This document shows positions 1 to 56,960 of a DNA stretch of 56,960 nt, piece by piece (positions within the stretch are counted from its first letter, which is position 1; each line of letters starts with the position of its first letter). The position numbers and the translations under genes were made by a program. The stretch spans positions 1 through 56,960 of the forward strand of contig JALSLC010000014.1 in NCBI GenBank assembly GCA_026988525.1. Reading direction: 5' to 3'. A model generated the notes under the pieces. That model saw only the letters and a list, made by a program, of their open reading frames with translations, searched no databases and was not told the DNA's origin. Source of the DNA: Archaeoglobaceae archaeon. Lineage in GTDB: Archaea > Halobacteriota > Archaeoglobi > Archaeoglobales > Archaeoglobaceae.

Positions 1-649
1 ACCTCTCTATCCTCCACAAACAGGTTTTGTTTGATCTTGCAATTTCCTCGAGCTGTAGGTAATATTGCTCCTTCTTAAATTCTCCTTCAACGTAAACTCT
101 AGCAAACCCATTTTTCACAAGCAAGGCATTGAAGTCTGTCCCGTTCGGTAAGTAAACGTAGGCAAGATACCTGCCGTAATAGCCCTTCAATCCAGCAACC
201 TCATCGAACTCGATGTAGACTGTTTTGTTGTAGAGCATCTCATAAGCAAAATTCTTAGCTTTCCAGCCCCATTCAGCTAAATAGGTTAGATTTGTTATCG
301 CATCGTATTCGTATGGTTTGTTCTTCTCAGGATATTTCTCAGGAGTATCAACGCCAAGCAATCTGATTATCAGGATTTGACCGCTCAGATTAACTTTTAT
401 TGTGTCTCCATCGTAAACGTAGACGACTTTTGCTGGGTATTTGACTCCAAACTGGAATTCAAGCGTTGAGGCTGGAGTAATCGCTGGTGTTTCTGATTGC
501 GGAGTGGGAGTCTGCAATGTTGGAGAAGTTGTTGCAGATGGTGCTGGAGTAGCAGGTAAAAAGGTTGGAGTTTGAGTTGTGAGCTCTGGTGATTCAGCCA
601 AGCAGCCTAAAGTCAATGCAGCCAAGATAAGCAGAAATACCTTCTTCAT
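1..649 (-). CDS. Secreted thermonuclease (SNase-like) lipoprotein, 3' end cut by window edge
   Basis: Reading the minus strand from an ATG at 649, 216 codons are open to the left edge, so the C-terminus is missing. The protein starts with a short signal peptide and a lipobox (LTLGC), then a Thr/Pro/Ser-rich linker of about 35 residues, then a staphylococcal-nuclease domain. The domain shows VVYVYDGDTIKV, RLLGVDTPE and GRYLAYVYL, matching the calcium-binding Asp, catalytic Arg and core of the family. Family members cut DNA or RNA, and this one would be lipid-anchored outside the cell. It shares the higher GC of its two neighbours. A cargo or DNA-uptake/defence role is inference. Confidence 0.88.
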   Translation of the reverse strand, partial: MKKVFLLILAALTLGCLAESPELTTQTPTFLPATPAPSATTSPTLQTPTPQSETPAITPASTLEFQFGVKYPAKVVYVYDGDTIKVNLSGQILIIRLLGVDTPEKYPEKNKPYEYDAITNLTYLAEWGWKAKNFAYEMLYNKTVYIEFDEVAGLKGYYGRYLAYVYLPNGTDFNALLVKNGFARVYVEGEFKKEQYYLQLEEIARSNKTCLWRIER

Positions 650-697
650 AGTTCCATCCTTCAATATATCTCCAAAGCACCCATTACAATATCGCTG

Positions 698-1750
698 CTA
701 TAACTTCTTTATGATGTACCTCGTCCTTCCCCTGCCCTTCCTTCCCATGACGACGTCGATAAGCCTCAGCCTTTCAAGCTTGTTGATTATTTCGTAGAAG
801 CGGGTGTAGCTCATGTTCACTTCGTTTTTTAGAATTTTGAAGACTTCTCCTGAATTCACATCTCCTTTGATTGAATAAACGATTTTGAGAGTCTCTCTTT
901 CATCAGAATTCAAGGCAGAGATGCTTTTAGCAAGGAATACCCTGGCTCCTCCCTCGTAAACTCTTTCAACGTCCTCAACCTCAACTTTCCTTGATGCCCC
1001 CCTTTCAGCCTCTATGCCAGCCATCCTCAGCAGATAGATGCCAAATCTCAAGTCGCAGGCCTTTGTAGTCAGCTCAACAATTCTATCGAATGCTTCATCC
1101 GTCATAGCTCCTTCGAAGAATCCAAGCTTAACCCTCTGCCTCAATATGCTCCCTATTTCATCCTCATCGTATAGTGGAAAGTAGATTTCATCGGGATGAA
1201 AGATTGCTCCAGTTTTAATGTCAAGCATGACTCTTTCGGTCGTTGCAGCAACTATGCCGATCTTAACAGCGTACTCTTCATGAGCTTTCAAAAGAGTGTA
1301 AAGAACATCGTTGGCAGCATCGTCATCAAGGAAGTTGAAGTCATCCAAGGCAACTATTAACACCTTATCATTGTCAGCAAGTTTCTGGCATATCGAATCG
1401 TAGAGCCTTGTTATCGAAATCCCAGTCTGAGGGGGCTGCTGTCTGCAAACTCGCTCAAATATCCTTGCCATTACCTTGTACGCTGATCTTGCCAAAGAGC
1501 AGCGAATGTAGGCTGTGTAAGTGTAATCGCTTATTTCATTCAGAATCGTTCTCACTGCAGAAGTCTTGCCTGTAGCCGGCGGGCCGAATAAAAGGGTGTG
1601 GATTGGAGTTGAATTTCTTAATGCAGGCCTTAGATTTGCTGCCAGTGCTGTCAGCTGCTTATCTCTGTGGAGCAAGACATCGGGTAAATAGTCTGGATCA
1701 AACACACTTTCATTCCTGAAAAGGCTTTCATCCCAACGCAGGTATTTCAT
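698..1750 (-). CDS. Orc1/Cdc6-like AAA+ replication initiator
   Basis: This 350-residue AAA+ ATPase has Walker A GPPATGKTS (about residues 56-64), Walker B VLIVALDDF (about 130-138) and a C-terminal winged helix (about 280-350) that ends in a basic tail. This is the Orc1/Cdc6 layout, which recognises origins and loads MCM. It is shorter and more diverged than the chromosomal Orc1 proteins, and its ATG directly follows the TAA of the recombinase gene, so the two are translated together. The pairing with a recombinase suggests a plasmid or virus initiator rather than the host origin protein. No origin repeats were recognised beside it. Confidence 0.85.
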   Translation of the reverse strand: MKYLRWDESLFRNESVFDPDYLPDVLLHRDKQLTALAANLRPALRNSTPIHTLLFGPPATGKTSAVRTILNEISDYTYTAYIRCSLARSAYKVMARIFERVCRQQPPQTGISITRLYDSICQKLADNDKVLIVALDDFNFLDDDAANDVLYTLLKAHEEYAVKIGIVAATTERVMLDIKTGAIFHPDEIYFPLYDEDEIGSILRQRVKLGFFEGAMTDEAFDRIVELTTKACDLRFGIYLLRMAGIEAERGASRKVEVEDVERVYEGGARVFLAKSISALNSDERETLKIVYSIKGDVNSGEVFKILKNEVNMSYTRFYEIINKLERLRLIDVVMGRKGRGRTRYIIKKL

Positions 1751-2956
1751 TTATTCCACTCCCCTCATTCTCTCATTTCTTATCCTCTCAATCTCAGCCT
1801 TGAGCAATTCAATCTCCCTCTGCATTCCCATGAAGAACTTGATGAACTGTGGATTTGTCAGCTCATTTAACGCTTCATTCTTCCTTCTTTCCCACTCCTC
1901 TATTTCTTGAATTGCTTCCTCTGTCAACGGCAATCCACAACGAGAGCAGAACCTTGATGTAGCTGGATTAACCATCATGCAGCGGGGACACTGCTTAACT
2001 TCCAAATCCTTGTTATTGTTGTTCGTCTTTATTCCGTGCATTCTTAAAATGGCTTCATCAACATCTTCGCTTGCTAAATGCACATAGATACCAACCATCT
2101 TGCTTCCATTAACCCAGTCCATGTACTTGGCTCCAATTGATTCTGGAACCTTCGCAAGCAACCTTGTAGCCCTTGTGTGCCTGAAGAGGTGTGGATAGAT
2201 TCTCTTCTTTATTCCCGCCCTCTTTGCAATCTTCCTTATCTGTGCATGCAAATCCTTGTAGACCATTGGCTGTAAAGCTTTGCTGCCAGAAAGCTTAATC
2301 CATAAAGCTGCTTCAGGATTGTCCTTCAGTGGATGGTCAGAAAGCCACTCTGAAAGATACCTTGCTGAATAAACAATTCTTAGCTTCCTTCTAACAGTTT
2401 TGCTCTTCGGTAACCAGATTATTGCTCCATATTCGTCGAATGAAACATCCTTTACCCTCATCGAACCAATTTCTCCAATTCTTGCTCCAGTTTCATAAAG
2501 CAGAGATATTATTGCTCTATCCCTTGAGTTCATACATGTTTTTAGCATTGCCTCAAATTCCTCTTCTGTGATAAGATCTTGGGGCGTAACCTTGGTCTCC
2601 ACGTTCTTTAAAGAAAACCAGTTTACAATCTCTTCTTTCTCAAGCCATTTAAAGAACTTCTTTAATGTCTTCTTAACTTCCTCAAAAGAATTTTCAGTTA
2701 TCCTTTCATGATCCATTTCAGCTTTAAAGTGATTGATTGCCCTTCTAACATCCTTTTTATCCCATTCGTCAATTCTCTTATCGACAGCCTTCAGCAGCCT
2801 CCTCAACCATAGCAGATAGGAGTACAGTCTGTGGACACTCAACCCTTCAGCCAGCATATCCTCTACAAAATCCTCTATAACCGCATAGCTTTCAGGATGT
2901 TCTTCTTTCAGCAGTTCAAGCTGTCTTCTGTAGTACTTGTCGGCTGAGTGAAACAT
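1751..2956 (-). CDS. Tyrosine recombinase/integrase with C-terminal zinc ribbon
   Basis: The 401-residue protein has an N-terminal SAM-like core-binding domain (about 10-120) and a tyrosine-recombinase catalytic domain. The visible catalytic set is Arg159 (TGARIGEIG), His256 and Arg259 (HLFRHTR) and Tyr291 (GIYVHL). After the catalytic domain come a zinc ribbon (CPRCMMVN...CSRCG, residues 323-340) and a charged helix of about 60 residues likely to form a coiled coil. Such enzymes integrate, excise or resolve circular DNA. It lies upstream of and in tandem with the Orc1/Cdc6-like gene, with no gap. The pair looks like the replication and integration core of a mobile element; chromosomal XerA is the alternative. 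Confidence 0.9.
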   Translation of the reverse strand: MFHSADKYYRRQLELLKEEHPESYAVIEDFVEDMLAEGLSVHRLYSYLLWLRRLLKAVDKRIDEWDKKDVRRAINHFKAEMDHERITENSFEEVKKTLKKFFKWLEKEEIVNWFSLKNVETKVTPQDLITEEEFEAMLKTCMNSRDRAIISLLYETGARIGEIGSMRVKDVSFDEYGAIIWLPKSKTVRRKLRIVYSARYLSEWLSDHPLKDNPEAALWIKLSGSKALQPMVYKDLHAQIRKIAKRAGIKKRIYPHLFRHTRATRLLAKVPESIGAKYMDWVNGSKMVGIYVHLASEDVDEAILRMHGIKTNNNNKDLEVKQCPRCMMVNPATSRFCSRCGLPLTEEAIQEIEEWERRKNEALNELTNPQFIKFFMGMQREIELLKAEIERIRNERMRGVE

Positions 2957-3083
2957 CTGTAATTTGTTTTCTTTGCCATATTTTACTTTAGACCCCTTTC
3001 TGAAAGTCGAATGGGTGTTGAACTCGAAGTCGGTACGCCCACCCCCGGCGTAAACACTTCATTATCTTCTTCAATCTAAATTA
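2957..3083. other. GC-rich junction between the recombinase block and the AT-rich chromosome
   Basis: No gene was found. Around 2985-3055 the sequence is unusually GC-rich for this window and holds an imperfect palindrome CTTTCTGAAAG (about 2995-3005). GGGTG (about 3013) could pair with CACCC about 22 bases downstream. From about 3060 rightwards the DNA becomes strongly AT-rich. The position next to a tyrosine recombinase makes this a candidate attachment site or element edge, but I could not find a matching direct repeat elsewhere in the window. Confidence 0.35.
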
Positions 3084-3173
3084 GTTAAATCGATTTACTT
3101 CCAAAAACTTTAAATATAGGGTAAATATTAGTTTACCTAAGTATAGTTAAATTTACCTCAGGAGGTGTTTCAC
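3084..3173 (+). promoter_or_regulatory. Promoter with tandem palindromes for the small-protein/ArsR operon
   Basis: A 12-base perfect palindrome TAAATCGATTTA lies at 3086-3097. A TATA-like box TTTAAATATA is at about 3109-3118. It is followed by an inverted repeat GGTAAA-N6-TTTACC at 3120-3137 and another ATTTACC half-site at 3151-3157. A strong Shine-Dalgarno AGGAGGTG (3160-3167) precedes the ATG at 3174. Palindromes flanking the TATA box and the likely transcript start are what an autoregulating ArsR-type dimer would bind. That link to the downstream regulator is inference. Confidence 0.65.
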
Positions 3174-3350
3174 ATGCCATTACCCCCCGGAATGGATTTT
3201 GTAGATTGGATATTTTGGTTGTTTGTTTTGTTAGTATTTTGTGCTGGAGCAGTTCTATTCATCAAAATGCTGTTTACCGAGCAAACTAACAAAGATGATG
3301 AAGTAATGAGAGAACTTCTAAACGAAATAAAAAACTTAGAATTGAGATAG
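3174..3350 (+). CDS. Small single-span membrane protein with interrupted C-terminal coiled coil
   Basis: I chose the ATG at 3174 because AGGAGGTG ends six bases before it; a GTG at 3165 lies inside that ribosome site. The 58-residue product has one hydrophobic helix (WIFWLFVLLVFCAGAVLFIK, about residues 12-31) and a charged tail that begins a heptad pattern (ELLNEIKNLEL) before a TAG at 3348. In the -1 frame the heptads continue through IEELRKELRE to a TAA at 3377-3379, one base before the ArsR gene. An A6 run (ATA AAA AAC, about 3328-3336) lies just upstream. The gene may therefore be frameshifted, misread in the A-run, or recoded. Function unknown. Confidence 0.7.
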   Translation: MPLPPGMDFVDWIFWLFVLLVFCAGAVLFIKMLFTEQTNKDDEVMRELLNEIKNLELR

Positions 3351-3380
3351 AAGAACTTAGAAAAGAATTGCGAGAATAAC

Positions 3381-3677
3381 ATGTGTACAGCTGAGGATCT
3401 TGCGGAAACTTTGAAAATATTGGCAAATCCAATAAGATTAAAAATTTTAGCTCTTTGTATGGAAGAAAAAAGCAGTAGAGAGCTTAGAGAAATGCTTAAT
3501 ATATCTAAACCACTTCTTATAAACCATATAAAAAAACTCATAAACTTAGGATTTCTTGAAGTTAGAGTAGAGATAGATGAAGAAAGAATGACAATTAAAA
3601 AAATTTACAAGACTAAAAATTTTAAAGTAGTTATAGATAAGGCAACTTTGGAAAAAATTAGGCTAAAAATGAATTAA
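3381..3677 (+). CDS. ArsR-type winged-helix transcriptional regulator
   Basis: The 98-residue protein is a classic ArsR-like winged helix. It has an N-terminal helix with LANPIRLKILALC, the recognition segment SRELREMLNISKPLLINHIKKL (cited here only as a helix pair at about 35-55) and a beta wing with basic residues. It follows the small membrane protein with only a weak ribosome site, so translation is probably coupled to the upstream gene. There are few cysteines, so I cannot call it a metal sensor. The palindromes upstream of the operon are likely its operator. Its last 20 bases overlap the end of the convergent radical SAM gene. Confidence 0.85.
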   Translation: MCTAEDLAETLKILANPIRLKILALCMEEKSSRELREMLNISKPLLINHIKKLINLGFLEVRVEIDEERMTIKKIYKTKNFKVVIDKATLEKIRLKMN

Positions 3678-5259
3678 CAAGCTTAAATGACTCTCCACAC
3701 TCTCTTTTTAATATTTTTAAAAGTTCATCTTTTTTCTTGCCTTTATTCCTCTCCATCAATATTTTTCTTGCAATCTTTTTACCTATACCCGGAATTGCTT
3801 CTAACTCTTTTAAATCTGCTTTCTCTAAATCAATTGGTTTAATTGCAGTTACAGACCTCATACCATATCCAGTGACTTTCACATCCAAATACGTATTTTT
3901 TTCAAATTTTCCTATAATACCTACTATTAAAGGATAACTTCCAAACTGTCTGCCAAAAGTTATTCCTTTCTCATAAACTTCGCATCTAACATCTTTTAGA
4001 GTTGTGCCAATAGGCAAGATCTTTTCCAGCATTTTACGGTCTATATTTTCTCGCACTAATTTTTTAAATGTTAAAAAATATTTTCTGTGTTTTTTCAACC
4101 TTTTTTCAACTTCCCTCTTTTCTGAAAATAAAGGTGTATATCTGAGCACTTTTACCTGCCTTATATTTATCCTCCTAAGTAAGAGGTTTTTTTCCAGCAA
4201 TTTATTGAGGAATTCGTAGTTTTTTTCAAAAGTTCTCTTAGTTTCACCTCTTAAACCTATGACAAAGTTCAATCCCGGTAGAAAAGCGGGCATTCCGTTG
4301 TGACCTCTAATAGATCCATACTTATTTATTAGCTCAATAGCAAACTCAACATCATCAACATCCGAACAAAGATTATTCTCCTTTATTACTTTTTTATCTG
4401 CACTCTCCAAACCCATTGCCGCTACGTTTCCGGGAGTTTGATATTCTACTATAATCTTTACTAATTTTTCACTCTCCATAGGATATTCTGCTATTGTTTT
4501 TGGATTTATATTATCTAAATGTAAAGTTTTTATTTCAGGACAGTTTTTCCATATTGCTTTATGAAAAGATAGCATTTTTTCTGGATTTGGCTTAGGCACT
4601 TCTCTTGAGAAATCAGCCATGTAAGTTAGAAAATCGGTTTGTCTGCCAAGTCTAAAATGTCTTATTCCATGATTGTATAAAACCTCAATCTCTTTTAAAA
4701 CGCATTTAGCACTTCTTTGCCTGACTTTGTGCAATCTTTCCATACAAAACGAACACTTTCCCCAGTAACAGCCTCTATAAGTTTCTATTTCACATATTAA
4801 ATGGGGATATTCAGGATGCTCTTTTACAACCTCACTTCCAAGTATTACGAACTTTTCAAAGTTATTCCAGAAATTCACCTCTTTTTTTAGTTTTCTTAGT
4901 AGTTTTTCTTCAAATGGGTAGTCGATTACGTTAAGAAGCTCTATTTCTCTATCCTCAAGTTCAAGAGCAAGCCCACCAACTACTATTTTTTCTCCGGGAA
5001 GTAAATTTATTTCCTCTAAGCTTAGTGGTTTGGAACTAAGATACTTTCCGGGAACTATTGCACCAGCTATTACTATTGAGAAGTCAAATTTTTCTAAAAT
5101 TGAGGGGTTTTCTCTAACTTGATCGGCAGTAAAATACTTGGATGGAATCTGTAGATAATTTAACATTCCCTTTATATATCTTGGATACGGTGAAATATAG
5201 GGGGGTACTCCAAGACAAGATGGTTCATCAACATAGCCATCAACTATTGCAACTTTCAT
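3658..5259 (-). CDS. Radical SAM protein with C-terminal helix-hairpin-helix (COG1031 type)
   Basis: This 533-residue enzyme has an N-terminal domain resembling a B12-binding fold, then a radical SAM core with the cluster motif RGCYWGKCSFC. The cysteine spacing is CX4CX2C rather than the common CX3CX2C. It is followed by RHFRLGRQTDFLTY and then a small beta domain. The C-terminus carries a helix-hairpin-helix (AIPGIGKKIARKIL, about 490-503) that usually contacts nucleic acid. This arrangement matches a conserved archaeal family whose reaction is not known to me; RNA modification is plausible from the domain mix but is inference. It overlaps the upstream nucleotidyltransferase by four bases, so the two are probably cotranscribed. 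Confidence 0.85.
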   Translation of the reverse strand: MKVAIVDGYVDEPSCLGVPPYISPYPRYIKGMLNYLQIPSKYFTADQVRENPSILEKFDFSIVIAGAIVPGKYLSSKPLSLEEINLLPGEKIVVGGLALELEDREIELLNVIDYPFEEKLLRKLKKEVNFWNNFEKFVILGSEVVKEHPEYPHLICEIETYRGCYWGKCSFCMERLHKVRQRSAKCVLKEIEVLYNHGIRHFRLGRQTDFLTYMADFSREVPKPNPEKMLSFHKAIWKNCPEIKTLHLDNINPKTIAEYPMESEKLVKIIVEYQTPGNVAAMGLESADKKVIKENNLCSDVDDVEFAIELINKYGSIRGHNGMPAFLPGLNFVIGLRGETKRTFEKNYEFLNKLLEKNLLLRRINIRQVKVLRYTPLFSEKREVEKRLKKHRKYFLTFKKLVRENIDRKMLEKILPIGTTLKDVRCEVYEKGITFGRQFGSYPLIVGIIGKFEKNTYLDVKVTGYGMRSVTAIKPIDLEKADLKELEAIPGIGKKIARKILMERNKGKKKDELLKILKRECGESFKLVNSFLA

Positions 5260-6248
5260 GCTCTCTGTATTTTTGCGTGAGAACCTATAATAGATCCGCT
5301 TAAGTTAAGTCTTCTGATTTCACACTCATCATCTATTAGACTTCTCCATATTGCTGTATTTCTTAAGATAACTTTGTTAAAAAGAACACTCTCGCAAACA
5401 TCGGAACTCTCTATTAAGCAGTCTTTTCCGATGCACGCGTAAGGTCCAACCATCGATCTACCTGTAATTTTAACTCCGTCATCTATGTAAACTGGCTCTA
5501 TTATCTTTGAGTACTTTTCAATTTCCACATCTCCTATGTAATTTTCCATGAAAACTTTTAAAGCTTCTATGTATGAGTCTGGACTTCCTATATCGTACCA
5601 AACTCCATTTGAAAATGTAAAACCGAACAATTTATCTTTTTTACAAATCCAAGATATGAAACTGCCTATGTTATCTACTTCATTCTCGCTTTTTACGTAT
5701 TTTTCTATTAAATCAGCTATATATTCTGGAAAAGCGTAAATTCCTATACCTACCATTGTTGATGGGGGATTTGGTGGCTTTTCTATAAATTTCTCTATTT
5801 TATCTCCTCTTAACTCTGCTACACCATATCTTTTAGCAAGCTCGAAATCCCCAACATCGTATAGACACGTGCACGGACCCTTTTTCTCTTTGTAATAGTT
5901 TATAAATTCGCTAAGATCAAACGAAAAAAGATTATCTCCCGCAACTACTAAAACTTCATCGTTTATATTTTTTAATACCAAGGATAAAGCTTTAACCGCA
6001 CCGAGTTTTTCTTCTTCTCTCATTGTTTCTTCAACAAATAGTTCTACATCCTTATCTTTGCTCCACTCTTTAAAATCTCTTTCAAACCTTCTATTTGTTG
6101 AAACGATTACTTCTCCAAAATCTCTAACTTTTTCGTACACTATATCAATTATTTTTTTCTTCCCTACGGGTAGGAGAGGCTTCGCTTTTGTTTTAGTTAT
6201 TGGCCATAACCTTGTTGCATAACCTCCTGCAAGTATAACTACTTTCAT
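5256..6248 (-). CDS. Sugar-phosphate nucleotidyltransferase with left-handed beta-helix tail
   Basis: The 330-residue protein opens with the nucleotidyltransferase signature LAGGYATRLWPITKTKAKPL and continues with VAGDNLFSF, the metal-binding Asp region. The C-terminal third (about 235-330) shows hexapeptide-type repeats (VYIDDGVKITGRSMVGPYACIGKDC region), as in glucose-1-phosphate thymidylyltransferases and GlmU-like enzymes. It would make an NDP-sugar for glycan or cell-surface synthesis. The exact sugar and base cannot be told from sequence. A TATA-like TATTTAAATAAT lies just upstream on the minus strand, with almost no leader. No glycosyltransferase genes are adjacent. Confidence 0.88.
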   Translation of the reverse strand: MKVVILAGGYATRLWPITKTKAKPLLPVGKKKIIDIVYEKVRDFGEVIVSTNRRFERDFKEWSKDKDVELFVEETMREEEKLGAVKALSLVLKNINDEVLVVAGDNLFSFDLSEFINYYKEKKGPCTCLYDVGDFELAKRYGVAELRGDKIEKFIEKPPNPPSTMVGIGIYAFPEYIADLIEKYVKSENEVDNIGSFISWICKKDKLFGFTFSNGVWYDIGSPDSYIEALKVFMENYIGDVEIEKYSKIIEPVYIDDGVKITGRSMVGPYACIGKDCLIESSDVCESVLFNKVILRNTAIWRSLIDDECEIRRLNLSGSIIGSHAKIQRA

Positions 6249-6330
6249 TAGTATATATTACGTGGTTAGATTATTTAAATACTAACTTTATAATGGGAAA
6301 AGATGGTTGTTTAACTCATTTAACTATTAT

Positions 6331-6391
6331 TGGAAAATTATATATTCCGTGATAGTGTGAGTCATAGTGTCAAATAGCATGAGGTGTTGTT
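6331..6391 (+). promoter_or_regulatory. Promoter and ribosome site of the ADH-synthase-like gene
   Basis: A TATA-like element AATTATATATTCC sits at about 6336-6348, some 45 bases before the ATG at 6392, and GAGGTG lies just ahead of the start. Between them are two close copies of ATAGTGT (GATAGTGTGA and CATAGTGTCA), which could be a regulator site; no regulator is assigned. Confidence 0.55.
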
Positions 6392-7186
6392 ATGGAGGTT
6401 GGAAAGAGAATCAGAATTGAAAGGATAATAGATAGGAATAGTGGAAATACAGTGATAGTACCTATGGATCATGGCCTATCTATGGGACCGATAGAAGGTA
6501 TAGAGAACATGCCAGAAACGATAAACGCTGTGGCTGAAGGTGGTGCAAATGCTGTAGTAATTCATAAGGGTATAGTTCCCTTTGGTCATAGAGGTTATGG
6601 CAAAGACGTTGGATTGATAGTGCATATGAGTGGTTCAACAACTTTAAGCCCAGATCCAAATGAAAAGGTGCTTGTTTGTACAGTTGAAGAAGCTATAAAA
6701 CTTGGAGCTGATGCTGTAAGTGTGCATATAAACATAGGTAGTAGGACTGAAGCTCAACAGTTAAAAGTTCTTGGAGAGGTAAGTAAATCTTGTAAGGAGT
6801 GGGGCATGCCACTATTAGCTATGATGTACCCAAGAGGTGAAGGTATAAATCAGTATGATGAAAAAGCAGTATCCTTAGCTGCGAGAGTTGGTGCTGAGTT
6901 GGGGGCAGATATAGTAAAAACGAATTTTACGGGAGATGTAGAATCATTTAAGAGAGTTACAAGAGGGTGCCCCGTCCCAGTAGTTGTCGCAGGTGGTCCA
7001 AAAATGAAGAGTGAAGAGGATCTGTTAAAGATGGTAGAAATGGCTATGGACGGTGGGGCAAGAGGTGTAGCAATTGGTAGAAATGTGTTTCAGGCAGAAA
7101 ATCCAACAAAGATGACGAAAGCGATAGCTATGATAGTTCACGAAAATGCAAGTGCAAAAGAGGCTCTCGAATTTCTTAAGTCTTAA
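6392..7186 (+). CDS. 2-amino-3,7-dideoxy-D-threo-hept-6-ulosonate synthase-like class I aldolase
   Basis: At 264 residues this is a (beta/alpha)8 class I aldolase of the archaeal fructose-bisphosphate aldolase/ADH synthase family. It shows [15 protein letters not shown] (phosphate and substrate loop), the putative Schiff-base Lys in [10 protein letters not shown] and the phosphate-binding [14 protein letters not shown]. The family is split between glycolytic aldolases and the enzyme that starts the archaeal route to dehydroquinate from aspartate semialdehyde. The early DHG...IHKG segment resembles the latter (MJ0400 type) more. No aro genes are adjacent, so the choice rests on resemblance alone. 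Confidence 0.85.
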
Positions 7187-7193
7187 AAAATTG

Positions 7194-7640
7194 TTAAATT
7201 GGATGATAAACAACTTCTATTCCTGCCTCTCTCAGAAACTCCAGCCCCCTCTCATCTGCATACTTTTTTCCGTAAACAACCCTTTTTATTCCTGCATTTA
7301 TTATCATTTTTGCACACATAATGCAAGGCTGATGTGTTGTGTATAGTGTGCCTCCCGCAATGCTTACACCATGTACTGCGGCTTGAATTATGGCATTTTG
7401 TTCAGCGTGAACAGCTCTGCAAAGTTCGTGCCTTTCACCACTTGGCACATTCAACTTTTCTCTTAAACAACCAACTTCTTCGCAATGTGGTAAACCAGAT
7501 GGGGCTCCATTATATCCTGTTGCCAATATTCTCTTGTTTTTTACTATTACAGCACCAACTTTTTGTCTTAAACATGTGGATCTTGTTGAAACTACTTTAG
7601 CTATTTCCATAAAGTAACTATCTAAGTCCGGCCTATTCAA
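7194..7640 (-). CDS. dCMP deaminase (cytidine/deoxycytidylate deaminase family)
   Basis: The 148-residue zinc deaminase shows the catalytic HAEQNAI (His and Glu) and PCIMCAKMI (two zinc cysteines), plus an inserted Cys/His segment (CEEVGCLRE) typical of ComEB-type dCMP deaminases. It converts dCMP to dUMP for thymidylate synthesis. Length is normal for the family. It begins two bases after the end of the TatD-like gene on the same strand, so the pair is likely an operon. The end is tail-to-tail with the aldolase gene, seven bases away. Confidence 0.93.
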
Positions 7641-7641
7641 C

Positions 7642-8391
7642 TTAGATCACCTTGAAAATCTTCTTTCCGTTCTCTATCGCTACTTTTTTAACATCGAATT
7701 TACTAAATTTTTCTTCAAGAGCTTTTACACTTTTTGCGACAGTTAAACAGTCTAAATCGTTAAATCCAGTATCGCTGTTTAGAACAAATCTGTCAAAACC
7801 GAATTTCTCAACTATCAATAAAACGTCTTCAACATTCAGCTTTCCTGGCTGTACGGTTAAACCGGCCCAGTATCCTTCATTTAGAACTTTTTCTACTATC
7901 TCCAGATTTACATGGTCAACAACTACAAGTTCAGAATCTATACCTGATTTTTTTAACGTATCCAGTATTTTATCTGTAATTTTTTTCTTGTTTTTTCGTG
8001 GTGTATGTACTATGCATGGTAATTCAAGTTCTTTTGCAAGTTTTAGTTGTTCAAGTAGAACTTTTATTTCTTCATCACTTGCTATCTCCAAGCCTATCTC
8101 TCCTATTATCTTCCCATTCTCCTCTATCCATTCAACTGCTTTTTTCCATTCATCACATATACACCTTGGATGAACTCCTACAGCGGGAATTATTTTAATT
8201 CCAACTTTACTGCCTCTTTCAACTTCGAAGCTCGAAATCTTTCTAAACATATCTATTAAAGTATAACCGTTGGTTGGTTTTATTGGATAGTACGCACAGC
8301 TAACTGCAAATTTTATACTATTGTCTGACATCTCTTTAAGTTCAGTAATACCCTTTCCTTCTGAATGTATGTGTGTGTCAAAACACTCCAT
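7642..8391 (-). CDS. TatD-related metal-dependent hydrolase (archaeal COG1099 type)
   Basis: This 249-residue amidohydrolase-fold protein has the N-terminal metal motif DTHIHSEG, then GVHPRC, GEIGLE (bridging Glu), IVHTPRK, VVDHVN and LNSDTGF near the end. These are the ordered metal ligands of TatD-like enzymes. TatD relatives are DNases or other phosphoesterases, but the archaeal branch has no assigned substrate that I know. Its coupling with dCMP deaminase suggests nucleotide salvage or nucleic acid turnover; that is inference. Confidence 0.85.
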
Positions 8392-8496
8392 AAATTTTGA
8401 TTCAATAATGGTCGTTTAATTTTTGTGCATGTTGGTAAAGCATATTTGATTTTCACACCGAAAAATTATTATTTTTAGCATATATTTAAAAAGGTC
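8392..8496 (+). promoter_or_regulatory. Short intergenic region with TATA box
   Basis: This gap lies between two divergent genes. CATATATTTAAAAAGG at about 8479-8494 abuts the ATG at 8497 and looks like a TATA box fused to a weak ribosome site. No other structure was seen. Confidence 0.4.
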
Positions 8497-9054
8497 ATGT
8501 TAGTTGCGTGGGACAAATCTCACGGTGAATTTCTCATAGAGGATTACTATTACTTCTCGAAATTAAAAAAATACGCAAAAATGGAAGGTATAGTTTTGGA
8601 ACAAGTTGAATCTTTTGATGAGTTATGGAAGTACGATGTAATTATATTCAATTATCCTGAAGAAGAGTTCAGTAAAGATGAAATTGAAATTATAATTAAC
8701 TCGAATAAAAAAGTTATACTTCTTGCATACTACTCAAACATAGATGGAGTTGCAAAAAACATCAATAAAGTTGTTAGTAGATTAGGTATTAAAGTGGAAT
8801 ACGATGTTGTAGTTGATGAAGAAAGAAATGATGGCGATCCCATGTTTCCATTAGCATTCTGGAAAGAGAAGGAAGTAGTTATGCCATGTTCTGCCTCTAT
8901 TAAAGGAGGAGAACCTATAGTTTCAGGGAAAAAAGTGTTTGCATCAAAAAAAGATAACATTACTGTATTCGGTACTTGTGTATTCTGGGATAACTATTCT
9001 ATAAACAGAAAAAACAACAAAGAATTAGCACTTTCAATTTTAAAAGGGTACTAA
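8497..9054 (+). CDS. Conserved-looking protein with class I amidotransferase-like fold, function unknown
   Basis: I do not recognise a named family for this 185-residue protein. It begins with MLVAWDKSHGEF, has alternating hydrophobic strands (VIIFNYP, KKVILLAYY), and ends with TVFGTCVFWDNYS. This resembles the alpha/beta domain of IFT52/GldG-like or DUF4350 proteins, which are related to glutamine amidotransferases but lack the catalytic Cys-His pair. No signal peptide or membrane span is visible. It stands alone, and its last four bases overlap the end of the convergent hypE gene. A binding or scaffolding role is only a guess. Confidence 0.6.
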   Translation: MLVAWDKSHGEFLIEDYYYFSKLKKYAKMEGIVLEQVESFDELWKYDVIIFNYPEEEFSKDEIEIIINSNKKVILLAYYSNIDGVAKNINKVVSRLGIKVEYDVVVDEERNDGDPMFPLAFWKEKEVVMPCSASIKGGEPIVSGKKVFASKKDNITVFGTCVFWDNYSINRKNNKELALSILKGY

Positions 9055-10082
9055 CACACTCTTGGTATAGGATCTGCAAGGGGTGGTGGAAGTATCTTCT
9101 TTGAACCAATTGAAGTTTCTACTACCACCTCTTTAAACTCTTTAGTAGTGTAACCTATTATCTCTCCATTTTGATTGTACTTCCTCAAAGTTTTTAGTAT
9201 ATCATCAGCTAAATCCTTTACAACGCTCATGACTACTCGCCCCTCACAAGCTATGTTCATTGGATCTAATCCAAGAGCGTCACAAAAACCCTTTATCTCC
9301 TCTCTTATTGGAACTTTTTCCTCCTCTATAACTATACCCACACCACTTTTTTCAGCCATTTCATTTAAAACTCCTGCAATACCCCCTCTTGTTGGATCTT
9401 TCATAGCAGTAATGCCTCCAGTCTTTAATGCATGCTGTAGAAATAGCCATACTGGATACACGTCTGATTTTACATCTATTTCAAATCCAAACTCTTCTCT
9501 TTCAACCATAACAGCTATACCATGCTCAGCTATACTACCAGAAACTATTATTACTTCGTTCTCTCCAAGACCTTTATCCCTTATCCATCTGTAAGGGTAG
9601 TCTTTATACTCTCTTACTACTTCAAGATTTTTTTCTAAAGCTTCATTTCTAACACCTATGCCACTCGTATTAACTGCAATGCCTATACCAGACTCAACTA
9701 CTTTTGTATCTCCAGTTACTATTTTAACTCCAACTTTTTCACTCCAGTACTTCATATCATCCAGTATTCTTTCCAAAATTTCAGCATCGAAACCATCCTG
9801 TATTATTAGTGACATTGACATTGCTAAGGGTTTACCACCAGTTACTGCTAAGTCATTACAAGTTCCGCAAACCGCAAGAGATCCAATACTCCCCCCTCTA
9901 AAGACTGGTGGAGTAACTACATAGGAGTCAGTAGTAAAAACGAAATCTTCAAAGTCTGAAGAATCTTCTAAATCCTCGAGTTTTATTTCTCCAATTCCCC
10001 CCCTAAACCGAGACAAAATGAATTTTTTCAAGAAATCTTGCATATATTTTCCGCCAGCACCATCTTCTTTTCTGATTTGCAT
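9051..10082 (-). CDS. hypE: Hydrogenase maturation protein HypE
   Basis: The 343-residue protein is a PurM/AIR-synthase-fold ATPase with GAGGKYMQDFL near the start, VTGDTKVVE, MKDPTRGGIAGVLNE and the hallmark C-terminus PRVC. HypE dehydrates the thiocarbamate placed on its terminal cysteine by HypF to a thiocyanate, which becomes the CN ligand of [NiFe]-hydrogenases. That cysteine is residue 343. No other hyp or hydrogenase genes are present in the window, so the operon is dispersed. It is transcribed divergently from the cdh operon. Confidence 0.95.
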   Translation of the reverse strand: MQIRKEDGAGGKYMQDFLKKFILSRFRGGIGEIKLEDLEDSSDFEDFVFTTDSYVVTPPVFRGGSIGSLAVCGTCNDLAVTGGKPLAMSMSLIIQDGFDAEILERILDDMKYWSEKVGVKIVTGDTKVVESGIGIAVNTSGIGVRNEALEKNLEVVREYKDYPYRWIRDKGLGENEVIIVSGSIAEHGIAVMVEREEFGFEIDVKSDVYPVWLFLQHALKTGGITAMKDPTRGGIAGVLNEMAEKSGVGIVIEEEKVPIREEIKGFCDALGLDPMNIACEGRVVMSVVKDLADDILKTLRKYNQNGEIIGYTTKEFKEVVVETSIGSKKILPPPLADPIPRVC

Positions 10083-10264
10083 AGTGTAATTGGAGGCTGT
10101 TTGTTTTTAACTTCTATGTTGATCAACTTATCTTACTAACCTAATTAGTAATACTAAATAAGTGTAAAGTAATAAGCAATATATAACCATGATAAATTTT
10201 AAAAGTCAAACACTTGTTAGCTCTTCTGAAAAATAATTAAAACTGATGTTCAGCAGGTGATGTT
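10083..10264 (+). promoter_or_regulatory. Divergent hypE/cdhA promoter region with two palindromes
   Basis: The 182-base gap holds a perfect palindrome GTTGATCAAC at 10118-10127 and an inverted repeat TTACTAA-CCTAA-TTAGTAA at 10133-10151. A TATA-like CAATATATAA follows at about 10178-10187, and GATAAATTTTAAAAG at about 10191-10205 is a second candidate. A ribosome site CAGGTGAT precedes the cdhA ATG. The palindromes lie upstream of the TATA element on the cdh side, where an activator would bind; the regulator is unknown. Confidence 0.6.
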
Positions 10265-12652
10265 ATGGATATAAACATTGGTAATGGCATAATCATAGAC
10301 GAACTGAGAAACATAACTATTAAAATTGGAGATATTGTTGATGAAGAAGCCTTAAGAGATGAAGAATGGGAAGAGTTGGGTCCTACACCTAAGCCACACA
10401 TTCTCGATTTAAGATATTGGGATAGAAAACTTTTAAGTCGTTATGAACCCATATACATGCCTGTTCAGGATTTTTGTAATCTTTGTACAATGGGCCCATG
10501 TGAATTAACTGGGAATAAGGAAGGAGCTTGCGGAATTGATCTAAGAACACAAAAAGCCAGGATGGTAACCATAGCTTGTTTAATAGGAGCTTCAGCTCAT
10601 GCAACTCATGCAAGGCATTTAGTACACTATCTCATAGAGAAATTTGGTAGAGACAAACCAATTGATTTGGGGCCTGATATAGATATCGAAGCTCCCAACA
10701 TAAGACTTGTGTTGGGTATAAAGCCTAAGACTATTGGAGATTTAGAAAAAGTTTTGAATTACGTAGAGCAGGAATTGGTTAGAGTTTTACATACAATACA
10801 CACTGGGCAGGAGGAAGATTACATAGATTTTGAGTCAAAAGCATTACATGTAGGTATGCTTGATCACGTTGGAATGGAGGTTGCAGATATAGCACAGATA
10901 GTTGCGTTTAATTATCCTAAGGGTGATCCAGACGCTCCTTTAATAGATGTGGGATTTGGAGTTCTTGAATCTGAAAAACCAATTATACTTGTTATAGGTC
11001 ATAATATACTTCCAGCCAGAAATATTGATGATTACTTAAGAGAACATGGATTGGAAAACAAAGTTGAAATAGCTGGTTTGTGTTGTACAGCTATAGATAC
11101 TTCTCGTTATGATCCAAGAGCTAAGGTTGTTGGAACTTTAAGTTATGAGTTGAGAGCTATAAGATCGGGAATTCCTGACGTTGTGGTCACTGATGAACAG
11201 TGTATAAGAGCTGACACACTGAGAGAGTGTGCTAAAATGGGAATACCACTTATAGCGACTTCTGAAGCTGCTGCAAGAGGTTTAATAGATAGAACCGAGG
11301 ATGATCCAGATGAAATTGTTAGAGATCTCGTTTCTGGAAACGTGAAGGGTGTTTTAATAAGGGATCCAGACAAAGTTGGAGAAGTAGCTGTTAAAGTGGC
11401 TATGAATGTTTACAAAAATAGAAAAAGCCCCATATATATGAGTGATGAGGAACTTGAGGATCTTGTTGATAGATGTACAATGTGTATGAACTGTGTTTTT
11501 GCCTGTCCTCACAACCTGAGAATAGATAGAGCAATGGAATTAGCAAAATCTGGGGATTATAGCTATTTTGAAATAATTGAGGATACTTGTTTGGCTTGTG
11601 GAAGGTGTGAGCAGGCTTGTCCAAGAAATATTAGGATTGTAGATGTTATAATGAAAGCTGCTTACAAGCATATAAGAGAAAAAACGGGTAAAATGAGGGC
11701 TGGAAGAGGACCAATAAAAGACACTGAAATAAGAAAGGTCGGTCAGCCAATAGTTATGGGAACTATTCCGGGAGTAATAGCCCCAATAGGCTGTCCAAAC
11801 TATCCTAAGTCAAGAAAAGAAGTTTCAGAAATTATAGAGGAATTTCTAAAAAGAAAGTATATTGTCGTTACTACCGGTTGTCACGCAATGGATCTTGGAA
11901 TGTATAGAGATGAAGAGGGAAAAAGCTTATATGAAAAATATCCCGGCGTTTTTGATGCTGGTGGATTAGTTAATTGTGGTAGTTGTGTATCTAATTCTCA
12001 CATAACTGGAGCTGCAATAAAAATTGCGGCAATTTTTGCTCAAAGAAAACTCAGAGGAAATTACGCTGAAATAGCCGATTATATTTTACACAGAATAGGT
12101 GCTGTTGGTCTTGCTTGGGGGCCGTACAGTCAGAAAGCAGCGAGTATTGCTACTGGGTTTAATAGACTTGGAATACCAGCAGTTGTTGGACCTCACGGTT
12201 CAAAGTACAGGAGAGGATACGTTGGAAAGCTGTGGAAAAAAGATAAATGGTGGGTTTATGATATAAAAACTAAGAAGAAGATGGAAATTGAACCCTGCCC
12301 GGATTGTTTGTTGGTTGTAGCTGAAACTAAGGAGGAGGCAATAGTTCAATTAGCAAGATTATGTCTAAGGCCGGGAGACACTTACATGGGTAGGCAAATT
12401 AAACTAACACATTACATAGAATTAAGCGAAAAGTACCTTGGTTGCCTACCGGATGATTGGCATTTGTATGTTAGAACTGAGATGGACTTACCAACAAAAA
12501 TGAAGGATAGGCTTTTAAAAATTTTAGAAGATGAACATGGCTGGAAAATAGATTGGAGTAAAAAGAAGATTTTAGAGGGGCCTATTAGAAAGTATGATGC
12601 CGGATTTAATCCGACTATTGTAGAGCATGTTTATGATAAGTACGTAAGGTGA
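10265..12652 (+). CDS. cdhA: ACDS complex alpha subunit, carbon monoxide dehydrogenase CdhA
   Basis: CdhA interconverts CO2 and CO at a nickel-iron-sulfur C-cluster, feeding CO to acetyl-CoA synthase. The 795-residue protein shows the cysteine set for the B and D clusters (C71, C74, C79, C89: CNLCTMGPC...ACG) and two ferredoxin-type 4Fe-4S motifs (CTMCMNCVFACP near 404, CLACGRCEQACP near 441) that are specific to the archaeal form. C-cluster segments such as GLCCTA and VNCGSCVSNSH follow. Length is normal. It is the first gene of the operon and runs four bases ahead of cdhB. No catalytic residue appears lost. Confidence 0.98.
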   Translation: MDINIGNGIIIDELRNITIKIGDIVDEEALRDEEWEELGPTPKPHILDLRYWDRKLLSRYEPIYMPVQDFCNLCTMGPCELTGNKEGACGIDLRTQKARMVTIACLIGASAHATHARHLVHYLIEKFGRDKPIDLGPDIDIEAPNIRLVLGIKPKTIGDLEKVLNYVEQELVRVLHTIHTGQEEDYIDFESKALHVGMLDHVGMEVADIAQIVAFNYPKGDPDAPLIDVGFGVLESEKPIILVIGHNILPARNIDDYLREHGLENKVEIAGLCCTAIDTSRYDPRAKVVGTLSYELRAIRSGIPDVVVTDEQCIRADTLRECAKMGIPLIATSEAAARGLIDRTEDDPDEIVRDLVSGNVKGVLIRDPDKVGEVAVKVAMNVYKNRKSPIYMSDEELEDLVDRCTMCMNCVFACPHNLRIDRAMELAKSGDYSYFEIIEDTCLACGRCEQACPRNIRIVDVIMKAAYKHIREKTGKMRAGRGPIKDTEIRKVGQPIVMGTIPGVIAPIGCPNYPKSRKEVSEIIEEFLKRKYIVVTTGCHAMDLGMYRDEEGKSLYEKYPGVFDAGGLVNCGSCVSNSHITGAAIKIAAIFAQRKLRGNYAEIADYILHRIGAVGLAWGPYSQKAASIATGFNRLGIPAVVGPHGSKYRRGYVGKLWKKDKWWVYDIKTKKKMEIEPCPDCLLVVAETKEEAIVQLARLCLRPGDTYMGRQIKLTHYIELSEKYLGCLPDDWHLYVRTEMDLPTKMKDRLLKILEDEHGWKIDWSKKKILEGPIRKYDAGFNPTIVEHVYDKYVR

Positions 12653-12656
12653 TTAA

Positions 12657-13130
12657 ATGAAAGAAAAAATCTTTAATCCGGAGTTCCAGGTTGAAAAAGC
12701 GAGAAAAATAGGACCAGAAACTCTTGCAAGAATACTAAAAAAGAGAAAGAGTAAATCTGTCTTAATTACCGGGGGAAAACTTTTAGAGGATGAAATTCTT
12801 GCAGATTTAATTGCAGAACTTGTAAAGAAAAGTGGAATTAAAGTAATTGCTACGGGAGGGTCATCTAAACCTCTAATTGAAAGAGGCATTAATGTAAATA
12901 CCTGTCTTCTGTCCCATATTACGGAAAAATTGACAGATGTGAACATCCTAATTTTTGTTGGATTTGAACCCTACTTACTTTCGAGGTTACTTTCAAACAT
13001 AAAGCATTTTTTGAATGTTCTAACTGTTAGTATAGATTTTTACTATCAACCTAATGCCAAGCTAAGTTTTCCTAACTGTGATAACTACGGGTTGATTGAA
13101 ACTTTGGTATCTTGTTTGAGTGATTGTTAA
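12657..13130 (+). CDS. cdhB: ACDS complex epsilon subunit CdhB
   Basis: At 157 residues this matches the small epsilon subunit, which binds CdhA in an alpha2-epsilon2 unit and may help electron transfer to FAD-type acceptors. It has a Rossmann-like DHS fold with LITGGKLLEDEI and VIATGGSSKPLIERG. It starts four bases after cdhA with GGTGATTAAATG as ribosome site. Its end overlaps the ribosome site region of cdhC. Sequence conservation of this subunit is low in general, and position between cdhA and cdhC adds much of the certainty. Confidence 0.93.
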   Translation: MKEKIFNPEFQVEKARKIGPETLARILKKRKSKSVLITGGKLLEDEILADLIAELVKKSGIKVIATGGSSKPLIERGINVNTCLLSHITEKLTDVNILIFVGFEPYLLSRLLSNIKHFLNVLTVSIDFYYQPNAKLSFPNCDNYGLIETLVSCLSDC

Positions 13131-13141
13131 AGGTGATTAAA

Positions 13142-14638
13142 ATGGCGGAGAGAAAAAAAGTAGAAATTCCGGAAAACGTTAAAGTTAAAGTTAGTGAAGG
13201 TGAGGAGTACGATTTTCCTGTAGATATATCTCCAATGCATGAGGGTGAAAGAATAAGAAAGGGAGAGATGTACGTAGAGTTAGCCGGGCCAAAGCAACCG
13301 GGATTTGAGCTTGTTATGGCATTACCTGAGGATCAGGTAGAAGATATGAAAGTTACAATCGTAGGTAAAGATTTAGATGAACTTGAAGAGGGCAAAGCTC
13401 ATCCTTTTGCCATGATTTACTATGTTGCAGGAGAAAAGATAGACACAGATCTTGAACCAATAATAGAAAGAAGAAATCACGACTTCCAAAACTACATAGA
13501 GGGTGTTATGCATCTAAACCAGAGATACGACGTTTGGATTAGAGTAGGTAAAAAAGCTGTAGAAAAAGGTTTGAAAAGCCTTGCGACTATTGCAAAAGCA
13601 GTAATGCTTTTGTTTAAGAATGAAATGCCGTTTATTGAGAAAATAGAGGCTGTTTATGCAACTGACAGGGAATTTGTAGAAAAAACACTTAAAGAAGTAG
13701 CAATGCCAATATATGAGGAGAGAGATGCAAGAGTTGAATCCTTACATGATGAGGATGTTGAAGAATTCTATTCTTGTACGTTGTGTCAAAGTTTTGCTCC
13801 ATCTGATGTTTGCATAATAAGTCCAGATAGACCATCTTTATGTGGTGCAATAACTTGGTTTGATGGAAGAGCCGCCGCAAGAGTAGATCCAGAGGGGCCA
13901 AATAAAGCGGTTCCGAAAGGAGAGATAATTGATCCGATTGGCGGGGAGTATTCTGGAGTTAATGAATTTGCAAAAAACGAGAGTGGAGGCGTGACTGAAA
14001 GAATAAAATTACACAGTTTTCTTGAATATCCACACCCATCTTGTGGGTGTTTTGAAGTAATTGGATTCTACATGCCAGAAGTAGATGGAATAGGGTGGAT
14101 TCATAGGGGGTATCCTGAACCTGCACCAAACGGTCTTACTTTTTCAACAATGGCTGGTCAGACTGGTGGTGGAAAACAGGTAGTTGGATTTCTTGGGATA
14201 GGTATAAGCTACTTCAGGAGTAAGAAGTTCATTCAAGCTGATGGAGGATGGTATAGAGTAGTTTGGATGCCAAAAGAATTGAAGCAGAAAGTTTTGCAGT
14301 ATATACCTGAAGATATGAGAGATAAAATAGCTACGGAGGAAGATGCAAAAACTATGGAGGAACTTAAAGAATTCTTAAAAAGGGTTGATCATCCCGTAGT
14401 TAAAGGTGTTGTTAGACCAGTTGATGGTAAAAAGATAACTGAAGGGTGGTTGGAAGAGAAAGAGGAAGAAACAGAAGAAGAAGTTGAAGAAGAAAAAGTT
14501 GAACAACAACCCACTCAGCCAATGGAGTTTATGCAACTATCCCAGCTACAACCTCAGTCATTACAACCTGTAATAAAGTTAACTATAAAAAATGCTACAA
14601 TAAAAATTGATAAAATAATAGTCAAAAAGAAGGAGTGA
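13142..14638 (+). CDS. cdhC: ACDS complex beta subunit, acetyl-CoA synthase CdhC
   Basis: CdhC joins CO, a methyl group and CoA to acetyl-CoA at the nickel A-cluster. The ATG at 13142 is preferred because AGGTGA ends five bases upstream; a TTG at 13124 would add six residues. The 498-residue protein carries CTLCQSFAPSDVC and the CGA and PHPSCGCFE cysteines that build the A-cluster, then NGLTFSTMAGQTGGGKQVVGF. After about residue 430 there is an acidic Glu-rich linker, a Gln/Pro/Met-rich stretch and a basic amphipathic tail (KLTIKNATIKIDKIIVKK). The tail is echoed by the next tiny gene. Confidence 0.97.
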   Translation: MAERKKVEIPENVKVKVSEGEEYDFPVDISPMHEGERIRKGEMYVELAGPKQPGFELVMALPEDQVEDMKVTIVGKDLDELEEGKAHPFAMIYYVAGEKIDTDLEPIIERRNHDFQNYIEGVMHLNQRYDVWIRVGKKAVEKGLKSLATIAKAVMLLFKNEMPFIEKIEAVYATDREFVEKTLKEVAMPIYEERDARVESLHDEDVEEFYSCTLCQSFAPSDVCIISPDRPSLCGAITWFDGRAAARVDPEGPNKAVPKGEIIDPIGGEYSGVNEFAKNESGGVTERIKLHSFLEYPHPSCGCFEVIGFYMPEVDGIGWIHRGYPEPAPNGLTFSTMAGQTGGGKQVVGFLGIGISYFRSKKFIQADGGWYRVVWMPKELKQKVLQYIPEDMRDKIATEEDAKTMEELKEFLKRVDHPVVKGVVRPVDGKKITEGWLEEKEEETEEEVEEEKVEQQPTQPMEFMQLSQLQPQSLQPVIKLTIKNATIKIDKIIVKKKE

Positions 14639-14644
14639 TTGTTT

Positions 14645-14713
14645 ATGAAAATTGAACTTAAAGGTGCAAAAATATACGTGGAGAAAATAGTCTTTAAAAA
14701 GAAAAAGAGGTGA
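14645..14713 (+). CDS. 22-residue peptide resembling the C-terminal tail of CdhC
   Basis: A 23-codon frame starts at ATG 14645, with the strong ribosome site AGGAGTGA at 14631-14638 overlapping the cdhC stop. Its product (MKIELKGAKIYVEKIVFKK plus KKR) aligns along its full length with the CdhC tail (IKLTIKNATIKIDKIIVKK). Lys, Ala, Ile and the terminal Lys cluster sit at the same places. Its TGA overlaps the GTG at 14710 that could start cooC. A tandem duplication of the tail is the simplest origin. It may be a separate partner strand for an ACDS subunit or a translation-coupling leader. Function is inferred only. Confidence 0.6.
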   Translation: MKIELKGAKIYVEKIVFKKKKR

Positions 14714-15480
14714 TAGCTATACTAATCGCTGTTACTGGTAAAGGGGGTACTGGAAAAACTTTGGTTTCTGCTATGTTGGTTCTCCATTTATGTAAAAAAG
14801 GTAGCTTACTTGCTGTAGATGCGGATCCCGACTCAAATTTGCCTGAGGCATTTGGAGTTGAAGTTGAGAGAACTCTCGGGGATATTAGAGAAATTTTTCA
14901 AAGTAGTAGAGATGAGATAAAAGGTGATAAAGAAATTTGGTTTGAAGCAAAAATTTTTGAAGTAGTGAAGGAATTAGACAATTTCGATTTACTTGTTATG
15001 GGTAGGCCGGAGGGAGAAGGTTGCTACTGCTATACTAACAACATACTTAGGGCAATACTGAAAAAGTTCATGAGGCACTATGATTTTGTTGTAGTTGATT
15101 GTGAAGCTGGATTGGAGCATTTCAGTAGGAAGACAATTGCAGGTGTTAACTACTTAATAGTTGTGTCTGATACTTCAAGAAAGGGGCTTAGAACAGCAGA
15201 GAGAATATCAGAACTCATGGAAGAATTAAACATCAATGCAAGAAAAGGGTTAATAGGTAATAAAGTTATAGATAAAAGATCGGAAAATTTAATTAGAGAA
15301 TTCGCTGAAAATTCAGGATTCAAGTTTCTTGGTTCACTCCCCTACGATGAAAAAGTTGTTGAATGTGAAATGATGGGCAAAAGCGTTGTAGATTTGATGA
15401 AAACTAACTGCAGTTTTGTTAGGGAGTTTGAAAAGATTGTTAAAAACTTAGAATCATGGGTGGTTTTATGTCAAAGTTAA
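14710..15480 (+). CDS. cooC: CODH maturation ATPase CooC (MinD/ParA family)
   Basis: CooC is a nickel-binding P-loop ATPase that helps insert nickel into CODH. The protein shows the deviant Walker A AVTGKGGTGKT at its start, AVDADPDSNLPEAF (Asp of the switch region) and the Cys pair in GCYCYTNN typical of CooC nickel sites. The GTG at 14710 gives 256 residues and overlaps the stop of the tiny upstream gene. However, GAGGTGA (14707-14713) sits five bases before an ATA at 14719, whose product would begin like family members just ahead of IAVTGKGG. No ATG or TTG is available in this stretch. It is transcribed within the cdh operon. Confidence 0.95.
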   Translation: MIAILIAVTGKGGTGKTLVSAMLVLHLCKKGSLLAVDADPDSNLPEAFGVEVERTLGDIREIFQSSRDEIKGDKEIWFEAKIFEVVKELDNFDLLVMGRPEGEGCYCYTNNILRAILKKFMRHYDFVVVDCEAGLEHFSRKTIAGVNYLIVVSDTSRKGLRTAERISELMEELNINARKGLIGNKVIDKRSENLIREFAENSGFKFLGSLPYDEKVVECEMMGKSVVDLMKTNCSFVREFEKIVKNLESWVVLCQS

Positions 15481-16745
15481 CTTTTGAGGATATACTCAAA
15501 TTACTATCAAAGTACAACATAGAGGAATTAGAGGGTGTGGAAATAGAGGGCGATATTGAAATTGAGATAGAAGGCCTTCCAAACTTGCAGGCAATAGGTA
15601 TGGAACTTGGTATGGCTGCGTACCATCTTGCAAGAGCAGCTATGATGCTCGGATTTCCGTTTCAACAGCTTTTGCAACCTCAAAAACCAATTGAAGTAAA
15701 ACAAAAAGAAGAGGAGTTAGAGTTAATAAAAAAGAAGTTTGAACCATACAAAGTTGAATGGAGCGGGTATGTCGAGGAGGTACAACTTGGTGCTACCAAG
15801 AAAGATGGTGGGACGAGAGATTATGTAATAAAGCTTGGTGGAGAGAAAAGTTTACCTTTCTACATATTTGATTCAGAACAACCAAATTTACCAGCAATTT
15901 CCATAGATGTATTTGATAGGCCTGTTCCATTACCAAAAGTAGTTAGAATGCACTACGAGGATGTTATGGAAAACCCAGAAGATTGGGCAAAAAAAGTCGT
16001 AAAAGAGTTTAATGCTGATGCAGTTACAATACACTTGATAAGTACCGATCCGCTCTTAGATGACACTCCTGTAAATGAAGCTGTGAAAGTAGTTGAAGAC
16101 GTTCTTCAAGCTGTTAAATGCCCTATAATTGTTGGAGGTAGTGGTAATAAGGAAAAGGATCCAATTTTACTTGAAAAAGTGGCTGAAGTGGCAGAAGGTG
16201 AAAGAGTTCTACTTGCAAGTGCTACCCTTGATATGGACTGGGAAAGAATTGGAAGAGCTGCAAAAGAACACAATCATGTTGTTTTAGCCTGGACTCAAAT
16301 GGACATAAACAGCCAGAGAACTTTAAATAGATATTTATTAAAGAAAGTTGGTTTACCAAGAGATAGTCTTGTTATGGATCCAACTACAGCAGCTCTCGGT
16401 TACGGTTTGGATTATGCATTTTCAAATATGGAGAGAGCAAGGATTGCTGCTTTAAAAGGTGATGAGGATTTAGCATTTCCTGTTTCGAGTGGGACAACAA
16501 ATGCGTGGGGTGCAAGAGAAGCATGGATGAAAGAATCTCCTCTTGAAGGAGATTCTTCATGGGGTATGAGAGAGCATAGAGGCCCCCTTTGGGAGATAGT
16601 TACTGGCTTAACTTTGGCTCTTGCTGCTGTTGATATATTTATGATGATGCATCCAGTGAGCGTTGCAGTATTGAAGGAGTTAATTCAAACTCTTGGAGGA
16701 AAGAAAGAAGAGGTTGAATGTGAGGATTGGATAGCGGTGGTTTGA
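15468..16745 (+). CDS. cdhD: ACDS complex delta subunit CdhD (corrinoid protein small subunit)
   Basis: CdhD is the TIM-barrel partner of CdhE in the corrinoid iron-sulfur protein that carries the methyl group between tetrahydro(sarcina/methano)pterin and CdhC. I chose ATG 15468 because GGTGG lies just upstream; ATG 15456 would add four residues. The 425-residue protein has an acidic, strand-rich start (GVEIEGDIEIEIEG), then the barrel with PIIVGGSGNKEKDP, SATLDMDW, VMDPTTAALGYGLDY and GTTNAWGARE. It overlaps the cooC end by 13 bases and shares TGATG with cdhE, so translation is tightly coupled. Confidence 0.97.
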   Translation: MSKLTFEDILKLLSKYNIEELEGVEIEGDIEIEIEGLPNLQAIGMELGMAAYHLARAAMMLGFPFQQLLQPQKPIEVKQKEEELELIKKKFEPYKVEWSGYVEEVQLGATKKDGGTRDYVIKLGGEKSLPFYIFDSEQPNLPAISIDVFDRPVPLPKVVRMHYEDVMENPEDWAKKVVKEFNADAVTIHLISTDPLLDDTPVNEAVKVVEDVLQAVKCPIIVGGSGNKEKDPILLEKVAEVAEGERVLLASATLDMDWERIGRAAKEHNHVVLAWTQMDINSQRTLNRYLLKKVGLPRDSLVMDPTTAALGYGLDYAFSNMERARIAALKGDEDLAFPVSSGTTNAWGAREAWMKESPLEGDSSWGMREHRGPLWEIVTGLTLALAAVDIFMMMHPVSVAVLKELIQTLGGKKEEVECEDWIAVV

Positions 16746-18151
16746 TGAAGGTAAAAAGCCCCCTTGAAATATACAAGTTACTCCCCCAAACAAATTGCGG
16801 GGAGTGTGGTTTTGATACTTGCATGAGTTTTGCTGCACACATCTTAGATAGATCGGCAAAAATTGAGGATTGCAAACCTCTTGTGGAACAAGCGAAAAAA
16901 AGCAAAAAGGTAGCAGAAAAACTCAAAAAATTGAAAGAAATGACTGCCCCAGAAATAGATGAAGTGATAATTGGAAAAGACCTAAAAATAGGGGGTGAAG
17001 AAGTTTTACATAGACACGAACTAACTTTTTTCAACCCTACAGCACTTTTTTTTGATGTAAGCGATATAATGGACGAAAAAACAATAGATGAAAGGTGTAG
17101 CAGAGTAGTAGAATACAAGAAATTTTATGTCGGTAGATATCTAACCTTAGATGGAATAGCAGTTAGGAGTGTGTCAAACAATCCAGATAAGTTTGCAGAA
17201 GTTGTGAAAAAAGTTAGCGGTTATGGGAAACCCATAGTGCTAATAAGTTTGAATCCTGATTGTATTAAAAAAGCACTCGATTTTGTTACAAATCCTCTAA
17301 TATACGCAGCTAACGAAGAAAACTGGAAAGAAATGCTGAAAATTGCGAAGAAAAACAAGGTTCCAGTTGTTGTTAGGAGTAAGGACTTAGATATGCTGAA
17401 AAGCTTAGCAGCTACTTTTAAAAAGTATGAAGTTCCCGTAGTTTTAGACCCAGTAACTGAGCCAGCAGGGAGAGGGTTACAAAAAACTTTTGAAAGAGTA
17501 ATACAAATAAGAAGAACTGCAATACTTGGACAAGATAAAGACATAAATTGCCCGATAATGGTAACTCCCATATCTGCTTGGGCAATGAAAGCAGATGAAA
17601 TAGCTAAGATATACTGGGAAACTGTAATTGCATCTTTATTCATAGTTAAGTACGCAGATATAATGATACTCCATAGTTTAGAGCCTCACACAATTATGCC
17701 GATAGTAACTTTGAGAGCTAACATATACACAGATCCAAGAACACCTGTACAAGTTGAGCCAGGATTGAGGGCTATAAACAATCCAGACAGAAACTCGCCT
17801 GTACTGATAACAACTAATTTTGCTCTTACTTATTACACGGTTGAAAGTGACTTGCAGAGCAGTGGGGCTAGTGGTTGGTTGTTGGTTCTTGATACTGGAG
17901 GTCTTGGAGTTGAAGTTAGTGTAGCAGGAGGGCAATTTACACCTGAAAAAGTGAAACAACTTATGGAGGAAACTAAGGTAGCTGAAAAAGTTGATCACAG
18001 ATATTTAGTAATACCCGGATTAGCTGCAAGACTTCAAGGAGCTTTGGAAGATGAAATTGGCTGGAAAGTCTTAGTAGGTCCTACAGATTCTGGCAGACTT
18101 AAGGCTTGGCTGGAAGAAAACTGGCCACCGAAAAAGGAAATTAAAAATTAA
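16745..18151 (+). CDS. cdhE: ACDS complex gamma subunit CdhE (corrinoid iron-sulfur protein large subunit)
   Basis: CdhE binds the corrinoid and a 4Fe-4S cluster and receives the methyl group. The ATG at 16745 shares its A with the cdhD stop and follows GGTGG; a TTG at 16727 is possible. The 468-residue product has the N-terminal cluster motif TNCGECGFDTCMSFAAH with a further Cys (EDCKP) some 17 residues on. A TIM barrel (PVVLDPVTEPAGRG, ITTNFALTYYTVESD) and a C-terminal corrinoid-binding domain (YLVIPGLAARLQGALED, VGPTDSGRL) follow. It closes the cdh operon and overlaps the convergent cobA end by 11 bases. Confidence 0.97.
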   Translation: MKVKSPLEIYKLLPQTNCGECGFDTCMSFAAHILDRSAKIEDCKPLVEQAKKSKKVAEKLKKLKEMTAPEIDEVIIGKDLKIGGEEVLHRHELTFFNPTALFFDVSDIMDEKTIDERCSRVVEYKKFYVGRYLTLDGIAVRSVSNNPDKFAEVVKKVSGYGKPIVLISLNPDCIKKALDFVTNPLIYAANEENWKEMLKIAKKNKVPVVVRSKDLDMLKSLAATFKKYEVPVVLDPVTEPAGRGLQKTFERVIQIRRTAILGQDKDINCPIMVTPISAWAMKADEIAKIYWETVIASLFIVKYADIMILHSLEPHTIMPIVTLRANIYTDPRTPVQVEPGLRAINNPDRNSPVLITTNFALTYYTVESDLQSSGASGWLLVLDTGGLGVEVSVAGGQFTPEKVKQLMEETKVAEKVDHRYLVIPGLAARLQGALEDEIGWKVLVGPTDSGRLKAWLEENWPPKKEIKN

Positions 18152-18881
18152 ACATTTTATAAAATTCTGATACTTCTTTACCTATGGTTACAACATCTCC
18201 AATTACAACCACTGCTGGAGCGGTTATACACTCTCTTTCTACATCTTCTACAACTCTATTTAACTTTGAAAAAATAACTTTCTGCTTATTGCAACAGCCC
18301 CACTGAATGACTGCTGTGGGTGTATCTGGATTCTTTCCATTTTCAATTAACTTTTTTGTTATTTCTCTTAGATTACTCATACCCATCAAAATAACGATGG
18401 TGGCATTTAGATTTGCAAGAGCTTTCCAGTTTAATCTTTCTCTTGCTTCTCTACCTGTTATAAATACTACAGCCGGATCAAACTTTCTATGTGTTAGGGG
18501 TATCCCTGCACAAGCCGGAGCCGCAGTAGCAGAAGAAATTCCCGGAATAACTGAAAATTTAACTCCGTTTTTTGCAAGGTATTCGATTTCTTCTCCCCCT
18601 CTACCAAATATAAATGGATCCCCTGCTTTAAGTCTTAGAACTTTTTTACCTTCCTTAGCAAGTTTAACGAGCAATTCGTTAATCTCTTCTTGTTTCAGTC
18701 TATGTCTTCCAGCTCTTTTTCCAGCATTTATTTTTTCAGCTTTCGAGTTCTCTATTAGTTCGATTACTTTTTCTCCTAACAATTCATCGTGAACTATAAC
18801 ATCAACTTCGTTTATCAGTTTTTTCGCAACTTCAGTAATTAAATTTCCACATCCTGCTCCAGCTATGTAAACTATACCCAT
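18141..18881 (-). CDS. cobA: Uroporphyrinogen-III C-methyltransferase (SUMT)
   Basis: SUMT adds two methyl groups to uroporphyrinogen III to make precorrin-2, the branch point to cobalamin, siroheme and F430-like tetrapyrroles. The 246-residue protein has IAGAGCGNLIT at the start, GKRAGRHRLKQEEIN, LKAGDPFIFGRGGEE and IPGISSATAAPACAGIPLTH, which are specific to SUMT rather than later Cbi methyltransferases. It follows hemC by 17 bases in the hemL-hemC-cobA order. It has no fused hemD, and no uroporphyrinogen-III synthase gene is present here. Confidence 0.96.
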   Translation of the reverse strand: MGIVYIAGAGCGNLITEVAKKLINEVDVIVHDELLGEKVIELIENSKAEKINAGKRAGRHRLKQEEINELLVKLAKEGKKVLRLKAGDPFIFGRGGEEIEYLAKNGVKFSVIPGISSATAAPACAGIPLTHRKFDPAVVFITGREARERLNWKALANLNATIVILMGMSNLREITKKLIENGKNPDTPTAVIQWGCCNKQKVIFSKLNRVVEDVERECITAPAVVVIGDVVTIGKEVSEFYKMFNF

Positions 18882-18898
18882 ACTCGATCCCTTTTATT

Positions 18899-19786
18899 TT
18901 ACCTACAGCTCATTATTTTAGAACACCCCTCTCTATAGTTTTTTGCTATTTCTCTTGCTTCTCTTGAAGCATCATCAAAATCATCTGATTTTATTAAAGC
19001 TTCAAATCTAAGGTCTTTATTTTCTGAATCGCTTTTTGTAGAGTAAATGTGAGCTATTAACTTTACACTGTTTCCTACTTTTTTAGCATATATCCCGGCT
19101 GGTACAGCACAACCAATCTCAAGAGTTTCAAGAACAGCTCTCTCAACACAAGCCTCTAAAAAAGTGTCTTTGTCATTTAACTCTTCGACTAACCATTCTT
19201 CTCCTTTTCTCGTTTCTATAGCTATTATACCTTGGTTTGCAGATGGCACAAATTTCTCAGGATTAAGGGTTTTTCTTTTCACATCTATTCCAAGCCTTAT
19301 TAGTCCTGCTTCGGCTAAAACTATTGCATCGTACATACCTTCTTCAAGCTTTTTTAATCTTGTATCTATGTTTCCTCTTAGATTTTTTATTTCAACACCG
19401 GGCATGTACCTCTTTATTTGTGCTATTCTCCTTAGACTTGATGTGCCTACAACTTTAATGTCACTTTTATTGAAAACTATGCAGTCACATGGACTCTCTC
19501 TTTTTAAAACAGCAGGAATCACTCCTAAAATTTTGGAGGGTACATCCTTGTAACTGTGAACTGCCAAGTCAATTTTTCCCTCTGAAAGAGCTCTATCAAT
19601 TGTTTGGACAAAAGCACCAACTCCTTTGAACTCGTGTAATGGCTTATCTTTTAGTACATCTCCACTTGTCTTTATTATTTTAATTTCTACATCATATCCC
19701 TTTTTTTTTAGTAGCTGGACTACTTTCTCCGTCTGAGCGAGAGCAAGCTTACTACCTCTCGTACCAACTATAATTTTCTCAGACAT
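18899..19786 (-). CDS. hemC: Hydroxymethylbilane synthase (porphobilinogen deaminase)
   Basis: HemC links four porphobilinogens into hydroxymethylbilane. The 295-residue protein shows [25 protein letters not shown] (catalytic Asp region), [26 protein letters not shown] and [12 protein letters not shown], whose Cys holds the dipyrromethane cofactor. All expected residues are present. It overlaps the end of hemL by 19 bases and precedes cobA, so the three are one transcription unit. Confidence 0.97.
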
Positions 19787-21027
19787 GCTTTCATGACCTC
19801 TACAGTTTTTTCTATATCCTCTTCACTGTGGGCAACACTGAGGAAGCAAGTTTCGTATTGGGATGGTGGTAGAAACACACCTTCCTTTAAAAGTAGGCTG
19901 AAGAAGTCTAAGAACTTCTTAGAATCAAGTTTAAGAGCATCTGAATAATTTTTTGGTTCTTTTCCAAAGTATATCCCAAACATTGAGGCTATGCAACTGG
20001 TAGAATATCCAAGTTTTTCAAGTTCTGGAATTATATTTTCTACGATCTCTTTTGTTCTTTTTTCGAGAATCTTGTACGGTTTGTTTTCAACTAAGTATTT
20101 TACAGTTGTAAATCCGGCTGATAATGTTAGGGGATTACCACTAAATGTACCAGCTTGATAAACAGGACCGAGAGGTGAAATCATTTCCATAATTTCTCTT
20201 TTTCCACCGTATATACCTATTGGTAAACCTCCTCCTGCTATTTTTCCAAGAGTCGTTAAATCCGGTTTTACGCCATAGTACTGTTGGGCACCCCCTTCAC
20301 TAAGTCTAAATCCGGTTATTACTTCATCAAATATAAGCAAAACATCGTTTTCTTTTGTTATTTTTCTAACTTCTCTTAGATAATTTTCTTCTGGAAGTAT
20401 CAAAGAACTGTTACCCATAACTGGCTCAAGTATCATTGCAGCGATTTCTTCTCTTTTTTTCTCTAATAACGATGAAAGACTTTCTACATCATTGTATGGC
20501 ACTTGATATGTATATTTCACGTACTCTTCTGGCACTCCTGCTGAATTTGGTACTCCATGGGTTGTAGCACCGCTACCTGCTTTAACCAAAACAGAATCGT
20601 GTGCACCGTGAAAGCTACCTTCAACTTTGACTATCCCTTTTTTCCCTGTATATCCTCTTGCTAACCTTATTGCAGCCATAGTGGCTTCGCTTCCAGTGTT
20701 TACGAATCTCAACATTTCTATGCTTGGATAAAGTTTTGTTATTAGTTCTGCAAAAATTACTTCTAATTCTATTGGTGTTCCATAGAGCCAACCCTTCTCT
20801 ATCTGTTCTAATATGGCTTCTTTAACTTTTGGATGTGCATGTCCCAAAATTAGTGGTCCATACGCCAAGCAGTAATCAATGTATTCTCTACCATCTACAT
20901 CAACTATTTTACTTCCAAATGCCTTCTCAGTGTAAAAAGGATACGGCTTAATGGCCCTTACGGGTGAGCTAACGCCAGCTGGCATTAAATTTATAGCCTT
21001 TTTATACAATTCCTCAGACTTTGTCAT
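19768..21027 (-). CDS. hemL: Glutamate-1-semialdehyde 2,1-aminomutase
   Basis: HemL turns glutamate-1-semialdehyde into 5-aminolevulinate with PLP. The 419-residue class III aminotransferase shows [57 protein letters not shown] and [14 protein letters not shown], where the Lys forms the Schiff base. It begins 18 bases after the rpo3 stop on the same strand, so it probably belongs to the transcript of the ribosomal protein genes. hemA and hemB are not in the window. Confidence 0.97.
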
Positions 21028-21045
21028 GTGTGGATGATAGTATAA

Positions 21046-21831
21046 TCAGCTATTTATATGCTTCAGTATCTCGTTCATTTCAACGGCTTTATTTTTAAGG
21101 ATATTTATCGCTCTTTTTAGAACTTCTTTTGCGGGCATAGATATACTCTCAATTGTGAAAAGATAGTTATCTGTTTCTTCAACTTTTATTGCGTTATCTT
21201 CGCAAACTTTAACACATTCCATACACATAGAACACTTTAAAATGTCATTTACTACTATTTTTTCACCTTTGATTTCGAGTATTTTTCTTGGACAAGCCTC
21301 TACACAGGCTTTACATAAACTACAATCACTTATCTCTATTTTTGGTATTATTTTATAAGAGCATATTGATACTGGCTTCCACTTTGCATGCTCCTTTCCA
21401 GTACCAAGTCTTGCTACAGCTTCTATCATCAGCTGCTGTCCTTCGTAAAGTTCAACAACTGGAATGTTGTCATAAACTGGTTTTACTTCTGGATCGTCTG
21501 AAATAAAGTCACCAGAGTAAACAGTTTTTGGCCCTTCTACATTTAATCTAAGAGATACCTGACAATTAGGACAGCCTTCTCCACCACACTCACATTTATC
21601 CTGGAAGTTGTACTTATCAATATCTGCTTTTAGAGGTATCAGCCCTATTCTATGTGCGAGCATTTCATCATAAAGAAATGATGTATTCATATAAACATTT
21701 ATGTAGTCAACAGCCATTGTTGGAACGTGGCCTATAATCGCTCTTCTTATGGAGTTTACCAAGGCTACAGGTACATTTTTTATTATAAAAACGATTTTGT
21801 CCTCTCTGTCCTCAACGTATTCTACTTCCAT
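21046..21831 (-). CDS. rpo3: RNA polymerase subunit Rpo3 (D) with two 4Fe-4S clusters
   Basis: Rpo3 pairs with Rpo11 as the assembly platform of archaeal RNA polymerase. The 261-residue protein has the alpha-type dimerisation motif VPVALVNSIRRAII, a Cys4 site (C80, C82, C87, C90) and a ferredoxin domain with two complete CX2CX2CX3C motifs (C170-C180 and C200-C210). Some archaea keep both clusters, others one or none; here both look intact. It follows rps11 in the conserved S13-S4-S11-D order. The usual next genes (rpl18e, rpl13, rps9, rpo10) are replaced by hemL. Confidence 0.97.
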   Translation of the reverse strand: MEVEYVEDREDKIVFIIKNVPVALVNSIRRAIIGHVPTMAVDYINVYMNTSFLYDEMLAHRIGLIPLKADIDKYNFQDKCECGGEGCPNCQVSLRLNVEGPKTVYSGDFISDDPEVKPVYDNIPVVELYEGQQLMIEAVARLGTGKEHAKWKPVSICSYKIIPKIEISDCSLCKACVEACPRKILEIKGEKIVVNDILKCSMCMECVKVCEDNAIKVEETDNYLFTIESISMPAKEVLKRAINILKNKAVEMNEILKHINS

Positions 21832-21862
21832 GTAAACACCTTACAGTTAAGTGTATAAAAAA

Positions 21863-22267
21863 TTAAACTCTTCTACCTCTCTTACCACCCGGAGGTCTAG
21901 TACCATCGTGAGGTATGGGTGTTACATCCTCTATTCTGCCTATCTTCAAACCTGCTCTCGCCAAAGCTCTTATTGCCGCTTGAGCTCCGGGGCCGGGAGT
22001 GGTGTGTTTGTTTCCACCGGGGGCTCTAACTTTTATATGCACACCCTCTATACCTTTCTCTTTTGCTATCTCTGCAACTCTAAGTGCTGCCTGCATTGCG
22101 GTATATGGGTTACCTTCATCTCTATCAGCTTTGACTATCATACCACCGCTTATTCTTGCAATTGTTTCACTGCCTGTGATATCTGTAATCGTTATAATTG
22201 TGTTGTTATAACTGCTAAAAATATGTGCTATACCCCACCTACCCTTACCTTTTTTCTTTTCAGCCAT
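21863..22267 (-). CDS. rps11: Small-subunit ribosomal protein uS11
   Basis: This 134-residue protein is uS11 of the 30S platform. It shows [22 protein letters not shown], cited here only by its core HIFSSYNNT, and [19 protein letters not shown] with the C-terminal [10 protein letters not shown]. Length and basic tail are normal. It begins 14 bases after rps4 with an AGGAGGTATT ribosome site and is followed by rpo3. Confidence 0.98.
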
Positions 22268-22281
22268 TTTAATACCTCCTA

Positions 22282-22821
22282 TTATTCATTACTTTCTACT
22301 TTTTCAGCAATACTCTTTTTTGCAAATGGTGAATTAACGTAGTAATCAATTTTGCTCTCCATATCCCTCTCAACTATAAAGCTCGGAGAAGTGACTCTCC
22401 TACCATCTACTGCTATGTGACCGTGGGTTATTAACTGTCTTGCCTGTTTTATCGTATTAGCCAACCCCAATCTAAACACTCTTGTTTGCAATCTCCTTTC
22501 TAAGAAATCTTCTACAGTAAGATTTAGTATATCATCCAAAGTTGAGTTTTCTTCAAGAATTCCCATTTTTATCAGCTTTTTTATAACTGTTTGTGCTTTT
22601 GCCTTTGCATATTCACCTTCACTCCCCGGAAGGTCAACTTTAGCAAGCAGGTCTCTTGCTACTCTCCTGTACTTTCTCAGAATGTTTTGAAATCTCCATA
22701 ACTCTCTTTTGTTTCTTAATCCATACTTAATTACTATTTTTTCTTCTTTTTCAAGCCTATCTCTGTCCCACGGATGAGGGGGAGTTACATACTTTTTCCT
22801 ATGTCTTTTTGGATCGCCCAT
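22282..22821 (-). CDS. rps4: Small-subunit ribosomal protein uS4
   Basis: At 179 residues this is the archaeal uS4, an early 16S rRNA binder. It has the N-terminal [19 protein letters not shown] and the S4 RNA-binding domain [20 protein letters not shown] with [11 protein letters not shown]. The ribosome site GAGGTGATT precedes ATG at 22821, and the gene starts 12 bases after the rps13 stop. No zinc motif is present, as usual for the archaeal form. Confidence 0.98.
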
Positions 22822-22833
22822 TCAATCACCTCT

Positions 22834-23277
22834 TTACTTCTTTCTTCTAACAACTCCAACAGTTCTACCACTTCTACCAGTACTTCTTGTTCTTTGTCCT
22901 CTAACCTTTTTACCTTTTGCGTGTCTTGAACCTCTATAACATTTCATTCTTATCATCATTTCTATATCAACCATCTTTGCGAAGTCAACATCTTTGCTTA
23001 GCAAGTGTAAGTCTTTACCTGTGAATGGATCTTTTCTTCTATTCAAAGTCCAGGAGGGTAAAGATTCTATTTCTTCCTCCACAAACCTTCTTAACATTTC
23101 TATTTCTTCATCACTCAGTTCTCCAAGTCTCTTCCTTGAATCTAATCCAAGATTGTTTACTATACACTTAGCCATCCTAAGTCCTATTCCTTTTATGCCA
23201 GTAAGAGCAAACATGACGCTTTTTTTCCCATCTAAGTCTGTATCGGCAATCCTGACTATGTGCTTGAACTCACTCAT
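22834..23277 (-). CDS. rps13: Small-subunit ribosomal protein uS13
   Basis: This 147-residue protein is uS13 of the 30S head. It shows VRIADTDLDGKKSV, the helix-hairpin-helix LTGIKGIGLRMAKCIV and the basic C-terminus RGQRTRSTGRSGRTVG that reaches the P-site tRNA. It is the first gene of the rps13-rps4-rps11-rpo3 unit. A TATA-like GTTTTAAATAC on the minus strand at about 23300-23309 lies 22-32 bases before the ATG, so the leader is very short. Confidence 0.98.
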   Translation of the reverse strand: MSEFKHIVRIADTDLDGKKSVMFALTGIKGIGLRMAKCIVNNLGLDSRKRLGELSDEEIEMLRRFVEEEIESLPSWTLNRRKDPFTGKDLHLLSKDVDFAKMVDIEMMIRMKCYRGSRHAKGKKVRGQRTRSTGRSGRTVGVVRRKK

Positions 23278-23491
23278 GCCTTCAAGAATTTGTGGATTGT
23301 ATTTAAAACTTCTGTTGTTTAACTGTTAGTTTACTTGTCTTGTTTTTAACTTAAAAATATGGACTATTAAATCTAAATCGTGAAAAACTCAGTAAGAATT
23401 AGCAGGTAATTCGCTTTTTTGGATGTAATAAATAGTAGAATAATGCAGTAGTAAATAAAGCTTATAAAATATTTGAGAATATGATGAAAAA
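23278..23491. promoter_or_regulatory. Divergent promoter region between rps13 and the DUF4406-like gene
   Basis: The 214-base gap holds the rps13 TATA element (about 23299-23309, minus strand) and, for the plus-strand gene, CTTATAAAAT at 23461-23470. That box is about 25 bases before the ATG at 23492 and implies a leaderless transcript. The middle is AT-rich and no gene, RNA or repeat was recognised there. Confidence 0.55.
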
Positions 23492-23800
23492 ATGAAGGTT
23501 GTATTTGTTTGCTCCCCATTTCAGGGAAAGCAAGAAAATATAGAGAAAGCAAAGAAGTATTGCAGAATGCTTGTTGATAGGGGATATATTCCAATAGCTC
23601 CTCACGTTTACTTTTCTCAATTTATGGATGATAATAAAATTGAGGATAGGAGAAGAGCCTTAGAAATGAACAAAAAATTGTTAGAGTTCTGTGACGAGTT
23701 GTGGGTTTTTGGAGATAAAATTACGGAGGGTATGAGGGAAGAAATTGAATACTTCAAAAAAATAAAAGGTAAAGATAAAATCAAATTTGTAAAAATCTAA
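23492..23800 (+). CDS. DUF4406-like nucleoside 2-deoxyribosyltransferase-fold protein
   Basis: The 102-residue protein starts VVFVCSPFQGKQENIEKAK, continues with YIPIAPHVYFSQFM and ends with DELWVFGDKITEGMREEI. This pattern is that of the DUF4406/nucleoside deoxyribosyltransferase superfamily, including the Glu of the EGM segment that acts as nucleophile in characterised relatives. Many members are carried by phages, others are chromosomal. The substrate is unknown. It stands alone on the plus strand between two minus-strand operons, which is consistent with late insertion but not proof of it. Confidence 0.75.
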   Translation: MKVVFVCSPFQGKQENIEKAKKYCRMLVDRGYIPIAPHVYFSQFMDDNKIEDRRRALEMNKKLLEFCDELWVFGDKITEGMREEIEYFKKIKGKDKIKFVKI

Positions 23801-23857
23801 AATGTAAATTTACCATGAATTTACCATGTGGTAACTTAAAAAAATCGAAAAAGAATA
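23801..23857. repeat. Direct repeat and 14-base palindrome between convergent genes
   Basis: ATTTACCATG occurs twice (23808-23817 and 23819-23828). The second copy is part of TTACCATGTGGTAA at 23821-23834, whose arms TTACCA and TGGTAA are exact complements. The short gap is tail-to-tail, so a terminator or shared regulator site is possible. TTTACC is also the half-site of the repeat upstream of the ArsR operon at 3120-3137. Confidence 0.45.
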
Positions 23858-24697
23858 TTAATATGTGTAAATCCTGCCGTACGGTCTTTTACTGACAGGA
23901 ATTAGCTTTGTAATTTTTTCACCTAAGATTTCATCCACATCCAGTTTTTCGTCCAAACCTTTACCTTTGAAGTATATTAAAAAGTCTTTAACTAAACTTT
24001 CTAATTTTTTGTAGTCCTCTTCTTCCATTTCTACTATTCCAACTTCTTTACCCAATTGATACTTTTCAAGCTTACCTCTCACGTATATTCTTCCTCCATG
24101 CATACCAGTGCCTATATAGTTTGCAAGATGTTTACCTCTATTAAGCCCTAATAATACAACAATACCCCCGGCCATGTATTCTCCCAAGAAATCTTGGGAT
24201 GTTCCTCCAACAACTAAAACTGGCACTTTGTCTTTGTACTCTTTCATGTGTATTGCTGTTCTATACCCAACATCATCCCTAATAAACACTCTACCTCCCC
24301 TCATTGACATTGCTACAACATCTCCAGCTCTACCCTCTACAATTATTTCTCCCTCATTCATAGTGTTTCCAACTCCATCTTGTGCGTTACCGTGGACAAC
24401 AATTTTATGGCCGTTCATGAACATTCCGAGATCGTTTCCGGGGGTGCCAAAAATCTCTATTTCTACTTTTTTGTCTGGAAAGAACAATCTTGTACCAATA
24501 TATCTTTGTCCACAGACATTCTTTAAAATTATTTTTTCTGCCCCTTTTTCTACACACAACCTTATTAGATCGTTTAATTCTTTGTGATTTAACTCCCTTG
24601 CGTCAATCTTAGCCATGTTTCCTTCAAATTTAACAGCTTTTGCTATATTCTCAATTTTTCTCACGTTATCCATAAATGGATCTCTAAGCTTACTCAT
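23858..24697 (-). CDS. Glutamate synthase GXGXG (alpha subunit domain 3) protein
   Basis: This 279-residue protein corresponds to the beta-helical GXGXG domain at the C-terminus of large glutamate synthase subunits. It shows repeated GNAQDGVGNTMNEGEIIVEG, GRAGDVVAMSMRGG and GIVVLLGLNRGKHLANYIGTGMHGG turns. The ATG at 24697 shares bases with the stop of the FMN subunit (TGATG), so I prefer it over a longer start at 24739 inside that gene. The domain is structural and probably helps couple ammonia transfer. It is the third gene of a split glutamate synthase operon. Confidence 0.93.
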   Translation of the reverse strand: MSKLRDPFMDNVRKIENIAKAVKFEGNMAKIDARELNHKELNDLIRLCVEKGAEKIILKNVCGQRYIGTRLFFPDKKVEIEIFGTPGNDLGMFMNGHKIVVHGNAQDGVGNTMNEGEIIVEGRAGDVVAMSMRGGRVFIRDDVGYRTAIHMKEYKDKVPVLVVGGTSQDFLGEYMAGGIVVLLGLNRGKHLANYIGTGMHGGRIYVRGKLEKYQLGKEVGIVEMEEEDYKKLESLVKDFLIYFKGKGLDEKLDVDEILGEKITKLIPVSKRPYGRIYTY

Positions 24698-26208
24698 CAC
24701 TCTCCCGCCCCCTTGATACCCAGAACTTTTAATTCCCACTCTTCAAGTCCAATCCCTCTTAAATGGTCTCTATTACCTCTAAGGCTCTCTATAGCATTTA
24801 TACCCATACCACCAAGAACATCTTTTATTTCCAAGCTCCACGCTCTTAACAAATTGTAAGCTCTCTCAGCACCTACTTTTGGATTCAACCTCTTTGATAA
24901 ATTTGGATCTTGTGTACATATTCCCCAAGCACACTTACCAGTATGGCAGCGCTGACACATAGTACATCCTAAGGCAATTAAAGCAGCAGTTCCTATGTAA
25001 ACAGCGTCAGCACCAAGAGCTATGGCTTTTACTACATCTGCAGCACATCTTATACCTCCACCGACTATTATAGAACATTTGTTTCTGATGCCCTCTTCTC
25101 TTAATCTTTGATCTACTGATGCAAGTGCTAATTCAACTGGAATTCCTACGTGTTCTCTCATAATTTTTGGTGTTGCTCCAGTACCACCTCTAAACCCATC
25201 TATTGCAATTATGTCAGCTCCAGCTCTAACCATACCACTTGCTATTGCTGCGACATTGTGTACAGCAGCAATTTTAACACAAATAGGCTTTTCGTAGTTT
25301 GTCACCTCTTTTAAAGCGTATATCAGCATAGATAAATCCTCTATTGAGTATATGTCGTGATGTGGAGCTGGAGATATAGCATCAGTACCTTCTGGAATCA
25401 TTCTTGTTGAAGAAATTGTTGCAGTAACTTTCTCTCCCGGCAAATGCCCTCCTATACCCGGTTTTGCTCCTTGTCCAATCTTTATTTCTATGGCTGCAGA
25501 ATAGTTGAAGTACTCTGGATCTACACCAAAACGACCGCTTGCACATTGGACTATTGCACAGTCTTTGAACTCTTCTCTCATATCCTTTGGCATTCCTCCT
25601 TCTCCCGTATTAAATAGGGTACCAAACTTTTTAGCAGCTATTGCCAAACTCTTAAACGCGTTATAGCTTATAGCACCGTAACTCATACCAGCGAAAAGTA
25701 TTGGTGTCTCAATCATCAAGTTTGGATAAAGTTCAGTTTTTATTTCAACATCATCTTCACTAAATTCAATCTCAAGATAATCTGGTTTCCTACCCAAAAA
25801 AGTTCTTAATTCCATTGGTTCTCTGAGAGGATCTATAGATGGATTTGTTACTTGAGACGCATTCAAAAGTATGTGATCCCAGTAAACTTTTGCCCTTCTT
25901 GAGCTACCACAACTCGTTAAAATAATTCCTCCAGATTCAGCCTGCTTTTTAATATCTCTTATGTAGTCTTCATGCCAGTAATCATTGGGCCTATATGCTT
26001 TGTAAGGTACAATTCTGAGTGCGTTTCTTGGGCAGTAAACAACACACCTCTGACAACCCACACAAAGTTCACTCTTTGACATGACTTTTTCTCTCTCTTC
26101 ATCGTAATAATGAACATCAAATGGACACTGCTTTATACACACCTTACAATTATCGCATCTCTCTTCATCTCTTTCGACAATAAACTCTGGTAGTAGGTGT
26201 GACTTCAC
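24697..26208 (-). CDS. Glutamate synthase FMN-binding subunit with N-terminal ferredoxin domain
   Basis: The 503-residue protein begins with two ferredoxin motifs (CDNCKVCIKQCP and CVGCQRCVVYCP, about residues 17-65). The FMN/2-oxoglutarate barrel of glutamate synthase follows: EGGMPKDMREE, GQGAKPGIGGHLPGEKV, FRGGTGATPKIM and the 3Fe-4S cysteines in CTMCQRCHTGKCAWGICTQ. It makes glutamate from 2-oxoglutarate and ammonia delivered by the amidotransferase subunit. Electrons probably come from ferredoxin through the N-terminal clusters, since no NADPH-binding beta subunit is adjacent. It starts six bases after the amidotransferase gene. Confidence 0.95.
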   Translation of the reverse strand: MKSHLLPEFIVERDEERCDNCKVCIKQCPFDVHYYDEEREKVMSKSELCVGCQRCVVYCPRNALRIVPYKAYRPNDYWHEDYIRDIKKQAESGGIILTSCGSSRRAKVYWDHILLNASQVTNPSIDPLREPMELRTFLGRKPDYLEIEFSEDDVEIKTELYPNLMIETPILFAGMSYGAISYNAFKSLAIAAKKFGTLFNTGEGGMPKDMREEFKDCAIVQCASGRFGVDPEYFNYSAAIEIKIGQGAKPGIGGHLPGEKVTATISSTRMIPEGTDAISPAPHHDIYSIEDLSMLIYALKEVTNYEKPICVKIAAVHNVAAIASGMVRAGADIIAIDGFRGGTGATPKIMREHVGIPVELALASVDQRLREEGIRNKCSIIVGGGIRCAADVVKAIALGADAVYIGTAALIALGCTMCQRCHTGKCAWGICTQDPNLSKRLNPKVGAERAYNLLRAWSLEIKDVLGGMGINAIESLRGNRDHLRGIGLEEWELKVLGIKGAGE

Positions 26209-26214
26209 AATATC

Positions 26215-27321
26215 TCACCTCTTTTTTAATCTACCTATTACGGGTTCCCCACCCTTAGGGGTCCAAACTTTATCTGGTTTGCATACAGCCCTTATTGCTG
26301 CTTCTTCAGAAGAAACAAACAATAGATCTCCTTTTTCTCCGGCAGTAATTGGTCTAAGTCTAATTCTGTCTGTTAGTCCTATCATTTCGCCGTGGTGAGC
26401 AATTATTATTGTGAAAGGCCCATTTATTAATAGAGGAGCGTAGACCATTCTTAGAGTGGTATAGAATTTTTTCTTCTTTTCTTCCATTCTATCTATTTGG
26501 TCCCACATAGGTGGAGCAAATATTTTGGCAACAACCTCTATTGGAAGCTTTTGTTTTCTCATTAGTAGATCTACTGCATAGGCTATAACTTCTGTATCTG
26601 TAAAAAGTGTGCAGTAGTAACCGTACATTTCTAAAAATCTCCTATTTGTTCCGTAAGAGCTTATCTCTCCATTGTGAACAACAGTCCAGTCAAGTATGCA
26701 GAATGGATGTGCTCCACCCCACCAGCCGGGGGTATTAGTTGGAAATCTACTGTGTGCAGTCCATATATAGCCTTTGTAAAGTTCTTCAAGCATAAAAAGT
26801 TCAGCTATCTCCTCAGGAAATCCTACTCCTTTAAAAACACCCATATCTTTTCCAGATGAGAATACATAAGCATAATCAATTCCTGTATTTATCTTCATAA
26901 CTTTATCTACGACATAGTCATCATCACTCAAAATTTTATCTTTTCCTTTTTTCTGGGGCTTTACAAAATACCTCCAGAACATAGGAGGGTCTAAATTAAC
27001 GTCCTCCTTAGTCGGGATTTCTTCATCATCAACTACGTCAAAGTATTTGTTTAAAAAGCCATCAACTTTTTGTTTAACTTCCTCTTTTTCAAACATTACG
27101 TGTATGGCATAACAATCCTTGTACTCAGGATAAATGCCGTAAACAGCGAAACCTCCACCTAAGCCATTTCCTCTAACTTTCATGTTCTTCATAGCTTCTA
27201 TAATCATTTTTCCTCCAAATCTTCTTCCACTTCTGTCCATGACACCAAAAATAGCACAAGATTGAATATCTTTGTTTACTCTACCATCTGTTACCCTAAG
27301 TTTGCTGACATTATTTATCAT
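26215..27321 (-). CDS. Glutamate synthase glutamine amidotransferase (class II) subunit
   Basis: This is the Ntn glutaminase domain of glutamate synthase as a separate protein of 368 residues from ATG 27321, which follows GGTGAT at good spacing. It shows CAIFGVMDRSG, TAHSRFPTNTPGW, VHNGEISSYGTNRRF and LFTDTEVIAYAVD. The nucleophile is Cys22, so about 21 residues must be clipped to free its amino group, as in other GltB proteins with propeptides. It is the first gene of the three-gene unit, with a TATA element TATTTATAAAG just upstream. Confidence 0.93.
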   Translation of the reverse strand: MINNVSKLRVTDGRVNKDIQSCAIFGVMDRSGRRFGGKMIIEAMKNMKVRGNGLGGGFAVYGIYPEYKDCYAIHVMFEKEEVKQKVDGFLNKYFDVVDDEEIPTKEDVNLDPPMFWRYFVKPQKKGKDKILSDDDYVVDKVMKINTGIDYAYVFSSGKDMGVFKGVGFPEEIAELFMLEELYKGYIWTAHSRFPTNTPGWWGGAHPFCILDWTVVHNGEISSYGTNRRFLEMYGYYCTLFTDTEVIAYAVDLLMRKQKLPIEVVAKIFAPPMWDQIDRMEEKKKKFYTTLRMVYAPLLINGPFTIIIAHHGEMIGLTDRIRLRPITAGEKGDLLFVSSEEAAIRAVCKPDKVWTPKGGEPVIGRLKKR

Positions 27322-27519
27322 GCGAATCACCAGCACAGAATGGCTATATCTTTATAAATATCTTTTCCTTTCTGCTTTATTTAGCTTGATTTTAAGTTTT
27401 TGCAGTTTATAGGCTATTTATTCGAAAATCCCGCAAAAATTTCTGGAAGTATAAAAATTTAATTCAAAACTGCCAACTTTGATTGCTAAAGGTAGAGTTT
27501 TAGCTGCAATAGTAACTAT
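27322..27519. promoter_or_regulatory. Divergent promoter region between glutamate synthase and cob operons
   Basis: On the minus strand TATTTATAAAG (about 27350-27360) serves the glutamate synthase genes. On the plus side AAGTATAAAAATTTAATTC (about 27447-27466) is a TATA candidate for the cbiT operon, about 60 bases before its TTG. I looked for a cobalamin riboswitch and saw no B12-box-like element. Confidence 0.5.
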
Positions 27520-28080
27520 TTGGATATCGCAATTAAAAATATCAAAAAATTAATTATCTCTCACAAAACTTTGTTTGTGAAGTTTACTAAGGATGAAGTA
27601 ATCGGTGTTGCTTTTTCAAAGCTGAAACCTGAAAAGAGAGACGTATTTGCAGATATAGGATGTTATTCGTGCAAAGTTTCTGCTTTTTTCAGTCCTTACG
27701 TAAAAAAAGTGTACGCTGTTGATTTAAGTTTGGAAAACATAAAACCTGAATACGTAAAAGACAACGTCGAACTGTTAGAAATGAATGGAGTAGAATTTCT
27801 AAAAAATTATAGAGCTGATATAATTTTTTTCGGTGGGACTAAGGATATTGAAAAAATGCTAAGACTTGCATTTGATAGAGGTACAAAAAAGTGCTGTGTC
27901 AGTGCTGCGAGGATTGAAGTGGCTATTAAAGCAAAGAAAACAATGGAAGAATTGGGTGTTTTTAAAGAAATAGTAGCTGTTTGCGTGTGGAAGAGTTATA
28001 AACTTGCAGGTTATACAGCATTTAAACCCATAAATCCAGTTTTTTTAGTTGTGGGGGTGAGCTCTTGCTCTATGGAGTAA
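27520..28080 (+). CDS. cbiT: Cobalt-precorrin-6B/7 decarboxylating methyltransferase CbiT, diverged SAM motif
   Basis: CbiT methylates C15 and decarboxylates C12 of the corrin ring. The 186-residue Rossmann protein has the family's start, with FVKFTKDEVIGVAFSKL in place of the usual TKxEVR segment, and DIGCYSC at residues 45-51. Most members read DIGCGTG or DIGCGSG, so two of the three glycines of the SAM loop are replaced here (Tyr49, Cys51). TTG at 27520 is the only start available, because TAG closes the frame at 27493, and no good ribosome site is visible. The order before cbiL strongly supports the call. Activity is less certain than identity. Confidence 0.82.
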   Translation: MDIAIKNIKKLIISHKTLFVKFTKDEVIGVAFSKLKPEKRDVFADIGCYSCKVSAFFSPYVKKVYAVDLSLENIKPEYVKDNVELLEMNGVEFLKNYRADIIFFGGTKDIEKMLRLAFDRGTKKCCVSAARIEVAIKAKKTMEELGVFKEIVAVCVWKSYKLAGYTAFKPINPVFLVVGVSSCSME

Positions 28081-28679
28081 GTATTGGTCCGGGAGATCCA
28101 GAATTATTAACTCTCAAAGCGAAAAAAGTGATAGAGGAAGTTGATGAGGTAATAGCCCCGGGGAAGTTGGCAGCCAAGGTTGTAGAAGGAATTAGAGATG
28201 TAAGAATAGTTGAATTTCCTATGGGGGAAAGCGAAAAAGTAATAGAGGTTCTTTCAAATGAATTGGCAACGAGGTGTGCTAAAGAGGACATAGCATTTGT
28301 GGCTTTGGGAGATGTTATGTTTTATTCGACTTTTATGCACATAGCTAAAAAAATAGCTGGAAAAGTTAAAATAGAGTGCATACCCGGAGTACCAAGTTTT
28401 AGCTGCGTTTTTGACGCCACTCTAACTTTCTGTAATAAACCTTTTGAAGTTATTACTCCAAGGGAAATTGAAAGTTGTAGTAGAGATATAGTAGTAGTTA
28501 TAAAAGCGACAAAACCAAAAGAAATAGAGAAAAAAGCGGAAAAAATGGGTTACAAAGTTAAGGCTGTTGCAAGAAGGATGTTCATGAATGGAGAAGAAAT
28601 ATACTTGGAAAAAATACCCTACTTTGAGGACTACTTTACGACAATTATTTTAGAAAAAGTGGGAAATTATGAAGGCTAA
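28065..28679 (+). CDS. cbiL: Cobalt-precorrin-2 C20-methyltransferase CbiL
   Basis: CbiL methylates C20 of cobalt-factor/precorrin-2. The 204-residue tetrapyrrole methylase shows VSIGPGDPELLTLKAKKVI, VALGDVMFYSTFMHIA (GDP.xYST is CbiL-like) and CIPGVPSFSCVFDA. The TTG start at 28065 is backed by GGGGGTGA four bases upstream and overlaps the cbiT end by 16 bases. At 204 residues it is slightly shorter than usual (about 220-240). It overlaps cbiF by 11 bases. Confidence 0.93.
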   Translation: MLYGVSIGPGDPELLTLKAKKVIEEVDEVIAPGKLAAKVVEGIRDVRIVEFPMGESEKVIEVLSNELATRCAKEDIAFVALGDVMFYSTFMHIAKKIAGKVKIECIPGVPSFSCVFDATLTFCNKPFEVITPREIESCSRDIVVVIKATKPKEIEKKAEKMGYKVKAVARRMFMNGEEIYLEKIPYFEDYFTTIILEKVGNYEG

Positions 28680-29382
28680 GGTTTACTTCATCGGATTTGG
28701 TCCGGGAGATCCAGAATTATTGACTTTAAAAGCGCATAAGCTTTTAAGTAAAGCAGATTTGATAATTTATGCTGGCTCTATAGTGCCTAAGGAATGTTTA
28801 TCGACTTACAAAGGCTTGAAAGTAAACAGTCACGGAATGAAGTTAGAAGAAATAGTTTCTTTAATGGAAAGAGAGGCTAAAGCTGGAAAAACTGTTGTTA
28901 GAGTCCATAGCGGTGATCCTTCGATATACTCAGCTATAAACGAACAGATAGAAGAACTCGAAAAAAGAGGCATTGAGTGTGAAGTGATACCAGGAATAAG
29001 CAGTGTTTTAGCTTCAGCAGCATCTTTAAAATTAGAGCTAACTTCTCCCGGAATTTCAGAATTCGTTTTTATAGGTAGGCCTGCTGGTAAAACTCTAAAA
29101 GAAGATTACTTGGAAGAGGTAGCTAAAATACCCTGTACAATAGTACTCTTACTTGGAATTGATAAAATAGATTACATAGTAGAAAAAGTTTCAAAAGTAA
29201 GAGGTAGTAAAGAACCAGTTGCAGTAGTTTACCACGCTTCAAGAGATGATGAGATAATCATAAAAGGTAAACTTGAAGATATAGCTGAAAAAGTTAAAAA
29301 AGCAGGGATAAATAGAACTGCTACAATTATAATTGGAAAAGCTTTAGAAAATAGAGGAAGGAGGTCTGTCCTATACGGATAG
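28669..29382 (+). CDS. cbiF: Cobalt-precorrin-4 C11-methyltransferase CbiF
   Basis: CbiF methylates C11. The 237-residue protein has FIGFGPGDPELLTLKAHKLL, ADLIIYAGSIVPKE (a CbiF hallmark), VRVHSGDPSIYSAINEQ and VIPGISSVLASAASLKLELT. Length is slightly below the usual 250. It starts inside the cbiL end and its TAG at 29380-29382 overlaps the proposed start of cbiG. Confidence 0.96.
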   Translation: MKAKVYFIGFGPGDPELLTLKAHKLLSKADLIIYAGSIVPKECLSTYKGLKVNSHGMKLEEIVSLMEREAKAGKTVVRVHSGDPSIYSAINEQIEELEKRGIECEVIPGISSVLASAASLKLELTSPGISEFVFIGRPAGKTLKEDYLEEVAKIPCTIVLLLGIDKIDYIVEKVSKVRGSKEPVAVVYHASRDDEIIIKGKLEDIAEKVKKAGINRTATIIIGKALENRGRRSVLYG

Positions 29383-30074
29383 CAGTATTGGGTTTTGGAA
29401 AAGACATAAGGCAGCTTAGAAAACTTTCTGACTGGCTTAATGCTGAAATAATCCTTTATAAATCTGGAATATGGAAAGATCTGTTTGAAAAGGAGTACGA
29501 TTGTATAGTTGCTTATATGCCGTGTGGGGTTGTTGTTAGGGGGATATGTCCCCACCTAAGGAATAAGTGGATTGACCCAGCAGTAGTAGTTGTAGATAAA
29601 GCTATGAGGTTCGCAATTCCAATAATTGGAGGACACCACGGTGGAAATGAAATCGCTCAAATGCTTGAAAAATATGGGCTAAAGGCAGTAATAACTACTG
29701 CAATGGAATACTCAGAAGGATTAAGCGTTGGTATAGGGTGTAAAAGAGGAGTTAGTGCTGAAGAAGTTTTGTATGCAATAAAATCTGCTCTTGCCGAAGT
29801 TGGATTTGAAATTAAAGATATTAGAGTAATAGCCACATCTGAAATAAAAAAGGGTGAGAAAGGAATTGTAGAAGCAGCAGATAAGTTGAAAAAACCATTG
29901 ATGTTCTTAGACAATAAAACTCTAAACTGCATAAATGTTCCAAGTGAAAGCGAGGCTAAAAGAATTGGACTTAGAAGTGTGGCTGAAGGATGCGCCCTTT
30001 ACTACTCTAAGGAAAAAGTCCTTTTATTGCCTAAGAGAGTTTATGGAAGAGTTACAGTAGCAATAGCAAGGTGA
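29373..30074 (+). CDS. cbiG: Cobalt-precorrin-5A hydrolase CbiG, apparent ATA start
   Basis: CbiG opens the delta-lactone of cobalt-precorrin-5A and releases acetaldehyde. The protein (233 residues from 29373) shows AYMPCGVVVRGICPHL, WIDPAVVVVDKAMRFAIPIIGGHHGG and VSVGIGCKRG-like LSVGIGCKRGVSAEE with a C-terminal LPKRVYGRVTVAIAR. GGAGGT at 29360-29365 is seven bases before ATA 29373, which gives a start MRIAVLGFGKD containing the first beta strand. The only conventional start, TTG at 29388, has no ribosome site and removes that strand. TAG at 29352 closes the frame upstream. The short middle region is usual in archaea. Confidence 0.9.
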   Translation: MRIAVLGFGKDIRQLRKLSDWLNAEIILYKSGIWKDLFEKEYDCIVAYMPCGVVVRGICPHLRNKWIDPAVVVVDKAMRFAIPIIGGHHGGNEIAQMLEKYGLKAVITTAMEYSEGLSVGIGCKRGVSAEEVLYAIKSALAEVGFEIKDIRVIATSEIKKGEKGIVEAADKLKKPLMFLDNKTLNCINVPSESEAKRIGLRSVAEGCALYYSKEKVLLLPKRVYGRVTVAIAR

Positions 30075-30078
30075 TTTT

Positions 30079-31425
30079 ATGCTGTACGTTGTAGGAATTG
30101 GTCCGGGAAAAGAAGATTTACTCACTCTCAGAGCTGTAAGAATTTTAAAGGAAGCTGACGTTGTTCTTGGTCATAGAAGTTATTTAAGTAGAGTTCTTGA
30201 TATTATCAATCCAAATGCAGAAATAATAGAGAGTAGAATGGGTAAAGAACTTGAAAGAGTAAAAATAGCTGTAAAACTTTCTAAGAATAAGAAAGTTTGC
30301 CTTGTTAGCGGAGGAGATCCATCTATATATGGTATGACTTCTCTTTTGTTGGAGTATTTAATGAAAAATAAAATAAATTTAAAGTTTGAGGTAATTCCTG
30401 GAGTTACAGCCTTATCTTCAGCTAATCCTCTCTTAGGGTGTCCTGTTAGTGGAGATCATTGTGTAGTTAGCTTGAGCGATCTTCTGACTCCTTGGGAATG
30501 TATTGAAAGAAGTCTTATTTCAGCACTTCTTGGAGATTTTGTTGTTGTTATATACAATCCATCGAGTAAACGGAGAAAGAAAAACTTAGAAAAAGCGATG
30601 AAGATAATATTGAGGTTTAGAGGAAACGTACCAATAGGTTGTGTCAAAAATGCTGAGAGAGAAGGCACAGAAATCTGGATTTCAAATCCGATAGAAATAA
30701 TGGAGAATTTAGATAGAGTGGATATGCATACAATACTGTTTGTCTCAAATTATGAAACTGTTTTTGATAGTAATATTTTGCTAACACCAAGAGGTTATTC
30801 GAATAAGTACAGTATAAGTGAGAATGAAAAAAGAGTTATAGAATCTTCTGGAGCGAAAACAAAAGAGGCTATTACTATTGCAAAAAGTAGTGCTAAAGTT
30901 GCTGAAGTTTTACTGCAAAACTTCGATGGAGTTGAAAAATTTATTATGGAAAGATGCTTAGTTGCTACAGCAGATCCGTCAATTTTGTCAATTCTCAAAT
31001 TTAATAGAATTGAAGAAGTAATAAACGCCATAAAAAATTGTAAAAAAATTATAGTTGATGTTGAAATGGTTAAAGCTGGAATTTATGGAAGAGCTAAAGA
31101 TAAAGAAATCTTAGTTGCTTCAAAACTTGGAAAAAACGAAGAAAAAACCTTAGTTTCCTCAGGAATAGATAAACTAAAAAATGATATTAAATCTCAATTT
31201 GTAGCTATAGGTAATGCCCCGTCAGCTCTTGAGGAATTATGCAAATTAATTGAAAATGGTACAACTCCTTCAGCTATTGTTGCTACTCCTGTAGGTTTTA
31301 CGAACGCTGTAAAGGCAAAGGATATGTTGTCGGAGTTAGATTTGCCATACATTGTATCAAAAGGCCCGAGAGGAGGGTCTAACCTTTGCGTTGCTATCGT
31401 AAATGCTTTGCTATCTTTGGGGTGA
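30079..31425 (+). CDS. cbiH: CbiH-CbiC fusion: precorrin-3B C17-methyltransferase with methylmutase-like domain
   Basis: Residues 1 to about 240 are CbiH, which contracts the ring and methylates C17: VGIGPGKEDLLTLRA, VSGGDPSIYGM, IPGVTALSSANPLLGCP and YNPSSKRRKKN. Residues about 245-448 match precorrin-8 methylmutase (CbiC/CobH): IIVDVEMVKAGIYGR, VAIGNAPSALEELCKLI, ATPVGFTNAVKAKD and GPRGGSNLCVAIVNALL. In CobH the catalytic His sits in RMVHACG; here the same place reads RCLVATA, so Val295 stands where His is expected. The fused domain may be inactive or use another residue. The start ATG 30079 follows GTGATTTT. Confidence 0.9.
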   Translation: MLYVVGIGPGKEDLLTLRAVRILKEADVVLGHRSYLSRVLDIINPNAEIIESRMGKELERVKIAVKLSKNKKVCLVSGGDPSIYGMTSLLLEYLMKNKINLKFEVIPGVTALSSANPLLGCPVSGDHCVVSLSDLLTPWECIERSLISALLGDFVVVIYNPSSKRRKKNLEKAMKIILRFRGNVPIGCVKNAEREGTEIWISNPIEIMENLDRVDMHTILFVSNYETVFDSNILLTPRGYSNKYSISENEKRVIESSGAKTKEAITIAKSSAKVAEVLLQNFDGVEKFIMERCLVATADPSILSILKFNRIEEVINAIKNCKKIIVDVEMVKAGIYGRAKDKEILVASKLGKNEEKTLVSSGIDKLKNDIKSQFVAIGNAPSALEELCKLIENGTTPSAIVATPVGFTNAVKAKDMLSELDLPYIVSKGPRGGSNLCVAIVNALLSLG

Positions 31426-31429
31426 AAAA

Positions 31430-31978
31430 ATGCTCTCAGTTGTTGGAGTAGGAATAGCTGAGGGACATATTACTGAGAGAGGGAGAAAGATAATAGAAGA
31501 AGCTGATGTGGTTTATGGTAGCAAAAAAGCAATAAAAATTGCTAAAGTAAATGGGAAAATAATTGAAAAGTTTTGTAGAGAAACTTATTCTAAAATCGAA
31601 GATGAGGCAAAAAGCAAAAATGTTGTTGTACTTTCTACTGGAGATCCAATGGTGTCTGGATTGGGTTTAAAGTTGAAAGCTGATATAATAGAGAATGGAA
31701 TAAGCAGTGTTTTAGTTGCGTTGAGTAGGTTAAGGTTAAACTTATGTGAGGTTATAGTAGTTGACTGCCACAATAAAGATTGTTTGAGTGAGATAAAAAA
31801 GGCTTTAGAACTTAGGCCGGTATTAGTTCTTACATCTAAGGGATTTAAGCTTGAAATTGACGGTGTTAAAATTACTGTTTTGGAGAACTTGTTTAGTAAT
31901 AACGAAAAAATATACAATGTTAGCGGAAAGTTCGTTGTTGAGTGTAACGATACTATACTTTTAGTGCAAAAAAATTAA
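31430..31978 (+). CDS. cbiE: Cobalt-precorrin-7 C5-methyltransferase CbiE
   Basis: CbiE methylates C5 in the late corrin pathway and works with CbiT, which is here a separate protein. The ATG at 31430 follows GGGGTGA by five bases; an earlier TTG at 31403 lies inside cbiHC and is unlikely. The 182-residue product shows VVGVGIAEGHITERGRKII, ADVVYGSKKA, STGDPMVSGLGLKL and ENGISSVLVALSRLRL, which replaces the usual PGISS segment. It is compact compared with the family (about 200). Confidence 0.87.
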   Translation: MLSVVGVGIAEGHITERGRKIIEEADVVYGSKKAIKIAKVNGKIIEKFCRETYSKIEDEAKSKNVVVLSTGDPMVSGLGLKLKADIIENGISSVLVALSRLRLNLCEVIVVDCHNKDCLSEIKKALELRPVLVLTSKGFKLEIDGVKITVLENLFSNNEKIYNVSGKFVVECNDTILLVQKN

Positions 31979-32032
31979 TAATCTAAGGTATTTTTTACTT
32001 TAAAACAAAAAAATTTGATAGAGGTAAGCTAT

Positions 32033-32443
32033 ATGGATAGGGTCAAGAAAGGTTTGATTATAATGGGACACGGGAGTAAACTGCACTACTACAAAGAAGT
32101 AATGGAATTTCATAGAGAAAGGATAATGAAATCTGGATTCTTTGATGAAGTTGAATTGGCATTTGCTGCACATGGAAGAAAACCAACTGTGGATGAAGTT
32201 ATAAAAAAAATGGAAAGCAAAGAAATTTACTTGGTTCCGCTGTTTATGGCTTACGGCGTTCATACTGCTGAAGAACTACCAGAAATGCTTGGATTCGAGT
32301 TTAGGGAAGGGACTGTTGAATTAAGTTTGGACGGGAAAAAAGTAATTCTATGTGAGCCGGTTGGCAGGGATGAACTGATAACTTACGCCATACTAAACAG
32401 AGTTATGGTTGCAAAGAAAGATTTGGAATCGCAAACAAAATAA
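32033..32443 (+). CDS. cbiX: Sirohydrochlorin cobaltochelatase, short form CbiX/CfbA
   Basis: The 136-residue chelatase inserts cobalt (or nickel, if it acts as CfbA) into sirohydrochlorin. It has the metal-binding His in IIMGHGSKLHYY and the second His in AYGVHTAEELP, and lacks the duplicated half of long CbiX. ATG 32033 is placed by GAGGTAAG upstream; a TTG at 32015 would include that site. It is last in the cob cluster and 54 bases after cbiE. Cobalt is the likelier metal given its neighbours, but sequence alone does not separate CbiX from CfbA. Confidence 0.92.
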   Translation: MDRVKKGLIIMGHGSKLHYYKEVMEFHRERIMKSGFFDEVELAFAAHGRKPTVDEVIKKMESKEIYLVPLFMAYGVHTAEELPEMLGFEFREGTVELSLDGKKVILCEPVGRDELITYAILNRVMVAKKDLESQTK

Positions 32444-32466
32444 ATACAAATTAAGCGTAATGAAGT

Positions 32467-33255
32467 ATGAAAGTTCTTGGTATAGACATAGGTGGAACTA
32501 ATGTAGATGTAGTAGTTTATGATGGGGTAAAATTTGAATACGTAAAATCAGAAAGAACGTCCAATATTCCAGATTTTACTGAATTTTTAAGTGAAATTAT
32601 AGAAGAAACTGAAGTTAATATAGTTGGAATTGGAATTGCTGCTTGGTTGAGAGGTAAACCACCAAAACCTGTTTTTGCACCGAACTTAGATGATGTTGAG
32701 AGTTTTAACTTTGATGACTTTCCAATAAAACTGGTTATTGAGAATGATGCAAACTGCTTTGCACTTTATGCATCACACTCACTAAAAATCAATAATTTGC
32801 TTGGAGTTACAGTTGGAACTGGTGTTGGAAGTGGTATAGTATTTGATGGGAAACTTTACAGAGGAATGGGAATGGCGGGAGAAATAGGCCATGTTGTTGT
32901 AGTTGAAGATGGAAGGTTGTGTGGATGTGGTGGTAAAGGTCACTTAGAAGCATATTTTGGAGGTAGAGCGTACAGTTTGGAAGGAAAAGACGTAAAAAAG
33001 CTTGTAGAAAGTGAGGAGATATATGCTACGGAAGGATTTTTATTATTTTGTAGAACTATCGCAAACTCAATAAAGCTTCTGGATCCTGAAGCAGTCGTTC
33101 TTGGAGGCAGGATTGGTATGAACTTAAATGTTGATATTGTAAAAGACTGTGTGTATTCTTACTTACCGCCATTTTACCAGACTAAAATTCTTACTTTAAA
33201 AGATGAACTCTCAGTAGCTAAAGGGGCGTGTTTAGTGTGCTTTGAAAATTTATAA
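32467..33255 (+). CDS. ROK-family sugar kinase
   Basis: The 262-residue protein has the ROK/hexokinase phosphate motif GIDIGGTNVDVVVYD, ENDANCFALY, VTVGTGVGSGIVFDG (adenosine and phosphate loops) and MGMAGEIGHVVV. The ROK zinc motif reads CGCGGKGHLEAY: two cysteines are kept and the third ligand is His rather than Cys. Likely substrates are glucose, N-acetylglucosamine or similar, but this cannot be fixed from sequence. It is short for the family (about 300). It lies 24 bases after cbiX without an evident functional link. Confidence 0.88.
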   Translation: MKVLGIDIGGTNVDVVVYDGVKFEYVKSERTSNIPDFTEFLSEIIEETEVNIVGIGIAAWLRGKPPKPVFAPNLDDVESFNFDDFPIKLVIENDANCFALYASHSLKINNLLGVTVGTGVGSGIVFDGKLYRGMGMAGEIGHVVVVEDGRLCGCGGKGHLEAYFGGRAYSLEGKDVKKLVESEEIYATEGFLLFCRTIANSIKLLDPEAVVLGGRIGMNLNVDIVKDCVYSYLPPFYQTKILTLKDELSVAKGACLVCFENL

Positions 33256-33277
33256 TCCGTTTATCTAAAGATTATTC

Positions 33278-33913
33278 ATGCCAGCACATTTAATGGTGGA
33301 TAAGTTATCGGTTGAAGTAAAAAACTTTTCTTTGAAAGATATAAGTTTTGAAGTTGAGAGAGGTGAACACTTCGCAATAGTTGGTCCTACGGGTAGTGGA
33401 AAATCTATGTTGCTTGAAACGATAGCTGGAATAAGAAAACCGAGTTCTGGAAAAATAACTTTGAATGGAAAGGATATTACACATTTACCACCTGAAAAAA
33501 GAAATATTGGAATGGTTTATCAGGATTATGTATTGTTTCCAAACATGAATGTTTACGGCAACATAGCTTACGGCTTAAAAATTAGAAAGTATAAAAACAT
33601 AGACGAAAAAGTTCTCAAGTTAGCAGAAATGCTTGGAATAGAAAATTTACTTGACAGAAAAATAGATTCTCTTAGTGGTGGAGAAAAACAGAGGGTTGCT
33701 ATAGCAAGAGCTTTAGCAGTAGAACCTGAAGTGATTTTGCTTGATGAACCATTTAGTGCTCTTGATTCAGAAACGAGGGTTAAAATGAGAGATTCCATAT
33801 TTAAATTGCTTAAGAGGAATAAAATTACTACAATTCATGTAACGCATATTGAGGAGGATGTAGAGTGTGCAGATAGAATCGCAAAGATGAAGAATGGATA
33901 TTTGTTAATATAG
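33278..33913 (+). CDS. ABC transporter ATP-binding protein, molybdate/tungstate (ModC/WtpC)-like
   Basis: This 211-residue ATPase has Walker A VGPTGSGKS, the Q-loop VYQDYVLFPNMNV, signature LSGGEKQRVAIARALA, Walker B VILLDEPFSALD and the H-loop IHVTHIEEDVE. The closest resemblance is to tungstate/molybdate and iron importers, but it lacks the C-terminal regulatory domain of about 120 residues. No permease or binding protein gene is adjacent, so its partners must be elsewhere. An ATG-like internal start near 33293 is possible. It overlaps the convergent GTPase gene by nine bases. Confidence 0.85.
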   Translation: MPAHLMVDKLSVEVKNFSLKDISFEVERGEHFAIVGPTGSGKSMLLETIAGIRKPSSGKITLNGKDITHLPPEKRNIGMVYQDYVLFPNMNVYGNIAYGLKIRKYKNIDEKVLKLAEMLGIENLLDRKIDSLSGGEKQRVAIARALAVEPEVILLDEPFSALDSETRVKMRDSIFKLLKRNKITTIHVTHIEEDVECADRIAKMKNGYLLI

Positions 33914-34657
33914 TATTCTTTCCATATCTTCTCCTCCATAGAATATCTCTTGAATTTTGTCGTATATATCCTCCATTCCGAATCCTTCCTTAGCTGAAAC
34001 GGGTATTGGATTTTGAAGTAAACCAACCTCCCTTATTACGTGGAATAAATCCCTTTCAACACCACTACCAAGGTCTAAGTATAGTTTCTCTGGATCACTC
34101 CAGCTTTCGATTTTACTTAATTCTCTCTCTCCAAGTAAATCGCACTTAGATAATACTGGAATATGTGGTATTTTCAACCTGAATATAGATGAAGCCATAA
34201 GAAATGTAATAGAGACAAAACCATTAGGTGTTTTAGATATAACTGGATCGAAAAGAAAAACAGAAATATTGTTCTTTCCAAGAGCGTTTATCACTATTTC
34301 ACTACTTCTTCTTAGTGTGAATAGCTCCATCTGTCCGGGAGTATCTATTAAAACGTAGGGCACATCGTAGTAATCTATTTCCTCTTTTATATCATCTATT
34401 TCAGCACCAAGCAAATCTGCACAAAGTATCTGGGCTCCATTTGGGCCAACTCCATACTTTAACATTACATCTGTTAAAGTAAAGTAATCTCTTATGTCAA
34501 CATTTGGACTGTAAGGCAATTTTTCGCTACCCGGATCCAGATTTACTGTTATATGGTCTATTTGGTGAAATTCAAGCCACTCTGAAAAAGCTGAAAGTAG
34601 ATGAGTTTTTCCACTTCCGGCCGTTCCAATAAAGTAGATATTTACTTTCATATTCAT
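33905..34657 (-). CDS. GPN-loop GTPase
   Basis: The 250-residue GTPase has Walker [14 protein letters not shown], the diagnostic Gly-Pro-Asn in [18 protein letters not shown] (switch II), LSKCDLL (guanine specificity) and a C-terminal [12 protein letters not shown]. It is the archaeal homologue of eukaryotic Gpa/GPN proteins that help assemble RNA polymerase II and others; the archaeal role is not settled. It starts within the end of purL (ATGA overlap); ATG 34651 is an alternative start. Confidence 0.95.
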
Positions 34658-36942
34658 CCAGTATATTTAGTTATGCCTCTTCTCCAACTTTCCCTAAGTT
34701 TGTCCACATGTATTTCTATTTTTAGAGAATCAATTTTCAAGCTATCATCACAGCTCTCTCCAATTAGTTTTGCTTCTACACCTCTCTCTTTAAGATAGTT
34801 CACGAATTCTTCGCCTCCACTTACTTCTACTACCCATCTTGTGTTTGATTCTGAAAATAACTCTACATAATCTTTAACTCTAACTTTACATCCAATCCCA
34901 GAAATACACATCTCTGAAAGAGTAACCGCTAAACCACCCTCACTTAAGTCGTGGCAGGCATAAATTCTAAATTGTTTAAAAGCTGAGAGCATAGTTTCAG
35001 CATATTTCTTTAACTTTTCTGGAGATGTTTTTGGTACAATTGTACTCTCTTGCTTTGTTATTCTACAGTAAAGACTTCCACCAAACTCTTTCTTCGTTTC
35101 TCCAACTAAAACTATATCTCCTTTACCCTTAAAATGCGATGTTACTAATTCTCTTACATCTTCAACTATTCCTATCCCCATTAAGGTAGGAGTTGGTGCT
35201 ACAGCTGAGTAAGGTGTTTCATTGTAAAAACTAACATTGCCACTTACACAAGGTAGCTTAAAGCCCTTAGCCATCCAACCAAGAGCTTTAACACACTCTA
35301 CAAACTCTCCCATTCTATCTGGCTTTTCAGGATTTCCAAAATTTAAGCAGTCTGCAAAACTGTGAGGTTTTGAATTGACTGAAACGAGGTTTCTTATCAT
35401 TTCATCGAAAGAACTGGCAGTCCCCCAGAAAGGATTTATTTTGCACATCCAAGGATTCACATCTGTCGTTAAAGCTAAGCCTTTCCAAGAATTAGTGGGT
35501 CTTATAACTGCTGCATCTCCATGGGTTTCCTCATTAGCCATTCCTTGTAGTGGTGTTAACACAGTTGAAGCTCTAACTTGATGGTCGTACTGTCTTATTA
35601 TCCACTCCCTACTTGCTACATTAGGATGCTCAAGCATTTTGAGAATTAAATTTTCAAAGTAATGTATTGGAGTGGTTTCATCTTTTTCTACTATGTCTTT
35701 AACTTTGTATTCTCTACAATATTCTACCGCTTTTACGACAAAATCTATATCCAAATCGTATATCTTGTATCCCTTGTAATATACCCTAAGTTTTTTATCT
35801 GAGGTAACTCTTCCAACTACTACAGCGGGAATATCCCACTTGTTGAATATATATAAAACTTCATCTACATGCTTTGGATTTACAGTTAACATCATTCTTT
35901 CTTGACTTTCGCTAATCCATATCTCCCACGGAGCCATACCTTTTTCTTTCAATGGTACTTTATCGAGCCAGACTTCAGCACCAAATCCAGCTGAAAGAGC
36001 CATCTCACCTATAACACAACTCAATCCTCCACCGCCAAGATCCTTCATTCCGGTTAGCAAATTTTTTTCAACTATTTCTAAGCAAGCATGAATTAGTGGC
36101 TCTTTTATTATTGGATTTCCGAGCTGTACAGCACTTCTCGATTCTTCTTCACTTTCTTCGTTTAGTTCAGCAGATGCGAATGTAACGCCATGTATTCCAT
36201 CTCTACCAGTTAGACCCCCTGCAAGAATGAATAGATCCCCAACATTTCCAGCTTTACTGTGAATTATTTTATCTTTCTTTACTATCCCAATGCAACCAAC
36301 GTTTACGAGACAGTTTGTTAAATAGCTTTCATCAAAAAATACCATACCAGCTACAGTTGGAATACCCACTCTATTACCGTAATCTCTTATTCCGGAAACA
36401 ACTCCGGAAAGCAAATACAGTGGATGTTTAGTTCCTTTTGGAAGTTTTTCATATTCTGTATCGAGATCCCCAAAAAATAGAGGATCTACAAGCGCTACTG
36501 GTTGAGCGCCCATACATAGAACATCCCTCAGTATTCCTCCCACTCCAGTGGCAGCACCACCATACGGCTCTATAGCAGAAGGATGATTGTGAGATTCCAT
36601 TGCAACTACATAAGCATATTCTTCATCAAATGAAACTACTCCGGCATCCTCTTTAATTGCAGAAATTACGTAATCTGCATCAATATTAAACAAATATTCC
36701 CTTAAATAACACTTAGAACTTTTATAACAGCAATGTTCACTCCAAGCTTGAGCTATAGACTGTAATTCTATATCGTAGGGATTTCTACCAATTCTTTCAA
36801 AGTAATTTTTAATTTTTTTCATTTCTTCAAGATTTAGCGCCAATCCCAACTCTCTACTAATTTTTGTAAGTTCTTCATCGTTTGCTTTAAGAATGTTTAT
36901 TTCATACAGCTCAAATGGAACATCTGCTTTGATATACAGCAT
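34654..36942 (-). CDS. purL: Phosphoribosylformylglycinamidine synthase subunit PurL
   Basis: PurL catalyses ATP-dependent FGAR to FGAM conversion in purine synthesis, with PurQ and PurS as partners. The 762-residue small-type PurL shows [14 protein letters not shown] (catalytic His), [34 protein letters not shown] and [16 protein letters not shown]. Length is near the usual 720-770. purQ and purS are not present in the window. It follows rpl37ae by 43 bases on the same strand and may be read from the same transcript. Confidence 0.97.
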
Positions 36943-36985
36943 GTTTTAAATTAAAATAAAAGTTGCATAAATTAATTTTGATTTT

Positions 36986-37246
36986 TCAACTCTTCTTAGT
37001 TAGAGCCCTTTCAACAATTTTCAGGGATGGAGTCTCAGGAATGTAAGTTCCTCCCGCAAATGTGTATCCACAACTCTTGCATTTCCATATTCCGGTTCCA
37101 ACTCTTTTAACAGCTATCTTTCCACATTTTTTACAAGGATACTTTTTTTTCTGTAATTCTTCTATTTTTATCAAAGTCCTTCTAATTCTTAGGCCATATC
37201 TTGGACCAAATCTACCAGCCATCTTAACTTTTTTAGTTCTCGCCAT
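36986..37246 (-). CDS. rpl37ae: Large-subunit ribosomal protein eL43 (L37Ae)
   Basis: The 86-residue zinc-ribbon protein has RFGPRYGLRIRRTL and a C4 zinc site CKKCGKIAVKRVGTGIWKC cited by its pairs CKKC and CKSC. ATG 37246 follows AAAGGTGGTGAAA; an upstream in-frame start at 37255 is inside the ribosome site. It ends the exosome cluster in the usual archaeal order. The rpo12 gene that often follows it is absent: only 43 bases remain before purL. Confidence 0.97.
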   Translation of the reverse strand: MARTKKVKMAGRFGPRYGLRIRRTLIKIEELQKKKYPCKKCGKIAVKRVGTGIWKCKSCGYTFAGGTYIPETPSLKIVERALTKKS

Positions 37247-38039
37247 TTTCACCACCTTTCAATTGATTTATTAGTATCTCTCTAATTTCCTTAGCTTTCG
37301 ACACACTCAAATCAAGCAGTTCATAAAACTTTTCCTCATCCAATAGATAACTCCCGCTTTTTTGCATCGCAACTATATTACTTTCTTTATTGGATGTTAT
37401 AGTAAATAGATTGTTACCTACGCTCATCTCATCTCTACTTGGATCTACAATTAACTTGTCATCAACTATTAAGGACGTTACACTTATTGGTATATCATTT
37501 ACAGGCAAGTTAAAGTCATCTCCAACTTCAAATTTACTTGCTGGTACGACTGTATTCATTAAAGCTGAAATTGCTGCAATTGATGAAGCATCCATTAAAT
37601 TTCCATCATCATCGAGAGCGTGAATATCTATAAAGATAATCCACACTTTTTCTCCTTCCTCTATACAAAGTTTTCTAAGGTCTATTGCTTCACTTTCTCT
37701 AATACCCCTATCAACTACTCTAGCCAATTCTATTGAATTTTCATCTGGAGGCCCCGGCTCAAAGGTTGGTGATGCAAGGGGGACGAGCTCAGCATTTGTA
37801 ATTATAATGCCCATATCTGGTGTATCTGGAAAAGGTTCACCTATTTGCATTTTTACTCCGACGATTACTTGAGTATTTCCGAGTTTAATTAAAGCTGAAC
37901 CCTCAGCTTTCTCTATTATGTTTGTTTTTACTTCTATTGGTCTAAATTCATCGAATTTTCTTCCATCTATTCTCTCTCCAGATCTAATTTTTGAAAGAAC
38001 GTAATCTCTTTTTATGTCCATCAATATATCTTCTGACAA
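37233..38039 (-). CDS. rrp42: Exosome subunit Rrp42
   Basis: Rrp42 is the non-catalytic RNase PH-fold partner of Rrp41 in the archaeal exosome ring. The 268-residue protein shows SGERIDGRKFDEFRPIEV, GSALIKLGNTQVIVGVK, ELVPLASPTFEPGPPDE and ALDDDGNLMDASSIAA. It keeps the fold, but the RNA-binding site is completed only in the Rrp41 heterodimer. It follows rrp41 by three bases and overlaps the start of rpl37ae. Confidence 0.97.
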   Translation of the reverse strand: MSEDILMDIKRDYVLSKIRSGERIDGRKFDEFRPIEVKTNIIEKAEGSALIKLGNTQVIVGVKMQIGEPFPDTPDMGIIITNAELVPLASPTFEPGPPDENSIELARVVDRGIRESEAIDLRKLCIEEGEKVWIIFIDIHALDDDGNLMDASSIAAISALMNTVVPASKFEVGDDFNLPVNDIPISVTSLIVDDKLIVDPSRDEMSVGNNLFTITSNKESNIVAMQKSGSYLLDEEKFYELLDLSVSKAKEIREILINQLKGGENGEN

Positions 38040-38042
38040 CAG

Positions 38043-38780
38043 TTACACCTCCTCTTTTTCTTCATCTTCCATGTATTTTTTCATTATAGCTTCTCTCTGT
38101 AATTTGTATATCTGCATCGCACCTTTTTTCGCTAATTTTATGCCTTCTTTTACTTCATCTACTGACATTTTTCCATCCATTTGAAGCAGTGCTATAGATT
38201 CTATTTTGTCATTCCTTATTAAGAATGCAACTGGTAAATCTGCTTCTCCATAAAAATCTTCTTCCTTCATTGGGTCCAAGACGATATGTCCATCGACTTT
38301 TGCTACAGCCACAGACGTTATTATACCTTTCATCATCACTCCTGCATCTATGAGAGCTACACTTGCTGCATTTAAACAAGCTGTTCTTGTACCAGCATCA
38401 GCTTGAAGAACTTCTACAAAAACGTCTATTCCTGATCTTGGAAACAACTCTTTCATAATTACTGGTTCTAAGGCTTCTCTGCTAACTTTACTTATTTCAA
38501 TGCTTCTTCTATCTGGACCGGGCTTCTTTCTTTCTTCAACACTAAATGGAGCCATGTTGTATCTATACCTTATTACAGCTTTGCTTGGATCTTGCAAATG
38601 TCTTGGATGAACTTCTCTCGGACCATATACGGCAGCTATTATTTTATTTTTCCCCATTTCAAGATAGCAAGATCCGTCAGCTCTTTTAAGTACATCCACT
38701 TGGATTTTTATTGGTCTAAGTTCTTCGAAATCTCTACCGTCCAATCTTTTACCATTAATTATTAACTTCGGCTTCTCCAC
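38043..38780 (-). CDS. rrp41: Exosome subunit Rrp41 (catalytic)
   Basis: Rrp41 carries the phosphorolytic active site for 3'-5' RNA decay and tailing. The product (245 residues from GTG 38780) shows [55 protein letters not shown] and [21 protein letters not shown] with catalytic Asp residues in [19 protein letters not shown] 38780 follows GGTGA by five bases; GTG 38789 would add three residues. It overlaps the end of rrp4. Confidence 0.96.
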
Positions 38781-39444
38781 ACACTTCACCTTTTCTACTT
38801 TTTATAAATTCAGTAATTCTATCTGTAAGTCCTTCTGTATGAGCTTCTTTTTCAATTATATGAATAGCCTCTTCAGCAATATTCAACTTTTTTTTGTCTC
38901 CATTAATCCATATAAGACCATTTTGTCCTACAACTATTTGTATCCCCAGTTCACCCTTCAAAAGTTTAATCATACTACCCTTCTTTCCGATTACTCTTGG
39001 CACTCTTGCTGGATTTATTACAACGACTCTACCAACCCTTATTGGCTTACAGATTTTATCCTTCATAGTTAGAGTTACTTTCATTTTTGGATCTATGTTT
39101 AGTATTTTAGCCACTATAACATCCCCAATATCTAATACTTCGTTTATTTTCTTGTTTTTTAAGGAGTTCTCGGGATACTCTGTAACTGGAAGAAAAGCTT
39201 TATAGGGTGAGTATATGTCAACTAACCATCCATTTGCTGATATTTCTCTAACAATCCCTATTACAACATCTCCGGGGAATGGTATGTACCTACCTTTTAG
39301 AGGTATTACTCTTATGCTTGTATCATTTTCATCGAGTAATCCTAAGTACTTTGCATAAACTTTACCTTTTTCAACGTAAGTTCCGTATCCCGCTACTTTT
39401 GGATTTTTTGCAATTAAATCTCCCGGCATAACAATTCTCCTCAT
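38755..39444 (-). CDS. rrp4: Exosome RNA-binding subunit Rrp4
   Basis: Rrp4 caps the exosome ring and feeds RNA into it. The 229-residue protein has an N-terminal strand domain ([20 protein letters not shown]), an S1 domain ([20 protein letters not shown]) and a KH domain with [20 protein letters not shown]. The domain order and length match archaeal Rrp4. Its ATG overlaps the SBDS stop by four bases and its end overlaps rrp41. Confidence 0.97.
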
Positions 39445-40148
39445 CCTTGAATCCTCCTAAGTATTTTTGTTAAAGCTTCACCTTTTGTTGTTTTAGCTAA
39501 TAAATCCATTAACTCACCTTGCATTCCAGCTGGAATTTTCATAACACATATCCAGCTACCATCTTTCTGCCATTCTTCTTTTTCTACTCCTCCAAATGAG
39601 TAGAGAGCTGATATAGCTTTTCCAGTATAGTCAGCTGGAACTTTTATTGCAACTTCAATTTCTTCAAATCTCAGGGGTAATATTCTTTTTATTGCTTTTA
39701 CTACATCTTTTACCTGAGATTCTACAGGTTTAAATATATCTACGTGAACCTTGGCTTCTTCCATAGCTCTTTCAATTCTTGCAGGGGGATGAGGAGTACC
39801 TGTTCTCGGATCAACTGCATTCTTTCTAATATACTCTACAATTTGCCTTTTCTTTTGTTTGAGCATTTCTTTTCTCTGTTCAGCAGTAATCTGTACTTCT
39901 CCCTCTAATATTATTGTTTTTACTATTTTTCTAATATCTGTAGTGCCAAATGCTTTACTTAACCCTTCATTGCTGACTCTATCGCCTTTACTTGCATCTT
40001 TAAAGACTTCTTCTACAGCTAACAGTTTTTCAAAGTCGACTTCTTTACCTTCTTTTAGATCCCTTGCAAGGTATGGATCTACTAAAACTTCAAAAACTTC
40101 TCCATGCTTTCTTAATCTTGCGATTACTGCTTTATCCAATGATACCAT
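39441..40148 (-). CDS. Ribosome maturation protein SBDS/Sdo1 homologue
   Basis: The 235-residue protein has the SBDS N-terminal fold ([21 protein letters not shown], noted by [12 protein letters not shown]), the helical middle with [20 protein letters not shown] and the ferredoxin-like C-terminus. SBDS releases the anti-association factor aIF6 from new 50S subunits. ATG 40148 is used because GGGGGG ends six bases upstream; ATG 40154 is an alternative. It lies between psmA and rrp4, its conserved place in the archaeal exosome-proteasome superoperon. Confidence 0.97.
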
Positions 40149-40169
40149 CCTCATCCCCCCGAATAGAGA

Positions 40170-40907
40170 TTATTCTTTGCTTATCTCTTCTTTTATCTTT
40201 TCATTGGCTTTTTCTAAGTATTTATTTAGCTCATTACCTGTAATCTCTTTTGCTTCATCTTTTGTTATGACCACAAGTTCTATCCCGTCTGGTTTTAATT
40301 CACTCTCAATGGCTTTACCCATAGCAATCATTGCCTCGATTATAGCCTCGTCTATGGTGAAATCATCTCTATAAACATTTTCAAAATGCTCTATTACTAC
40401 GCTTCTTCCAGCACCTATGGATGTTGCTTTGTACTCCAATAAAGCTCCACTTGGATCGGTTTCAAACAATCTTGGTGAACTATCGTAACCTGCTATTAGA
40501 AGAGATACGCCAAAAGGTCTAACTCCTCCAAACTGAGTATATTGCTGTTTAAAATCACAAATTTTTCTTGCTAAATCCTTAACACTTATTGGTTCGTCGT
40601 AAGTCAATCTGTTAATCTGTGCTTCAATTCTTGCTCTTTCAATTAAAACTCTTGCATCTGCAACCAATCCAGAAGTTGCGGCGTATATGTGTTCGTCTAT
40701 TTTGTATATCTTTTCTATTGTTGTAATTTCGAGTAACTTGCTTGCAACCCTTCTATCAGCAAGCAGTATTACACCATCTTTTGTTTTTACACCTATAGCA
40801 GTAGCTCCTCTTTTTACAGCTTCTCTTGCATATTCTACTTGAAATAACCTTCCATCAGGGCTGAATACTGTAATAGCCCGATCGTATCCCATTTGTGGTA
40901 AGTGCAC
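40170..40907 (-). CDS. psmA: 20S proteasome alpha subunit
   Basis: PsmA forms the outer rings of the 20S proteasome. The protein (245 residues from GTG 40907) starts MHLPQMGYDRAITVFSPDGR, the gate-forming N-terminus, then LFQVEYAREAVKRGATAIG and GVRPFGVSLLIAGYD. A GTG at 40916 lies inside the ribosome site GGAGGTGA, so the GTG at 40907, five bases past it, is the better start. No beta subunit is present in the window. It stands between the RNase P genes and SBDS. Confidence 0.97.
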   Translation of the reverse strand: MHLPQMGYDRAITVFSPDGRLFQVEYAREAVKRGATAIGVKTKDGVILLADRRVASKLLEITTIEKIYKIDEHIYAATSGLVADARVLIERARIEAQINRLTYDEPISVKDLARKICDFKQQYTQFGGVRPFGVSLLIAGYDSSPRLFETDPSGALLEYKATSIGAGRSVVIEHFENVYRDDFTIDEAIIEAMIAMGKAIESELKPDGIELVVITKDEAKEITGNELNKYLEKANEKIKEEISKE

Positions 40908-40944
40908 ACTATTCACCTCCCTTAAATGAAATCTATTAAATCGG

Positions 40945-41304
40945 TTACCTTTCCGTATTTATTTCTTTGCCGTTGAGAAAGCGTTTACATCCTTTTATAG
41001 TACCACTTATTCCCAAGGTTTTTATAGCTACTTTTGTGTTTTCAACTTCTGTTATAAGTGTTAACGCAGCTAAGGTTGCATCAACTTTATCTCTACTACA
41101 CCTCAAAATACCTTCAGAATTTTCTTCATAAAAAACTTCAAGTTTCAGTCCAACACACCCATACCACTCGCCATATAGTGATTGAATCGTTTGTTGTATT
41201 TCATTGTATATTTGTCTTGTAGTTATTTTTGTCTTTTTTTCCGGAATAATTTTAAAAGCAATGTATCTCCTCTTTTTCCTTAGTGTTGGTGGCAAACCTT
41301 TCAT
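40945..41304 (-). CDS. rnp2: RNase P protein component 2 (Pop5)
   Basis: Pop5 pairs with Rpp30 and helps the catalytic RNA of RNase P mature tRNA 5' ends. The 119-residue protein begins GLPPTLRKKRRYIAFKII and has SLYGEWYGCVGLKLEVFYEE and ILRCSRDKVDATLAALTLI, the conserved Pop5 core. It overlaps the rnp3 end by four bases, which fits expression as a stoichiometric pair. Confidence 0.94.
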   Translation of the reverse strand: MKGLPPTLRKKRRYIAFKIIPEKKTKITTRQIYNEIQQTIQSLYGEWYGCVGLKLEVFYEENSEGILRCSRDKVDATLAALTLITEVENTKVAIKTLGISGTIKGCKRFLNGKEINTER

Positions 41305-41924
41305 ACATCTAAGATTTCAATACCATCCATAATGTATTTTTTGTCCACGAGCTTTCTGAAAATTCTATTACTATTTTCTTTTGCTAACTTTATTAACTCT
41401 ACACAATCTATACCGCCATCTTTTGAAAGAAAGTAAAAAAATCTGTAAAGTTGCTTTCTTGGTCTAACCTCCAACTGATTTTCAGCTCCAGTAGTTAATA
41501 TAAAAGGTGTTTTAAACTTTAATAGCAGTTTTAGAAGTAATCTTGTTTCATCTAAAAGTTTAGCTCTCTTAAGACCTTTAACTCTTAAAAATTTGGAGAG
41601 AGAAACTTCAATAATTACATCCTTATCCTTAGCCATTTTTATTGTTGTATAGTCAATTTTTCTACCTTCAAAATCCAATATCACACAAACTTTTCTCCTC
41701 ATTACAGCTTCTCTATTTACTTTAAGATCTTCACTCATAACTCCTACAAATCCCTTGGCTTTTTTCAATTTTTTTTGTAACTCTGATGTATTGCTTGCTT
41801 TAACAAGGTAACCTTTAATATCGCTATTTGCATCGTTGTTGAAAGGCACAATTAAATCATAACCTTCAAACAAATCAGTTTCTGTTGGTGTAAACCTTAC
41901 AAAATCAACGTACACGATTTTCAC
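41301..41924 (-). CDS. rnp3: RNase P protein component 3 (Rpp30)
   Basis: Rpp30 is a TIM-barrel-like RNase P subunit that binds Pop5. The 207-residue protein shows DFEGRKIDYTTIKMAKDKDV, VIIEVSLSKFLRVKG and LTTGAENQLEVRPRKQLYRF, which match the Rpp30 core (the family normally has ...TSGA... with charged residues following). It overlaps the COG1325 gene by 20 bases and the rnp2 gene by four. Confidence 0.93.
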   Translation of the reverse strand: MKIVYVDFVRFTPTETDLFEGYDLIVPFNNDANSDIKGYLVKASNTSELQKKLKKAKGFVGVMSEDLKVNREAVMRRKVCVILDFEGRKIDYTTIKMAKDKDVIIEVSLSKFLRVKGLKRAKLLDETRLLLKLLLKFKTPFILTTGAENQLEVRPRKQLYRFFYFLSKDGGIDCVELIKLAKENSNRIFRKLVDKKYIMDGIEILDV

Positions 41925-42366
41925 CTGTATATTCCTCTATAATATTTCTTACAACTTTTACAGCATACTCTTTCTTGGAGGGATAGGTTACAATTTTTAC
42001 TTTTACTGCTATCGGGTCGTTACTAGTTAATCTTATCTCGCCCAAATATGCTTTTTGTTTATCAAATCTAAGATGCAAAATATTGTTTGGATCAATTCTA
42101 TCTTCCAAAGTTCGTTTTAGACTTTTCAACTCCTCACTTTCTTTCAATCTGTTTAAAATGTACTTTAAAAACTCTTTTATCTTTTTTTTATCTTTTATTT
42201 CTACTTCCAAAAAGTACATTTCATTTCCAAAGTGGCCCTTAGCTTTACTGACTTCTATTTCGAATTCAAAAGGAATCAACTCGGCAATAGCTTCTCCAAC
42301 TTTTTCCATATCTTCAGTTGAATGCACTACAGCCGAAACAACAATTCTTTCGATTTTGTACTTCAT
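41905..42366 (-). CDS. RNA-binding protein of the COG1325 family
   Basis: The 153-residue protein contains the pattern IERIVVSAVVHSTEDMEKVG, KAKGHFGNEMYFLEVEI and EDRIDPNNILHLRFDKQKAYLGEI. It belongs to a conserved archaeal family with a double-stranded-RNA-binding-like fold that lies regularly in the exosome superoperon and has been suggested as an exosome or RNase P cofactor. Biochemical function is not firmly known. It sits between eL15 and Rpp30, 48 bases after the former. Confidence 0.85.
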   Translation of the reverse strand: MKYKIERIVVSAVVHSTEDMEKVGEAIAELIPFEFEIEVSKAKGHFGNEMYFLEVEIKDKKKIKEFLKYILNRLKESEELKSLKRTLEDRIDPNNILHLRFDKQKAYLGEIRLTSNDPIAVKVKIVTYPSKKEYAVKVVRNIIEEYTGENRVR

Positions 42367-42414
42367 AACTAAAACATTAAAGATAAAAAAATTTACTTAA
42401 ACATTTACTAACAT

Positions 42415-42999
42415 TTACTCAGCTATTCTTCTGAAATTGGCTCTAAGGCTTGGTCTTACTTTTTCGGCTCCTCTTCCTCTATTTCTTAGACCTCTGCTCT
42501 TCCTACCTGCACTTGTAAGCCCTCTGAAAACTCTACCTCTCTTATTACATATCCAGCTTAGTTGTTCATCACTTTTTATTGCTGGATGCGCTCTATCTAC
42601 GAGAATCACTTCAAACCACTTGTACTTTCCATCTTCCCCGACCCAATATGAGTTCAGAACTTCCATATTGGGGTACTTTCTGGCAGCTCTTTCTTCAGCA
42701 ATCCATTGAAGACTCTTCTTAGGAGTTCTTCTATTTACCATGAGGTTTTTAGTTTTCCTACCCTTGTTTGGCCTGGTAGCTCTTCTTCCACCTCTTCTAA
42801 CTCTAACTCTTACAACTACTATGCCCTTTTTAGCTTTGTATCCAAGTGATCTAGCTCTATCTATTCTTGTTGGTCTCTCTATTCTAACAACTGCTGGTTC
42901 TCTTCTCCACTTTTGTAATCTTTCCCACATTAGCTCTCCAACGAACCCTTCCCATGGATTTTTCCATGCTTCTCTAACGTACGCATAAACAGACTTCAT
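42415..42999 (-). CDS. rpl15e: Large-subunit ribosomal protein eL15
   Basis: The 194-residue basic protein starts [18 protein letters not shown] and shows [40 protein letters not shown] and [19 protein letters not shown], which are typical of archaeal eL15. It is the first gene of the RNase P-proteasome-exosome unit. A TATA-like CGTTTATATACTC on the minus strand is about 40 bases upstream. Confidence 0.98.
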
Positions 43000-43092
43000 A
43001 TCTTGTCACCTTGAGAGTGATTTTGCAAGCTTTTTGAGAGTATATAAACGTATCGTCTAAATTATTTATATTGTACGCTCGTGCATTAGAGC
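43000..43092. promoter_or_regulatory. Divergent promoter with hairpin over the downstream start codon
   Basis: On the minus strand GTTTATATACTC (about 43039-43050) serves rpl15e. On the plus strand AATTATTTATATT (about 43060-43072) is a TATA candidate for the membrane protein. ACGCTC at 43075-43080 and GAGCGT at 43089-43094 form a six-base inverted repeat with an eight-base loop, and the right arm covers the first bases of the GTG start at 43093. It could be an operator or an RNA hairpin limiting initiation. Confidence 0.5.
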
Positions 43093-44103
43093 GTGGAATT
43101 TATTTACTGTGTTGCACCAGACACACCTTCATTTAGAAAAAAATTTGAAGAATTTATTAGAAATTGTGATATAAAAAAAGGAAGCCATACCTTATACTGT
43201 GTAAAAGATAGTTATGGTGCTGGAAAATATAGAAATTGCTTGTTTTTTATCAATTTTGACCTCGATGGGTGTATAAAATTTAAAGTAGTAACAGTATCTA
43301 AGGAATTGGAAAATAGCTTTAAGTTTGGCACGTATAGTTTTGATGGACACACTCTTTTTTTGAAATGTAAAATTTCGGAGAACTTAGTTTACGACTACCT
43401 TCCAGCTTTGTTTGCAGAATATACTTTCTTAGAGAATTACTTTGAAAAATGTTTTAATGAGGCTATGAACCTTTCAAAGTTCGAAAGCAACATACTTAAG
43501 TACATCTCCAAGGTTTCGCTTGAAGCAGTTAGAAAAAACATTTTAGATCTCGAAAAAACGATGGATGAACTCTCAGAATACCATAGTCAATTTTTTTCTA
43601 TGTTTTCAAGATATAGAGATGCTGTTGAAAGGTACTATGAATCTCTAATGAGGTATGAGAATTTAACTCGTGAGATAGGTATATACTTAGGTTCGCATGA
43701 AGAAAAACTTGAAATTTTAAAAAGATACGAAGATAAATTTAAACAAACCTTAAGCGGTTTAAGAGATTTGTTTAGTTTGATGTCTTTAAGACTTGATACT
43801 TTAAGAAATAGGGAATATCTTGAACTGCAGAAAAAGACTTCATCTCTTCAAATGGCTGCAATAGCTATTGAATTTGTCGCTGTATTTTACTACACTATGA
43901 AAATATGGGAGCATTTTTCACCCAAAAAATTACCCTTATCAATTGAATTTATTTTACTTTTTCTTTTTACAACTCTCGTAGTAACTATAACTGATACTAT
44001 TGGTGAATACATGAGGTCTAAAAAAATAGGGTTTATTGGCTATTTAACTATACTATTACTAATTTTGGTTCTTGCGATAATGACTTTCTTATCAGTTGCA
44101 TAA
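43093..44103 (+). CDS. Unknown protein: N-terminal globular domain, coiled coil and three membrane spans
   Basis: I do not recognise this 336-residue protein. Residues 1 to about 125 form a mixed alpha/beta domain (MEFIYCVAPDTPSFRKKFEE at the start). Residues about 130-255 are a long charged helix region rich in Glu, Lys and Leu, as in a coiled coil. Three hydrophobic segments follow at the C-terminus (AAIAIEFVAVFYYTMKIW, FILLFLFTTLVVTITDTI, YLTILLLILVLAIMTFL). The soluble-stalk-membrane order recalls CorA-like channels or DUF155-type proteins, but no GMN or other signature is present. The GTG start has no ribosome site and is covered by a hairpin. Confidence 0.65.
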   Translation: MEFIYCVAPDTPSFRKKFEEFIRNCDIKKGSHTLYCVKDSYGAGKYRNCLFFINFDLDGCIKFKVVTVSKELENSFKFGTYSFDGHTLFLKCKISENLVYDYLPALFAEYTFLENYFEKCFNEAMNLSKFESNILKYISKVSLEAVRKNILDLEKTMDELSEYHSQFFSMFSRYRDAVERYYESLMRYENLTREIGIYLGSHEEKLEILKRYEDKFKQTLSGLRDLFSLMSLRLDTLRNREYLELQKKTSSLQMAAIAIEFVAVFYYTMKIWEHFSPKKLPLSIEFILLFLFTTLVVTITDTIGEYMRSKKIGFIGYLTILLLILVLAIMTFLSVA

Positions 44104-44168
44104 CTGTTATAATTCTTTATGAATTTTTATAAATTATAGATATATATCTTGTTGGTCTTTGAGGCAAC
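44104..44168 (+). promoter_or_regulatory. Promoter of the HTH regulator
   Basis: AATTTTTATAAATTATAG (about 44120-44138) is a TATA-like stretch followed by ATATATAT (about 44139-44147). GAGGCAAC just before the ATG at 44169 is a weak ribosome site. The run is AT-rich with several partial palindromes, which a small winged-helix dimer could bind. Confidence 0.4.
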
Positions 44169-44447
44169 ATGTCAAGTTTCAAAATTCGTGTAAATAAAGA
44201 TGACTTAGACCTTGTTAGAAAAATACTCACAGAGGAGAGATTAAGACTAATACAAGTAATTAAGGAAAGAAATCCAAAGAGTATATACGAACTGGCGAGA
44301 ATCTTAAACAGAAATAGATCCTCGGTCATGAGAGATTTAAAGCACTTGAGGAGTATAGGGCTTATTGAATTTGATGATAGCGGAAAGAGAAACAGAAAGA
44401 AACCCATTGTAAGGTATGAAGAAATAAACATAGTGATATCTTTGTAG
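44169..44447 (+). CDS. Winged-helix regulator of the HVO_A0114 type
   Basis: The 92-residue protein has a winged helix with NPKSIYELARILNRNRSSVM and RDLKHLRSIGLIEF, then a basic wing (RNRKKPIVRYEEINI). These segments match a small archaeal DNA-binding family related to MarR/ArsR. It probably autoregulates. It is 65 bases after the unknown membrane protein on the same strand and may control it, although it has its own TATA-like sequence. Its end is two bases from the convergent ATPase gene. Confidence 0.8.
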   Translation: MSSFKIRVNKDDLDLVRKILTEERLRLIQVIKERNPKSIYELARILNRNRSSVMRDLKHLRSIGLIEFDDSGKRNRKKPIVRYEEINIVISL

Positions 44448-44449
44448 TT

Positions 44450-45343
44450 TCATTTAGAATTCATTGCTATATCCATTATTGTATCCCAGGAATTCTCTAT
44501 TTCCTCTGCAGCTCTTCCTTTGAAAGGAAATTCTAACTTAGACATTTGTTCGGGGATACTATCATCAAAAGGTATTTTTCCAACTATCTCTATACCTTTT
44601 TCTTTACATAACCTTTCTATTTTATTGGAAACATCAATATTTAGGTCGAATTTGTTTATCATAACAACACTGCTGATTCTGAAGTGTTCTGTCAACTCTA
44701 AAACTCTTATCATATCGGATAAGCCAGATAGCGTTGGTTCAGCAACTACTATTGCCAAATCTGTATTTGCTAAGGATGCAATTACCGGACATCCTATTCC
44801 GGGAGCTCCATCGACAACTATTGCGGCAGCACCACTTTTTTCAGCCTCTACTTTAGCAAGCTCTTTCACTTCCATAACAAGTTTTCCACTGTTTTCTTCA
44901 CCGGGAAATAGAATTGCATGAACAAATGGACCCAATTTGGTTTCGGATATGTAAATTTTACCTCTTGTTTCCTCAATCATTTCTATTGCTTTTTCTGGAC
45001 ATGCATGATAGCAGAGAGCGCAACCTTCACAACTTGTTGAATCAATATAGTATCCGGAATCTTCAACTATAGCATCAAATCTGCAGAGTTCGTAACACAG
45101 ACCACAGTTTGTGCATTTACTTGAATCGATTTTTGCCTTCTTCATTCCAATAAACTCTTTTTCTTCTAAAATTTTTGGTTTTAGGAGTATATGTAAATTT
45201 GGAGCATCTACATCACAGTCGGCAAGAACTATTCTTCTAACTTTTGATATTCTATAAGCCAACTGTGCTGAAACCGTAGTTTTTCCGGTTCCGCCTTTAC
45301 CACTTATAATTGTCAATCTTAAAGGATTTTCAGCAGTTAGCAT
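44450..45343 (-). CDS. Ferredoxin-domain MinD/Mrp-family ATPase, second copy
   Basis: This 297-residue P-loop ATPase has the deviant Walker A ISGKGGTGKTTVSAQLA and the switch motif LADCDVDAPNLHILL. A ferredoxin insert (CTNCGLCYELCR and CEGCALCYHACP, about residues 76-110) interrupts the ATPase fold, and VVDGAPGIGCPVIASL follows. Such proteins come in adjacent pairs with a NifX-like protein and are thought to assemble or transfer iron-sulfur or metal clusters; the targets are not known. It begins nine bases after its paralogue on the minus strand. Confidence 0.9.
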   Translation of the reverse strand: MLTAENPLRLTIISGKGGTGKTTVSAQLAYRISKVRRIVLADCDVDAPNLHILLKPKILEEKEFIGMKKAKIDSSKCTNCGLCYELCRFDAIVEDSGYYIDSTSCEGCALCYHACPEKAIEMIEETRGKIYISETKLGPFVHAILFPGEENSGKLVMEVKELAKVEAEKSGAAAIVVDGAPGIGCPVIASLANTDLAIVVAEPTLSGLSDMIRVLELTEHFRISSVVMINKFDLNIDVSNKIERLCKEKGIEIVGKIPFDDSIPEQMSKLEFPFKGRAAEEIENSWDTIMDIAMNSK

Positions 45344-45351
45344 TGTATCAC

Positions 45352-46164
45352 CTACAAGATTTCAAGTATCCTATCGTATATCTCACCAAACATTTCTTTA
45401 TCTTTTATAAGTTCACCTTTTGAATATTTTTCTGCAAATTTTCTATCAAATGGTATTTTCCCAATTATCTCATAATTTTCTTTTTTACATCTCTCTTCGA
45501 TATTGTATGGAAGACCGTACTTATTTATCACTACTCCAAAAGGTTTTTTCAACTCTTTAACTACGTTTGCTGCAATTTTTAAATCGTGAAAGCTGAAAGG
45601 TGTAGGTTCAGCAACAAGTACAACGAAATCTGCTGTTTTAACACTCTCAACCATGGGGCAACTAGCACCCGGAGGACAATCAATTATAGCATTTTTTTCC
45701 ATATCTTTTTTCATTTCTTTTATAATTGGGACTGGCGATACTTCTCCTATGTCCATCTTTCCATAAGTTAATATACATTTTCCATTTTTATATACATCTA
45801 TTATTTCACCTATTTTTCTTTTTACTTCATCCATAGCTTTTTCTGGACATAGATACACACAAGCTCCACAGCTATGGCATATTTCGTGAAATATCATTAT
45901 AGAGTCTTTTAGTACAACGATTGCATTGTATTGGCAAACTTCTCTACAAACACCGCAGAGTGTGCAATTCTCCTTTACTTCAGGTACTGGCCTATATACA
46001 TCTCTGCTTTTTTCATTTCCTTTAAAAAAAATTTTGGCATTTGGCTCTTCAACATCAAAATCGTAGAGTTTTATGCCAGTAACAGCCGAAAGATTGGCGG
46101 AAACTGTAGTTTTTCCAGTACCTCCTTTACCAGAGGCTACTGCTATTTTCATTTTCACATCCAC
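45352..46164 (-). CDS. Ferredoxin-domain MinD/Mrp-family ATPase, first copy
   Basis: The 270-residue protein is a paralogue of the downstream ATPase. It has VASGKGGTGKTTVSANL, YDFDVEEPNAKIFF, ferredoxin motifs CTLCGVCREVCQ and CHSCGACVYLCP, and AIIDCPPGASCPMVESV. The shared architecture and adjacency suggest a heterodimer. Its start overlaps the tail of the NifX-like gene by 10 bases, so the three genes are translated together. Cluster delivery is inferred from the family. Confidence 0.9.
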   Translation of the reverse strand: MDVKMKIAVASGKGGTGKTTVSANLSAVTGIKLYDFDVEEPNAKIFFKGNEKSRDVYRPVPEVKENCTLCGVCREVCQYNAIVVLKDSIMIFHEICHSCGACVYLCPEKAMDEVKRKIGEIIDVYKNGKCILTYGKMDIGEVSPVPIIKEMKKDMEKNAIIDCPPGASCPMVESVKTADFVVLVAEPTPFSFHDLKIAANVVKELKKPFGVVINKYGLPYNIEERCKKENYEIIGKIPFDRKFAEKYSKGELIKDKEMFGEIYDRILEIL

Positions 46165-46577
46165 CCTCTACCCATCCCTCTTCCGCCACCTCTTCCTCTG
46201 CCCATACCTCTACCCATGCCTCCTCCTTTACCGGGTGATGCCACAGTTTCAAGTTCTCCATTAAGCAGTTTTTCTATAGCATCTCTAACTTTAAGACCTG
46301 CGGCATCGTAAACATTTATTCCAGCTGAGGATAATACGTTAAACGCATTGGGACCAACTCTTCCAGTAAGTACTGAAGAAACACCCTTTTCTATCATTAG
46401 CTGTGCTGCCGCTATTCCGGCTCCACCGCTTGCTGCTGCGTTATCGTTTTTCACAACTTCTACATCCAAAATTTTTCCATTATCTACCTCGACGATAGTA
46501 AAGTAAGGTGCTCTGCCAAATATATCTATAATCGTATCGTCGAGTCCACCTTTTACTGTTGTAGCCGCTATTTTCAT
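46155..46577 (-). CDS. NifX/NifB-type metal-cluster-binding protein with Gly-Met-Arg tail
   Basis: From ATG 46577 the product has 140 residues. It contains the dinitrogenase iron-molybdenum cofactor domain (IAATTVKGGLDDTIIDIFGR, noted by DDTIIDIFGRAPYF, and VLTGRVGPNAFNVLSSAGI). A tail of about 25 residues made of Gly, Arg and Met (GGGMGRGMGRGRGGGRGMGR) follows. Domain members bind Fe-S or Fe-Mo clusters; nitrogenase genes are absent, so it is a general cluster carrier. A TTG at 46592 would add five residues. A TATA-like ATTTAAATAAT lies just upstream. Confidence 0.88.
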   Translation of the reverse strand: MKIAATTVKGGLDDTIIDIFGRAPYFTIVEVDNGKILDVEVVKNDNAAASGGAGIAAAQLMIEKGVSSVLTGRVGPNAFNVLSSAGINVYDAAGLKVRDAIEKLLNGELETVASPGKGGGMGRGMGRGRGGGRGMGRGWM

Positions 46578-46639
46578 GTTTCCACAGTACAATGTTCCAT
46601 TATTTAAATTTTAGGGTAGCCGAAAATAATATGACATGT

Positions 46640-47905
46640 TTAACGTTTTAAAATGATTGCTACTCCCATTCCACCACCTACGCATAGAGTAGCTAATCCA
46701 TATTTTGCATTTCTTCTTTGCATTTCGTGAATTAAAGTTACAGTAATTCTTGCTCCAGTAGCACCTATTGGATGTCCTAAGCTAATACCACTTCCATTTA
46801 CGTTTACTATATTCATCTTGTCTTCTAATTCAAGCTCTTTTATACAAGCTATAGCTTGTGCCGCAAAAGCCTCATTTAATTCAAATAGGTCTATATCATC
46901 TATACTTAATCCTGCCTTTTCTAAGGCCATTTTTACAGCTGGAACTGGAGATAACCCCATATATGCAGGATCTATTGCTGAGCAAGCGTAGGAAACTATT
47001 TTTGCCATTGGTTTTAGTTTTAAATCCTTAGCGTAGTCTTCATCCATAATAAGCAATGCAGCAGCACCATCATTAATTCCGCTTGCATTTCCAGCAGTAA
47101 TAGTTCCATCCTTTTTGAAAACTGGTGGTAGCTTAGATAGTTTTTCTAAGCTTGTGTCTCTTCTTGGATGTTCATCTATATTTACAATACCTTTCTTTGT
47201 AGTTACTGGTACTATTTCTTCTTCAAATTTTCCACTATCTATAGCAGATATTGCTCTTTTGTGGCTTTCATACGCAAGTTTATCTTGTTCTTCTCTACTT
47301 ATGTTGTACTTTTCTACTATGTTTTCAGCTGTTAACCCCATGTGGTATCCGTAAAATTTCTCCCACAAACCATCAAAAACCATTAGATCTACTATTTCAC
47401 TATTAAACATCCTATAACCCCATCTCGCCTTTGTGAGAGCATAAGGTGCATTACTCATCGATTCCATTCCTCCAGCTATTACTGCTTTACACTCCCCGCA
47501 CTCTATACTTTGGCTGGCAAGAATTATGGATTTGAGACCACTACCACAAACCATGTTTACTGTATAAGCATACACAGTTTTTGGTATTCCAGCGTATATT
47601 GCAGCCTGTCTGGCAGGATTTTGCCCTTGAGAAGCTTGCAGAACATTCCCCATTACCACGCATCCAATATCTATCTCTTTTCCGTTTGCTATGTCACACT
47701 TTAGTTTTTGATAGTATTCGTCAAGAAAACAATTTTTATCGAGTTTTGATGGATAGTACTTGTAGCTTTCAATTGGAATAATGTTTAATTTTTTCAACAA
47801 ACCCTCTATAGCTATACTTCCAAGTTCGTAAGCCTGTAAATCTTTAAGTGAACCACCGAATTTACCTACTGGAGTTCTAACAGCTCCGACAATTACAGCC
47901 CCCAT
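46640..47905 (-). CDS. Acetyl-CoA C-acetyltransferase (thiolase) with a 30-residue insertion
   Basis: The 421-residue thiolase has the acylation Cys in NMVCGSGLKSI, NEAFAAQAIACI, GHPIGATGARI and the C-terminal LCVGGGMGVAIIL Cys. It condenses or cleaves acetyl-CoA and acetoacetyl-CoA or longer acyl groups. Family members are about 390 residues; here about 30 extra residues (about 43-76, with YKYYPSKLDKN and DEYYQKLKCDI) lie between LLKKLNI and GCVVMGNVLQAS. The typical archaeal thiolase partner (DUF35/HMG-CoA synthase) is not next to it, which favours a bacterial-type catabolic enzyme. It is 73 bases after the transporter gene on the same strand. Confidence 0.93.
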   Translation of the reverse strand: MGAVIVGAVRTPVGKFGGSLKDLQAYELGSIAIEGLLKKLNIIPIESYKYYPSKLDKNCFLDEYYQKLKCDIANGKEIDIGCVVMGNVLQASQGQNPARQAAIYAGIPKTVYAYTVNMVCGSGLKSIILASQSIECGECKAVIAGGMESMSNAPYALTKARWGYRMFNSEIVDLMVFDGLWEKFYGYHMGLTAENIVEKYNISREEQDKLAYESHKRAISAIDSGKFEEEIVPVTTKKGIVNIDEHPRRDTSLEKLSKLPPVFKKDGTITAGNASGINDGAAALLIMDEDYAKDLKLKPMAKIVSYACSAIDPAYMGLSPVPAVKMALEKAGLSIDDIDLFELNEAFAAQAIACIKELELEDKMNIVNVNGSGISLGHPIGATGARITVTLIHEMQRRNAKYGLATLCVGGGMGVAIILKR

Positions 47906-47978
47906 GGTAGATAGTTGATTTTAGGTATGATATATTTTTTCGACATTTTTAATTTTTAAAATAGTTGATTGACGAATT

Positions 47979-49061
47979 CTATCTGAAGAAAACTATGTAC
48001 GTTGCAGTTAAAGTTATGAGAAAGTAAACAATTGAATACTTCTGAAAATTTTTTAAAAAATTGTTTTTTGTATATCTTAGGGATATTAAGTTTGCAAGGG
48101 AAGCCAAGATCAAACCATTCCCACCCATATTAACGCCGTAACTTATAGCTCTCCAGTTTGATGAAAATTTTGTTATTAACATCGTGGCAGGTACGTTACT
48201 CATAATTTGCGACAAAATAGCTGAAATAAGAAAAACGTTGGAACTGTTTAAGTTTATACTTTCTAAGAGTGTTTTAATTATTTTTAGCTTAGATATACAA
48301 CCAACGTCTATGAACATAAGAATGAATATAACTATTAGCGCCCAATCAACTTTTCTTAAAATATCTCTGTAAAAAATTGCAAAAAATATGGTTGTAGAAA
48401 GAAAAGCATACAGCTCAAGTTTAAGCTCTAAGGCAGCTATATACAGTATGCAGAGAGCCACTGAAACAATTGAAAGGTTTCTATTTACTTTTGTAGTTTT
48501 CAATCTCTTCATTTTTAACTCGACGTTTTTGAAACTAAAAAAAACAAAAAAGAGTAAAAATAGTGTGCATAGAGCTACAAGTGGCAACATTTCCATGCAG
48601 AAGCCAAAGAAAGACACACCCCAAAGGTACCACAAAAACAGATTTTGTGGATTTCCTATTGGAGTTAAAGCAGATCCAACGTTTACGGCTATAGTTTCAA
48701 AAATTATAAATCTCTCTAAGTTGACTTCAGTTATATCTGATATTGTTAAAGTCATAGGTACTAACACAAGTAAAGTTATATCGTTTGTTATAATTGCAGA
48801 AAGAGACATCGATAAAAAAATTAATAAAAAAGCCAATTTTCTTTCACTTCCTACCTTATATACAGCTCTTTTTGAAATAAGGTGTAGAATACCACTCTCC
48901 TTTATACTCGTAGTTACAACGATCAACCCAGCTAATGAAATTATAGTTTTCCAATCTACAAATTTCCAGTAATTTTTAACTTCTTCTGGTTTTAAAATTA
49001 CAAATATTATAGCTATTGCTACTAATACTGTGAATACGGGGTCTTTTTTAATTAATTTCAC
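47979..49061 (-). CDS. ArsB/CitT-type anion transporter (ion transporter superfamily)
   Basis: The 360-residue protein has roughly ten hydrophobic spans. It shows the family hairpin motifs SAIITNDITLLVLVPMT and SALTPIGNPQNLFLWYLWG in the first half and SNVPATMLITKF with GVNMGGNGLILASLANLI in the second. This is the duplicated ArsB/NhaD/CitT arrangement. The substrate may be arsenite, a carboxylate, phosphate or sodium, and cannot be decided. It is shorter than most members (about 400-430). It is divergent from a PhoU-like regulator with inverted repeats between them. Confidence 0.88.
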   Translation of the reverse strand: MKLIKKDPVFTVLVAIAIIFVILKPEEVKNYWKFVDWKTIISLAGLIVVTTSIKESGILHLISKRAVYKVGSERKLAFLLIFLSMSLSAIITNDITLLVLVPMTLTISDITEVNLERFIIFETIAVNVGSALTPIGNPQNLFLWYLWGVSFFGFCMEMLPLVALCTLFLLFFVFFSFKNVELKMKRLKTTKVNRNLSIVSVALCILYIAALELKLELYAFLSTTIFFAIFYRDILRKVDWALIVIFILMFIDVGCISKLKIIKTLLESINLNSSNVFLISAILSQIMSNVPATMLITKFSSNWRAISYGVNMGGNGLILASLANLISLRYTKNNFLKNFQKYSIVYFLITLTATYIVFFR

Positions 49062-49264
49062 AATTCAGAACTTATAATATAGATTAATAAATGTGTCTTC
49101 TGAAAGTATTTTTTCTAAATAAAATTAGAACTGAATGTGGTTTGGTATTAGATAATTATTTTAGAAATTAACAAACTATATTTAATTTTTCTAAAATAAA
49201 TTAATATTATATATACAAAAATCATAAGCAAAAGACTTATAATAGTATTAAGATAGCAAAAATT
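49062..49264. promoter_or_regulatory. Divergent promoter region with two inverted repeats
   Basis: The 203-base gap holds a 12-base inverted repeat: TTATTTTAGAAA at 49156-49167 and its exact complement TTTCTAAAATAA at 49188-49199, with a 20-base loop. A second repeat TTCTAA-ATAAAA-TTAGAA lies at 49113-49130 and uses the same TTAGAA core. A TATA-like ACTTATAATAG (about 49233-49243) is about 25 bases before ATG 49265, implying a leaderless transcript. The layout suits a dimeric regulator acting on both genes. Confidence 0.65.
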
Positions 49265-50167
49265 ATGGAAATTAGAAAACTACAGCTTATTGGCGGCTCA
49301 AGTTACATGGTGAGCCTGCCAAAAAGCTGGGTAGATGCAAACTCTTTGAAAAAAGGTGATGAATTAATATTACATGTTGATTCTAGGTATATACGCATTC
49401 ATCCAAAGAATGTTCATCACATCTTAAGAGGTAAAATAAAATTACCGAGATGTGATTATAACTTTTTAAAAAGGTTTATGCACTCTGTTTATGTTCAAGG
49501 ATTGGATGAAATAATCCTTGAGGGAGATTTTAACAATTGTTCTATAATGAGAATAAGTGATATTGTGAGGAACTTAATGGGTCTTGAAATAATTGATGCA
49601 AGTGAAAACAGAGTTATTTTAAAATGTATAGCTGAAGCTAACTTAGATGAAATTATGAACAGACTCTCTCAAATAGTTTCGAACATGTTTCAATTATTGA
49701 AAAAAGGATTGAAAAAAAGAGATTCGAGGGAGTTTAAAGATATTATAAAATTGGAGAGAGATGCTGACAGAATGTATATTCTATCAGTCAGGAAAGTAAA
49801 TAAACTATTAAAAGAGTTTTCATGCCCAACAGATTGGGACGAATTAAGATTTATGCTTGGTGTAAGAACTATATCTAAGCACATGGAAGATATAGCAGAT
49901 TTAGTTTACAGTTTCTCAGTTAAAGCTTCTGTAAATCCTGATGGTTTTTCTACATATATTCCAGTAATTTCTGAGGCTAAGAGACTTTTTGAAAATGCAT
50001 ACTGTTCTTATGTCAATAGTGATGTAAATCTTGCAGAAGAAACGATAAATGCAGCAGAACAATTACAAAAAGTTGCAAGTGGAGAATTACTATGTATTTC
50101 AATGCAGATAAGAGGTATTTGTGAAGTTGCATTTAACAAGGCTGTTAGAGAAAGTTTTGAAGTTTAG
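49265..50167 (+). CDS. AbrB-PhoU phosphate-uptake-type regulator
   Basis: The 300-residue protein has an N-terminal AbrB/SpoVT swapped-hairpin DNA-binding domain (LIGGSSYMVSLPKSWVDANS, about 8-27) and then helical PhoU-type repeats (EFKDIIKLERDADRMYILSV, noted by LERDADRMYI, and GVRTISKHMEDIADL). This is the usual archaeal PhoU-like regulator, which controls phosphate or related transport in species where it has been studied. No pst genes are adjacent; instead an ArsB/CitT-type transporter faces it. Regulation of that transporter is inferred from the layout. Confidence 0.87.
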   Translation: MEIRKLQLIGGSSYMVSLPKSWVDANSLKKGDELILHVDSRYIRIHPKNVHHILRGKIKLPRCDYNFLKRFMHSVYVQGLDEIILEGDFNNCSIMRISDIVRNLMGLEIIDASENRVILKCIAEANLDEIMNRLSQIVSNMFQLLKKGLKKRDSREFKDIIKLERDADRMYILSVRKVNKLLKEFSCPTDWDELRFMLGVRTISKHMEDIADLVYSFSVKASVNPDGFSTYIPVISEAKRLFENAYCSYVNSDVNLAEETINAAEQLQKVASGELLCISMQIRGICEVAFNKAVRESFEV

Positions 50168-50229
50168 AGCTCAGAACTCAATACCCTCATCATCGATTGA
50201 CTCAGAGGGGCCCACTCATCATCGCTCAT
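50165..50229 (-). ncRNA. C/D box sRNA (2'-O-methylation guide)
   Basis: On the minus strand the order is complete. Box C ATGATGA (50222-50216) is followed by the guide GTGGGCCCCT and box D' CTGA (50205-50202). An eight-base spacer then leads to box C' ATGATGA (50193-50187), the guide GGGTATTGAGTT and box D CTGA (50174-50171). GAGC before box C pairs with GCTC after box D to form the terminal stem. Archaeal C/D sRNAs of about 60 bases look exactly like this. By the fifth-base rule the D guide would methylate a C in a target AACUC and the D' guide a G in AGGGG; the target RNAs are not identified. Confidence 0.88.
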
Positions 50230-50334
50230 TTTAAAGTTGTTTTTCGTTTTAATTAGTTTTGGTTTAATTAGCATTGCAAGTTTTGTTTAATTAATTAAAA
50301 AACTTTTTTAAGCAGTATTACGTTCTTGAGTTCT
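50230..50334 (+). promoter_or_regulatory. argG upstream region with repeated TTTAATTA
   Basis: TTTAATTAG occurs at about 50248-50256 and 50263-50271, and TTTAATTAA at about 50286-50294 within TTAATTAATTAA. AAAAACTTTTTTAAGC (about 50297-50312) is the best TATA-like stretch before ATG 50335. The repeats could be an operator, for example for an arginine-responsive regulator, but they are also a plain AT-rich motif. Confidence 0.4.
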
Positions 50335-51528
50335 ATGAGTAAAGTGGTTCTATCTTACTCTGGTGGCTTGGACACAACAGTTTGCATACCTTTACTCAAA
50401 GAAAATTATGGCTTTGATGAAGTTATCACTGTAACTGTTGATATTGGTCAGCCGGAGGAAGATATAATAGTTGCAGAAAAAAAAGGTAGTAAGTATGCTG
50501 ATAAACACTACACTATCGATGCTAAGGAAGAATATGTAAAGGCTCTTTTTCAGCTTATAAAAGCAAATGGTGATTACGAAGGATACGTTCTCGGAACAGC
50601 TCTGGCTCGACCGATTATAGCTGAAAAGATAGTTGAAATAGCTAAAAAAGAGGGTGCAGAGGCAATAGCACATGGTTGTACGGGTAAAGGCAATGACCAA
50701 CTCAGATTTGAAAACATATTTTTCCAGTACGGATTTAAGGTAATTGCTCCAATGAGGGAGCTAAACTTGACGAGAGAGTGGGAAATTGAGTATGCACAAA
50801 AGCATGGTATTGAAGTTCCTGTTACAAAAGATAAACCTTACAGTATAGATGAAAATTTGTGGAGCAGGAGTGTAGAAGGCGGAAAACTTGAGGACCCTTC
50901 ATATATACCTCCTGAGGATATATATGAATGGACTTGCAATCCGAAAAAAGCACCAGAAGAACCAGAAATAATTAAAATAGAGTTTGAAAAAGGAGTTCCT
51001 ATATCCATAAATGATGAAAAAATGGATGGTTTGAGTTTAATAAAAACTTTAAATAAAATTGCTGGAAATCATGGAGTTGGTAGAACGGATATGGTTGAAG
51101 ATAGAGTTCTTGGATTTAAGGCAAGAGAGAATTATGAACATCCAGCAGCCACCGTTCTTATTACAGCACATAAAGATTTGGAAAAACTTGTTTTAAGTAG
51201 AAGAGAGCTTAAGTTTAAGTCAATAGTTGAAAGTGAGTGGGCAGAACTTGTTTACTATGGACTAACTAATGATCCGTTGTTTAAAGATTTAAATGAATTC
51301 ATAGATTCAACTCAGGAAAGAGTTAGCGGATGGGTTAAAGTTAAGCTCTTTAAAGGAAGTGTTATGCCCGTAGCTAGGTATTCTCCGTATTCTCTCTACA
51401 GAGAAGATTTAGTTTCGTTTGATAAAAAAGGAATAGACCAAAAGTACGCTGAAGGCTACTCAATGTTTCATGGACTGCAAGGTAGGATATACAAAAGCTT
51501 AAAAATTATTGAAGACCGAGAACCTTAA
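50335..51528 (+). CDS. argG: Argininosuccinate synthase
   Basis: ArgG condenses citrulline and aspartate with ATP in arginine synthesis. The 397-residue protein has the PP-loop [40 protein letters not shown] and [15 protein letters not shown] 50335 fits the family start; a TTG at 50326 would add three residues, and no ribosome site is present at either, so the message may be leaderless. It stands alone with the sRNA upstream, and its end overlaps the convergent DRTGG gene by 23 bases. Confidence 0.97.
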
Positions 51529-52534
51529 TTATAGTATCTATATCTACGTAGTGCTCCACTATTTCTTTAAATCTTTTTAGCTTTTTCTCACCTCTAATTC
51601 TTACTCTACCAAAAGCTTTACCAAGTTTTTCAGCTGTTGAGAGAGTATCTTCTTTTACGAGAATAATTGGAACACCATGTTTTTCAGCTAATCCAATTAT
51701 TGTGGAAGGCGGCTCTAAATTTCCAGTTAATATTAAACATTTTATCCCAGCATCAATGGCTACAGCATGTAAATCAGCTCTATCTCCTCCAGTAATCACA
51801 GCTGAATTTCTCGATCTCCTGAAATAGCTACTTGCAGTTTGTGGAGACATAGCTCCAATTAGATAGTTCTCTATTAGTACGTCCTCCTGAGGTTCAACTA
51901 AATAAATCCCGTTTAGAGCTTTTCTTATTTCTTCCACAGTTAAACCAGCAAGCATTTCATCTTTTGGAAGCATTCCAACAAGTTTAATTCCATTAGGCTC
52001 TAGTATTTTAGAGGCAATTGTTCCAAAGTACGTTCTTTTAAAGCCAGTCACTAAATTTATAATTGCCATCATGTCACCCATTATTTTTGATGCAGACAGT
52101 AACCTATCTATTGTGAAATCTCCTATGTACTTTGCCACCATTAGTATTTTGGAGGAAAGCATGGATGAAACATCTATATCGCTTAAACCTACCGCTTCTC
52201 CAGCAAAGTATCCCATAGATCCTTCTATGAATACAACGTCTTTATTTTTTGCAATTTCTGAAAAAGAATCTATAACCTTCTTCCTTAATTCAACTGGGTC
52301 TGATGAGAGCATGAATTCGGCGTAACTTTCTATTTTTATGGGACAAATTAGCTCTTCATCATCTTTAAGTGAGAGTATATCTCTTATAACTTCTACATCC
52401 ACATCATCAAAAGTTGAAAAGGGCTTAAAGTACCCTATTTTGTAGCCTCTCTCTACAAATATATTTCCGAGAGCAGAAATTATTCCACTTTTTCCAGAGT
52501 ACTCATCTATTGATGAAACGAGCAAACTTTTCAT
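51506..52534 (-). CDS. BioD-like P-loop plus DRTGG-domain protein (phosphotransacetylase N-terminal type)
   Basis: The 342-residue protein has a BioD/CobQ-like P-loop domain ([29 protein letters not shown]) and a C-terminal DRTGG domain ([40 protein letters not shown]). It equals the N-terminal region of long phosphotransacetylases without the catalytic domain, a known archaeal stand-alone form. The DRTGG domain resembles nucleotide-sensing CBS-linked modules. It starts nine bases after the ADP-forming acyl-CoA synthetase, so a role in controlling acetyl-CoA/acetate flux is likely but unproven. Confidence 0.87.
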
Positions 52535-52543
52535 ACCACCACC

Positions 52544-54508
52544 TCATTTAACATTAATCTTAAAATCTAATGCACTACAACCTTTTTCAAAAACCCTTAG
52601 CGGATTTATTTCCATTTCAACTATTTCCGGAAAATCTAAGCTTAGTTGAGCTAATTTCATTATTACTTCAGCAATAGCTTTAATATCACTCGGTTTTTCA
52701 CCTCTAACTCCTTTAAGTAGTTTATACGATTTCACTTCTTTTATCATTTCAATTGCCTCATCTTCACTTATAGGGGCAATTCTGAAAGTTACGTCCTTAA
52801 ACACTTCTACATATATCCCCCCTAGACCAAACATCATTAATGGGCCAAAGTTTGGGTCTCTTTTCATACCCACTATTACTTCTTTACCACCTTCAACCAT
52901 CTCCTGAATAAGTACACCTTCTATTCTAACATTTCCAAGTCTTTCAGCGTTTGCTATTATTTCTAAGAAAGCTTTTTTGACTTCACTTCTATTCACGTTT
53001 AGTTTTACACATCCAACATCTGTTTTATGAACTATATCACCCAATACTTTCATTGCAACAGGATAGCCAATTTTATCCGCTATACTTAAGGCTTCTTCAG
53101 CTGTTTTTGCAACACCATAGCGAGGTGTTGGAATTCCTATTGCTCTTAATATGTCAAATGGATTTATGGATTTCATAGCTTCTCTTACTTTTTCTCTATC
53201 GTATGCAAACTCTCTATACTTTCTTTCACCTCTTTTAACGAATTCGGAATATCTATACAGCGAAGATAAGGCTTTTACAGCTCTTACAGGATCAAAAAAG
53301 TCGCTTTTGTCCCACCCCATGAAACACAGAACGTAGGGTTTTTCTATGTTAAACTTTGAAGCTTCTTCAAAGCTTAGCGTGGCTGTTGGAACTGTAATTG
53401 CAATAATAGAGCCAACATTGTTGTCTTCAGCAACACATTCGATAGCTCTAATATATCTTTCAGCATCGGCATCTCCGAGAACATCTACTGGATTGTAAAC
53501 ATTTGCTCCAGCAGGTAAAAAGCTTTTTAATTTTTCAATAGTTTCCCTACTAAAGTTTGCCAACTTAAGTCCATATTCTTCTATTGCATCTGCTGCCATT
53601 ACTCCCGGTCCTCCAGAATTTGTGACAATTGCTACACCATCCTCTACATTTTTATACTTAGAAAAGAGTCTTGCTATATCGAACAAATCTTCTGGAGAAT
53701 TAGCAGAAATAACTCCTGACTGCCTAAAAGCAGCTAAACAGGCCTGATAACTTCCAGCAATACTGCCTGTGTGACTGCTTGCAGCTCTTGCACCTGCATC
53801 TGTTTTACCACTTTTCATTGCAACTATTGGTTTTAATTTACTAATTTTTTCTGCTACATCCATGAACTTTCTACCATCAGGTATTCCTTCTATATATAGC
53901 ATTATTACATCGGTGAATGGGTCATTTTTTAGCATTTCAATTATATCTGCTTCATCTAAGACTGCTTTATTACCCATAGAAACTATTTTACTGAAACCTT
54001 CATCAAAGCCTTTGAAGTATTCCATAACTGCAATTATAAATGCACCGGATTGGCTAAGAAATGCGATATTTCCCGGTTTTGGCATAGTTTTTGCAAAAGT
54101 AGCGTTTAAGCCATTGTGTGTATTTATTATTCCCAAGCAATTTGGTCCTACAAGTTTTATGTTGTACTTTTTACATATTTTTACCATCTCTTCTTCGAGT
54201 TTTGCTCCATCTCTTCCACTTTCTTTAAAACCTGCAGAAATTACTACAGCATATTTAACACCTTTTTGTCCGCATTGCTCTAAAACTGAATTGACAACTT
54301 TAGCTGGAACTACAATTATTGCTAAATCTACTTTTGGAGCTTCAAGAATAGATGGATAGCATGGATATCCAAGAATTTCTTTATACTTTGGATTTATGGC
54401 GTAAACATTCCCTTTAAAATTTTGGAGATTTTTTAATATAGCATAACCAACTTTATCTTTTTTTGGTGTTGCACCCACTACCGCCACACTTTCTGGATCG
54501 AAAAGCAT
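52544..54508 (-). CDS. Acetate/acyl-CoA ligase (ADP-forming), fused alpha and beta subunits
   Basis: The 654-residue protein makes ATP from acyl-CoA with ADP and phosphate. The order is CoA-binding domain (VVGATPKKDKVGYAIL), succinyl-CoA-ligase-like domains (VGPNCLGIINT, FLSQSGAFIIAVM), the phospho-His region SSHTGSIAGSYQ near residue 245, and a C-terminal ATP-grasp domain (IGYPVAMKVLGDIVHKTDVG, GLGGIYVEVFKDVTF). The fused form is usual in Archaeoglobales and relatives. Acyl specificity (acetate, branched or aryl) cannot be read from sequence. The DRTGG gene follows by nine bases. Confidence 0.95.
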   Translation of the reverse strand: MLFDPESVAVVGATPKKDKVGYAILKNLQNFKGNVYAINPKYKEILGYPCYPSILEAPKVDLAIIVVPAKVVNSVLEQCGQKGVKYAVVISAGFKESGRDGAKLEEEMVKICKKYNIKLVGPNCLGIINTHNGLNATFAKTMPKPGNIAFLSQSGAFIIAVMEYFKGFDEGFSKIVSMGNKAVLDEADIIEMLKNDPFTDVIMLYIEGIPDGRKFMDVAEKISKLKPIVAMKSGKTDAGARAASSHTGSIAGSYQACLAAFRQSGVISANSPEDLFDIARLFSKYKNVEDGVAIVTNSGGPGVMAADAIEEYGLKLANFSRETIEKLKSFLPAGANVYNPVDVLGDADAERYIRAIECVAEDNNVGSIIAITVPTATLSFEEASKFNIEKPYVLCFMGWDKSDFFDPVRAVKALSSLYRYSEFVKRGERKYREFAYDREKVREAMKSINPFDILRAIGIPTPRYGVAKTAEEALSIADKIGYPVAMKVLGDIVHKTDVGCVKLNVNRSEVKKAFLEIIANAERLGNVRIEGVLIQEMVEGGKEVIVGMKRDPNFGPLMMFGLGGIYVEVFKDVTFRIAPISEDEAIEMIKEVKSYKLLKGVRGEKPSDIKAIAEVIMKLAQLSLDFPEIVEMEINPLRVFEKGCSALDFKINVK

Positions 54509-54718
54509 TAAATTTAATTACTACTTCAGGTTAAAAAGTTTTTTTTGTTTTTTTGTTAAATTTTTAAATCTCGTTGAATTTTAAATTAGTTTTACGACAT
54601 GATACCTTTATCCCAGAAGTCTGCGTTCCATGTGATTATCCTTCTTTATTATTCTACTATATCAATTTTAAATGTCTTTTTCAAAAAAGCAAAAATAGTG
54701 TATGGAGTAATAACATTC
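54509..54718. promoter_or_regulatory. Divergent promoter region between the acyl-CoA ligase and beta-CASP nuclease genes
   Basis: The gap is AT-rich with T-runs at about 54539-54566. TTTTAAATGT (about 54666-54675) is a TATA candidate for the nuclease, and GGAGTAA (about 54704-54710) is its ribosome site. An in-frame upstream ATG at 54599 would add 40 hydrophobic residues without family similarity, so I leave this stretch as noncoding. Confidence 0.45.
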
Positions 54719-56068
54719 ATGAAGTTACACTTATATGGGGCAGCGAGAACTGTAACTGGTGCCTGTTTTATGCTTGAAGACGATTTTAGAATTTTAATAG
54801 ACTGTGGCATGTTTCAGGGCAGTGTTGAAAAAAGAAATTTTAGACCATTTCCGTTCGATTGTGAAAGCGTAGATGCTGTGGTTATAACTCATGCTCACAT
54901 AGATCACATAGGCTTATTGCCAAAGTTAGTTAAATGCGGTTTTAGTGGAAAAATTTACTCTACTGGAGCAACCAAAGTTATAGCAGAACACATGCTCAAA
55001 GATTCAGCAAAAATACAGGAGGAAGAGGCTAAAACTCAAACTAAAAAGAACTTGAGGAGAGGACTAAAGCCGGTAAAACCACTATATACGGAGGAGGATG
55101 TCAAAGATTGCTTTAAACTTAAATGGAAAGTAGTTTATTACAACAAGCCATTTTATGTTGATAAGTATGAGTTTAGAATGAGAAATGCTGGACACGTTTT
55201 AGGCTCTTCTTTTGTTGAAATAAACGATAAAATTACTTTTTCTGGAGACTTAGGGGAAAAACCAAAGCTGATAATAAAGGAGCCTGATATGCCTGAAAAA
55301 TGTGATTACTTGGTCGTTGAATCAACTTACGGAGATAGGAATCATGAAAGCTTAGAAAAAAGCATAGAAGAGTTGAAAAATGCTGTGAATTCAACTATTA
55401 AATCTGGAGGTAATGTTGTAATACCTTCATTCGCTCTCGAAAGAACTCAGGAAATTCTGTACGTTCTGCACGATCTCTATGAGAGAGGTGAAATTCCAGA
55501 CTGTCCTGTATTTTTAGATAGCCCTTTAGCGATAGACATAACTGAAATATTCATGAGGCATAGAGAGCTTTACAACGATAAAGTTTATGAGGAATCAAAA
55601 AGAAAAAATCCGTTTTACTTACCAAAACTTAGGTTCACAAGAAGTGTTGATGAGTCAAAAGAGATAAACGAGGTGAGTGGGGCTGTGATAATTGCAGGAA
55701 GTGGGATGTGCAATGGGGGTAGAATAAAACATCATCTAAAACACAACTTGTGGAGAAAAGAGAGCAGTATAGTTTTTGTAGGTTATCAGGCTAAGGGTAC
55801 GTTGGGTAGGAGAATTGTTGACGGAGCGAAAAAAGTAAGAATATATGGAGAGGAGGTAGCAGTAAAAGCTAAAATATATACTATAAACGGATTTTCGGCA
55901 CACGCAGGTAGAGATTTCTTATTAAACTGGGCCTCTAAATCTCAGGCAAAGAAAGTTTTCGTTGTTCATGGTGAATTGGAAAAGAGTCAAAAATTTGCGG
56001 AAATGCTGAGAGCGAGGGGTTTTAAAGTCAGAATACCTGAGTGGAAAGAGAGCGTAGAGTTGACATGA
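54719..56068 (+). CDS. Metallo-beta-lactamase/beta-CASP ribonuclease (archaeal Ysh1-type)
   Basis: From ATG 54719 (GGAGTAA upstream) the product has 449 residues. It shows the zinc motif HAHIDHIGLLPKL near residue 58, NAGHVLGSSFVEI, FSGDLGE and the beta-CASP motifs ESTYGDRNHE, PSFALERTQEIL, ISGSGMCNGGR-like IAGSGMCNGGRIKHHLKHN and GFSAHAGRDFLLNW. These are the eukaryotic CPSF-73/Ysh1-like and aRNase J relatives that cut or trim RNA; it lacks the N-terminal KH domains of archaeal aCPSF1. The gene runs directly into RNase Z with an ATGA overlap, a plausible RNA-processing pair. Confidence 0.93.
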   Translation: MKLHLYGAARTVTGACFMLEDDFRILIDCGMFQGSVEKRNFRPFPFDCESVDAVVITHAHIDHIGLLPKLVKCGFSGKIYSTGATKVIAEHMLKDSAKIQEEEAKTQTKKNLRRGLKPVKPLYTEEDVKDCFKLKWKVVYYNKPFYVDKYEFRMRNAGHVLGSSFVEINDKITFSGDLGEKPKLIIKEPDMPEKCDYLVVESTYGDRNHESLEKSIEELKNAVNSTIKSGGNVVIPSFALERTQEILYVLHDLYERGEIPDCPVFLDSPLAIDITEIFMRHRELYNDKVYEESKRKNPFYLPKLRFTRSVDESKEINEVSGAVIIAGSGMCNGGRIKHHLKHNLWRKESSIVFVGYQAKGTLGRRIVDGAKKVRIYGEEVAVKAKIYTINGFSAHAGRDFLLNWASKSQAKKVFVVHGELEKSQKFAEMLRARGFKVRIPEWKESVELT

Positions 56069-56960
56069 TGCTGAGAGTCGTTTTTCTTGGCACATCTGGA
56101 ACTATACCAAGCGTTGAAAGAAATCCTTCCGCAATATTTATTCAATTTGGACAGTACAGAGTTTTACTTGATTGTGGAGAGGGGACGCAAAGGCAAATGA
56201 TGATTGCGAAAACTGGTTTCAAGCTAAACGCAATTTTTATAACTCACTTGCATACTGATCACTTCATAGGACTGTTCAGCCTTTTAGAAACTATGTCTTT
56301 AAACGATAGAGAGGAAAAACTAACAATTTACTCTCCTAACCCAGAATTTTTAAAGGCAATTTTTGATGCTTTTGGTTATGATAATCTTAGCTTTCCTGTA
56401 GAAGTTAGAGAGCTAAAAGATGGTGAAAGCGTAAGGTTTGGAAATTTTAGAATAATGGCTTTTGAAACTGACCATATCGTAAAAAGTTACGGTTACGCTT
56501 TAATTGAGGATGAAAGAAGAGGTAAATTTAATAGAAAAAAAGCAGAAGAGCTTGGATTAAAACCGGGACCGATTTATTCTAAGCTTGCGAGAGGAGAAAG
56601 TGTAGTGGTGGATGGAAAAGTTATAACACCTGAAATGATTCTTGGAGAACCAAGACCGGGAAGAAAGGTCGTTTACACAGGGGATACGAGGCCTTGTAAA
56701 AGAGTTGTAGAAGTTGCTAAAAACGCAGACTTGCTAATACACGATTCTTCTTTTACTTCAGACTTGCAGGATTGGGCGGTAGAAACCAAGCACTCTACAG
56801 CTAAGGAGGCTGCAAAAGTGGCTAAGGAGGCGAACGTTAAAAAGCTGGTTTTAACTCACATAAGTGCAAGGTACAAAGATGCAAGTGTTTTGTTAAGCGA
56901 AGCTAAAGAGATATTCGAAAATGTTGTTGTGGCAGAAGACTTTATGGTTATTGAAGTTCC
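56065..56960 (+). CDS. rnz: Ribonuclease Z, 3' end cut by window edge
   Basis: RNase Z trims the 3' ends of tRNA precursors. Starting at ATG 56065 within the stop of the nuclease gene, 298 codons are open to the right edge. They show FLGTSGTIPSVERNPSA, LLDCGEGTQRQM, THLHTDHFIGLFSL (zinc ligands), the exosite RRGKFNRKKAEELGLKPGP, VYTGDTRPC and LVLTHISARYKDA. Almost the whole protein is present; the usual length is about 305. ATG 56068 is an alternative start. Confidence 0.96.
   Translation, partial: MMLRVVFLGTSGTIPSVERNPSAIFIQFGQYRVLLDCGEGTQRQMMIAKTGFKLNAIFITHLHTDHFIGLFSLLETMSLNDREEKLTIYSPNPEFLKAIFDAFGYDNLSFPVEVRELKDGESVRFGNFRIMAFETDHIVKSYGYALIEDERRGKFNRKKAEELGLKPGPIYSKLARGESVVVDGKVITPEMILGEPRPGRKVVYTGDTRPCKRVVEVAKNADLLIHDSSFTSDLQDWAVETKHSTAKEAAKVAKEANVKKLVLTHISARYKDASVLLSEAKEIFENVVVAEDFMVIEV

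Follow-up and report, generated by a model that had tools for sequence, protein, structure and literature searches.

A 22-residue gene between cdhC and cooC in Archaeoglobaceae that resembles the CdhC tail and probably represents a second type of the same module

Introduction

Small accessory subunits are familiar parts of enzyme complexes, and a very short protein encoded in the operon of its complex is a known kind among them. The micro-gene described here, M, encodes 22 residues in an archaeal ACDS operon and has the same 18-residue module as the C-terminal extension of the archaeal acetyl-CoA synthase (CdhC; TIGR00316, NF003379; PDB 9c0s, 9c0t). This extension is about 75 residues long, was not resolved by cryo-EM and has a function given as unknown, and it has been proposed to act when ACS swings between CODH and CFeSP (PMC11474084). 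Literature searches gave no mention of the M peptide, and on the CdhC extension they gave only the statement that its function is unknown.

M differs from the CdhC extension in being a separate gene without a linker, and in having G at position 7 of the module where the tail has N or D. It also differs from small accessory subunits in general, since it belongs to the module family of the catalytic subunit's own end, and covalent and free forms of this module alternate between lineages. Other archaea encode free modules of two types, T1 and T2, which are free like M and lie like M between cdhC and the next gene. Both types occur in f21 and T1-like ones in f8, f9, f17 and f34; these names are working labels, not taxonomic names, and a single phylum was searched. 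T2 of f21 is like M in lying directly before cooC and in having G at position 7 and often E at position 14. These free proteins are unlike M in their length of 50–105 aa, their N-terminal KLKLK stretch and their Ala/Pro-rich linker, and their loci are unlike the window in that CdhC ends in a winged-helix-like domain instead of the tail.

Results

The window, by which we mean the whole stretch of 56,960 nucleotides that was analysed, is contig C14 of an Archaeoglobaceae genome whose nearest named relatives are MAGs of the same family, and has an ACDS operon in the order CODH alpha-like gene, cdhB, cdhC, M, cooC-like ATPase gene, cdhD and cdhE-like gene (Table 1). The frame of M can be read directly from the sequence: AGGAGTGA at 14631–14638, six bases, ATG at 14645, 22 codons and TGA at 14711–14713, in agreement with the initial annotation, which had described a strong ribosome site six bases before the ATG. 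That annotation had also matched M from end to end with the last 21 residues of CdhC at about 9 identities, and alignment with these residues (IKLTIKNATIKIDKIIVKKKE) does run ungapped with 9/21 identities.

Table 1. Positions of M and of the surrounding ACDS genes and modules in the window
Feature	Position	Strand	Basis
CODH alpha-like gene	10265–12652		Position and sequence features
cdhB	from 12657		Family tested
cdhC, acetyl-CoA synthase (ACDS beta subunit) with archaeal C-terminal extension	13142–14638	+	Pfam CdhC and ACS_CODH_B_C; NCBIfam TIGR00316, 2.2e-233
Tail module T, IKLTIKNATIKIDKIIVK, at the end of the CdhC extension	14573–14626	+	78 distinct forms conserved across archaeal CdhC; 40.1 bits with other-species matrix
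Ribosome site of M, AGGAGTGA, overlapping the cdhC stop	14631–14638	+	Sequence
Micro-gene M, 22 aa, MKIELKGAKIYVEKIVFKKKKR, free tail-like module	14645–14713	+	Frame, conservation, selection, matrix score, shuffles
cooC ribosome site, GAGGTGAT, including GTG 14710	14707–14714	+	Sequence; comparison across six species of the genus
cooC-like maturation ATPase, probable ATA start 14719 (annotation-style start GTG 14710)	14719–15480	+	Pfam CbiA/Fer4_NifH family P-loop protein
cdhD	from 15471		Family tested
CdhD N-terminal module D, KLTFEDILKLLSKYNIEELEGVEIEGDIEIEIE, candidate partner of the tail module	15474–15581	+	In every archaeal-type CdhD seen, not in bacterial-type; partner role putative
cdhE-like gene	from about 16745		

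The TGA of M overlaps a GTG at 14710, as had been reported. This GTG, the annotation-style start of cooC, lies inside GAGGTGA, the likely ribosome site of cooC itself, and is probably not the start. Every cooC in six species of the window's genus has this GAGGTGA (GGGGTGA in L007) with an in-frame ATA a few bases on, and in L007 an in-frame TAA directly precedes the ATA, with no ATG, GTG or TTG ahead of the P-loop. The start of cooC is probably the ATA at 14719 (window 14707–14721), a codon found at this place in all six species. Loci L008 and L028 have no obvious standard cooC start near the P-loop and may use CTG.

Our data demonstrate that the resemblance between M and the tail is far beyond chance. 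All six frames of the window were scanned with a matrix built from the CdhC tails of other species, from which the window's own tail and all M sequences had been left out; the own tail scored 40.1 bits and M 31.7 bits, and the next best place reached 14.7. None of 20,000 shuffles of M of each kind, including shuffles that preserve the hydrophobic pattern, attained the score of M with the position matrix. A combined profile found two places only in the whole genome, the CdhC tail and M; this profile includes both tail and M sequences, and the independent test is the matrix scan of the window. M fits the ACDS tail module family in its 18-residue pattern, its alternating hydrophobics and its Ala at position 8. 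M had no match in Pfam or NCBIfam, and in these libraries the free T1 and T2 proteins matched the CdhC models at their end only, with scores far under the cutoff. Homology of M to the N-terminal module of CdhD was rejected, the score being no higher than that of shuffles. Opposite charges at the ends of the tail and M were considered as a sign of pairing and discarded: GAGGAG, which encodes the acidic residues, also serves as the ribosome site of cooC, and the window's own genus does not follow the pattern.

Most Archaeoglobaceae have, between cdhC and cooC, a short frame that begins with ATG and contains the M motif, among them a Geoglobus MAG (MAEKKGEQKEQKFIKITLKGAEIKVSELIIEE) and a member of another genus (MEKEVKKIKLILVGAEIKIPEIIIEEEE), and Ferroglobus MAGs also have M; many of the loci compared are MAG fragments. 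Upstream of M, a purine-rich run resembling a ribosome site is found in 27/34 distinct copies. The initial annotation had made its reading depend on whether the frame and its ribosome site are conserved in relatives with the same gene order, and the conservation found there supports its view that M is a gene whose free peptide product is related to the tail of CdhC. A readthrough extension of CdhC is unlikely, as M has its own ATG at all 50 loci (duplicates included) and is in frame with CdhC at only 13 of them.

M is under purifying selection. For 34 distinct nucleotide cores of M, taken as independent pairs with every core used once, pN/pS was 0.22 in frame as against 1.34 and 1.60 in the shifted frames, and the differences at codon positions 1, 2 and 3 numbered 44, 23 and 104. 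This result bears on the suggestion of the initial annotation that M may be a leader for cooC translation, which in its strict form would make M a mere translated leader coupling cdhC to cooC translation, its peptide having no role. M is short, in many species its stop is no more than a few bases from the start of cooC, and its final codons also form the ribosome site of cooC, all of which fits a leader. However, the conserved residues and the low in-frame ratio place the peptide sequence itself under selection, the same motif runs across the whole family and recurs in counterpart genes of about 57–70 aa in f21, and CooC is made without M where M has been lost. Coupling as the sole role of M is thus highly improbable.

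On a CdhC tree, several deep forks of which are weak, M occurs in 34 rows with five changes required, and its history is best read as one gain followed by about four losses. M must therefore be dispensable in some lineages. Within the window's genus it is absent from 2/6 species (L005, L006) and has altered ends in others, showing that M is changing there. Taken across these genomes, M appears as an old, selected part of the ACDS operon.

The tail itself is not always part of CdhC. In 60 relatives, every strong module match is either a CdhC tail or a free module next to cdhC, and those of the 60 that have no M at the cdhC–cooC place have no copy elsewhere; in these 60 genomes the tail module is restricted to ACDS operons. 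When 393 genomes of the phylum were scanned, module matches appeared in short frames of other families. Of the 151 distinct cdhC loci, the tail is fused in 111; another 35 are unfused with a free module immediately downstream, the rest being three bacterial-type loci with neither form, one masked locus and one CdhC-like fragment; the last two, and one variant counted among the 111, were assigned by eye. In f8, f9, f17, f21 and f34, CdhC is tailless and a small gene of its own, right after cdhC, encodes the tail, the protein usually having a KLKLK-like stretch at its N-terminus, then a linker and then the module. One genome (G061) has two ACDS operons, one with a fused and one with a free tail. 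The CdhC tail is a separable module that need not be attached to CdhC, as shown by the several families in which it exists only as a free protein. E-values of the genome-wide module searches come from profiles that include some of the matches, and the central claims rest on matrices without them.

Tailless CdhC ends in a domain of roughly 45–60 residues that is winged-helix-like; one of four such ends passes the Pfam cutoff (HTH_24, 2.5e-5), and the others match weakly. These C-termini were seen in L122, L125, L174, L181 and L217, where the swap is accompanied by a free downstream gene for the tail. Outside the ACDS operon, L133 (994–1530; G000 contig C9) has a CdhC-like fragment of 178 aa whose A-cluster region is altered, and similar solitary CdhC-like frames, some with internal stops, are found across the family.

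The f21 genomes have two free-module genes in tandem before cooC. Matches were found in 38/50 genomes of f21 (10/11 genera), and 35 of the 38 have two or more, most commonly as the tandem T1/T2. With matrices built without f21 sequences, the first gene (T1, e.g. IKLILKDAKISIDKVVLA) is 7–16 bits nearer the fused CdhC tail than M, and the second (T2, e.g. MTIELRGASIHVAEVVIK) is 2–10 bits nearer M than the fused tail. In the converse scoring, 20/25 M types are nearer f21 T2 than T1, the other five being nearer T1, and none of 28 Archaeoglobi tails is nearer T2. G at position 7 is found in 23/25 M types and 16/16 T2 but in 0/78 tails, and E at position 14 in 16/16 f21 T2 and 17/25 M types. The M of the window (MKIELKGAKIYVEKIVFK) scores 25.5 bits as T2 and 20.3 as T1, and it shares G7, Leu 5 and Ala 8 with T2; it has K14, as some other M sequences do, and although this residue would suit the T1-type signature (N/D at position 7, K/R at 14), its G7 does not. 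By these residues M is a member of the wider tail module family that does not belong to the T1 type. An extra T1 gene at a second place was seen in two f21 loci, L177 (G188) and L178 (G227); in L177 it follows a cdhB-like gene with no intervening cdhC.

These comparisons suggest that M is probably an old second module type (T2) and not a recent copy of the neighbouring tail. The initial annotation regarded M as a duplicated CdhC tail, which is probably wrong given the residues that M shares with the second free module type of another archaeal family. If M had instead arisen within Archaeoglobaceae by recent duplication of the adjacent tail, with no relation to f21 T2 and a convergent G7/E14 pattern, this would account for the fact that M adjoins and resembles the tail. 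The KLKLK stretch and linker of T2 are absent from all Archaeoglobaceae M, within a genome the f21 T1 and T2 have common N-termini, and 18 residues are too few to prove orthology. We nevertheless regard a recent duplicate as doubtful, since the f21-free matrices cleanly split T1 from T2 in the direction expected if M and T2 share an origin, and since M and T2 occupy the same place, after cdhC and directly before cooC. The N-terminal stretch and linker could be a feature of f21 only. A shared origin of M and T2 is thus supported, 18 residues falling short of proof.

The N-terminal module of CdhD behaves in a similar way. Some form of it occurs in every archaeal-type CdhD that we saw and it is absent from bacterial-type CdhD; it is present wherever the tail module is present and absent where the tail module is absent. 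Free copies of it were observed in ACDS operons at L171 (2380–2595, forward strand), L166 (1030–1257) and, on the reverse strand, L167 and L125; at L171 and L167 the free copy lies beside a CdhD that retains its own module. Such copies parallel M and the tail, and in L142, a sister of L125, the copy seems decayed. In f17 (L218, reverse strand, 2034–3698) the free tail protein and the adjoining CdhD both start with KVKLKKK, which suggests another shared terminal module. Because its N-terminal module co-occurs with the tail module and has free copies, and because the KVKLKKK start is common to both proteins in f17, CdhD would be our favourite candidate partner of the tail module. AlphaFold2 models of two tandems that occur naturally in one frame, with a single stop read through in each, were uninformative on contacts: the CdhC tail plus M of L030 gave a mean pLDDT of 59 with no secondary structure, and T1 plus the D-like module of L125 a mean pLDDT of 43.6.

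Discussion

On balance, and with modest confidence, we regard M as a real small protein encoded in the ACDS operon, one that would serve in ACDS as a free assembly or tethering piece of type T2. M would be made together with CdhC and would enter the ACDS complex through a strand-rich contact like that of the tail, by pairing with the tail of CdhC, by binding on the CFeSP (CdhD/CdhE) side, or in both ways. Most economically, the tail module would dock ACS to a stable part of the complex, M/T2 being a second, free docking piece, so that M (T2) would add to the CdhC tail (T1) and not replace it. It would act in that part of the complex which allows ACS to move between CODH and CFeSP. Against this reading stand the roughly four losses of M, its lack of the N-terminal stretch and linker of T2, the K at position 14 in some M sequences, the five M types that score nearer T1, and the AlphaFold2 models with their low mean pLDDT.

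A joining role is not the only one that a free copy of a tail could have. M might instead be a competing or tuning peptide that takes up the site where the CdhC tail binds and so restricts or times ACS docking, as could be imagined for a free and short peptide that resembles the tail; lineages lacking M retain a normal tail, which would suit a tuner. However, in f21, where the tail is itself a free protein, T2 is encoded next to it in the position that M has, an arrangement that resembles two structural parts, and the class-specific residues (G7, often E14) suggest a contact unlike that of the tail. We consider a competing peptide unlikely. Joining subunits is favoured over competing with the tail because the tail exists solely as a free protein in several families, although the sequence does not decide between them.

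The position of M suggests another partner, the CooC-like ATPase, for which M would be an adaptor or docking peptide in nickel insertion into CdhC and hence would be made just before CooC. M and f21 T2 are always directly before cooC and often touch it, and this proposal draws its support entirely from gene order. Free modules without an adjoining cooC are found in L218 and L217, and cooC stays in place in lineages that lost M, which makes a service to CooC a decidedly remote prospect.

A more general model, which we put forward only tentatively, is that archaeal ACDS might be held together by a set of very short strand modules that in evolution pass from covalent to free form and back, namely the tail (T1), the free T2/M and the CdhD N-terminal module. 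ACS would then be held to CFeSP through a composite fold assembled in trans from these modules, of which M, shortened to 22 residues, would be one.

M adds a case to the very short conserved genes that library searches miss. A separable tail, together with a second type that occurs as a peptide of 22–43 residues, gives natural variants, along with a minimal peptide with which binding could be tested directly, and M in this way offers a route to learning what the unmodelled tail of a carbon-fixing ACDS enzyme does.

Follow-up and report, generated by a model that had tools for sequence, protein, structure and literature searches.

The gene for a fusion of the cobalamin enzymes CbiH and CbiC raises the question whether a CbiC domain without the histidine of this enzyme family can still act as cobalt-precorrin-8 methylmutase. 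This histidine is regarded as the residue that donates the proton in a [1,5]-sigmatropic methyl shift, a reaction type with few proposed examples in biology. The gene lies in the window, the whole stretch of 56,960 nt that was analysed (contig JALSLC010000014.1 of an Archaeoglobaceae archaeon). The source genome has 1.43 Mb in 39 contigs and is rated 99.8% complete.

The fusion gene and its changed residues

The fusion is part of a cobalamin operon on the + strand with the gene order cbiT-L-F-G-HC-E-X. The following features were assigned:

27520-28080, + strand: cbiT, diverged (NF001556 66 bits, cut-off of 238 not reached; SAM motif DIGCYSC)
28065-28679, + strand: cbiL (NF004060 133 bits, below the cut-off of 189)
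28669-29382, + strand: cbiF (TIGR01465 235.9 bits, below the cut-off of 259.65)
29388-30074, + strand: cbiG (matches to CbiG_C and CbiG_N)
30079-31425, + strand: cbiH-cbiC fusion gene, 448 aa (open reading frame and domain matches to both halves)
30079-30798, + strand: CbiH domain, residues 1-240, cobalt-factor III C17-methyltransferase (TIGR01466)
30850-31422, + strand: CbiC domain, residues 258-448, cobalt-precorrin-8 methylmutase fold (PF02570, AlphaFold model, Z score to CobH 1f2v)
30961-30963, + strand: Val295, codon GTT, at the position of the CbiC/CobH histidine (phmmer, MAFFT, alignment to 1f2v)
31150-31152, + strand: Leu358, at the position of the TR-motif arginine (alignment; Arg or Lys in 146 of the 150 rows having a letter there)
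31222-31224, + strand: Ser382 of GNAPS, Thr in every His-bearing CbiC examined (alignment)
31403-31978, + strand: cbiE (NF004461 134 bits, below the cut-off of 187)
32015-32443, + strand: cbiX/cfbA-type chelatase (PF01903; NF033198 88 bits, below the cut-off of 120)

A first-pass annotation of this DNA had called the gene a CbiH-CbiC fusion, and both halves indeed match their models: TIGR01466 gave 257.9 bits (cut-off of 246.35 passed) and PF02570 gave 148.8 bits for residues 269-446 (cut-off 22.5). TP_methylase and CbiC were the only domains found by Pfam in the fusion protein, which showed no MerR-type DNA-binding domain in this search.

In CobH, His43 is regarded as the proton donor. The annotation had also placed a valine at the site of this catalytic residue, within positions 30850-31000, and this was confirmed by two methods. 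A gapless phmmer alignment against the PDB set ERCLVATAD against RRMIHATAD of T. thermophilus CbiC (1v9c) and KAIHAAGD of the T. volcanium protein (1ou0), and the MAFFT alignment likewise put Val295 into the His column. Since residues 258-448 contain no histidine at all, no realignment could supply another one at the active site. In the alignment to 1f2v the histidine is chain residue 52 and the TR-motif arginine chain residue 125; minus a nine-residue tag these are presumably His43 and Arg116 of the CobH numbering.

The view that the downstream motifs are intact held for GNAP, PVGF and GG, but the Thr of GNAPT is replaced by Ser382 and the TR arginine by Leu358, so that two conserved residues, not one, are changed. 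The loss of the arginine had been overlooked before, and judging from the alignments it appears nearly special to the genus of the window. Ser271, Asp327, Thr357 and Lys414 are kept together with the three motifs. Hence the His of RMxHA, the Arg of TR and the Thr of GNAPT, which mark a His-dependent methylmutase of the CobH type, are all absent, and the features of the CbiC/CobH sequence family (PF02570 over the cut-off, a CobH fold over the full domain, the GNAP, PVGF and GG motifs, Asp327 and Lys414) are all present.

An AlphaFold model of the CbiC half, built on 61 sequences, reached a pLDDT of 96.1; a single-sequence model of the whole fusion (pLDDT 36) was not used. The CbiC model superimposed on CobH 1f2v with a Z score of 25.4 and an rmsd of 2.4, with 188 of 190 residues aligned. 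All 12 top structural matches were CbiC/CobH proteins or the CoaR domain, and the entries ranking after CoaR, with Z of about 8 or lower, were set aside as common alpha/beta similarities. As judged from this model, the CbiC half truly has the CbiC/CobH fold.

It had been suggested that another gene supplies the cobalt-precorrin-8 methylmutase. This finds no support, as neither PF02570 nor a 61-sequence CbiC profile at E<=10 detected another cbiC in this 99.8%-complete genome. The CbiC domain is under purifying selection: by the NG86 method, used because YN00 gave no estimate for most pairs, dN/dS of the CbiC half was 0.08-0.21 over six within-genus pairs with mostly saturated dS, and 0.15 on 62 codons for the close pair L035-L040. 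For CbiH the single computable pair gave 0.045. The ratio of CbiC to CbiH divergence was 1.2-1.6 in pairs with the window, and 0.37-1.33 among fusions outside the genus.

Distribution and history of the His-less form

PF02570 matched 40 of 60 genomes of the same phylum, the source genome included, with exactly one match each (39 over the cut-off). In the MAFFT alignment 39 of these 40 CbiC sequences are His-less, with Ile (27), Met (4), Ala (3), Val (2), Thr (2) or Phe (1) at the site, and only L025 has His. The congener L039 reads the same ERCLVATAD, and the congeners L035 and L040 have Thr, which makes a sequencing error unlikely. The first-pass annotation had considered that His in relatives would indicate such an error; what the aligned congeners have is Val or Thr, and the same phylum is His-less almost throughout.

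A further 80 named loci were retrieved with an eight-sequence alignment of His-less proteins, a query that favours proteins of its own kind; 54 of them lack and 26 have the histidine. Where the title names a group, the His-less loci are all from Halobacteriota-type archaea and belong to Methanosarcinales, Methanomicrobiales, Methanoperedens, Methanothrix, Geoglobus and related lineages, and the form with Phe at the site occurs in Methanophagales and Methanolliviera loci. Isolates with a His-less CbiC include Methanococcoides, Methanohalophilus, Methanosarcina, Methanomicrobium and Methanocalculus. The His-bearing named loci come from bacteria, Hydrothermarchaeum and four Bathyarchaeia or other Thermoproteota-type archaea. 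These four (L085, L096, L097, L110) are the whole sample of Thermoproteota-type archaea, and class I methanogens are not represented. L110 combines His with Ile at the TR arginine, the sole such case outside the genus of the window in a 151-row alignment.

From the class of the L025 genome, 59 genomes gave 31 matches, and the 29 new loci read all have His. Together with L025 this makes His in 30/30 haloarchaeal CbiC (L025, L164-L192), the class name haloarchaea being inferred. One locus titled Halobacteria archaeon (L091) has the same sequence as the His-less L013.

Taken together, the sequence comparisons indicate that the His-less CbiC is an old trait common to an archaeal clade, and neither a broken gene nor a peculiarity of the window gene. 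In the literature searched we found no mention of archaeal CbiC proteins that lack the His. The His-independent clade would thus be a variant within the known CbiC/CobH family for which we found no earlier description there.

The histidine is coupled to a second residue. We counted 151 rows (40 same-phylum loci, 80 named loci, 29 haloarchaeal loci and 2 PDB chains, with the window duplicate taken out; the exact repeats L041 and L091 were among them and were dropped before tree building). All 58 rows with His have Thr in GNAP[T/S]. Ser stands there in 91 of the 93 rows without His, the other two being Ala (L029) and a sequence cut off before the site (L040). Gly362 is found in 91/92 His-less rows, with mixed residues there in His rows, and position 424 is Ser in the His-less clade and mostly Tyr, Phe or His in the His rows.

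In a 105-row tree, calculated after removal of both trait columns, the His label needs two changes, and the starred branches force two. Haloarchaea, with His and GNAPT, fall within a starred set of 42 rows that otherwise have no His. A careful tree of 59 rows rejected a single clade of all His-less rows (AU p = 0.00012, the group having been defined once the first tree was known), and a one-change history was found in 0% of 200 bootstrap trees. These trees suggest one of two histories: a single loss of His followed by its return in haloarchaea, or about three losses, with haloarchaea retaining it. Under either history the coupling of His with Thr and of its absence with Ser held at each change. 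The nested haloarchaeal His with GNAPT may be a case in which a catalytic residue was regained along with its partner.

A histidine elsewhere in the domain was considered as a replacement. The best His column among the His-less rows (53/90) was the histidine of a GH pair in column 125 of the 151-row alignment, as in L002 and others. Neither the window nor any of the 16 His-less fusions has it, and 30/30 His-bearing haloarchaea do, so it does not compensate.

Fusions of CbiH and CbiC occur in several genera of the family of the window (frames of 444-475 aa; L026 was checked with models) and also in the Phe group (L015, L046, L059), where both halves match the CbiH and CbiC models. Other partners are found as well: two Deltaproteobacteria (L104, L114) and an archaeon titled Nitrososphaerota (L097) have CbiX-CbiC fusions in which His is kept. 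Another genus of the family has a CbiC-CbiE fusion of 407 aa (L029:1402-2622), the sole CbiC row with Ala at 382. Fusion as the cause of the His loss was rejected, since 26 of the 27 stand-alone same-phylum CbiC are also His-less and the CbiX-CbiC fusions retain His. Ile occupies the His site in 2/16 fused versus 59/74 stand-alone His-less rows, and relatedness explains part of this difference. The CbiH fusion therefore appears to be an event separate from the His loss, in several archaeal groups.

Function of the CbiC half and alternative explanations

The absence of His does not support the view of a dead or replaced enzyme. We consider it most likely, with a probability of roughly two in three, that the CbiC half is a working cobalt-precorrin-8 methylmutase, forming cobyrinic acid, of a His-independent archaeal clade, and it is the only candidate in the genome. 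The different mechanism proposed in the first-pass annotation fits best with the data, although not as a trait of this fusion, as it would apply to the whole archaeal clade. According to the literature, CobH moves a methyl group from C11 to C12 (PMC7242693), pericyclic reactions need no catalytic group, and the CobH shift is thought to be aided by protonation of a ring nitrogen (PMC5501846, which cites the CobH structure paper for this). In the His-less clade the His was replaced long ago by Ile, Val, Met, Phe, Ala or Thr, coupled with the change of Thr to Ser in GNAP[T/S]. As a [1,5]-sigmatropic step the C11-to-C12 shift would require no covalent catalysis; the cavity would hold the cobalt corrin in its reactive shape, and the cobalt on the ring nitrogens in the cobalt-early route may do the job proposed for His protonation in cobalt-free CobH. 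The His-less cavity would be repacked to match, with Ile, Val or Phe next to Ser, and the enzyme from the genus of the window would manage without the usual arginine as well.

In the cobalt-early route all intermediates contain cobalt, and haloarchaea use this route, as stated in PMC8305020. Cobalt-early chemistry was rejected as the whole explanation: these haloarchaea have His (30/30), as do the sampled bacteria, so that cobalt alone does not account for the loss. For Methanosarcinales of arthropod guts a complete cobalamin pathway without a B12 transporter is described (PMC11362671). Considering that the sampled Methanosarcinales are His-less, the enzyme most likely works there. A measured activity of any His-less CbiC was not found in the literature searched. 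For the gene in the window, activity is less certain than for its clade as a whole, since in its genus the Arg is lost, CbiD was not found and the SAM motif of CbiT is changed, and its CbiC half evolves faster than CbiH.

The genus has an apparent need for corrinoids. A CODH/ACS cluster with CdhC and two CdhD-type subunits lies at 10265-18151 of the window, about 9 kb from the cobalamin operon:

15456-18151, + strand: two CdhD-type corrinoid protein subunits of CODH/ACS (PF03599 twice; TIGR00381)

CdhD was found in 6/6 genomes of the genus. A CbiA/CobB-type protein, which could be CfbB instead, is likewise present in all six, and CobS in the three that are near-complete. On the - strand, at 18141-21027, a tetrapyrrole methylase, a porphobilinogen deaminase and a class III aminotransferase stand in a row and are probably early tetrapyrrole genes.

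An alternative, which we regard as unlikely, is that the genus runs an altered late corrin pathway, in which CbiC binds or converts a non-standard intermediate (e.g., one without the C1 methyl group), or in which the late steps are vanishing and corrinoids are salvaged. CbiD was not found in any of the six genus genomes (the source genome and five congeners) by Pfam or by a profile made from ten CbiDs of the same family and order, the profile being run without a positive control, while it is present in 34 of the 60 genomes surveyed. The failure to find CbiD may point to a gap, to a gene that has diverged or to another route; a diverged CbiD could escape detection, as in the three g10 genomes it scores only 23-40 bits per piece. 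1-Desmethyl corrins reportedly form without CbiD, going by the title of one study. The SAM motif of CbiT is changed in 4/4 genus members (DIGCYSC in the window and in L149, DIGCHSC in L139, DVGCHSC in L153), compared to mostly DIGCGSG or DIGCGTG outside the genus, so that the loss of a glycine is specific to the genus. The TR Arg is lost in all three members that cover the site (Leu358 in the window, Val in two congeners), and CbiC evolves faster than CbiH. A genome of another genus (G012), also without a CbiD match, has the odd CbiC L029, which alone has Ala at 382, together with Val at 357. The CbiH and CbiC halves are, however, both under purifying selection, and haloarchaea lack the CbiD and CbiJ steps in reconstructions and are nevertheless treated as cobalamin makers (PMC8305020). 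The absence of CbiJ was not used as evidence, since the controls Methanosarcina acetivorans and Sulfolobus also had no match to the model.

An unusual late corrin pathway in the genus is thus possible. More doubtful is the specific version in which the late ring steps were rewired together (no CbiD, a changed CbiT, a CbiC without His and Arg), giving a corrinoid with a non-standard ring, e.g., without the C1 methyl, for CODH/ACS by a methyl shift that uses neither residue. In the genus CbiC the His loss is probably old and clade-wide, and the Arg loss new.

It is improbable that the CbiC half now serves only for binding or as a scaffold, without catalysis, in the manner of the CobH-like domain with which the cobalt sensor CoaR binds tetrapyrroles. 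CoaR demonstrates that the fold can serve binding (Z 23.0; PMC7689651), and His and Arg are both gone. Yet the genome has no other CbiC, the partner is CbiH inside a cbi operon with no DNA-binding domain, and the same His loss is seen in single-copy CbiC across methanogens. The earlier suggestion that this half is now structural is disfavoured by these stand-alone methanogen proteins and by the purifying selection. A sequencing error or recent pseudogene is very improbable despite the fragmented assembly, as the frame is open over 448 aa, congeners share Val or another non-His residue and dN/dS is well under 1.

Returning to the preferred reading of a working enzyme, corrinoid-dependent archaea of a large clade apparently manage without the CbiC His, and the haloarchaea nested among them have both His and the threonine that accompanies it. 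The role of the His can thus be tested directly by comparing natural enzymes and by single swaps. The genus of the window adds a natural CbiC without both His and Arg, and the Arg loss, along with the missing CbiD and the altered CbiT, is the part that deserves a second look.

Comparison with known CbiC/CobH proteins

The window CbiC shares with CobH (1f2v and 1i1h, which we take to be precorrin-8X methylmutase of Pseudomonas denitrificans; 3e7d of Brucella; 4au1, 5n0g) the fold, Ser271, Asp327, Thr357, GNAP, PVGF, Lys414 and GG. It differs in lacking the equivalents of His43 and Arg116 (Val295 and Leu358), in having Ser for the Thr of GNAPT, in its cobalt-early context and in being fused to CbiH. 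The CbiC proteins of the anaerobic route (1v9c of T. thermophilus, 2afr of Leptospira, 1ou0 of T. volcanium) have the same fold (Z 24.2-25.2), family and presumed cobalt-precorrin-8 step, but unlike the window CbiC all three bear the His. Stand-alone CbiC of Methanosarcinales and Methanomicrobiales (L055, L092, L042, L095 and others) are His-less with GNAPS, as in the window, whereas they are unfused and keep the TR arginine or a lysine. In the CbiX-CbiC fusions of the PRK05782 type (L097, L104, L114) CbiC is also joined to another cobalamin enzyme, but there the partner is CbiX and His is kept, while the window has CbiH and no His. The tetrapyrrole-binding domain of CoaR (8x33, 9ika, 9ikt, 9ipl) has a CobH-like fold with Z 20.7-23.0 to the window CbiC; CoaR is a MerR-family regulator according to PMC7689651, in contrast to the window CbiC with its partner CbiH.
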